From: Alicyclobacillus sp.
Lineage (GTDB): Bacteria; Bacillota; Bacilli; Alicyclobacillales; Alicyclobacillaceae
Direction of reading: 5' to 3'
Assembly: GCA_023511295.1 (NCBI GenBank)
Contig: JAIMBT010000032.1
Span: 1-32,133, forward strand
Length of the DNA: 32,133 bases
Positions 1-32,133 of the stretch are shown here, piece by piece. Under the pieces are notes generated by a model, which saw only the letters and a program-made list of their open reading frames with translations, made no database searches and had not been told where the DNA came from. Numbering within the stretch: the first letter of the stretch is position 1; every line of letters begins with the position of its first letter. Position numbers and translations under genes: made by a program.

Positions 1-279
1 CTCGTCATCCGTACGGGCACGGGAGGCGTGGTGAACGAGACGGGCTTCATCATGATGATGTGCAACATCTACCTGCTGTTGGTCTACGGAAAACTGCTGT
101 CCCCGCCGGAGGAGCGAGCCGCGTGGGCCAGTATGGCGGCAGCGCGGATTGAGGAGAAGAAGCGGTTCAAGGAGGCCAAGGCAAAGGTGCGACAGACGAA
201 ACGGGACCGCCGTCGAGCCGGCGGCTCCGCCCCGCAAACGGGCGAGACGGAGCCGACCCAGACCGAATCGGTACAGTAG
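1..279 (+). CDS. KbaA-like protein, C-terminal part (5' end outside window)
   Basis: The reading frame is open from base 1, so this is the last 92 codons of a longer gene; the GTG codons at 28 and 31 are internal. The visible part has a hydrophobic segment around GFIMMMCNIYLLLVYGKLL, then a long basic, hydrophilic cytoplasmic tail rich in Lys, Arg and Glu. The pattern of a short helix with CN-Y-LL resembles the last membrane helix of KbaA, the membrane activator of the KinB branch of sporulation phosphorelay. In Bacillus kbaA sits directly beside pdaB, as this gene does, and that context carries much of the weight. Here the two genes converge with only 29 bp between stop codons. The identification is an inference from neighbourhood and weak similarity. 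Confidence 0.6.
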   Translation, partial: LVIRTGTGGVVNETGFIMMMCNIYLLLVYGKLLSPPEERAAWASMAAARIEEKKRFKEAKAKVRQTKRDRRRAGGSAPQTGETEPTQTESVQ

Positions 280-308
280 GCAGGGCCCATGTTCGGGTCC
301 GCACGCGG

Positions 309-1043
309 TTATTCGACCTTGCTGTGAACGTTCGCTTGGGCCAACAGTTCGGAGACCGTTACGAACTTGTAGCCCTTCGAACGCAAGCCGTCGATGATTT
401 GTGGCAACGCTTGCGTCATCTGCTTCGACGAGTCGCTCGCATGCATTAAGATGATGTCGCCGGGAACGGCTCGGTTGACCACGCGCTGCGTAATGGCGAC
501 CACCCCTGGGTTTTTCCAGTCCAGTGAGTCGGTGTTCCACTGAATCACCGTGTAGCCCATGCTGTTCAGGCACGCCAGCACGCGCGGGTTGAAGTCGCCG
601 TTCGGTGTGCGGATGAGCTTCGTGCGGACGCCGGTCGTCTGGTAGATGGCTTTCTCCGAAAGGTTGACCTGCTGGCGAATCCAACTGTCTGGGTAGTTCG
701 AGAAATCCTTGTGCAGATGCCCGTGGTTGCCGATTTCATACCCCATGGAGCGGATGCGCTTCGCAATTTCCGGGTGTCGGAGCGTCCATGGTCCACTGAG
801 GAAGAAGGTCGCTTTGTTCACCTTCTTCTGCTCCAGGATATCGAGGACTGGACCGGGGACCTTCTCGCCCCAGGAGATGTCGAAAGTCAGGGCGACCACC
901 TTCTGGTCGGTATCCACCTTGTAGATGGCGTGAGGCTTTTCCGCCGCGTGGGCGACGGTGCCGGATGCTCCCGGCAGGGTCATTCCGGCGAAACTGAGCA
1001 CGGCGGCTGACAGGGCCGCACAGAGCAGTCGAAATGCGCGCAT
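309..1043 (-). CDS. pdaB: Sporulation polysaccharide deacetylase, PdaB family
   Basis: This 244-residue protein has an N-terminal signal or anchor helix (RAFRLLCAALSAAVLSFAG) followed by a NodB-type carbohydrate esterase 4 domain. Visible motifs are TFDISWG (first catalytic Asp), NHGHLHKDFSN (metal-binding histidines), RTPNGDFN, and the closing IILMHASDSS with its His. TFDISWG in place of TFDD is characteristic of the PdaB group. PdaB is a sporulation-specific exported deacetylase needed for spores to persist after engulfment. The ATG at 1043 is preferred over the upstream GTG at 1109 because GAGGGAGGG lies 10 nt in front of it; with that start the length is close to the roughly 254 residues of the Bacillus protein. 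The gene diverges from spoIIM, fitting a sporulation neighbourhood. Family confidence is high; the exact substrate is not readable here. Confidence 0.88.
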   Translation of the reverse strand: MRAFRLLCAALSAAVLSFAGMTLPGASGTVAHAAEKPHAIYKVDTDQKVVALTFDISWGEKVPGPVLDILEQKKVNKATFFLSGPWTLRHPEIAKRIRSMGYEIGNHGHLHKDFSNYPDSWIRQQVNLSEKAIYQTTGVRTKLIRTPNGDFNPRVLACLNSMGYTVIQWNTDSLDWKNPGVVAITQRVVNRAVPGDIILMHASDSSKQMTQALPQIIDGLRSKGYKFVTVSELLAQANVHSKVE

Positions 1044-1143
1044 CGTGCGCAATCCCTCCCTCAATCTGTCTTTGGTCCGCCGAAAACGCCGCTTCTGCTG
1101 CGCCACCATTGGGTGCGCGGTGCGGCTGCGGAGTCTGAAGTGC

Positions 1144-1170
1144 AGTGTATGCCCCGTGGACGAGGCCTAT
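1144..1170 (-). promoter_or_regulatory. Sigma-E-like promoter for pdaB
   Basis: On the minus strand the sequence ATA (1168-1170), 16 nt, CATACACT (1144-1151) matches the mother-cell sigma-E pattern (ATA, 16-18 nt, CATACAhT) at nearly every position. Transcription would start about 94 nt before the pdaB start codon. The plus-strand sequence TATACAAT (1168-1175) also looks like a -10 for spoIIM, but it would start transcription almost at the ribosome binding site, so that direction is doubtful. Confidence 0.5.
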
Positions 1171-1192
1171 ACAATAGGACGGGAGGGTGGTC

Positions 1193-1825
1193 ATGACGAG
1201 AACCTGGGAGGACAGCCAAGGCTGGATTTGGGCCTTGACCGCCGTTTTGCTGGTGGGAGGCTGTGCCGCGGCCATCTTGTGGCCGCACCATTTTACGGAC
1301 CTCCTGGCGCCGACCCTGCGCCAGCTGCAGACGTTTGCCAAGCAGTCGGACTTACTCGGCAGCCCCTGGCACGCCAGCCTCGTGATCTTCGTTCACAACC
1401 TGTTCGCCGCGGCCGTCGTGATGATGGCCAGTGGCGTCATCACGGGCGGTATCTACCCGGCCTGGGCCCTGTGGATGAACGGCCTAGCGATGGGTTACGT
1501 CGTCGCCGCCGGGAGCCGTCAGTTGCACGCGCCCGAGTGGCAGGTGCTGGTCTACGGCATGTTGCCGCACGGCGTGTTTGAGCTGCCGGCGTTCGTGTGG
1601 TCTGCCGTGATTGGCATTCGCTTGGGCCGCAGCGTGGTCCTCGGTATCTGGCGCATGGTCTGGGGTGGGGTGCCGGTCCCGCGCAGCGATGACAGCACAT
1701 TCACCCGTGAACTCACGTCCGCACTGCGGCAGTTGCCCTACGTGGTGGGCCTGCTGGTGGTGGCGGCCATCATCGAAGGCAACGTGACGCCGCTCGTCAT
1801 CCGCCACGTGTTCGGAGCCGGTTGA
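1193..1825 (+). CDS. spoIIM: Stage II sporulation protein M family membrane protein
   Basis: The 210-residue product is an integral membrane protein with about five hydrophobic segments and the SpoIIM/DUF95 hallmarks: an F-HN-FAA segment, GVITGGIYPAWALWMNGLAMGYVV, and LPHGVFELPAFVWSAVIGIRLG. The central NG-x-x-x-GY and HG-x-x-ELPA motifs are the most diagnostic. SpoIIM is part of the SpoIID-SpoIIM-SpoIIP peptidoglycan machine that drives engulfment in the mother cell. Start: ATG 1193 has GGGAGG 6 nt upstream; the GTG at 1187 would overlap that site. It is divergent from pdaB and lies 35 bp upstream of rocF. The wider family includes non-sporulation paralogues, so the exact role rests on the length (the classical protein is about 210 residues) and the sporulation neighbours. 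Confidence 0.8.
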   Translation: MTRTWEDSQGWIWALTAVLLVGGCAAAILWPHHFTDLLAPTLRQLQTFAKQSDLLGSPWHASLVIFVHNLFAAAVVMMASGVITGGIYPAWALWMNGLAMGYVVAAGSRQLHAPEWQVLVYGMLPHGVFELPAFVWSAVIGIRLGRSVVLGIWRMVWGGVPVPRSDDSTFTRELTSALRQLPYVVGLLVVAAIIEGNVTPLVIRHVFGAG

Positions 1826-1860
1826 CGCGGCGCCCGGTCACCATGAGGAGGGAGAACAAC

Positions 1861-2757
1861 ATGACAGAACTGCGGATTATCGGTGCCCCGTCCGACCTCG
1901 GTCAAGGGCGACGCGGTGTGGATATGGGCCCCAGTGCGATTCGGTACGCCGGATTGAAGGAGAAGTTGCAGCGCCTCGGACACCACGTGGAAGATCTCGG
2001 AAACCTCGACGTTCCGATGGCGGAGATGCACCATGCCGGCGACGAGAAACTCAAGTACCTACCAGAGGTCCTGCGCGTGTCCGAGGCCCTTTTCGAGAAG
2101 GTTCGATCCGTTGCTCAGCAAGGCCACGTACCGATCATCCTCGGGGGCGACCACAGTATCGCCATCGGCAGCGTGGCTGGCGTGGCAGCCGCCTATCCGA
2201 GGCTCGGCGTCATCTGGTTTGACGCCCACGGCGACATGAACACGCCGGAGACCACCCCGTCCGGGAACATCCACGGCATGCCCCTCGCGGTATCACTCGG
2301 ACTTGGCGAATCGAGTCTCGTCGGCGTCGGCGGTTTCTCGCCCAAACTGGACCCTGCGCGGGTCGTCCTGGTCGGGGTACGCGATGTTGATCCCGACGAG
2401 GCCAAACTCATCCGTCAGTCCGGCATGAAGGTGTTTACGATGGCCGAGATCGACCAGATGGGCATGGCCCGCGTGATGGAGGAGGCCATCCGAATTGCCG
2501 GCGACGGAACGGACGGGATTCACCTGAGCCTTGACCTCGACGCGCTCGACCCGATGTTCGCACCCGGGGTTGGCACCCCGGTGAACGGCGGCGTCACCTA
2601 CCGCGAAGGCCACCTCGCCATGGAGGAGATTGCGAGCTCGGGCCGCCTGGTGTCCGTCGACGTGGTGGAGGTCAACCCCATCCTCGACAACCGCAACCGC
2701 ACAGGTCAGATGGCGGTCGAGTTGGTCGAGTCCCTGTTCGGCAAGACGGTCCTCTGA
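1861..2757 (+). CDS. rocF: Arginase
   Basis: This 298-residue ureohydrolase converts L-arginine to L-ornithine and urea in the cytoplasm. All manganese ligands are visible: GGDHS (His98), DAHGD (Asp121, His123, Asp125) and SLDLDALDP (Asp225, Asp227). The substrate loop after DAHGDMNTPETTPSGNIHGMP has the arginase rather than agmatinase style, and GTPVNGG follows the second aspartate pair. Length equals that of Bacillus RocF (about 297). ATG 1861 is chosen because AGGAGGGAG precedes it by 7-8 nt and the domain begins immediately (TELRIIGAPSDLGQGRRGVDMGPSAIR); an upstream in-frame start at 1822 would run back into spoIIM. An arginase gene close upstream of cdaA is also seen in other Bacilli. 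No arginine operator was recognised upstream. Confidence 0.95.
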   Translation: MTELRIIGAPSDLGQGRRGVDMGPSAIRYAGLKEKLQRLGHHVEDLGNLDVPMAEMHHAGDEKLKYLPEVLRVSEALFEKVRSVAQQGHVPIILGGDHSIAIGSVAGVAAAYPRLGVIWFDAHGDMNTPETTPSGNIHGMPLAVSLGLGESSLVGVGGFSPKLDPARVVLVGVRDVDPDEAKLIRQSGMKVFTMAEIDQMGMARVMEEAIRIAGDGTDGIHLSLDLDALDPMFAPGVGTPVNGGVTYREGHLAMEEIASSGRLVSVDVVEVNPILDNRNRTGQMAVELVESLFGKTVL

Positions 2758-2775
2758 GGTGCGCCCGGCAGGGGT

Positions 2776-2795
2776 GACCGGCTCGGAAACCGGTC
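2776..2795 (+). terminator. GACCGG/CCGGTC hairpin after rocF
   Basis: A perfect 6-bp stem (2776-2781 with 2790-2795) and an 8-nt loop lie 19 nt after the rocF stop codon. There is no run of T after it, so it may only stabilise the 3' end; intrinsic termination is uncertain. Confidence 0.25.
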
Positions 2796-2889
2796 GCCCG
2801 CCGCTTGGCGCCTGACGGATGCCGCTCACAGGTCATTCGAAAGCCGAATACGCTACCCTGATCTCGATTTGTCAGGGGGCGGTACCGGC

Positions 2890-3558
2890 ATGCTCTACGT
2901 CGCGCTCGGTGACTCCGTCACGTACGGCTACTCTGCCAGCCGCAACGCCTATGCGTTTCCACAGCGGGTCGCACGGGCACTGTCGGGACGGCAAAAGGTG
3001 CACGTGTACCTGCAAGCGAAGCCGGGCTGGACGTCCAAACAACTCGCCAATTCACTTCGGAACGTTCAGGACTGCATCTGGGACGAGGCGAAATTGGTGA
3101 CGCTCATGGTGGGCGGCAACGACCTCCTGCGCGGGTCCCCATGGCTGCTCAACGGCCGCGACGGGTACCTGCTCGAACTGGTCGAAAAGTACCACGCGAA
3201 CCTGCTCCGCATTGTTGAGACGGCGAGACGCCCGGGGTCCCGCTTCGTCATCGCAACGCTCTACAACCCGTTCCCGAACTCCCCTGTCGCTGCAGAGTAC
3301 ACTGCCCGCATCAACGACGTCATCCGGCTGGTCGCCCGCCGTCAGCGGCTCGCCCTGGCCGCGGTGGACCGGGCGATGGACGGCCGGGAAGACGCCTACA
3401 TCGACGGGTACCGTCACGGGACCATCAAGGACATCAAGTTTCGCAACAACCCCGTCCACCCGAACGACGCGGGCCACCGTGCCATTGCCCGCGCGGTCTT
3501 GACCGCCTATCGCCGCGGACCGGCAGGACTGCGCCGCGCGGTCCGGCCGTCCACTTGA
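2890..3558 (+). CDS. SGNH/GDSL-type hydrolase with altered catalytic Asp position
   Basis: The 222-residue protein has the SGNH blocks in order: GDSVTYGY (nucleophile Ser9), a glycine in PGWTSKQL (block II), GGND (Asn77) and HPNDAGH (His190). No signal peptide or membrane segment is seen, so it is probably cytoplasmic; it could act on lipid or carbohydrate esters, but the substrate is unknown. The residue three before the catalytic His, normally Asp (DxxH), is Asn187 here (NPVHP), suggesting a Ser-His dyad or reduced activity. ATG 2890 is preceded by GGGGGCGG at suitable distance; a TTG at 2869 would add seven residues. The gene occupies the place just upstream of cdaA where many Bacillus genomes carry sigW-rsiW. 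Confidence 0.75.
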   Translation: MLYVALGDSVTYGYSASRNAYAFPQRVARALSGRQKVHVYLQAKPGWTSKQLANSLRNVQDCIWDEAKLVTLMVGGNDLLRGSPWLLNGRDGYLLELVEKYHANLLRIVETARRPGSRFVIATLYNPFPNSPVAAEYTARINDVIRLVARRQRLALAAVDRAMDGREDAYIDGYRHGTIKDIKFRNNPVHPNDAGHRAIARAVLTAYRRGPAGLRRAVRPST

Positions 3559-3583
3559 CGGGGCACCTGTTGTGGGAAACAAT
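3555..3583 (+). promoter_or_regulatory. Possible sigma-A promoter for cdaA
   Basis: TTGACG (3555-3560), 17 nt, AACAAT (3578-3583) fits a vegetative promoter with 5/6 and 4/6 matches. It begins at the stop codon of the SGNH gene. Transcription would start close to the AAGGAGG at 3586-3592, which itself is 25 nt from the cdaA start. Confidence 0.35.
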
Positions 3584-3617
3584 AGAAGGAGGTTTCGGCG
3601 GAATCGGGTGAGCGGGC

Positions 3618-4439
3618 GTGAACGAGTGGTTGTCGACCATCGAGAAGTTCAGCGTGTTGGACGCGATAGACATCGCGATTGTGGCGTACGTGCTCTACCG
3701 CGTCATGCTGCTCATCCGCGGCACGCGGGCCTTGCAACTGCTGAAGGGCGTCATCGTCATCCTGCTCGCGACGGGGCTCAGTAGCGTCTTTCACTTGACC
3801 ACTGTCAATTGGCTTTTGAATAAAATCCTTACGTTAGGTCTGTTCGCCATCCCTGTGGTATTTCAACCGGAGCTTCGCCGCGCCCTGGAGCAGTTGGGCC
3901 GCGGTGGTTTCTTCGCGATGTCCTTCTGGACTGCGGGGCAAACGGACCAGTCGGCGCAACTGATTGGCGAGGTCGTGAAGGCCGCGCAGGTCCTCTCGAA
4001 GGCGAAGATTGGCGCGCTGATGGTGCTGGAGCGGAACACCGGTTTGTCTGAGTATATCGAAACCGGCACGCTGATTGAGGGGCGGGTTAGCTCCCAACTG
4101 CTCATCAACACGTTCATCCCGAATACGCCGCTGCACGACGGGGCGGTGGTGATGCGCGGGATGCGGCTCGTCTCTGCAGGTTGTTTTCTGCCGCTGACTG
4201 ACAACCGCAACCTGGACAAGGAGCTTGGGACTCGGCACCGCGCGGCTCTCGGCGTCACCGAACAGTCGGACGCAGTGGCTGTGGTGGTCTCGGAGGAGAC
4301 GGGGAAGGTGTCTGTGGCGGTCGACGGCGTCCTGACTCGAGATCTGAACGAGAACGCGCTCTACAACCTGCTGCATACGTTGCTGTCGCCGAAGCGCACG
4401 CGCCGCTTGAACTTCTTCAGCCGAAGGGCGGAATCCTAG
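3618..4439 (+). CDS. cdaA: Diadenylate cyclase CdaA
   Basis: CdaA makes cyclic di-AMP from two ATP at the membrane. The 273-residue protein has three N-terminal membrane helices (roughly residues 14-32, 40-58, 66-84), then the DAC domain with the signature DGA (Asp174-Ala176 in TPLHDGAVVMRG) and RHR (206-208 in GTRHRAALG). FQPELRRALEQLGRG after the third helix is typical of this family. The GTG at 3618 is chosen because an in-frame TGA lies at 3609 and the protein lines up with Bacillus CdaA from here. The strong AAGGAGG at 3586-3592 is too far away to serve this start (25 nt); GGTGAG closer by is weak. The gene overlaps cdaR by one base, so the two are probably translationally coupled. Confidence 0.95.
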   Translation: MNEWLSTIEKFSVLDAIDIAIVAYVLYRVMLLIRGTRALQLLKGVIVILLATGLSSVFHLTTVNWLLNKILTLGLFAIPVVFQPELRRALEQLGRGGFFAMSFWTAGQTDQSAQLIGEVVKAAQVLSKAKIGALMVLERNTGLSEYIETGTLIEGRVSSQLLINTFIPNTPLHDGAVVMRGMRLVSAGCFLPLTDNRNLDKELGTRHRAALGVTEQSDAVAVVVSEETGKVSVAVDGVLTRDLNENALYNLLHTLLSPKRTRRLNFFSRRAES

Positions 4440-5722
4440 TGGACAAGTTCCTGAACAACAACATTGTCCTGCGGGTGATTGCCGTCGTTCTGGCGTGCGT
4501 CCTTTGGTTCACCATCAACACGCCGGATACGGGCGGGAATAACGCTCAGACGGCGGCAGCCACGAACTTCCCCTACGCGATTCACGTTGAGCTTGCACCC
4601 AACATGATGGTCTCCAACCTGGAGAACGCAACGGCGGTCATCGAAATCAGCAGCAACACCCCGAACGCGAGCTCACTCCCCGCGGACATGATGAACGTGC
4701 AAGTGGTCGCAGACGCGCGAGGGTTGGGCCCTGGCACGCACACTGTGCAACTCCAGGCGCTGAACATGCCACCCGTCCGCTACACCATCGTGCCGAGTTC
4801 CATCACCGTGACCCTCGAGCAAAAGGTGACCGAGTCGAAACCGGTGCAAGTGATGGTCACCGGTACGCCGGCCTCCGGTTACCAGGCGGGCGACGCGACA
4901 ACGGACGTCCAGACCGTCGAGGTCAGCGGTGCGGCGGACGCGGTCGGGCGCGTGGCGACGGTCACGGCGCAGGTGTCGGTCAGCGGCGCAAAAACCACGG
5001 TTTCACACACCGTTCCGTTGGGACCCGTGGATAAGAGCGGGCGCCCTGTGCCCGGTGTGGAGGTGGACCCCGTGAACGTCACCGTCACGGTGCCCATCAC
5101 GCCGCCGCAGGTTTCCGTGCAGGTCACACCGGCGCTGGTCGGGAGCCCCGCTGCCGGTTACGCCGTGGCGGGTATCACCGTGTCACCGAGTACGGTCGCG
5201 GTCGCCGGCCACGCGGACGCTCTGAAAGGCCTGTCGTCCGTCACGGTACCGGTGGACGTGCAGGGGTTGAAGGCGACACAGACGCAGTCCATCACGGTGC
5301 CTATCCGCACGGGCTGGACCAGCGTCACTCCGTCGCAGGTCCAGGTGACGGTCCGGATTGAGCCGATGACTACGCGCACCTTCGCCAACGTCCCACTGCA
5401 GCTGGAGAACGTGCCGAGCGGGCTGCAGGTGTCGGTTGCGCCGAACGCGACCGTGACGGTCCACGTCGCGGGGCCCCAGTCCATCGTTGGGCGATTGACC
5501 ACGAATGACGTCCGCGCGTATGTTGATGCATCGGGACTTCAATCCGGCAGCACGCGAGGACCCGTGGATGTCCACATTCCGGAGTGGGTTCAGGTGACCC
5601 AGGTGAGCCCGGCGACGGTACCGGTAACCGTGGCCTCCGCTGGCGGCGGGCCTGCCGGCAATGCCGCGGGGGGTGCTGGCGGAGCGAACACGACGGCCAC
5701 GGGGAACACGCCCGGTCCATAA
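4439..5722 (+). CDS. cdaR: CdaR, YbbR-repeat regulator of CdaA
   Basis: CdaR is the membrane-anchored extracellular partner that binds CdaA and modulates c-di-AMP synthesis. The 427-residue protein starts with a short cytoplasmic stretch, one membrane helix (residues 9-26, VLRVIAVVLACVLWFTI) and then several YbbR-type beta-rich repeats of about 80-90 residues; the recurring elements are V-V-x-G-x-x-x-G-Y (such as VTGTPASGYQAG and ALVGSPAAGYAVAG) and VSPSTVAVAG/V-G-P. The last 30 residues are a Gly/Ala/Thr-rich low-complexity tail. The GTG start at 4439 shares its G with the cdaA stop (TAG), a conserved arrangement. Composition is Val/Thr-rich and low in Cys, as expected for an exported protein. 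Confidence 0.9.
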   Translation: MDKFLNNNIVLRVIAVVLACVLWFTINTPDTGGNNAQTAAATNFPYAIHVELAPNMMVSNLENATAVIEISSNTPNASSLPADMMNVQVVADARGLGPGTHTVQLQALNMPPVRYTIVPSSITVTLEQKVTESKPVQVMVTGTPASGYQAGDATTDVQTVEVSGAADAVGRVATVTAQVSVSGAKTTVSHTVPLGPVDKSGRPVPGVEVDPVNVTVTVPITPPQVSVQVTPALVGSPAAGYAVAGITVSPSTVAVAGHADALKGLSSVTVPVDVQGLKATQTQSITVPIRTGWTSVTPSQVQVTVRIEPMTTRTFANVPLQLENVPSGLQVSVAPNATVTVHVAGPQSIVGRLTTNDVRAYVDASGLQSGSTRGPVDVHIPEWVQVTQVSPATVPVTVASAGGGPAGNAAGGAGGANTTATGNTPGP

Positions 5723-5729
5723 CCGGGCG
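5709..5729 (+). terminator. Hairpin over the cdaR stop codon
   Basis: CGCCCGGT (5709-5716) pairs perfectly with ACCGGGCG (5722-5729) around a 5-nt loop that includes part of the TAA stop. No T-run follows, so it could attenuate or protect the transcript between cdaR and glmM instead of ending it. Confidence 0.3.
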
Positions 5730-5753
5730 GGACCGACTGGCAGTGGCTGCGGG

Positions 5754-5782
5754 TTGCGGCGTCTGCCGGGCTGTGCGACAAT
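5754..5782 (+). promoter_or_regulatory. Possible sigma-A promoter for glmM
   Basis: TTGCGG (5754-5759), 17 nt, GACAAT (5777-5782), 30 nt before the glmM start codon. Both hexamers match consensus at four of six positions. It would give glmM expression independent of cdaA-cdaR. Confidence 0.35.
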
Positions 5783-5812
5783 GGGTTGGATTTTGCGAAG
5801 GGAGCGAGTCGC

Positions 5813-7156
5813 TTGGCGCGGATGTTTGGGACGGATGGCGTCCGGGGCGTCGCGAACCAGGAGCTGACGCCGGAACTGGCGTTTCGCCTGGGCCGGGCAG
5901 GCGCGTACCTGCTCACGAAGGCGAAGGGCGAAGGCGCGCGGATTGTGGTCGGCAAGGACACCCGTATCTCCAGCGATATGCTCGAAGCCGCACTGGTGAG
6001 CGGCATCCTCTCCGTGGGGGTCGACGCGTTGCAGCTCGGCGTCGTGAGCACGCCTGGCGTCGCGTACCTGACGCGCCACCTCGGCGCCGACGCCGGCGTG
6101 ATGATCTCGGCGTCGCACAACCCCGTGGAGGACAACGGGATCAAGTTCTTCGGAGGCGACGGGTTCAAGCTCTTGGACGCTGTGGAAGACGAGATAGAGG
6201 CGCTGCTTCGCCAGGAAGATACCATGCCTCGGCCCATCGGGGCGCAGGTCGGGCGCCTGTACCAGGAACCGGCCGTTGTTGCGGCGTACTGCCGGTTCTT
6301 GGCCGGTACAGTGCGCAACCGGTTCAACGGGTTGCACATCGTGATGGACTGCGCGAACGGGGCGGCGAGCGCGATTGCGCCGCAGGTGTTTGAACAGTTG
6401 GGCGCCAAGGTCACGGTGCTCCACGCTTCGCCGGACGGCGTGAACATCAACGTCGGCTGCGGGTCAACGCATCCGCACGTCGTTCAGCGCGCCGTGTTGG
6501 AACACGGTGCAGACCTCGGGTTGGCCTTCGATGGCGATGCGGACCGGTTGATTGCGGTCGACAGCCAGGGGCACATCGTCGACGGAGATCACGTGATGGC
6601 CATCTGCGCCGATGCGCTGCACCGGCGGGGAGAACTGGCACACAACACGGTCGTCGCGACCGTGATGAGCAACCTGGGATTCCTGAAGGCGATGGCCGAG
6701 CGCGGCATCGAGGTGCTGACGACCGCTGTCGGTGACCGGTACGTGATGGAAGGGATGCGTACGGGTGGCTATGTCCTCGGGGGCGAGCAATCCGGGCACA
6801 TCATCTTCCTCCAGCACACGACGACCGGGGACGGTGTGTTGACGGCGCTGCAGTTGGTGGACATCGTGATCGACAGCGGCAAACCGCTCACCGCGCTGCG
6901 CCAGATGATGACGCGGTACCCGCAGATCTTAGAGAATGTCCGGGTCATCGACAAGCGGCTGTGGCGCGAAAACGCCGCGATTGCCGCGGCGCTGGAGCAG
7001 GGCGAGCAGCAGTTGGGCGACAGCGGGCGGCTGCTTGTGCGCGAATCCGGGACAGAGCCCATTGTGCGCGTGATGGCGGAGGGGCCGGATGAGCAACTGT
7101 TGCAGGCGTGTGTGCGCAAGATTGTGGCCGTCATTCAGAGCGAGATTGGCGCGTAG
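5813..7156 (+). CDS. glmM: Phosphoglucosamine mutase
   Basis: GlmM interconverts glucosamine-6-phosphate and glucosamine-1-phosphate in UDP-GlcNAc synthesis. The 447-residue protein has the four alpha-D-phosphohexomutase domains: FGTDGVRG at the N terminus, the phosphoserine loop ISASHNP (Ser101), the Mg-binding DGDADR (Asp240, 242, 244), the sugar-binding GGEQSGH, and the phosphate-binding RESGTEPIVRVM. TTG 5813 is chosen because AAGGGAG lies 8 nt upstream and the resulting MARMFGTDGVRG matches the start of Bacillus GlmM (448 residues); the further upstream TTG at 5786 would add nine unconserved residues. It follows cdaR by 90 bp in the conserved cdaA-cdaR-glmM order, and GlmM is known to interact with CdaA in other Firmicutes. 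Confidence 0.96.
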   Translation: MARMFGTDGVRGVANQELTPELAFRLGRAGAYLLTKAKGEGARIVVGKDTRISSDMLEAALVSGILSVGVDALQLGVVSTPGVAYLTRHLGADAGVMISASHNPVEDNGIKFFGGDGFKLLDAVEDEIEALLRQEDTMPRPIGAQVGRLYQEPAVVAAYCRFLAGTVRNRFNGLHIVMDCANGAASAIAPQVFEQLGAKVTVLHASPDGVNINVGCGSTHPHVVQRAVLEHGADLGLAFDGDADRLIAVDSQGHIVDGDHVMAICADALHRRGELAHNTVVATVMSNLGFLKAMAERGIEVLTTAVGDRYVMEGMRTGGYVLGGEQSGHIIFLQHTTTGDGVLTALQLVDIVIDSGKPLTALRQMMTRYPQILENVRVIDKRLWRENAAIAAALEQGEQQLGDSGRLLVRESGTEPIVRVMAEGPDEQLLQACVRKIVAVIQSEIGA

Positions 7157-7353
7157 AGTATGGCGGGGAGGCGGTAGCCCAGCGCAGCGAGAGGGGGGAT
7201 GTCTGGGGCGGAAGCGGACGGAGCCATGCGTCATCGGTTGACGAACGGCATCCCAGGCGGTTACTGGAGTGGGGTGTCGGAGACAGTGGAATGGCGTGAG
7301 AGACGCCCACAGGACCTGGCGAATTCAAGCAGTCACGCCAAGGTCGTGTGACA
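7157..7353 (+). other. Leader region between glmM and the glmS ribozyme
   Basis: No convincing gene is seen. TTGACG at 7239-7244 could be a -35 element, with TTACTG/TACTGG about 17 nt on as a poor -10. Two small hairpins follow: GGCGT-gagag-ACGCC near 7294-7308, and CCTGGCG pairing with CGCCAAGG (about 7315-7343, one bulge). They sit directly in front of the ribozyme and may belong to the glmS leader. Confidence 0.35.
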
Positions 7354-7512
7354 AGCGCCCGGACTGAAGTGGGCACGGGGGACCGGACAGGTCCGTCACT
7401 TCAGTTGACGCGGTGGGGGTTGGCGAACCATTCGGCGGGTGCCCCCCGGTGTGTGGCCGCACCGAAGGCGAGGGTCTCAAATCTGTCGGGTGACCGGCAG
7501 GACAAAGACGCT
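7354..7512 (+). ncRNA. glmS ribozyme: glmS ribozyme (glucosamine-6-phosphate riboswitch)
   Basis: This self-cleaving leader lies directly upstream of glmS. The cleavage motif A|GCGCC is at 7354-7359, with the scissile bond expected between 7354 and 7355. The P1 stem is visible as ACTGAAGTG (7363-7371) with CACTTCAGT (7397-7405), nine perfect pairs. The conserved core follows as TTGACGCGGTGGGGGTT and CGGCGGGTGCCCCCCGG (ending near 7462), and GGACAAAGACG near 7500-7510 matches the conserved 3' segment. These correspond to the GACGAGG, GGCGGAUG-CCCGG and GGACAAAG elements known from the Bacillus ribozyme. Glucosamine-6-phosphate acts as cofactor for cleavage, and the cleaved mRNA is degraded, lowering GlmS. 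The 3' boundary is approximate. GACGCGG replaces the more usual GACGAGG. Confidence 0.9.
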
Positions 7513-7540
7513 TGCAGGCTGCGTAGGGGGATTTCTGTCC

Positions 7541-9373
7541 ATGTGCGGCATTGTCGGGTACGTGGGGCCACGTCCGGTTCGCGACGTGGTCATCGAAGGG
7601 CTCAGTCGGCTGGAGTATCGGGGTTACGATTCAGCGGGCATCGCATCGGTGGAGGACGGAGCAATCCACGTGGAAAAGGCGGTCGGACGGCTGTCGAACC
7701 TCGTCGACCGACTGTCGGACGAAGGCGCGTTTTCGGGCCACATCGGTATCGGCCACACGCGCTGGGCGACGCACGGCCGTCCGTCGGACGACAACGCCCA
7801 TCCGCACCGCGACTGCCGCGGTCGGTTTGCCATCGTGCACAACGGGATTGTGGAGAATTACTTGCAACTGCGCGAAGACCTGCTGGCCAAGGGGCACCGG
7901 TTCACGTCCGAGACAGATACGGAGGTCGTGGCGCACCTGATGGAGGAGCTGGACACGGGAGATCTGTTCACCACCATGATGGCCGTGGCGAGACAGATCC
8001 GCGGGGCCTACGCGCTCGTGGCGATGTCGGCGGAGGACCCGAACACCTTGGTGGCGCTGCGCAAGTCGAGCCCGCTCGTGGTGGGCCTTGGGACTGGGGA
8101 GAACTTCGTGGCCTCGGACATCCCGGCCATTCTCGAGTACACGCGCGATGTGTACGTCCTCGACGACGGCCAGATGGCCGTGGTGACGCGGGACGGCGTC
8201 CAGTGCTTCACGCTGGAAGGCCAGCCTGTCGCGAAGGACGTTCTGCACGTCGCATGGGATCCGGTGGCGGCCGAACGCGGTGGCTACGACCACTTCATGC
8301 TGAAGGAGATCCACGAACAGCCGAAGGCCATCCGCGACACGCTGAGCGGCCGCATCTCCCCAGATGGCACGCGCGTGGTTCTCGACGAACTCGGTTGGTC
8401 GACGGAGTTTATCCAATCCATCGACCGCATCCACATCGTCGCCTGCGGGACGTCCTGGCACGCCGGGCTGGTCGGCAAGGCGGTGATGGAGCGGTTTGCA
8501 CAGATTCCGGTGAACGTCGAGGTCGCCTCGGAGTATCGGTACAGCCATCCGCTCCAGACGGACCACACCCTGGTGGTGGTCATCACGCAGTCCGGCGAAA
8601 CAGCGGATACTCTCGCTGCGCTCCGTGACAGTAAGGCACGCGGGCGGCGGGTGCTGGCCATCACGAACGTGATTGGCAGTTCGGCAGCCCGTGAAGCCGA
8701 CGCGGTGTTGCTGACGCTGGCTGGGCCGGAGATTGCGGTGGCTTCGACGAAGGCGTACACGACGCAGCTGGTGGCGCTGTACCTGCTGGGACTGTACCTC
8801 GCGCAGGTGCGCGGGACGGTGGACGACCAGACGCTGCAGGAGGTGCTCTCCGCCCTCGTCAGCCTGCCGCAGGCTGCAGAACAGGTCCTCGACGCAGCGC
8901 CGCGGATTGAACAGTTTGCACTCGACTACCAGGACGCACGCGACTGCTTCTTTATCGGGCGGGGGCTCGACTATGCGCTCTCCTTGGAAGGTGCGTTGAA
9001 ACTGAAGGAGATCTCGTACATCCACGCGGAGGCGTACGCTGCGGGTGAGTTGAAACACGGGACCCTGGCGCTGATTACGGAAGGGGTGCCTGTGATTGCC
9101 CTGGCGACTCAGACGCACCTCTACGAGAAGACCCTCAGCAACATCAAAGAGGTGAAGGCGCGCGACGCATTCGTGCTCGGCCTCACGTTCGCAGGAGATG
9201 ACGAGCTGCAAAAGTCCGTCGACGAGGTCATCTATCTGCCGCAAACGATGCCGGTGGTAGCGCCGATTGTCACGGTTATCCCGCTGCAACTGCTGGCGTA
9301 CTACGCAGCCGTGGTGCGGGGCAACGATGTCGACAAGCCGCGCAACCTGGCGAAGAGCGTGACGGTGGAGTAG
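7541..9373 (+). CDS. glmS: Glutamine--fructose-6-phosphate aminotransferase (isomerizing)
   Basis: GlmS forms glucosamine-6-phosphate from fructose-6-phosphate and glutamine, the first step of amino-sugar synthesis. The 610-residue protein starts MCGIVGYVG, exposing the catalytic Cys after Met removal, followed by the class II glutaminase domain (RLEYRGYDSAG, HTRWATHG, VHNGIVENY). Two SIS isomerase domains follow (ACGTSWHAGLVGK, TQSGETADT; then IGRGLDYALSLEGALKLKEISYIHAEAYAAGELKHG). The C terminus DKPRNLAKSVTVE is the family signature. ATG 7541 is fixed by the need for Cys2; GGGGGA precedes it by about 10 nt. A start 34 codons upstream would run through the ribozyme. Expression is expected to be controlled by the upstream ribozyme. 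Confidence 0.97.
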   Translation: MCGIVGYVGPRPVRDVVIEGLSRLEYRGYDSAGIASVEDGAIHVEKAVGRLSNLVDRLSDEGAFSGHIGIGHTRWATHGRPSDDNAHPHRDCRGRFAIVHNGIVENYLQLREDLLAKGHRFTSETDTEVVAHLMEELDTGDLFTTMMAVARQIRGAYALVAMSAEDPNTLVALRKSSPLVVGLGTGENFVASDIPAILEYTRDVYVLDDGQMAVVTRDGVQCFTLEGQPVAKDVLHVAWDPVAAERGGYDHFMLKEIHEQPKAIRDTLSGRISPDGTRVVLDELGWSTEFIQSIDRIHIVACGTSWHAGLVGKAVMERFAQIPVNVEVASEYRYSHPLQTDHTLVVVITQSGETADTLAALRDSKARGRRVLAITNVIGSSAAREADAVLLTLAGPEIAVASTKAYTTQLVALYLLGLYLAQVRGTVDDQTLQEVLSALVSLPQAAEQVLDAAPRIEQFALDYQDARDCFFIGRGLDYALSLEGALKLKEISYIHAEAYAAGELKHGTLALITEGVPVIALATQTHLYEKTLSNIKEVKARDAFVLGLTFAGDDELQKSVDEVIYLPQTMPVVAPIVTVIPLQLLAYYAAVVRGNDVDKPRNLAKSVTVE

Positions 9374-9380
9374 CGGGCGG

Positions 9381-9421
9381 GGCGGATTCGGGTGAGGAGC
9401 CTGGATTCGCCCGTTCATTTT
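9381..9421 (+). terminator. Intrinsic terminator after glmS
   Basis: GGCGGATTCGGG (9381-9392) pairs with CCTGGATTCGCC (9400-9411) over 12 positions, nine Watson-Crick and three G-U, around a 7-nt loop. CGTTCATTTT follows. It begins 7 nt after the glmS stop codon. Confidence 0.65.
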
Positions 9422-9593
9422 AGTGCGGGGAAAAATTGAGGGTGAAGGGCACGACGAAAACCCGAAGGACGTGTCGACCAACCCGGGTCGTAATGGGATG
9501 CGGCAGTGTTCCGTTACGATACCCTCGGCGCTCCTCCGTTCGCATACTGGACTCTACTGAGGATGATGCCAGTTTCCCGAAGGAGTGACGTGA

Positions 9594-10418
9594 ATGCCCT
9601 GTTACATCTGCACCACCTGCGGCACGCAATATTCCCCTTCCTCGGAACCGCCTCTGAACTGCCGGATTTGTAACGAGGAGCGCCAGTACGTGAACCCGCA
9701 CGGCCAGTCGTGGACCACACTGGAAGAGATGCGGCAGGGGGGCCGGTATCGGAACGAGATTGAGCGCGAGGAAGGCGGTATCTACAGCATCACGACTCAG
9801 CCGGGTTTCGCGATTGGCCAGACTGCGTACCTGGTGCAGCATCCGGACTGTTCCATTCTGTGGGATTGCCTGACCTACCTGGATGACGCGACGTTGTCGC
9901 ACGTCGAGCGGCTCGGCGGGCTGCGCGCGATTGCGCTGTCTCACCCGCACTACTATTCGGCGCAGGTTGAATGGGCAGAAGCGTTTGATGTGCCGATTTA
10001 CATCCACGAAGACGATGCGGAGTGGGTGGTACGGCCGAGTTCGCGTATCCGCTTTTGGGCGGGAGACGCGGTGGCGCTGGCTGAGGGGCTAACCCTGCAT
10101 CGGATTGGCGGGCACTTCCGGGGCGGGACGGTGCTGCATTGGGCGGGTGGCGCTGAGGGCCAAGGGACTCTGTTCAGCGGGGACATCCTTCAGGTCGTGG
10201 CGGACACGCGCTGGGTGAGTTTCATGTACAGTTACCCGAACCTCATCCCACTGCCTGCGGCAAAAGTCGCGGAGATGGCAGACCGCGTATCGGAACTGCC
10301 GTTCGAGCGGTTGTACGGCGCGTTCCACCGCGTGGTGCGGGAGCGGGCCCGTGAAGCCGTGCAGCGGTCCGCAGCGCGCTACATTGCGGCGCTGAACGGC
10401 GAGTTGTTCGAAACTTGA
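9594..10418 (+). CDS. Zinc-ribbon plus MBL-fold (metallo-beta-lactamase-like) protein
   Basis: The 274-residue protein has an N-terminal zinc-ribbon-like knuckle, CxxC at residues 6/9 and 23/26 (YICTTCGTQY and NCRICNEERQ), and a metallo-beta-lactamase-like fold: TAYLVQHPDCSILWDC, ALSHPHYYSAQVEWA, IHEDDAEWV, LHRIGGHFRGGTVLHWAGG, TLFSGDIL and GAFHRVVRE. The usual metal motif HxHxDH is degenerate (HPHYYS, residues 117-122), lacking its Asp and third His, although later His and the SGD Asp remain. This may be the normal state of this subfamily. The substrate is unknown. ATG 9594 has AAGGAG 8 nt upstream. It looks like a single-gene unit between the glmS terminator and the repeat at 10421. Confidence 0.8.
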   Translation: MPCYICTTCGTQYSPSSEPPLNCRICNEERQYVNPHGQSWTTLEEMRQGGRYRNEIEREEGGIYSITTQPGFAIGQTAYLVQHPDCSILWDCLTYLDDATLSHVERLGGLRAIALSHPHYYSAQVEWAEAFDVPIYIHEDDAEWVVRPSSRIRFWAGDAVALAEGLTLHRIGGHFRGGTVLHWAGGAEGQGTLFSGDILQVVADTRWVSFMYSYPNLIPLPAAKVAEMADRVSELPFERLYGAFHRVVRERAREAVQRSAARYIAALNGELFET

Positions 10419-10420
10419 CA

Positions 10421-10487
10421 CGCCACAAGGCGAAAGCCGCGGAGCGCTTGGGGGCACGCCCGTAGCCAGGCGTTCTGCCTTGTGGCG
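10421..10487 (+). repeat. Long inverted repeat / structured RNA element
   Basis: CGCCACAAGGC (10421-10431) and GCCTTGTGGCG (10477-10487) are perfect 11-bp inverted copies separated by 45 nt. The interior can form a second stem, CGCTTGG with CCAGGCG (one G-U), capped by GGG-cacg-CCC. An alternative fold uses two small hairpins, GGC-GAAA-GCC and GGC-gttct-GCC. It begins 3 nt after the MBL gene stop. There is no T-tract, so it is not a typical terminator; it could be a structured leader or 3' end, or a palindromic repeat. Confidence 0.6.
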
Positions 10488-10570
10488 CTACGCAATCCCC
10501 CGTGTCCCGTGTGTCCCACGGTTGAGGAGCCGAGAAAATCCGTCCCTGCGCCTCACTGACTGGGCCAACT

Positions 10571-10693
10571 CTACCCCTCCTTCCCCTGTTTCGCGGCCGA
10601 CACCGTGAACTCCTTGAATGCGGTGTGGTACGCGATTTGGCTGCTCAACACGCCCCCGTCGGCGACGGTGATGTTTCGGCCGCGCATCCCCAC
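10571..10693 (-). CDS. Small unrecognised protein, 40 aa
   Basis: A GTG start at 10693, with ATG two codons later, is preceded by GAGGAGG with 7 nt spacing, a near-ideal ribosome binding site. The 40-residue product is MGMRGRNITVADGGVLS..., mostly hydrophilic, ending SAAKQGKEG. Nearly all third codon positions are G or C, as in the neighbouring real genes, which supports coding. I do not recognise the family. The longer frame reaching to 10786 lacks a good start. It is transcribed away from narK, and a 16-bp palindrome lies just upstream of its ribosome binding site. No terminator was seen after its stop. Confidence 0.5.
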   Translation of the reverse strand: MGMRGRNITVADGGVLSSQIAYHTAFKEFTVSAAKQGKEG

Positions 10694-10708
10694 CTGGTTT
10701 CCTCCTCT

Positions 10709-10724
10709 TCGGGTGTACACCCGA
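10709..10724. promoter_or_regulatory. 16-bp perfect palindrome, operator-like
   Basis: TCGGGTGTACACCCGA is self-complementary over all 16 bases. It lies 15 nt upstream of the reverse-strand 40-aa ORF start and about 210 bp upstream of narK. A TGTACA-centred palindrome in a divergent gap suggests a dimeric repressor site; it might instead form a hairpin in the small ORF's leader. The regulator is unknown. Confidence 0.4.
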
Positions 10725-10932
10725 TCAACGGGAGTTAGCGTTTGGCGCAGAGTCGCCGAATCCGCCCCTCGCGACCTGCTGTCCATCCCTCGTTTGGACT
10801 ATCTTGCGAAGGACGAAAATGGTCTGTTACGCCCGGTGCCCAGTAGTCCCTCTCGGTCTACAGCCTCGTATCGCTGCGCGGTACGCTGGGCCTGTGAACG
10901 AAACTGCGAAGCCAGGAAAGGGGCGGAGCCTG

Positions 10933-12192
10933 ATGTCGCGCAGGTTTCTATCCGGGTCTACGACGGTGCTGCTGACCTCGATGTTGACGATGGTGGTCGC
11001 GTTCGCCATCTGGTCCATGATCTCTCCTGTGGCGCCCCAACTACAGCGGACGCTCGGACTCACCGAGTTCCAAAAGAGCCTGTTGGTCGCCACGCCGGTC
11101 TTGCTCGGGTCGGCCTTTCGGATTCCCGTTGGGATGCTGACGGACCGGTTTGGCGGTCGAACCGTTTACACGGTGTTGATGCTGTTTGTACTGATTCCGC
11201 TGTACGGCATTACGACGGCGCACACGTTTGCGGCGTTCCTCGCTTGGGAGGTCCTGTTGGGCATTTCCGGGACATCATTCGCTGTGGGTATCGGGCACGT
11301 GTCGGCCTGGTATCCTCCTGAGAAGCAAGGCCTCATCCTCGGCATCACGGCCATCGGCAACATCGGCACAGCGGTCGCAGGCTTTACCATCCCGCACCTG
11401 TATGCCTCCTTGGGCTTTTCCGGGATGGCCCGCCTGCTGATGGTCCCGGTTGCGCTGTCCGCACTTGCGCTGTGGGTCTTCACGCGGGACGCGGTGAAGT
11501 CTTCGCCCGGGACGAGTCGGTTGGAACAGATTTCGGCGCGCCGAGTCCGTACGTCAGCCCAACCGACGACGCCGCGTGAGCGGTTCTGGTCCCGGCGAGA
11601 AGTGTGGCTGCTCTCCTTTTACTACTTCATCACGTTCGGCGGGTTCGTCGCCTTCGGAAACTACCTACCCACCTTGTTGCAAAGTCAACTGCACCTGCAA
11701 GCCGTGGACGCAGGTGCACGGGCAGCTGGATTTGTCGTCTTGGCGACCGCCATGCGTCCCGTGGGCGGTTACCTGGCAGACCGGCTGAAACCGTCCGTGC
11801 TGTTAATTGTAGCGTTTGTCGCTACGTGCGTGGCGAGCATCGCGTGGTCCATCGGCATTCACCACATGGCGGTGACAACCACCTGCGCCCTCGCGATTGC
11901 GGTGATGTTCGGCATCGGGAACGGATCGGTATTCAAAATGGTCCCTGCCTCCTTCCCGGACAACACCGGAAAGGCGACGGGGATTGTCGGGGCCATCGGC
12001 GGGATTGGCGGCTTCTTCCCACCGCTCATCATGGGGGCGTTTCTCCAACGGACCGGGTCGTACATGGGCGGTTTCCTCCTGCTCGCGGCGGTAACGGTCG
12101 TGGCGACGATTCTCGCCCTGTTGACCTTGCGCGGTCCGAAAAACACGGTGCCGTTATCCACGGTCCCGCGCCACCGCCACGCGCACGTCTGA
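10933..12192 (+). CDS. narK: NarK-type nitrate/nitrite transporter (MFS)
   Basis: The 419-residue membrane protein has about 12 hydrophobic helices split by a charged loop around residues 190-220. Family marks of the nitrate-nitrite porter group are FRIPVGMLTDRFGGR (the MFS loop motif), GISGTSFAVGIGHVSAWYPPEKQG, and FGIGNGSVFKMVPASFPDNTGKATGIVGAIGGIGGFFPP; the G-x-GNG-x-x-F segment is the diagnostic nitrate signature. It imports nitrate and/or exports nitrite for the NarGHI enzyme encoded downstream. ATG 10933 is preferred because the hydrophobic core follows soon after and GGGGCGGAG precedes it; an in-frame GTG at 10894 or start at 10804 would add poorly composed sequence. It is first in the nar operon. 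No Fnr-like TGTGA-N6-TCACA site or clear promoter was found upstream. Confidence 0.9.
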   Translation: MSRRFLSGSTTVLLTSMLTMVVAFAIWSMISPVAPQLQRTLGLTEFQKSLLVATPVLLGSAFRIPVGMLTDRFGGRTVYTVLMLFVLIPLYGITTAHTFAAFLAWEVLLGISGTSFAVGIGHVSAWYPPEKQGLILGITAIGNIGTAVAGFTIPHLYASLGFSGMARLLMVPVALSALALWVFTRDAVKSSPGTSRLEQISARRVRTSAQPTTPRERFWSRREVWLLSFYYFITFGGFVAFGNYLPTLLQSQLHLQAVDAGARAAGFVVLATAMRPVGGYLADRLKPSVLLIVAFVATCVASIAWSIGIHHMAVTTTCALAIAVMFGIGNGSVFKMVPASFPDNTGKATGIVGAIGGIGGFFPPLIMGAFLQRTGSYMGGFLLLAAVTVVATILALLTLRGPKNTVPLSTVPRHRHAHV

Positions 12193-12219
12193 GCAAGAGG
12201 ACGGAAGGGAGTGTATCGG

Positions 12220-12681
12220 ATGTCCGGACCAGCACTGCGCCAGGTTGGCGCGCACAGGGCTATCCATGAATCCGCCCACGGGGAGGCAGAAGAATTGACG
12301 GAGGTCCTCGTGAAGCTCGCGGATCAAGGGGACGGCCGGGCGCGAGACGTCGTGCCTGTGCTCGTCGAGCACTGGCATACGCGGACCCTCGCGCACGCCG
12401 CAGAGGAGGAGCAGGGGCTGTACCTGGAAGTGGAAGCGCGCGAACCTGAGCGGTCCGCTCTGGTGGCGGCGCTGCGGCGAGACCACCAGCTGATGCGGCA
12501 GCTTGTTGGCGAGATCGAACAGTTGCAAGCGTCGCTGGAGACCGCGACCGCGGAAGAGGAGGCTGCCGCGGTGATCTCCGCTATCGCGTTCCGCGCGAGA
12601 ACGCTGCTGTGGATGAACGCCTGGCACAGCCAGACCGAGGAACACGAACTGCTTGGCACGGAGGAACAAAGGAGGCAATAG
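12220..12681 (+). CDS. Hemerythrin-like (HHE-type) small protein
   Basis: The 153-residue protein is almost all alpha-helical and rich in His and Glu, with spacing expected of a hemerythrin-type four-helix bundle: His16/His20, H-x-H and H-x-x-x-EEE (51-64), DH (88-89), and WHSQTEEHE (136-143). Hemerythrin domains hold a di-iron site for O2 or NO handling or iron-sulfur repair. Placement 27 bp after narK, before the Fe-S-rich nitrate reductase, suggests protecting or repairing iron centres, or sensing NO made during nitrate respiration. That role is inferred. ATG 12220 has GGAAGGGAG 8 nt upstream and is preferred over the GTG at 12211, which overlaps that site. The histidine pattern is not a perfect textbook match. 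Confidence 0.6.
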   Translation: MSGPALRQVGAHRAIHESAHGEAEELTEVLVKLADQGDGRARDVVPVLVEHWHTRTLAHAAEEEQGLYLEVEAREPERSALVAALRRDHQLMRQLVGEIEQLQASLETATAEEEAAAVISAIAFRARTLLWMNAWHSQTEEHELLGTEEQRRQ

Positions 12682-12683
12682 AC

Positions 12684-12977
12684 ATGGAGCGTCCAGACCA
12701 ATTAGGCACCGACGCGGAGTTCCAGAGACGGCTGGCGGCGTTGGCGTTGGAAATTGATCGGGCTGACGTAATAGCCGTGTTGACGATGCGATTCGGCTCG
12801 ATACCACCGGAGGTCGAACAGCAAATTGCCACCATGACGGACGCGAGCCGATTGGAGCGGCTCGTGCTGGTGGCGGCAAATGTCCCCGACTTTGCCGCCT
12901 TCCGCGCTGAATTGTGCGAGGAGGGCCCAGTGTTCCGAATGGTGGGGGAATCGTTCAATCCGCTGGCCCGGGGATAA
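12684..12977 (+). CDS. 97-aa orphan protein with an RFG-x-x-P helical motif
   Basis: The start ATG lies 2 bp after the hemerythrin-like gene stop and has AAAGGAGG 8 nt upstream, so it is clearly translated in the operon. The protein is helical and acidic. Residues about 34-80 (VLTMRFGSIPPEVEQQIATM, then SRLERLVLVAANVPDFAAF) resemble the small C-terminal helical module often found at the end of Rpn/PD-(D/E)XK-type proteins (DUF4351-like: RFG-x-x-P, then I-x-x-x, then L-x-x-L). No nuclease domain is present here. No cysteines suitable for a metal site are seen (one Cys). Its function in nitrate respiration is unknown; a partner or assembly role is only a guess. Confidence 0.75.
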   Translation: MERPDQLGTDAEFQRRLAALALEIDRADVIAVLTMRFGSIPPEVEQQIATMTDASRLERLVLVAANVPDFAAFRAELCEEGPVFRMVGESFNPLARG

Positions 12978-13037
12978 GCGCGTCGCCATCGGACCCATTC
13001 GTCGTCTATCGGCGTCAGACAGAGGGAGTGGAGCACG

Positions 13038-16000
13038 TTGAGCAAACACACATCGCCTGCTCGGATGTTCAGTCACCTGCGCCGCGGCAAGCGTATCAAC
13101 GACAACTGGACGGAGTTCAGCCCGCGTCCCCGCGGCTGGGAGGACACCTACCGGGCACGTTGGCAGCACGACAAGGTCGTCCGCTCCACTCACGGCGTGA
13201 ACTGTACCGGATCGTGCAGTTGGAAGATACACGTCAAGGACGGCATCGTGGCTTTCGAGACACAGCAGACGGACTACCCGTCGACCGGGCCGGACACACC
13301 GGATTACGAGCCCCGAGGCTGCCCTCGCGGTGCCAGCTATTCGTGGTACGAGTACAGCCCACTGCGGGTGAAATACCCGTACGTCCGGGGTGAGCTGCTG
13401 TCTCTGTGGCGGGAGGAGAAGCGTCAAGCTGGGGGCGACCCCGTTGAAGCGTGGCGGCGAATCGTGGCGGACCCAGAGAAGTCGAGCCGCTACAAACAGG
13501 CGCGCGGAAACGGCGGGTTGGTCCGCAGCAACTGGGAAGAAGTCAACGAACTGATGGCCGCGGCGACCATCCACACCATCCAGGCGTACGGACCGGATCG
13601 CGTTGTGGGGTTCAGCCCGATTCCGGCGATGTCGCAGGTGAGCTACGCCGCCGGCTCTCGTTTTCTGTCCATGCTCGGGGGCACAATGGTCAGCTTCTAC
13701 GACTGGTACGCAGACCTTCCGCCGGCTTCGCCGCAGATCTGGGGCGAACAGACGGACGTGCCAGAGAGTGCCGATTGGTACAACGCGTCGTACTTCATCA
13801 TCTGGGGCACGAACCTGCCGATGACGCGGACGCCTGACGCACACTTCATGGTGGAGGCGCGGTACAACGGAACCAAGGTGGTCGGGGTGAGTCCCGACTA
13901 TGCTGAATACGTCAAGTTTGCGGATCTGTGGTTGCCTGCCAAAGCGGGCACGGACGCGGCCCTGGCATTGGCGATGACCCATGTCATCCTGCAGGAGTTC
14001 TACGTGGATCACCCGACGCCGTATTTTCTCGACTACGCGCAGCAGTACACCGACTTGCCGTTTCTCGTGACGCTGCGCCCTGCACAGGACGGGGCGTACG
14101 TATCAGATCGGTTCTTGCACGCAGCGGACCTCGCGCCCGATGAGGCGCGCGGCGAGTGGAAGACGGTGGTGTGGGATAGCGGCCAGGACGCGCCGGCAAT
14201 CCCAAACGGGAGCCTCGGCTTTCGCTGGGACGGTTCTGGGAAGTGGAACCTGCGCATGGAGGACGGTGTGGGCAAACCACTGTCGCCGCGGTTGTCGTTT
14301 CTCGATTGTGCGGACGACGTCGTCCAGGTGGGTTTTCCCGTGTTCGGCGAGCGCGAAACGTCTGCGGTCTTTCGCGGGGTGCCCGTCAAGGCCATCCGGA
14401 CGGCATCGGGGCGAACCGTGTACGCGACGACGGTGCTCGACCTAATGATGGCGCATCACGGCGTTCGACGCGGCCTGCCTGGCGCGTACCCGAAGAGTTA
14501 CGACGATCTGGTGCCGTACACACCCGCGTGGCAGGAGCAGGTCACGGGTGTCGACCGCGCGCTCGCCATCCAAGTCGCACGCGAGTTCGCCGAAAACGCG
14601 GCAAAAACCCGCGGCCGGTCGATGATTGCGCTTGGGGCTGGCACCAACCACTGGTACCACAGCGACCTCATCTACCGGTGCATCATCAACTTGGTCCTAC
14701 TGACCGGTTGTCAGGGCGTCAACGGCGGCGGATGGGCGCACTACGTGGGTCAAGAGAAGGTACGGCCGCTCGAGGGGTGGACCACGGTTGCGTTTGGGCT
14801 GGACTGGGTGCGTCCGGCGCGGCAGCAGAACGGGACGTCTTTCTTCTACTTCGCCACGGACCAGTTCCGCTATGAAGAGAAGGATTCCGCAACCAAGGCT
14901 TCTCCGTTGGCGGGCCGCTTTGCCGACATGCATCCCGCAGACGTCAATGCGTTGGCCGCACGGCTTGGTTGGTTACCGTCGTTCCCGCAGATGACGGAGA
15001 ACTCGCTCGACGTCGTTCGCCAGGCGCGGGCGGCAGGTGCGACGACGCCGCAGGCGGTCGCGCAATGGGTGGCCGAGCAGCTGCAGGACGGCGCGTTGCA
15101 CTTCGCCATCGAACATCCGAACGACCCGCGCAACTTTCCGCGCGTGATGTTTGTGTGGCGCTCCAACCTGCTCGGCTCCTCCAGCAAGGGGCATGAGTAC
15201 TTCTTGCAGAACTTGCTCGGCGCCGACGGGCACGTCCTCGCCCGCGACAACGCGGCCTGGCGGCCAACGTCCATCGAAATGTCCGAAGAAGCACCGCGTG
15301 GGAAGTTGGACCTGCTCGTCGACATCGACTTTCGCATGACGGGCACAGGTCTCTATTCCGACATCGTGCTGCCAGCGGCGACATGGTACGAGAAGCACGA
15401 CTTGTCGAGTACCGACATGCACCCGTACATCCACCCGTTTAACCCGGCGGTGTCGTGTCCGTGGGAAACGCGGTCCGATTGGGTGATCTTCCGGTCGCTG
15501 GCGGAGACGTTCAGCAAACTGGCGGAGACGCACCTGCCGGCGCAGGAGGACGTCGTGATGGTCCCGCTCGCCCACGACACACCCGACGAGTTGGCGCAGG
15601 TGGACGGCCGCGTTCGGGACTGGCGATCCGGTGAGGTACCCGCCATCCCGGGCCAAACCATGCCCAAGTTTCTCGTGGTGACGCGCGATTTCCCCCGCCT
15701 GTACGAACAGATGATCTCGCTCGGACCCTTGGCGGCGCAGACCATGACCATCAAAGGGATGACGGTGGACACGCAGGCGGCCTATCAGGAAGTCGCGCAC
15801 CGGGTCGGCGTGTATCCCGACACGGCGCCGGTTGCGCTCCGGGGCAAACCCCGGTTGCAGGAAGCCTATCAGGTGGTGGAAACCATTCTCACCCTGTCCG
15901 GTGCCACCAACGGTCGTCGGGCGTACGAGGAGTGGAAGGTGCTCGAACAGAGTACGGGGCTCGAGCTCGCGGAGCCGATTACGGGAGCGCGCCGGGCCGA

Positions 16001-16739
16001 AGCGATGACGATGGCGGACATCACGGCTCAACCACGTCTGTCCCTTGCCACACCCGTGTGGAGCGGCCTCGAAGGGGAGGGGCGCCGCTACGCGCCATTT
16101 ACCTCCAACGTCGAGTACAAGATCCCTTGGCGGACGCTGACCGGCCGCCAGCACTTCTACGTTGATCACGAGCTGATGCTCGACTTTGGCGAGGCGTTGC
16201 CGCTGTACCGGCCACCCATCGACGAGACGCCATTTGCGCCGGGAGACACGCCGGTGGCAAACGGGGAGCCGCAGCAGACGCTGGTCGTTCGATACCTCAC
16301 GCCGCACCAGAAGTGGGGGATTCACTCCACGTATGCGGACAACCCGCGGATGCTCACCTTGTTTCGCGGCGGCCAAGTGGTGTGGATGAACGAGGAGGAC
16401 GCAAAGGAGATTGGCGTCGGCGACAACGATTGGGTTGAAGTCTACAACCGCAACGGCGCCATCGCGGCGCGTGCGGTGCTGACATACCGGATCCCCCGCG
16501 GCGTGGCGATGATGTACCACGCGCAAGACCGGACCATCGGCGTCCCCGCGTCCAAGGTGACCGGAGACCGCGGTGGCACGCACAACAGCGTAACGCGCAT
16601 CATTCCGAAACCGACGCACATGATTGGCGGGTACGCGCAGCTTTCTTACGGGTTCAATTACTACGGCCCAACCGGGCACCAACGCGACGTGATGGCGGTC
16701 GTCCGGGCCTTGAAGGAGGTTGACTGGCTTGAAGATTAA
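13038..16739 (+). CDS. narG: Respiratory nitrate reductase, alpha (molybdenum) subunit
   Basis: NarG reduces nitrate to nitrite at a Mo-bis-MGD centre on the cytoplasmic side of the membrane. The 1233-residue protein matches the usual NarG length. The FS0 [4Fe-4S] ligands are His52, Cys56, Cys60 ([11 protein letters not shown]) and Cys95 ([10 protein letters not shown]). The Mo ligand Asp222 lies in [29 protein letters not shown]. Other conserved blocks are [53 protein letters not shown] and the C-terminal [19 protein letters not shown]. There is no twin-arginine signal, as in other cytoplasm-facing NarG. The TTG start at 13038 has GGGAGTGG upstream and follows the 97-aa gene by 60 bp. narH overlaps its last 11 bases. 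Confidence 0.98.
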   Translation: [1233 protein letters not shown]

Positions 16740-18225
16740 GGCTCAAATTGCGATGGTGATGAACCTCGACAAGTGCATCGGATGCCACACGTGCAGCGTG
16801 ACGTGTAAGAACACCTGGACCAATCGCCCTGGGACAGAGTACATGTGGTTCAACAACGTGGAGACGCGTCCGGGCCCGGGATTTCCAAAACGCTGGGAGG
16901 ATCAAGAACGATTTCGGGGAGGCTGGACGCTCCAGAACGGCAAGTTGCGACTCCGGGCCGGGGGGGCAGCGAAGAAACTGGCCAACATCTTTTACAATCC
17001 AGATCAGCCCAGCATCGACGATTATTACGAGCCGTGGACGTACGACTACGAACAGCTGACCAACAGCCCGCACCGCCGGCACCAGCCGGTCGCGCGGCCG
17101 CGGTCAGCGTTGACAGGCGAATGGATGGACCGCCCGACCTGGGGACCCAATTGGGACGACGATCTCGCGGGCGGGTCCGCCATCGCGCCGACAGACCCCA
17201 ACCTGGACGACCTGCAGAACCAAGTTGCGTTCACGTACGAACAGACATTCATGATGTACATGCCGCGGATCTGCGAGCACTGCCTGAACCCATCCTGTGT
17301 TGCGGCGTGCCCGTCGGGCGCCATCTACAAACGGGACGAGGACGGCGTGGTGTTGGTGGACCAAGATGCATGCCGCGGTTGGCGATTCTGTGTGAGCGCC
17401 TGTCCCTACAAAAAGGTGTACTTCAACTGGAACACGCACAAGGCGGAGAAGTGCAACTTCTGCTACCCACGGATTGAGTCCGGCCTGCCGACCATTTGCT
17501 CGGAAACGTGCGTCGGGCGCATCCGTTACCTGGGCGTTGTCCTTTACGACGCGGACCGAGTCCGCGAAGTGGCGCAAACTGCCAACCCGCAAGATCTGTA
17601 CGAGGCACAGCTGTCTTTGTTCCTAGATCCGAACGACCCAGAGGTAGCGGCTGCAGCACGTGCAGAAGGCATTCCGGAAGCGTGGCTGGACGCGGCGAAG
17701 CAGTCGCCTGTGTACAAGATGGCGGTGGAATGGAAGGTTGCGTTGCCCCTGCACCCCGAGTATCGCACGTTGCCAATGGTGTGGTACGTTCCACCGCTGA
17801 GCCCGATGATGAACCACATCCAAAACGAAGCGTCGTTGTCGCCGGACGGATACATGGCGGCCGTTGACCAGATGCGGATTCCCGTGCGGTACCTCGCCTC
17901 CATCCTCACGGCCGGCGACGACACGGTGGTCCGTACGGTGCTCTTGAAGCTGACTGCGATGCGCGCCTATATGCGCAGTCGCAACCTCGGCGAAATCTCC
18001 GAGAGCGCGCTTTTCGAGGCTTCCGGATTGACGCTCGCCCAGTTGGAGGCGATGGCGCGGATGTTTGGTGTCGCGAAGTACAACGAGCGCTTCGTGATTC
18101 CAACCGGCAAGCGCGATGCAGATAAAGACCTGGTCTACGAACAGGGTGCGTGCAGTCTCGAAGACCTGGCGCCGCCCGAGGGTCTTGTGGCGCCTGCCGT
18201 GCACGCGGCGGGAGGGAGAAGCTGA
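16729..18225 (+). CDS. narH: Respiratory nitrate reductase, beta (iron-sulfur) subunit
   Basis: NarH carries electrons from the NarI haems to NarG through three [4Fe-4S] clusters and one [3Fe-4S] cluster. The 498-residue protein has CIGCHTCSVTCKNTW at the N terminus, CEHCLNPSCVAACPSGAIYKR in the middle, then CRGWRFCVSACPYKK, in which Trp replaces a Cys to make the three-iron cluster, and CNFCYPRIESGLPTICSETCVGR. LPLHPEYRTLPMVWYVPPLSP is also highly conserved. TTG 16729 is chosen over TTG 16720 because AAGGAGG at 16713-16719 is 9 nt from it but touches the other, and the sequence MKIKAQIAMVMNLDKCIGC then aligns with other NarH starts. It overlaps narG by 11 nt and narJ by one base. Confidence 0.98.
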   Translation: MKIKAQIAMVMNLDKCIGCHTCSVTCKNTWTNRPGTEYMWFNNVETRPGPGFPKRWEDQERFRGGWTLQNGKLRLRAGGAAKKLANIFYNPDQPSIDDYYEPWTYDYEQLTNSPHRRHQPVARPRSALTGEWMDRPTWGPNWDDDLAGGSAIAPTDPNLDDLQNQVAFTYEQTFMMYMPRICEHCLNPSCVAACPSGAIYKRDEDGVVLVDQDACRGWRFCVSACPYKKVYFNWNTHKAEKCNFCYPRIESGLPTICSETCVGRIRYLGVVLYDADRVREVAQTANPQDLYEAQLSLFLDPNDPEVAAAARAEGIPEAWLDAAKQSPVYKMAVEWKVALPLHPEYRTLPMVWYVPPLSPMMNHIQNEASLSPDGYMAAVDQMRIPVRYLASILTAGDDTVVRTVLLKLTAMRAYMRSRNLGEISESALFEASGLTLAQLEAMARMFGVAKYNERFVIPTGKRDADKDLVYEQGACSLEDLAPPEGLVAPAVHAAGGRS

Positions 18226-18917
18226 TGGACGAGTGGACGCAACCGGAATGGAAGATTCTATCCATCCTGTTGGCCTACCCGGGCGACGCGGCGTTTGACG
18301 CTTGTTTGGACAACGCCCGGACGTGGGCCGACGAGCTCTGTGCGGTGGACCTACGGACAGCCGCAGCAGCGCTTCAGGCCGCGGACCGCAGGTCGCTCAT
18401 CGAGGCGTACGTTGCGCACTTTGACTTTCAGACGCCGACCTGTTTGTACCTCACCGCACACGAACTTGGCGACAGCCGGCGGCGCGGGTTGGCTCTTGTG
18501 GCGCTGCGCCGAATGATGGCCGACGCGGGTCTGTACGAGGCGTCTTTGGTTGACTCGCTCGAGTACACCGACGGGCAGCCGTCTGCGGTGAGTATGCGAC
18601 GTGCGACGAGTTCGGGGTTCACTGACGCCCGGCCGCCGATTGCACCGGCCGCCGAGCTGCCCGATTACATCCCGCTTCTGTTCGAGTTTCTCGCCGCGAA
18701 ACCGGCGGCGTTCGACACAGCCGACCTGGAGATTCGACTGGCGCGGGTGTGCACGGCCATCGCGACCGCGTTGCCCGAGGGGAGTCTCTACGCCCCTGTT
18801 TTTGCGGCGGCCTTGCGGCGCCTCCCGGCGTGCGCATTTCCGCCGGGCGGACCTTTGTTTGCACACCGAGAGCAAGCGGACCTGGACCCGCTCCCGTATC
18901 CGCTGTGGTACGACTGA
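18225..18917 (+). CDS. narJ: Nitrate reductase assembly chaperone
   Basis: NarJ is the cytoplasmic chaperone that holds apo-NarGH while the molybdenum cofactor is inserted and the complex joins NarI; it is not part of the final enzyme. The 230-residue protein has the expected helical TorD-like layout: ILSILLAYPGDAAFDACL near the N terminus, HFDFQTPTCLYLTAHELGDSRRRG in the middle and the family motif ELPDYIPLLFEFLAAKP. ATG 18225 overlaps the narH stop (TGATG) and has GGAGGGAG 6-7 nt upstream. It replaces a longer frame that starts inside narH. Position between narH and narI is the normal order. Confidence 0.95.
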   Translation: MDEWTQPEWKILSILLAYPGDAAFDACLDNARTWADELCAVDLRTAAAALQAADRRSLIEAYVAHFDFQTPTCLYLTAHELGDSRRRGLALVALRRMMADAGLYEASLVDSLEYTDGQPSAVSMRRATSSGFTDARPPIAPAAELPDYIPLLFEFLAAKPAAFDTADLEIRLARVCTAIATALPEGSLYAPVFAAALRRLPACAFPPGGPLFAHREQADLDPLPYPLWYD

Positions 18918-18935
18918 ATCGTTTGGCGGTGGGCT

Positions 18936-18961
18936 GCTGGCCTGCGCGCCTGCAGGTCAGC
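18936..18961 (+). repeat. Hairpin between narJ and narI
   Basis: GCTGGCCTGC (18936-18945) pairs with GCAGGTCAGC (18952-18961), ten pairs including one G-U, around a 6-nt loop. No T-run follows. The narJ-narI gap is 108 bp in an otherwise tightly packed operon, so this may set transcript stability or reduce read-through. Confidence 0.45.
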
Positions 18962-19025
18962 GGTGTTCCGCAGGTTGCCAAAGCGTCTTGTGGGGGCGAC
19001 GCACAACGGAGAAGGAGGGAGCGGC

Positions 19026-19718
19026 GTGGACCAGTTTTGGTGGGTGGTGTTGCCCTATCTATCTTTGGTCGTGATGGTGGTGGGGCTTCTTTACCGGTAC
19101 CGGTATGCGCAGAAAGGTTGGGGCTCCAAGTCAAGCGAGATTCTGGAACGGCGATGGCTGAAGTGGGGAAGCGTTCTCTTCCACTACGGCATCCTCTGCG
19201 TCATTGCCGGGCACGTCATGGGTCTCGTTGTACCGATCTCGGTCTACCACGCCCTCGGGGTAAGCGACGAATTCTACCACACGAACGCGGACCTATTTGG
19301 TGGCCTGGCAGGGCTGATGGCAACGGCCGGACTGCTCATCCTGTTGCTCCGCCGGGTCTTCAATCGACGCGTTCGGCACAACTCCCAGCCGTCCGACTAC
19401 GTGGCGCTCGCGATGCTGTTGGTGGTCGTCGGGCTCGGGGTCCTGGTGACGGTGGGCTACAACAACGTGTTCGGGCCCTACGAATACCGTACGACGGTCG
19501 GTCCTTGGTTTCGCGGCCTGCTGTTGCTGCACCCGAACTCCGCGCAGATGGCGTCTGTGCCGATTTTACTCAAAATTCACATCATATCGTCGTTTGTCCT
19601 GTTTGCAACCTGGCCCTTCACCCGCCTCGTGCATGTGTTCAGTGCCCCCGTGCGTTATCCGTTTCGCGCGCCGTTACAGTACCGTGCACGAAACGGATTT
19701 CGAAGGGCTGGGCAGTAG
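19026..19718 (+). CDS. narI: Respiratory nitrate reductase, gamma (cytochrome b) subunit
   Basis: NarI is the membrane subunit that oxidises quinol and passes electrons through two b haems to NarH. The 230-residue protein has five hydrophobic helices. Candidate haem ligands are the His pair in VLFHYGILCVIAGHVMGL and the pair in LLKIHIISSFVLFATWPFTRLVHVFSAP. FWWVVLPYLSL opens the first helix. GTG 19026 has AGAAGGAGGGAG directly upstream and gives the usual length (about 225 residues); a frame opening at 18963 would add hydrophilic sequence with no ribosome binding site. It completes narGHJI. Confidence 0.96.
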   Translation: MDQFWWVVLPYLSLVVMVVGLLYRYRYAQKGWGSKSSEILERRWLKWGSVLFHYGILCVIAGHVMGLVVPISVYHALGVSDEFYHTNADLFGGLAGLMATAGLLILLLRRVFNRRVRHNSQPSDYVALAMLLVVVGLGVLVTVGYNNVFGPYEYRTTVGPWFRGLLLLHPNSAQMASVPILLKIHIISSFVLFATWPFTRLVHVFSAPVRYPFRAPLQYRARNGFRRAGQ

Positions 19719-19780
19719 AAGGGGTGGCAGATGGCCCCCCAATGGTAACCACCGAGCGCCTAGCGGCGGGACGCAGTTTG

Positions 19781-19811
19781 TTGACAAAAAGTAAGTGGCT
19801 TTACTATAGTA
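19781..19811 (+). promoter_or_regulatory. Sigma-A promoter of wrbA with embedded inverted repeats
   Basis: TTGACA (19781-19786), 18 nt, TATAGT (19805-19810) is the best vegetative promoter in the window. AGTAA-N6-TTACT (19790-19805) lies between the hexamers, and TACTATAGTA (19802-19811) is a palindrome covering the -10. Repeats placed like this are typical repressor sites; GTAA/TTAC half-sites resemble those of quinone- or electrophile-sensing MarR-type repressors, which would suit a WrbA target, but the regulator is not in the window. Confidence 0.7.
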
Positions 19812-19919
19812 TATCTGTGCACTGGACGTTGGATTGGTTTCGAACCCCGTGCATACGGAATGTGCGCTACAGAGAACCTGAAAAAGGTCGCGCAAGGAGA
19901 GAGGATGGAGGGGACAGAC

Positions 19920-20540
19920 ATGACTGATGTGAAGCTTGCCGTCATCTATTACAGTTCCACCGGCACAAACCACAAGATGGCCAACGTCGCAGCCGAGGCG
20001 GCACGCGAGGCTGGGGCGGAGGTTCGTGTGCTCAAGGTTCCCGAACTCGCACCGGAGGAAGCCATTGCTTCGAACGCAGGTTGGAAGGCGCACTATGAAG
20101 CCACTCGCGACGTTCCGACCGCATCCGCAGCGGACTTGGAGTGGGCGGATGCCATCATCTTCAGCGTGCCAACGCGCTTTGGGAATGTTCCGTCACAGAT
20201 GAAACAATTCCTGGACACGATGGGCGGGCTATGGGCTCAGGGCAAGACCGTGAACAAGGTGGTCAGCGCGATGAGCAGCGCGCAGAACCCCCACGGTGGT
20301 CAGGAAGCGACTATCTTGTCCTTGTACACCAGCATGTACCACTGGGGCGCCATCGTGGTCGCGCCAGGCTACACAGATCAAACGCTGTTCGCCGCTGGTG
20401 GTAACCCGTACGGCACGAGTGTCACCGCCGTCGAGGGCGGCACCATCGACGATGCGGCGGCTGCTGCGATTTCCCACCAGGCGCGGCGCGTGGTGACCGT
20501 GGCACAGTGGGTCAAGGCGGGTCAGGCGGCAGGCAGTTGA
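19920..20540 (+). CDS. wrbA: WrbA-type NAD(P)H:quinone oxidoreductase (flavodoxin fold)
   Basis: WrbA is a soluble tetrameric FMN enzyme that reduces quinones by two electrons, limiting semiquinone and reactive-oxygen formation. The 206-residue protein has the FMN phosphate loop YYSSTGTNHKMA (residues 10-21), the middle motif FSVPTRFGNVPSQMKQFLDTMGGLW, a SAQNPHGGQEATILSLYTSMYHWGAIVV segment and NPYGTSVTAV near the isoalloxazine site, all as in WrbA (about 200 residues). ATG 19920 with GGAGGGG upstream and ATG 19905 with AAGGAG upstream are both possible; the first gives the better-fitting length. The gene has its own promoter about 110 nt upstream and ends at a bidirectional terminator shared with the next ORF. 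Confidence 0.93.
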   Translation: MTDVKLAVIYYSSTGTNHKMANVAAEAAREAGAEVRVLKVPELAPEEAIASNAGWKAHYEATRDVPTASAADLEWADAIIFSVPTRFGNVPSQMKQFLDTMGGLWAQGKTVNKVVSAMSSAQNPHGGQEATILSLYTSMYHWGAIVVAPGYTDQTLFAAGGNPYGTSVTAVEGGTIDDAAAAAISHQARRVVTVAQWVKAGQAAGS

Positions 20541-20685
20541 ACTGTACCGACCGAGTTGTCGGGCGGCTGGACTGCGGCTGGCGACTGGCTACAGACGGTT
20601 CACGTTGATTCCGCTCTGTTTGGTGGGGCTGTTGGGCGGCCGGGGAAGGTTTACGGCGCCCATGGGTTTCATCGTGAAGGGAATT
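20541..20685 (+). other. wrbA 3' untranslated region
   Basis: No gene is supported here. The stretch holds only weak small repeats, such as CCGAC-cgagtt-GTCGG, before the terminator. Confidence 0.5.
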
Positions 20686-20725
20686 GCAAAACCGCCGCTT
20701 CCTGAGAAGGGGGCGGCGGTTTTGC
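20686..20725. terminator. Bidirectional intrinsic terminator
   Basis: GCAAAACCGCCGC (20686-20698) and GCGGCGGTTTTGC (20713-20725) form a perfect 13-bp stem with a 14-nt loop. The TTTT in each 3' arm gives a U-run in both directions, suiting the convergent wrbA and the reverse-strand ORF ending at 20810. Confidence 0.8.
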
Positions 20726-20809
20726 GTATGTCTGAAAGCTGTCAGGCGGGTCGCGCGTCCGGAACTCGGAGGCGGTGTGGGTGTTGCGACCGGATTGACC
20801 GAGCTCCTC

Positions 20810-21130
20810 TTATGGCTCGTCCTGCACACGCTCGGGCAGGTCCTCCAACCCGTGGATTTCAACGCGGTGGGGTCCTGTATCGGCACTGGGGCCGCTGTTC
20901 CAAGCGGTGGCTAGATGCCACGTGGATACGCTGTCCGGCGCCGACACGTCTTGCCAAGTGGTCACGCCGTCCTCCAACGGAATGTCGGCCGCAAGGTGCC
21001 CTCCCGTGGCCGGATTGAGCGGTGGGGCGGGTGTGGCTCGTTGTGCCGAGCTTGGAGCGGCCGGACGGTTCGGTGCTGGGCGTGCGGAACTGCGCTGCCG
21101 CGTAGGTCTCATACGGTGATGGTGCGCCAT
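20810..21130 (-). CDS. Unrecognised hydrophilic protein, 106 aa
   Basis: ATG 21130 has GGAGGG 6 nt upstream (GATGGAGGGATCTAC). The product begins MAHHHRMRPTRQRSSARPAP, a Pro/Ala/Arg-rich disordered stretch to about residue 45, then an acidic, Trp- and His-containing part (IPLEDGVTTWQDVSAPDSVS, WHLATAWNSGPSADTGPHRV, IHGLEDLPERVQDEP). No signal, membrane helix or cysteine is present. I do not recognise the family. Support for coding: the ribosome binding site, and a bidirectional terminator after its end that fits convergence with wrbA. Third-position G+C is lower than in the core genes, so this could be a less conserved or acquired gene. The rest of 20731-21310 shows no other supported gene. 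Confidence 0.5.
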   Translation of the reverse strand: MAHHHRMRPTRQRSSARPAPNRPAAPSSAQRATPAPPLNPATGGHLAADIPLEDGVTTWQDVSAPDSVSTWHLATAWNSGPSADTGPHRVEIHGLEDLPERVQDEP

Positions 21131-21259
21131 GTAGATCCCTCCATCCCATCCATCAGCTACATCGGGTCTTAGGATGGACCAATGTGGCGAGCGGCATGCC
21201 CTCGATTGGTGGCGGGATGGGCTCCGTGTCCACGCACGGTCAACCTCCATCGCCCGCGC

Positions 21260-21289
21260 TTGCAAAACGTAACAGTGTTATGTTACATT
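21260..21289 (+). promoter_or_regulatory. Promoter and inverted-repeat operator of the yhbD-like operon
   Basis: TTGCAA (21260-21265), 18 nt, TACATT (21284-21289) is a plausible sigma-A promoter. A perfect inverted repeat GTAACA-N6-TGTTAC (21269-21286) fills the spacer and runs into the -10. The first gene downstream encodes a MerR-type DNA-binding domain, so autoregulation from this site is likely. Confidence 0.6.
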
Positions 21290-21310
21290 CTATCCAGGTG
21301 GTGAACTGCG

Positions 21311-21931
21311 GTGGACTCAGACCTCATCTCAAAAAAGGAGTTGCTGGAACTGACCGGCATTTCCTACGGGCAGTTGTACCGATGGAAGCGGAAGAACCTG
21401 CTTCCGGAGGAGTGGTTCATCCGCAAGTCGACGTTCACGGGGCAGGAGACGTTCTTCCCGCGGGACAAGATGCTGGCGCGAATTGAGCGCATCATGCGGA
21501 TGAAGGACGACTTGTCGCTGGACGAGATTGCGGACCAGTTTTCGCCAAACCCGCACTGGCGCATACCGGGCACTGAGCTTGTTACGCGCAACATTGTTAC
21601 AGAAAAGGTCTGGGAGTTGTACCAGCAGTGCTTTCCGCGGTCGACGTCGCTGGCCTTTCCGGAGGTGCTCGCGGTGTACGTTCTCGACCAACTGCTGCGC
21701 AGCGGCGACGTCAACTTGCAGGAAGGTGAGATGGTGGTGCGGACGATGGTTGAAAACGCCGCTGACTTTGCCCACAAAGCGGCTGACCTGGTGGTGGGTC
21801 GCAAGTTGGGAATTGCGTGGTGTGCGCTGGTATCCACCGATGCCAAGCTCGCCTTCGACAATGAGACCAAAGTGATCTTACGACTCGGCGTCTCCAAGTA
21901 TGTGGAGGAATTGAAGCTGAAGGTGCTCTGA
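21311..21931 (+). CDS. yhbD: YhbD-like protein with N-terminal MerR-type helix-turn-helix (DUF4004)
   Basis: The 206-residue protein starts with a MerR-like winged helix: DLISKKELLELTGISYGQLY and RWKRKNLLPEEWF (residues 4-36), followed by the conserved RKSTFTGQETFFPRDKMLARI and DDLSLDEIADQFSPNP. The remaining 100 or so residues form a helical C-terminal region without a recognised effector motif. The N terminus closely resembles Bacillus YhbD, which precedes bactofilin genes in the yhbD-yhbE-yhbF operon linked to flagellar motility. Here too a bactofilin gene follows after 147 bp. GTG 21311 has AGGTGGTGA upstream. It probably regulates its own operon through the inverted repeat at 21269-21286; that is an inference. 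Confidence 0.85.
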   Translation: MDSDLISKKELLELTGISYGQLYRWKRKNLLPEEWFIRKSTFTGQETFFPRDKMLARIERIMRMKDDLSLDEIADQFSPNPHWRIPGTELVTRNIVTEKVWELYQQCFPRSTSLAFPEVLAVYVLDQLLRSGDVNLQEGEMVVRTMVENAADFAHKAADLVVGRKLGIAWCALVSTDAKLAFDNETKVILRLGVSKYVEELKLKVL

Positions 21932-22078
21932 GGTGAGACCCTCGGGTGTCTGGTCGCGGAATGTGGCGGGATGTGCGGCGAATCGACAGGGATGGACCGA
22001 CTGGTCAGATCTCCGATGTGCGCGGGCTGGGGGTAGACGTGCGGCGGAGGCGCTGGAGACGGAGAATGGAGGATGGGT

Positions 22079-22708
22079 GTGAACGGACAGGTGCAGCGAA
22101 AGTCGAACATTGTCATTCACGGGACGGGCAGTAGTCACGGCGGTGTCGTGGACGTGGTGCGGGTGCATGGCGTCGGCACGGTCGGGGACGACCTCGACTG
22201 CCGGGAGATGCACGTTCATGGGCAGGCGCGATTCAACGGTGCCGTCAAGGCCGAGGTCGGAAAGGTGCATGGGACCTGTGATGTGGATGGGTCCATCCAG
22301 GCCGAGGAATTGGTGGTCAACGGTCAGCTCACGGTTCACGGCGACTGTAGCGCAGAGACGTTTCGCGTCCGCGGCGCCTTCCGGATTGATGGGCTGCTCA
22401 ACGGAGACCGGATTGAATTGACGCAGTTCGGCCCGAGTTTCGCGAAGGAGATTGGCGGGGAGTCCATCACGGTCCGCCACGAGAAGGTCTTCTTCTTCAG
22501 CAAGCACAAGTCTCTGCACGCAGACGTGATTGAAGGCGACGACATCTCGCTTGAGTATACCAAGGCGAAGGTGGTGCGAGGCAACCGGATTGAGATTGGC
22601 CGCGGCTGTGAGGTCCAGTTGGTGGAGTACAGCGAGTCGTTCAAGCAAGCGAAAGACGCGGTTGTCGTCGAGCAGCGCCGCTCGACGAAAGGAGGAGGCC
22701 AGGGATGA
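22079..22708 (+). CDS. Bactofilin-like polymer-forming protein
   Basis: The 209-residue protein has a central right-handed beta-helix pattern with repeats of about 17-20 residues: DVVRVHGVGTVGDDLDCREMHVHG, QARFNGAVKAEVGKVHG, TCDVDGSIQAEELVVNG, QLTVHGDCSAETFRVRG, AFRIDGLLNGDRIEL, the recurring V-x-G or V-H-G turns being typical of bactofilins (DUF583). Bactofilins form cytoskeletal filaments without nucleotide. The later part (HADVIEGDDISLEYTKAKVV-RGNRIEIG) resembles the YhbE/YhbF type of Bacillus, involved in flagellar assembly. Only one copy is present here instead of two. GTG 22079 with GGAGG 6 nt upstream is preferred over ATG 22073, which touches that site. Its stop overlaps the next start (ATGA). 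Confidence 0.82.
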   Translation: MNGQVQRKSNIVIHGTGSSHGGVVDVVRVHGVGTVGDDLDCREMHVHGQARFNGAVKAEVGKVHGTCDVDGSIQAEELVVNGQLTVHGDCSAETFRVRGAFRIDGLLNGDRIELTQFGPSFAKEIGGESITVRHEKVFFFSKHKSLHADVIEGDDISLEYTKAKVVRGNRIEIGRGCEVQLVEYSESFKQAKDAVVVEQRRSTKGGGQG

Positions 22709-24249
22709 ACCCATCTGCGCAGTCGTCGCCGGAACAGCGGCAAACGCGGGTCGGCGTGGTGGTGGCCGGTCTGCTGCTCGGCATTTTTGTATCCGCGATG
22801 GACAACACTGTCGTCTCCACCGCGACCGGTAACATTGTGTCGCACCTCGGTGGGGTGGATAAAATTGTCTGGATCACGGCCGCCTACTTGATGACGGAAA
22901 TGTCGGGGATGCCCATCTTCGGCAAGCTGTCCGACATGTATGGTCGAAAGCGGTTCTTCGTATTCGGCCTGGCGACCTTTTTGCTCGGATCCATCCTCTG
23001 CGGCACTGCGCAGAACATGGACCAGCTGGCACTCTATCGCGCCATTCAGGGAATTGGCGGCGGGGCGTTGATGCCGATTGCCTTCACCATCATCTTCGAT
23101 GTCGTGCCGCGTGAGCGGGCGGGACGCTTCTCCGGCATGTTTGGCGGTGTGTTCGGCGTCGCCAGTATCTTCGGTCCGCTCATCGGGTCCTTTATCACGG
23201 ACCACATCGGCTGGCGGTATGTCTTCTACATCAACGTGCCGATTGGGATTGTCACGCTGCTGCTGGTTGCGACGTCCTACCACGAATCCACAGTGCATCA
23301 GCGTCAGCGGATTGACTGGTGGGGTGTGGTGACCCTGGTGTTGGCGATTGTCAGTCTGACGTTCGCACTCGAGTTCGGCGGCGCGCAGTACGCTTGGGGT
23401 TCTCCGCAGATTGTGGGAGGATTCCTCGTTGCGGCCATCCTCTTCGCCTGCTTTGTGATTGCGGAGACGCGAGCCGCAGAGCCGATTGTCTCGTTTGCGA
23501 TGTTTCGCAACCGCGTGTTCGCTGTGAGCAACCTTGTCGGCATCTTCAGCGGGGCTGCGTACGTGGTGGCGGTGGTGTACATTCCCATCTATATCCAGGG
23601 CGTCAAAGGCGGGTCTGCCATCAACGCAGGGATGGAGTTGTTGCCGATGATGCTCGGCTCTTCCGTTGCCGCGCCCATCGGCAGCATTCTCGCGAGCAAG
23701 GTTCCGTACCGCAATATCCTCGCGGGGTCTGGCCTGGTCCTCGCTGGTGGTATCGCGCTCCTCGGCGGGCTGACGGTCCACACGACAGATCTGCAGGTGG
23801 TGCTCGACATGGCGATTGTCGGCATCGGCATCGGGCCGTCGTTCTCCATCCTCGGCATGGCCGCGATGGCGGAGTTCGACGTGCGCCAGCGGGGTTCGGC
23901 GAGCTCGACGAACTCATTCCTGCGCGAGCTCGGCATGACCGTCGGGATTGTCGTGTTCGGCGTGATTCAGAAAGATGCCTTCCACAGCCAATTGGCCGGT
24001 TCGCTGGCGGGCATGGGCCCGGGAGTGCAGCGGTTGGCCAACTTGGACCCGCACGCCATGCTCGCTCCGGCGACACGTCATCAGATTCCACCGTTTCTCC
24101 TCGACAGACTGTCCCAGGCGATGTCAGACTCCATCGCGCACGCCATGTTGTGGGACGTCGTCCCTGCAGTGCTCGCCCTCGTGGTCACGCTTTGGATGGG
24201 CAGCCGTCGGTTTCAAGGCATGTCGGTGGGGGCTGCGGAGTCGCGCTAA
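22705..24249 (+). CDS. DHA2-family multidrug efflux MFS transporter
   Basis: The 514-residue membrane protein has 14 predicted helices, as in the EmrB/QacA (DHA2) group. Visible signatures are SAMDNTVVSTATGNI in helix 1 (the D-x-T-V-V-x-x-A motif), GKLSDMYGRKRFF (loop motif A), RAIQGIGGGALMPIAFTIIFDVVPRERAGR and GPLIGSFITDHIGWRYVFYINVPIG (antiporter motif C region). It likely exports hydrophobic or cationic drugs against protons; substrate is unknown. ATG 22705 overlaps the bactofilin stop by 4 bp and has AAAGGAGGAGG upstream, so it is translationally coupled to the bactofilin. A drug pump in this operon is an unusual partner for a cytoskeletal gene. Confidence 0.92.
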   Translation: MNPSAQSSPEQRQTRVGVVVAGLLLGIFVSAMDNTVVSTATGNIVSHLGGVDKIVWITAAYLMTEMSGMPIFGKLSDMYGRKRFFVFGLATFLLGSILCGTAQNMDQLALYRAIQGIGGGALMPIAFTIIFDVVPRERAGRFSGMFGGVFGVASIFGPLIGSFITDHIGWRYVFYINVPIGIVTLLLVATSYHESTVHQRQRIDWWGVVTLVLAIVSLTFALEFGGAQYAWGSPQIVGGFLVAAILFACFVIAETRAAEPIVSFAMFRNRVFAVSNLVGIFSGAAYVVAVVYIPIYIQGVKGGSAINAGMELLPMMLGSSVAAPIGSILASKVPYRNILAGSGLVLAGGIALLGGLTVHTTDLQVVLDMAIVGIGIGPSFSILGMAAMAEFDVRQRGSASSTNSFLRELGMTVGIVVFGVIQKDAFHSQLAGSLAGMGPGVQRLANLDPHAMLAPATRHQIPPFLLDRLSQAMSDSIAHAMLWDVVPAVLALVVTLWMGSRRFQGMSVGAAESR

Positions 24250-24263
24250 TCCGTAACGGAACG

Positions 24264-24306
24264 TTTACAATCGCCACACTGGAAATACACACAGCCCTGC
24301 TAGACT
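24264..24306 (+). promoter_or_regulatory. Likely PhoP-dependent promoter of pstB
   Basis: One good PhoP half-site TTTACA (24264-24269) is flanked by degenerate ones: GTAACG at 24253, 11 bp upstream, and AATACA at 24284. An extended -10, TGC-TAGACT (24298-24306), follows without a good -35, as expected for an activated promoter. It is weaker than the pstS boxes. Confidence 0.45.
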
Positions 24307-24364
24307 CTCGACGAACGAATCAGCGGATGTGCCGCGAAAGTTGATTCGAAATCGAGGTGTCGCA

Positions 24365-25117
24365 ATGGGGAAATCCATGACCACGCACGACGTCCGCGCC
24401 TGGTACGGCGCACAGCTGACGCTCAAGGGTATCGACATGACCGTCGATGCCAATCAGGTCACTGCCATCATCGGGCCGTCCGGCTGCGGCAAGTCCACCT
24501 TCATTCGGTGTCTGAACCGACTGCACGAGACCGGTTCAGGGGCTCGCGTTGAAGGCTCAATCCGGTTGGGGGATCTGGACATCGGCGAGATCGATCCGGT
24601 GGACGTCCGCCGCATGGTGGGCATGGTGTTTCAAAGGCCCAACCCCTTTCCCACCCTCTCTATCTACGACAACATCGCCCTAGGGCTGCGCCTCGGCGGT
24701 ATTCGGGCGAAGCCGGAAATTGCCCAACGAGTCGAGCGCAGCCTGCAATTGGCCGCTTTGTGGGAGGAGGTCAAAGATCGCCTGCACACCCCCGCCACCG
24801 CCCTGTCCGGTGGTCAACAACAGCGGCTGTGCATCGCCCGGGCGTTGGCAGTGGAGCCCGATGTGTTGCTGATGGACGAACCTGCATCCGCGCTCGATCC
24901 GATATCTACCCACCGTCTCGAGGAGCTTGTGGCATCACTGAAAGGCTCGCTGACCATTGTGATGGTCACCCACAACATGCAACAGGCCGCCCGCATCGCC
25001 GACAAGACTGCGTTCTTCTTGAATGGAGAACTGGTGGAGTTCGGAGAGACAAAGGAGATCTTCAGTACGCCCTCCGACCCGCGCACAGAGGACTACATCA
25101 CAGGGCGGTTTGGATAG
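24365..25117 (+). CDS. pstB: Phosphate ABC transporter ATP-binding protein
   Basis: PstB is the cytoplasmic ATPase of the high-affinity phosphate importer and also passes the phosphate status to the sensor system in many bacteria. The 250-residue protein has Walker [10 protein letters not shown] (37-45), the Q-loop and PstB-type stretch [21 protein letters not shown], signature LSGGQQQR (147-154), Walker B VLLMDEP (D171, E172) and H-loop [22 protein letters not shown] and the C-terminal [18 protein letters not shown] are typical of PstB. ATG 24365 has GAGGTG 6 nt upstream; an upstream frame from 24329 lacks a start signal. It is placed before pstS with its own promoter, not at the end of the operon as is usual. 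Confidence 0.95.
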
Positions 25118-25155
25118 GACACGGGACGGCCGGGCTGACCATCGCGGCGTGTTCC

Positions 25156-25231
25156 TTTACACGGACTTTACAGACAAAGATAGACACTTTACATCGGACA
25201 CGGTCGCTCCTTTACAACGCCTTGTTATCGT
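25156..25231 (+). promoter_or_regulatory. PhoP box array and promoter of pstS
   Basis: Four exact TTTACA hexamers lie at 25156, 25167, 25188 and 25211, spaced 11, 21 and 23 bp, that is about one, two and two helical turns. This matches the TT(A/T)ACA direct repeats bound by PhoP in Bacillus pst and other Pho promoters. An extended -10, TGT-TATCGT (25223-25231), follows the last box. Activation under phosphate starvation is expected. Confidence 0.85.
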
Positions 25232-25296
25232 AACCGTGGCAGGGCAGACGACGTCTGCAGGGCCCATCACAGGGACGATAACAGGGGGATGACAAC

Positions 25297-26448
25297 GTGA
25301 AACGCTCCATGAGATGGATCTGTACCACCGCCGGGGCCGCAGGGGTTCTCACGCTGGTTGCGGGTTGTGGTGCGACGACCGGGGGTCACACAGTCAGCGC
25401 TGGCGGGAGCGGAGCCTCCAACGTGGACCATGCTGCGGGCACAAACCATGTCGTGGCCTCCCGTGCCCAAGCTGTGACGCTGACGGAAACGGGTTCCTCT
25501 CTGCTGTATCCACTGTTCACCGACCAGTGGATACAAGCGTACAAGTCGGTCGACCCAAGCGTCACCATCGAAGCCTCGTCTACGGGCAGTGGGACGGGCA
25601 TCTCGCAGGCCGTGGCTGGCACGGTCAACATCGGTGCCTCCGACGCCTACATGGCTGATCAGCAGGTGTCGCAGAACCAGGGGATGCTGAACATCCCACT
25701 CGCCATCTCGGCGCAGCAAGTGATGTATAACCTGCCGGGCGTGCATGGACATCTCCATCTGACTGGCAATCTGTTGGCGAAGATCTACCAGGGAAAGATT
25801 CAGTACTGGGACGACCCGGCGATTTCGGCCGCCAACCCAGGGCTGCACCTGCCACACCTCGCCATCACGCCGGTGACCCGGTCCGATGGAAGCGGAGACA
25901 CCTTCCTCTTCACCCAATTCCTCAGTGATACCAACCCTACGTGGAAGAATGGGCCCGGCTACGGGACCAGTGTCAACTGGCCCCCTGTTCACAGCGAAGT
26001 TGCCGCAAACGGCAACCAAGGCGTGGTCACCACCCTGGCTGGCACCAAGGGTGCCATCGGTTACGTTGGTATCAGCTGGTTGGACAACGCTGTCGCAAAG
26101 GGTCTCGGATACGCGGCGTTACAGAACAAGGCGGGCAACTTCGTCCTGCCAACTGAGACCAACATCCAGGCGGCAGCCGACGCCGCCACAGACATCCCGA
26201 AGGATGAGCGCATTTCCTTGATTGACGAACCGGGTCAGAATTCTTATCCCATCATCAATTTCGAGTACGCCATCGTGAACCAGCAGCAACGTGGTGCCAC
26301 GGGAACTGCGCTGAAACACTTCTTGGAATGGGCCATTGATCCGCAAGGCGGAAATGCAGCGAAGTACATGACACCCGTTCACTTCCTTCCCTTGCCGTCG
26401 AAGGTCGAACCTCTGAGCCAGGCCCAGATTCAACAGATTGGCGGTTGA
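25297..26448 (+). CDS. pstS: Phosphate-binding lipoprotein of the Pst transporter
   Basis: PstS is the extracellular, lipid-anchored phosphate receptor. The 383-residue protein has a signal peptide ending in the lipobox VAGC (Cys24), a Gly/Ser-rich linker to about residue 57, then a periplasmic-binding domain: TETGSSLLYPLFTDQWIQAY (phosphate-binding loop), EASSTGSGTGISQAVAGTVNIGASDA, NLLAKIYQGKIQYWDDPAI, VTRSDGSGDTFLFTQFLS and GAIGYVGISWLD. These loops provide the phosphate ligands in the family. GTG 25297 has AGGGGGAT upstream. It opens the operon pstS-pstC-pstA-phoP-phoR, behind the PhoP boxes. Confidence 0.95.
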   Translation: MKRSMRWICTTAGAAGVLTLVAGCGATTGGHTVSAGGSGASNVDHAAGTNHVVASRAQAVTLTETGSSLLYPLFTDQWIQAYKSVDPSVTIEASSTGSGTGISQAVAGTVNIGASDAYMADQQVSQNQGMLNIPLAISAQQVMYNLPGVHGHLHLTGNLLAKIYQGKIQYWDDPAISAANPGLHLPHLAITPVTRSDGSGDTFLFTQFLSDTNPTWKNGPGYGTSVNWPPVHSEVAANGNQGVVTTLAGTKGAIGYVGISWLDNAVAKGLGYAALQNKAGNFVLPTETNIQAAADAATDIPKDERISLIDEPGQNSYPIINFEYAIVNQQQRGATGTALKHFLEWAIDPQGGNAAKYMTPVHFLPLPSKVEPLSQAQIQQIGG

Positions 26449-26482
26449 CGGGGGGACGTAAGCGAAGAGGAGTGAATGACGG

Positions 26483-27493
26483 TTGCAGAAGGCATCATCC
26501 GTGGCAAAAACGATAGATCGGGCGTTTCACGTGGCTGCTGGCATTGCTGCCAGCAGCCCGGTCGTGTTCCTTGCAGGTATCGTCACCATCGTCGTGATTC
26601 AAGCAATGCCCAGCATACGCTTCAATGGCTGGCACTTTCTCACCAGCCTTACGTGGAACATCGGCAACGTGTACGGAGGTCTGGAGCACGAACACGGCGT
26701 GACGGCAGCTTCGGGTGCTTCGTTCGGCAGCCGCGTGTTCATCGTCGGTACGTTGGCGTCTTCGGTGATCGCCTTGCTCATGGCGGTTCCTGTCTCGCTG
26801 CTCACTGCCGTCGTTCTCGCTTACCGGACGCGCGGCGCTCTTCGGGCCATCCTATCGACGCTTGTCGAGTTGCTCGCAGGCATTCCCAGTGTCGTCATCG
26901 GATTGTGGGGGATGACCGTCCTGACACCGTGGATCTCGACGCAGTTGGGGCCGCTCCTGTCCCGCGTCGGAGGCGTCATCCCGTATCTCCGCGGCCCAGT
27001 CGGGACGGGGATGGGGCTGCTGGCGAGCGGATGCGTCCTGGCCGTCATGACCATTCCTATCATCACGGCGACCACCCGCGACTTGCTGTTGCAGGTACCG
27101 ACGCTGTATCGGGAGGGTGGAATCGGTTTGGGCATGACGGACTGGGAGGTGGTTCGGCACATTTGTTTCCCGTGTATCCGGGAAGGCTTCATCGGGGCTG
27201 TCGCTCTGGGCTTCGGTCGGGCGATGGGGGAGACCATGGCAGTCCTGATGGTGAGCGGCAATGCCGTCAACCTGCTCCCGCAGAATCTGTACAGTCCGAC
27301 TTCGACGATGGCGGCCTTCGTCGCGGACCAACTGGACAGCGCCCTGACAGACGCGTCCAAGATGGCCGTGCACGCGTTGTCTGAGTTGGCCCTACTGCTC
27401 ATGGTGTTGACGGTCGCAACCAATTTGGCCGCGCGGCGGCTGGTGTCGCTCGGACGACGGCGACAGTGGCGGACGGGGGTGGACGCTCGATGA
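26483..27493 (+). CDS. pstC: Phosphate ABC transporter permease PstC
   Basis: PstC is one of the two membrane subunits that form the phosphate channel. The 336-residue protein has about six helices and the PstC features: N-terminal helix (SSPVVFLAGIVTIVVIQAMP), a loop with FNGWHFLTSLTWN, GTLASSVIALLMAVPVSLLTAVVLAYR, the permease segment LVELLAGIPSVVIGLWGMTVLTPWI, and the cytoplasmic EAA-type loop EGGIGLGMTDWEVVRHICFPCIREGFIGAVALGFGRAMGETMAVLMVSGN. TTG 26483 with AGAGGAG about 10 nt upstream is the likely start. It follows pstS by 34 bp and overlaps pstA (ATGA). Confidence 0.94.
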   Translation: MQKASSVAKTIDRAFHVAAGIAASSPVVFLAGIVTIVVIQAMPSIRFNGWHFLTSLTWNIGNVYGGLEHEHGVTAASGASFGSRVFIVGTLASSVIALLMAVPVSLLTAVVLAYRTRGALRAILSTLVELLAGIPSVVIGLWGMTVLTPWISTQLGPLLSRVGGVIPYLRGPVGTGMGLLASGCVLAVMTIPIITATTRDLLLQVPTLYREGGIGLGMTDWEVVRHICFPCIREGFIGAVALGFGRAMGETMAVLMVSGNAVNLLPQNLYSPTSTMAAFVADQLDSALTDASKMAVHALSELALLLMVLTVATNLAARRLVSLGRRRQWRTGVDAR

Positions 27494-28470
27494 TGACAGG
27501 GCGACGTCGACGCCGGCGCAAAATGAACCGTTTCCTCGGTTGGGGGTGCGCATGGCTCGCCGCGGGTTTGGTGTTGTTTTGTCTGACCGATATGGTGGGC
27601 ACGGTTCTTCTTCGCGGTTTGGAATCGTTCCACTGGCGGGTGCTCTGGACCACGACCTCGGGCTCGTCGGGTGGCCTTGCGAACGCCCTCCTCGGGACGC
27701 TCTGGCTCGTGGCCATTTCCGTCGCGATGGCAGCGCCGCTCGGTATTCTGGGTGGGGTGTATACGGCGGAGTTTGCGGGTCAAAGGACAGCGCGGGTCAT
27801 CCGGTTCACAGCGGAGATCCTGTCCGGGGTGCCATCCATCGTGATTGGCTACTTCGCCTATCTGTTGATGGTGCTCACGTGGGGATGGGGGTTCTCGGCG
27901 CTCGCTGGCGGCATCTCGCTGACGGTCATCATGCTCCCGTATATCCTGCGCAGCACCGAGGCGAGTCTGCAGCAGGTGCCGCTGACGCTTCGCGAGGCGG
28001 CGTGGGGGTTAGGGATGACCCGCTTCCAGACCATCCGGTACGTTGTGGTGAAACCGGCGATGGCTGGCATGGCGACGGGCGTGCTGCTTGCCGTTGCGAT
28101 TGCGATGGGCGAAACGGCGCCATTGTTGTACACTGCAGGTTGGTCGACGATGAACCCGAGTTTGCAGTTGACGCACCAACCGGTTGGTTATTTGACGTAT
28201 ATCGTGTACAAGTATATTGAGATGCCCTTTCCGGACGCACACGCGCTCGCCTACAGTGCGGCCTTGGTCCTGCTGATGGTGGTGTTGCTGCTGAACGTCG
28301 CTGTTCGCCTCGTGGTGGGACACGCGTTCGTTCCACGCTTCTCGCGGGGGCGTTACCGGGATCGGAAGACTACCGAAGGGCTGGGGGAGAGACGTGGCAA
28401 ATCCAGCGCAAACGCCGTCGGTTTTGATTGTGGACGACGAAGAGTCGATACAGAAGCTGGTCGCCTTTAA
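27490..28470 (+). CDS. pstA: Phosphate ABC transporter permease PstA, long overlap with phoP
   Basis: PstA is the second channel subunit. The 326-residue protein has the expected helices and permease motif: GTLWLVAISVAMAAPLGILGGVYTAEFAG, ILSGVPSIVIGYFAYLLMVL, and the coupling loop LREAAWGLGMTRFQTIRYVVVKPAMAGMATGVLLAVAIAMGETAPLLYTAG. ATG 27490 overlaps the pstC stop; ATG 27523 is also possible. The channel ends near residue 285. A charged tail then continues, and its stop codon is 77 nt past the start of phoP, so the last 25 residues (after ...RGRYRDRKTTEGLGERRG) are read from phoP sequence in another frame. That overlap is unusual; the tail is probably not functional. Confidence 0.92.
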   Translation: MMTGRRRRRRKMNRFLGWGCAWLAAGLVLFCLTDMVGTVLLRGLESFHWRVLWTTTSGSSGGLANALLGTLWLVAISVAMAAPLGILGGVYTAEFAGQRTARVIRFTAEILSGVPSIVIGYFAYLLMVLTWGWGFSALAGGISLTVIMLPYILRSTEASLQQVPLTLREAAWGLGMTRFQTIRYVVVKPAMAGMATGVLLAVAIAMGETAPLLYTAGWSTMNPSLQLTHQPVGYLTYIVYKYIEMPFPDAHALAYSAALVLLMVVLLLNVAVRLVVGHAFVPRFSRGRYRDRKTTEGLGERRGKSSANAVGFDCGRRRVDTEAGRL

Positions 28471-29143
28471 CTTCGAGCGTGGCGGGTTTGCCACGAAGGT
28501 GCTCGGGGACGGCCAAGAAGCGTACACGTACATTCGCCGTCACGCGCACGAGCTCGACGTCGTGATTCTGGACGTGATGCTGCCGGGTATGGAAGGGATT
28601 GATGTGTGTAAGCGGCTGCGCCAAGAGGGGGTTCGGGTGCCCATCATTTTGCTCACCGCGCGCGACGAGGAAGTCGACCGCATCCTCGGCTTGGAACTCG
28701 GTGCGGACGACTATGTCACGAAACCCTTCAGCCCCCGCGAGTTGGTGGCGCGGGCCAAAGCCGTCCTGAGACGGGTGGAGGCGGCGCCGAGTGCGCCGGA
28801 ACGTTCCCCAGAAGAGGCCTCCACCGACCAGCTGACGGTGGGTGAAATTGTGGTGCGCCTGGGGTCGCACGAAGTGACCGTGCGCGGTGTGCCCGTGGAA
28901 CTCACGCCGCGCGAGTTCGAACTTCTGCACTTCTTCATTCGACATCCGAACCAGGTGCTCTCGCGAGATCAGCTGCTGGAACAGGTGTGGGGCTACCTGG
29001 AAACGCCGGACACGCGCAGCGTGGACGTCCACGTGTCGCATCTGCGCGAGAAACTGGAGCGAGACCCGAAAGCGCCGGCGTACCTGCTGACGGTCCGTGG
29101 GGTCGGGTACAAGTTCGTCAACGGATCGCGTGAGCCATCATGA
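28394..29143 (+). CDS. phoP: PhoP-type response regulator (OmpR family)
   Basis: The 249-residue protein has a receiver domain (acidic pair in VDDEES, phospho-acceptor Asp60 in VILDVMLPGMEG, switch Thr in LLTARDEE, Lys in DDYVTKPFS) and a C-terminal winged helix (VELTPREFELLHFFIRHPNQ, SRDQLLEQVWG, TRSVDVHVSHLREKLE, RGVGYKF), as in PhoP/PhoB. Phosphorylated PhoP activates Pho genes by binding TTTACA repeats like those before pstS. GTG 28394 with GGGGGAGAG upstream is the only reasonable start before VLIVDDE, so the overlap with pstA is real. It is coupled to phoR by ATGA. Being in the pst operon, it should be autoactivated. Confidence 0.93.
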   Translation: MANPAQTPSVLIVDDEESIQKLVAFNFERGGFATKVLGDGQEAYTYIRRHAHELDVVILDVMLPGMEGIDVCKRLRQEGVRVPIILLTARDEEVDRILGLELGADDYVTKPFSPRELVARAKAVLRRVEAAPSAPERSPEEASTDQLTVGEIVVRLGSHEVTVRGVPVELTPREFELLHFFIRHPNQVLSRDQLLEQVWGYLETPDTRSVDVHVSHLREKLERDPKAPAYLLTVRGVGYKFVNGSREPS

Positions 29144-30432
29144 TCTCGTTCCTCTTGGGTTGCATCTGTGCAGCGGCCGTGGCGGCTGGCGTTGGCGTGG
29201 CGGGCTACCTGCGGCGCGGGCAGTTTGCGCGAAACCTCGCGTGGGTGGCTTCGCGCGTCCGCGACGGCGACCTTCGCACGCGGATGCAGCCGGTTCGCAG
29301 TGGCGTGGAGGCAGAACTGGCCCACGACGTCAACCGGATGTTGGACGCCTTGTCCGAGCGGTACGAGCAACTGGGACAGGAACGGGACCTGCTGGACCAC
29401 GTGTTGGACCACATGAGCACAGGGGTCCTCTACATCGACCCGAGCGGCCTCATCCTAATGATGAACCGGACAGCGGGGCGCATCTTCGGCGTGGACCCGC
29501 GGGATTGGCTCCATGCCCCGCACTGGCGGGTGGTTCATCCGTACAACCTCAACGCCGCGATTGACGAAGCGTTGCTGTTCGGGCGCGACTGGCATCAGAT
29601 GGTTACCGTGACGGAGGAGCAGGTGTTGGATTTTCGCGTGGTGTGCGTGAGCGGGCCGGGCAGCGTGGGGGCGGGAGAGCGGGCGCGGCCGCCGCGCTAC
29701 TACGCGCTCGTCCTTTGCGACGACGTGACGCAGCGCCACCGCTTGGAGAACATGCGGCGGGACTTCATCGCCAACGTGTCGCACGAGTTGAAGACACCCA
29801 TCACAGCCATCCACGGGTTTGCGGAGACGCTCGCCGACGAGTCCCTGGACGCCGATACACGCGCGAGTTTCTTGCAGATTATCCACGAGGAGTCGGCGCG
29901 GATGGGGCGGCTGGTGGGCGACTTGCTGACACTGTCGCGGTTGGAATCCCAGGCCGACGTCCTGCACCCAGTGTCGGTGCGCCTCCGGGAGGTTGCGGAA
30001 CAAGCCGTCCAGACCGTCCAAGCGCAGGCGGAAAAACTGCAGCTTTCCGTCGGCATCTCGGCGGGGGAGGACGTATTCGTGACGGCGGACGCAGAAAAGT
30101 TGCACCAAGTGTTCCTCAATCTGCTCGTCAACGCCATGCACTACACCCCTGCGGGTGGACGGATTGACGTGTCCTGGGAGATGGATGCTGGCAAGGCCAC
30201 GGTGCATGTGCGCGACACGGGCATAGGGATTCCGGAGGCGCACCAGCAGCGCATCTTCGAGCGGTTTTACCGCGTGGACCGCGACCGCAGTCGGGCCACC
30301 GGCGGGACCGGCCTCGGGCTCGCCATCGTCAAGCACATCGTGACCGCACACGGCGGTGAGGTGGGGGTACGGAGTCAGCCAGGGGCGGGGAGCGATTTCT
30401 GGTTCACCCTACCGCGGTGTACAACCGAGTAG
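29140..30432 (+). CDS. phoR: PhoR-type sensor histidine kinase with a short N-terminal membrane anchor
   Basis: The 430-residue kinase has one N-terminal membrane helix (residues 3-22), a HAMP-like linker (27-80), a PAS domain (about 88-200, starting LDHMSTGVLYIDPSGLILMMN), HisKA with phospho-His215 in ANVSHELKTPITAIHGFAE, and the HATPase domain: N box HQVFLNLLVNAMHYTPAGG, G1 DTGIGIP, F box FERFYRVDRDRS, G2 GGTGLGLAIVKHI. Bacillus PhoR has two helices around an extracytoplasmic domain; that domain is missing here, so phosphate status is more likely sensed inside the cell, through the Pst complex or the PAS domain. ATG 29140 overlaps phoP by 4 bp. It is last in the operon. Confidence 0.92.
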   Translation: MISFLLGCICAAAVAAGVGVAGYLRRGQFARNLAWVASRVRDGDLRTRMQPVRSGVEAELAHDVNRMLDALSERYEQLGQERDLLDHVLDHMSTGVLYIDPSGLILMMNRTAGRIFGVDPRDWLHAPHWRVVHPYNLNAAIDEALLFGRDWHQMVTVTEEQVLDFRVVCVSGPGSVGAGERARPPRYYALVLCDDVTQRHRLENMRRDFIANVSHELKTPITAIHGFAETLADESLDADTRASFLQIIHEESARMGRLVGDLLTLSRLESQADVLHPVSVRLREVAEQAVQTVQAQAEKLQLSVGISAGEDVFVTADAEKLHQVFLNLLVNAMHYTPAGGRIDVSWEMDAGKATVHVRDTGIGIPEAHQQRIFERFYRVDRDRSRATGGTGLGLAIVKHIVTAHGGEVGVRSQPGAGSDFWFTLPRCTTE

Positions 30433-30554
30433 GGACCAGCATCGTCCGCCCCTGGGGACGCACGGAGGAGGGGCCGAGGCGTTCCAAGAACCGGGGCTCC
30501 CGAAGCATCGAGGTGCTCACCGAGCGCTGACCCGAAATCGTTTGAAGCGGCGAC

Positions 30555-30851
30555 CTAGAACATGAACTTCGGCGGGTCGACCGCCAGGACGGAGGTACCG
30601 AGGACGTTCACCCAGACGTAGTCGTGCGGGACGTCCAGACCCGTCGTCTGGTATGCACTCTCCTGGAGGTCGAACGTCGTACTTCCGAGCGATCCGCTCG
30701 AGCTTGTGCTCCCGCTGCTGAGCACGTTGACCGTCGTGTCCGAGCGGGGGTCATACCCCGTCGACGTTGAAGCAAACGCTGACGTTGCGCCGAACAGCGG
30801 GATGGCACCCACCGTCGCGAGGCACAAGACCACAGGCTTCCACTTCATCAT
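30555..30851 (-). CDS. Small secreted protein, 98 aa
   Basis: ATG 30851 has AAAGGAGG with 7 nt spacing. The first 27 residues are a signal peptide: basic start (MMKWK), hydrophobic core (PVVLCLATVGAIPLFG), cleavage after AFA. The mature part of about 71 residues is Ser/Thr/Gly-rich (STSTGYDPRSDTTVN, SSGSTSSSGSLGSTT), then FDLQESAYQTTGLDVPHDYV, and ends VWVNVLGTSVLAVDPPKFMF. No cysteine in the mature part, no known motif. It would be exported and soluble. It converges with phoR, 122 bp away, with no clear terminator between, and is transcribed in the same direction as the downstream cupin/HD-GYP gene. Function unknown. Confidence 0.75.
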   Translation of the reverse strand: MMKWKPVVLCLATVGAIPLFGATSAFASTSTGYDPRSDTTVNVLSSGSTSSSGSLGSTTFDLQESAYQTTGLDVPHDYVWVNVLGTSVLAVDPPKFMF

Positions 30852-30959
30852 GCGCCGTCCTCCTTTGTTCGGTTGTCCGGGATGGTGCTTGTCCATCAGC
30901 GGTGCCGACTGGGCCGTGTGGCCACAGGGGGTCGCCGCGCCACCTCGGTTCAACCTTAG

Positions 30960-30988
30960 ATTCTAGCATTTAGATCTCAGCCCTGTCT
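30960..30988 (-). promoter_or_regulatory. Possible promoter of the secreted-protein gene
   Basis: On the minus strand an extended -10, TGC-TAGAAT (30960-30968), sits 18 nt after CAGACA. It begins at the 3' end of the cupin/HD-GYP gene and gives a leader of about 100 nt. Confidence 0.4.
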
Positions 30989-31905
30989 GCGAGAGACAAA
31001 AAGGCGTCAACCACATCGGGATGGTACAATATCCCACGCTTCTCCCGGATTTCCCGTTTGGCGTCGCCAGCAGAGCGCGCCTTCTGGTACGGCCGGTCGG
31101 TGGTCATCGCGTCGAACGAGTCCGCCACCGCGACAATCGCCGCCTCCAAACGAATGTCGTCGCCCGCGAGGCCGAACGGATATCCGCTTCCGTTCCGCCG
31201 TTCGTGGTGTTGCTCGACAATCTGGGCGGCTGTGGTCAGCATCGGCAGGTTTGTCTCCTCGAGCATCTGCCGCCCGAAGGAGGTGTGGCGCTTCATCACG
31301 TCCCATTCTGCCGCCGACAGGGTCGACGGCTTGTTCAAGATAGGGAGTGGGACGCGGATTTTGCCGACGTCGTGCAGAAAGGACGCAATGTTGAGGTTGT
31401 AGAGTTGGGACGACGTGAGCCCCATCTCCTGGCCAATCCGCATCGACAGGTCCTTGATGCGGTTGCAGTGGTCGGCCGTATAGCCGTCCTTCTGCTCAAT
31501 CGACACCGCCAGTTGCATCAGCTCGCGCAACTGTACGCTGTAGTGGTGGAACACAGGCTGAGTCGAAAAGTACAGGAACTCCGTGTCAACTGGGCAGGTG
31601 AAGACGGTGTCCCGCGAGATGGCGACGGCACTCAAGGAGTCGCCGGGCTTCGCCGCGAACGCTTGTCCGTCCACCGTCCAGTGCAGTTCCCCGGAGACGA
31701 CGTACACAAACTCCATCGACGTCCAGCCTTCGCTCGGGCCGATGGCCCAGGCGCTGCCAGCGCCAAGCTGGTGCCGAATGACCTCGCCGCCGTCGCCGGC
31801 TGCCACGAGCGACACTTTGAGGCCTTTAATCTCAACTTCCTCAAAGGCTTCGTCGCGCTTATGGAGGTGCACATCCTGGTAGGTCACGGAGTCACGCGCC
31901 TTCAC
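30970..31905 (-). CDS. Cupin/HD-GYP fusion protein, probable cyclic-di-GMP phosphodiesterase
   Basis: The 311-residue protein joins an N-terminal cupin (about residues 30-110, MEFVYVVSGELHWTVDGQAF-AAKPGDSL) to an HD-GYP domain (about 130-305). The HD domain shows DHCNRIKDLS, the metal pair FLHDVGKI (His178, Asp179, Lys182), MKRHTSFG, HHERRNGSGYP (233-243, with Asn in place of Asp before G-x-GYP, a frequent variant) and VADSFDAMTTDRPY. HD-GYP enzymes hydrolyse c-di-GMP. The cupin may sense a ligand, or the oligomeric state; it has the beta-barrel pattern but few His metal ligands. Start: GTG 31905 has no clear ribosome binding site, so the true start is uncertain. No membrane helix; probably cytosolic. 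Confidence 0.85.
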   Translation of the reverse strand: MKARDSVTYQDVHLHKRDEAFEEVEIKGLKVSLVAAGDGGEVIRHQLGAGSAWAIGPSEGWTSMEFVYVVSGELHWTVDGQAFAAKPGDSLSAVAISRDTVFTCPVDTEFLYFSTQPVFHHYSVQLRELMQLAVSIEQKDGYTADHCNRIKDLSMRIGQEMGLTSSQLYNLNIASFLHDVGKIRVPLPILNKPSTLSAAEWDVMKRHTSFGRQMLEETNLPMLTTAAQIVEQHHERRNGSGYPFGLAGDDIRLEAAIVAVADSFDAMTTDRPYQKARSAGDAKREIREKRGILYHPDVVDAFLSLADRAEI

Positions 31906-31946
31906 GATGGAGTGGGTGTTCGTTCTGGGAGTGCGCCTGCGCTCCT

Positions 31947-31975
31947 ATTCTGTCACATTCGGACGGTAGATTCAA
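31947..31975 (-). promoter_or_regulatory. Likely promoter of the cupin/HD-GYP gene
   Basis: On the minus strand TTGAAT (31970-31975), 17 nt, CAGAAT (31947-31952), about 42 nt before the proposed start codon. Confidence 0.45.
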
Positions 31976-32023
31976 GATAAGTCTGATAATGTCCGTCGGA
32001 TTTCCGCTTCGCAGTCCGGGCAG

Positions 32024-32029
32024 TATAAT
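32024..32029 (+). promoter_or_regulatory. -10 element of the last gene
   Basis: TATAAT exactly matches the -10 consensus; the -35 position 17 nt upstream (TTTCCG) is poor. The start codon is 23 nt downstream, so the leader would be short. Confidence 0.4.
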
Positions 32030-32052
32030 GGAGGCGGAAGGAGGCTTTCCCG

Positions 32053-32133
32053 ATGCGAGACGGATCACTCTACCACCGCAATTCACCGCTGATGCCGAGA
32101 GGGTTGGGCTACTTCGCCGGTTGGGTCGTCGGG
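32053..32133 (+). CDS. Start of an unidentified gene (3' end outside window)
   Basis: ATG 32053 has AAGGAGG 8 nt upstream, an excellent start signal. Only 27 residues are visible: MRDGSLYHRNSPLMPRG, followed by LGYFAGWVVG, which looks like the beginning of a membrane helix. The frame is open to the end of the window. Too little is seen to name it. It diverges from the cupin/HD-GYP gene across 147 bp. Confidence 0.6.
   Translation, partial: MRDGSLYHRNSPLMPRGLGYFAGWVVG

Follow-up and report, generated by a model that had tools for sequence, protein, structure and literature searches.

A conserved palindrome at the yhbD promoter, with a second copy in the operon, as candidate operator of the DUF4004 protein YhbD

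Which protein recognizes the inverted repeat that fills the promoter of yhbD, and would it switch this promoter on or keep it shut? The question is raised by the sequence of the window (the whole stretch of DNA analysed, a complete contig of 32,133 nucleotides from a 3.43 Mb Alicyclobacillus sp. genome), in which the repeat precedes yhbD, a bactofilin gene and the gene of an EmrB-type efflux pump. The best model, which we consider probable, is autorepression of the yhbD-bactofilin(-EmrB pump) operon from two operators by YhbD, in this view a CvkR-like protein with a MerR fold. A YhbD dimer would bind the sequence RTAACA-n-TGTTAY (operator O1) between the −35 and the extended −10 elements, keeping RNA polymerase off an otherwise normal promoter with a 17–18 bp spacer. 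YhbD would thereby repress its own operon, composed of yhbD, one or two bactofilin genes and often an EmrB-type efflux pump gene. A second operator (O2) would strengthen repression, either by bridging to O1 with formation of a DNA loop or by blocking elongation, and a ligand of the YhbD C-terminal domain would relieve it. The features of the window that enter the argument are the following:

21260–21265, + strand: −35-like hexamer TTGCAA, recognized by sequence; a TTtacA/TTGnnn element occupies the same place in other genera
21269–21281, + strand: O1 core GTAACA-G-TGTTAT, centre at 21275; near-invariant across genera, candidate YhbD site
21269–21286, + strand: repeat GTAACA-N6-TGTTAC as drawn in the earlier note; its right arm overlaps the extended −10
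21281–21289, + strand: extended −10, TGT-TACATT, with the hexamer TACATT at 21284–21289
21311–21931, + strand: yhbD (PF13171/DUF4004), 206 aa, GTG start; predicted MerR-like winged helix-turn-helix (wHTH) at aa 4–78 and predicted CvkR-like part at aa 80–206
21588–21600, + strand: O2, in-gene core GCAACA-T-TGTTAC, centre at 21594, in yhbD codons 93–97 and 319 bp from O1
22073–22708, + strand: bactofilin (PF04519; Pfam), second gene of the operon
22705–24249, + strand: EmrB-type (DHA2) MFS efflux transporter (Pfam, NCBIfam); its start overlaps the bactofilin stop

The promoter site and its conservation

The perfect repeat GTAACA-N6-TGTTAC that the earlier note had described, reaching the −10 element, is present in the sequence (GTAACAGTGTTATGTTAC, positions 21269–21286), 24 bp upstream of the yhbD GTG start. 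The spacer from TTGCAA to TACATT is 18 bp long and the end of the repeat falls within the −10-like hexamer. A promoter scan of positions 20700–23500 with a threshold of 9/12 yielded no site; counted by hand, the yhbD promoter reaches 8/12. The repeat has a single perfect match in its own genome, besides three matches with one mismatch, one of which is found upstream of a second yhbD copy. Perfect 6-N6-6 inverted repeats occur 16 times in the window compared to a mean of 12.1 (range 6–22) in 30 dinucleotide shuffles. The bare palindrome is not above chance and was rejected as evidence, so that its significance comes solely from cross-genome conservation.

Two observations concern the surroundings of the gene in this genome. 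The second yhbD copy, which has a promoter site of its own, is part of a diverged flavodoxin–yhbD–bactofilin segment on another contig (C13:5000–12000; L002, L114). A minus-strand reading frame (20810–21265), divergent from yhbD in the window, may be a small gene; a similar frame precedes the second copy (L002, 1522–1977) and MAHHHR... is found in both frames.

Comparison of yhbD homologues, which the earlier note had named as the observation that could refute its site, supported it: the sequence GTAACAnTGTTATGTTAy is near-invariant upstream of yhbD (DUF4004) in 43 of the 45 genera that have a yhbD locus. PF13171 was identified in 30/41 genomes of the family. All 30 loci (one per genome) carry the site with two mismatches or fewer in its 12 arm bases, at most 73 nt from the start of the profile match in 29 of them and 390 nt upstream in L016. 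The gene was absent from the 18 genomes of the other family of the order. At the level of the class, to which B. subtilis belongs, yhbD was found in 101 of 299 sampled genomes, and 104 of 109 loci score at least 15/19 against ACGTAACAnTGTTATGTTAY. The gene is broken in one of the other five (L108), while four (L109, L110, L112, L113) carry a shorter 6-1-6 core. The table of 43 genera, which spans 20 families, uses one of the 104 loci per genus and leaves out the five loci scoring below 15/19; it is therefore selected for similarity. Its motif GTAACA-n-TGTTATGTTA has 16 fixed positions with 1.7–2.2 bits each. The central base has 0.4 bits and the flanks, excluding the −35, the −10 and the ribosome-binding site, have at most about 0.25 bits.

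In another collection, composed of named loci, 78/80 have no more than two mismatches to GTAACAnTGTTATGTTAC. The exceptions are L143 (Clostridium sp. KNHs214) and L189 (a metagenome-assembled genome, MAG), with four mismatches each. The genus of B. subtilis has yhbD in 25 of 44 genomes, and the site is exact in all 25 loci. The B. subtilis locus (L208) contains all six published yhbD primers, the site being surrounded by TTAACA-17-TACAAT, and the only B. subtilis match within two mismatches is the one upstream of yhbD. The sets of 30 family loci, 109 loci, 80 named loci and 25 loci of the B. subtilis genus overlap and the genomes are related, so the counts are not independent events. Five MAGs with a Bacteroidetes title carry yhbD (L139, L140, L161, L164, L189), four of them with at most one mismatch in the promoter site; these are either mislabelled bins or cases of horizontal transfer.

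The gene content behind the site was surveyed in the named loci by similarity searches with the proteins of the window, with Pfam confirmation for individual frames only. Bactofilin-like frames are found downstream of yhbD in 78/80 (two frames in 66 loci, one in 10, three in 2), and 42/80 have, behind the bactofilins, an MFS frame similar to the pump of the window. At L121 a bactofilin gene stands between the site and yhbD, and a bactofilin-like gene follows yhbD, so that the site marks the head of the operon. The Clostridium gene at L143, which lacks the site and has no bactofilin behind it, directly follows two ABC-2 permease-like genes as judged by eye, and its YhbD may have come to control a transporter instead. 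In B. subtilis, passages of PMC4627819 describe yhbDEF as a putative operon and BacEF as essential for motility; motility effects of BacEF are described as strain-dependent in passages of PMC9103452.

Operator shape and the second core copy

The consensus TTTACA-ACGTAACAnTGTTATGT-TACAnT contains two symmetry axes. Over 10 consensus pairs the one-base axis scores 8 and the N6 axis 7, so symmetry by itself hardly decides between them; tandem and divergent sites do. Extra upstream copies found in tandem (L094 and L103–L106), spaced by 25–34 bp, keep (A/T)AACAATGTT without the TGTTAC that follows it at the promoter. The divergent group L109–L113 carries RTAACA-n-TGTTAC and the N6 arrangement is gone. 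In addition, the TGTTAyAnT run corresponds to an extended −10, whose TG is present in 42 of the 43 genera. The one-base axis GTAACA-n-TGTTAT was chosen on account of the tandem copies, the divergent group and the extended −10. Sequence comparison thus points to RTAACA-n-TGTTAY, with a single central base, as the operator core, and assigns the right arm TGTTAC of the N6 repeat largely to the extended −10 of the promoter. The axis originally drawn for the palindrome is abandoned here.

GlnR and TnrA, the nitrogen regulators of Bacilli, resemble YhbD in having a MerR-fold wHTH and a palindrome of the TGT/ACA type. The GlnR box is TGTNA-N7-TNACA. In the YhbD consensus, by contrast, inspection finds the arms in the opposite order, RTAACA-n-TGTTAY, with one central base.

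A second copy of the core is kept at these loci, mostly in yhbD codons 93–97 and otherwise elsewhere in the operon. At L108, the coding sequence of the broken yhbD itself matched the core. In the window, O2 has a C instead of A/T at one flank base. The codons of N94-I95-V96 that form the in-gene copy are nearly fixed (AAC in 134/136, ATT in 152/166, GTT in 146/166); in all other columns among the 109 that are conserved and codon-degenerate, the share of the top codon is at most 0.784. Of 133 genes with N-I-V, 132 use AAC ATT GTT, compared to 4.9 expected from their own codon usage, a ratio that becomes 121/122 when only distinct genes are counted. This constraint holds in 25/25 genera belonging to 13 families, with gene GC ranging from 0.29 to 0.59. 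The pattern (A/T)AACAnTGTT(A/T) is found inside 133 of 188 genes versus a mean of 5.7 in 20 synonymous shuffles.

The sets of 188 and of 213 loci, whose site counts leave out L108 (genome G171), include duplicate genes, whose removal reduces the latter to 197. Two or more cores are found in 171 of these 197 distinct loci. The second core lies in codons 93–97 in 122 loci and near codon 152 in nine loci of genus g2. Eleven loci carry at least two upstream copies, and in 24 the second core is at 2000–2100 nt. Three have it at 640–1900 nt, within the bactofilin region for L166 and L172 and behind the final bactofilin gene for L206, and two at other places. The 26 loci with fewer than two exact cores (24 with one, 2 with none) are covered over less than 2.2 kb in 17 cases and over 3.0–4.6 kb in nine. 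A late core copy is present in 25/25 loci of the B. subtilis genus. It stands directly behind a TAA codon in L206, L208 and L216 and a few bases past the end of the frame in L221; in B. subtilis L208 it starts at base 3557, the yhbF stop ending at 3556. The distance between the O1 and O2 centres is 320–328 bp in 113/132 loci, with no helical phasing beyond that of the fixed gene layout, and no base covariation was seen between the outer flanks of O2.

In systems of the lac/gal type, the operator at the promoter is paired with another that lies some hundred bp downstream, within a structural gene. The layout of a promoter operator plus an in-gene operator is the same here, but the proteins are unrelated, and O2 is mostly located in the regulator's own gene at a place that varies by lineage.

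The possibility that O2 is an elongation roadblock or a decoy, two operators acting without a loop, survives best among the alternatives, although we regard it as doubtful. Most O2 copies lie within the transcribed region, and the spacing of the tandem upstream sites suits dimers bound side by side. A roadblock is less easily reconciled with genus Bacillus, where O2 comes after the last bactofilin gene and an elongation block would not spare the genes of the operon. A further reading, in our opinion rather improbable, takes O1 for the sole operator and AAC ATT GTT for an RNA signal, a translation feature or an internal promoter whose likeness to the core is accidental. The in-gene copy does lie on conserved residues (R-N-I-V) and has neither the extended right part nor covarying outer flanks, which speaks for this reading. 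Against it, the 9-mer core turns up elsewhere when it is missing at codons 93–97: around codon 152 in the g2 genes, immediately behind the final bactofilin gene in genus Bacillus, or in the form of additional copies upstream. Furthermore, this palindrome is found outside the promoter in 181/213 loci, compared to 2–34/213 for each of ten control palindromes.

Promoter geometry and the YhbD protein

The earlier note pictured YhbD as a MerR regulator acting from a spacer of suitable length. The spacer could be measured in 30 of the 43 genera, those with a −35 of at least 4/6, and is 17 bp in 26 of them and 18 bp in 4, with no ties. The 13 genera without a clear −35 were left out of this count; if they are included and ties are broken to 17 bp, the figures are 35 genera with 17 bp and 8 with 18 bp. 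Classical MerR targets have a 19–20 bp spacer and their activation is abolished by shortening it, according to passages of PMC9909328. In genus g89 (3/3 loci) the promoter reads TTGAC(A/G)-17-TAMCAT and the operator centre lies 12–13 nt past its −10, which, as read from the sequence, is the position of a repressor. Spacers of 17–18 bp and the downstream operator of g89 therefore favour occlusion, that is, steric self-repression.

Passages of PMC12837462 report that deletion of B. subtilis yhbD makes the inhibition zone of an actinomycete smaller by only 0.2 cm and has no effect with duramycin or culture supernatant. The drug link is consequently weak, and the deletion phenotype is weakly compatible with repression. 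A late yhbD nonsense mutation is reported there in a resistant strain that also carries pssA and mdtR mutations, and its authors suggest that YhbD may regulate the operon.

YhbD matches the PF13171 profile with 261.3 bits over aa 4–199 (gathering threshold 27). Its AlphaFold model has a mean pLDDT of 87.4; the C-terminal 127 residues modelled alone have a pLDDT of 94.6. The model of aa 4–78 superimposes on SoxR (2zhg_A) with Z 10.1 and rmsd 1.6 over 68 aligned residues; other matches of MerR fold are S. aureus GlnR (Z 9.6) and Mta (Z 9.5). The MerR-type domain assigned to the protein in the earlier note therefore stands as a predicted N-terminal wHTH fold, not as a Pfam assignment, as the Pfam MerR profiles stay below cut-off on the window protein (best MerR_2, 17 bits versus 29). 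The NCBIfam collection gave no family for YhbD or for the bactofilin.

A classical MerR switch, seated in the spacer and activating by DNA distortion upon ligand binding, is unlikely in our estimate. YhbD does share with the activators MerR, CueR, SoxR, BmrR and Mta an operator between −35 and −10 and, by structure prediction, the wHTH (Z 8–10 for SoxR, Mta, BmrR and CueR). It differs from them in promoter spacers that, where readable, are already near optimal, and in a short one-base-centred core whose position is not fixed. It may also differ in the long C-terminal antiparallel dimerisation helix of that family, as the monomer model has short helices after aa 78 and no long helix following the wHTH.

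For the autorepression model the closest known system is CvkR (Alr3614, repressor of type V-K CAST, PDB 7xn2). Its operator AnnACATnATGTnnT is a 15-nt repeat around one spacer base, and altering the length of this one-base spacer nearly abolishes binding (passages of PMC9938897). The predicted YhbD aa 80–206 align with nearly the whole of CvkR (7xn2, 3–146), with 123 residues, Z 9.0, rmsd 3.5 and 12% identity, followed by an entry at Z 4.6 and by several MerR wHTHs at Z 3–4. This resemblance, obtained with one aligner at a middling Z and low identity, is a lead that would make aa 80–206 a second, degenerate wHTH followed by a CvkR-like beta dimerisation domain. It is treated as a lead because Foldseek returned no match at E ≤ 0.001 for either the full-length or the C-terminal model; sequence searches of the PDB with YhbD found nothing, CvkR included. 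The two proteins would have in common the MerR wHTH and a palindromic operator built around a single base at promoter elements. They differ by the additional N-terminal wHTH that YhbD has before its CvkR-like part and by its occurrence in Bacilli with other target genes, another half-site and a second operator copy.

Co-occurrence with yhbD and candidate targets elsewhere

Exact matches to the element GTAACAnTGTTATGTTAY number 91 and are spread over 85 of the 299 genomes, each of which has yhbD. The element is thus found in 85 of the 101 genomes with the gene and in none of the 198 without it, while a reversed control pattern occurs once across the 299 genomes. In the 16 remaining yhbD genomes the sites are mismatched or of the 6-1-6 type, or else the gene is broken (G171, G249). 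Bactofilin matches at E ≤ 0.001 are found in at least 76 of the 198 genomes that lack yhbD (23 of them strong), none of which has the site. These bactofilin counts are lower bounds, since the search gave 0 matches for the window's own bactofilin, which the Pfam profile finds; 114 of the 171 matching genomes are above the Pfam cut-off. From this distribution we infer that the site is the target of YhbD, and the owner proposed in the earlier note is very likely the right one.

Judged by their coordinates, three of the 91 exact matches lie apart from any yhbD gene or remnant. The first (L120, G140:C32:154500–159000) is a second exact site of its genome, away from yhbD, within a TTTACA/TACATT promoter that precedes a bactofilin-like gene (23.8 bits, below the Pfam 27.9) and an MFS pump gene; judged from its sequence, this bactofilin-pump operon is likely a target in trans. 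The second (L118, G016:C9:65500–70000) lies 267 nt upstream of the genes for a DrrA-like ABC exporter and its permease, and another site with two mismatches is found upstream of the same pair. The third (L119, about 2101–2153, G136:C4) consists of two operator-like cores separated by 36 bp, for which no target was recognised; a stretch of 82 residues beside them had no Pfam match. A search for a larger regulon in 62 genomes, allowing two mismatches, gave by eye about as many matches not linked to yhbD as the reversed-pattern control. Two extra targets considered in the genome of the window, C13:23217 and C42:51549, which have one mismatch to a loose pattern, were rejected, as a search for TAACAnTGTTATGTTA that allowed three mismatches did not return them.

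Remnant yhbD copies that keep the exact promoter site and the in-gene core are found in L115 (G023:C45) and L116 (G022:C11). The sequence ATAACTTTGTTATGTTAT, with 5 copies in G227 and 8 in G244, resembles another dispersed repeat of these genomes.

Control of the yhbD-bactofilin operon by a regulator other than YhbD would be allowed by promoter sites, which alone cannot name their binder, but is improbable, given the absence of the site from the genomes without yhbD even where a bactofilin is present, its persistence beside yhbD in Geobacillus proteiniphilus (L195), whose 4.6 kb of covered sequence contain no bactofilin behind the gene, and the variant operators of L109–L113, few and related genomes, which accompany variant wHTH wing residues (KQATT or KQSAS versus RKSTF elsewhere) as expected if YhbD is the binder.

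A full-text search of a paper collection found neither the motif nor DUF4004, whereas three papers contained yhbD together with Bacillus. Among the matches listed by further searches, none linked bactofilin with EmrB, none dealt by title with MerR proteins having looping or intragenic operators, and none retrieved for bactofilin regulators named a bactofilin. In the main text of PMC5045206, which treats MerR-DNA correlations, the strings yhbD, DUF4004, TAACA and TGTTA do not occur.

For a protein family without an assigned function that occurs in roughly one in three of the genomes sampled from the class, autorepression by YhbD would supply a DNA target, a partner operon and a mechanism amenable to experiment. 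The bactofilin cytoskeleton, which in B. subtilis is linked to flagella, would thereby gain a dedicated regulator and, in many cases, a connection with a multidrug-type pump. The codon constraint would represent a regulatory site imposed on coding sequence and kept across genes of 29–59% GC. Tentatively, and with somewhat less than even confidence, YhbD may represent a second branch among the CvkR-like MerR repressors, set apart by an additional wHTH and by paired operators, one of them written into its own coding sequence by fixed synonymous codons. Such a repressor would keep a bactofilin and EmrB-pump operon silent as long as no amphiphilic or cell-envelope signal is received, and in some genomes it may also control bactofilin-pump or ABC-exporter operons elsewhere.
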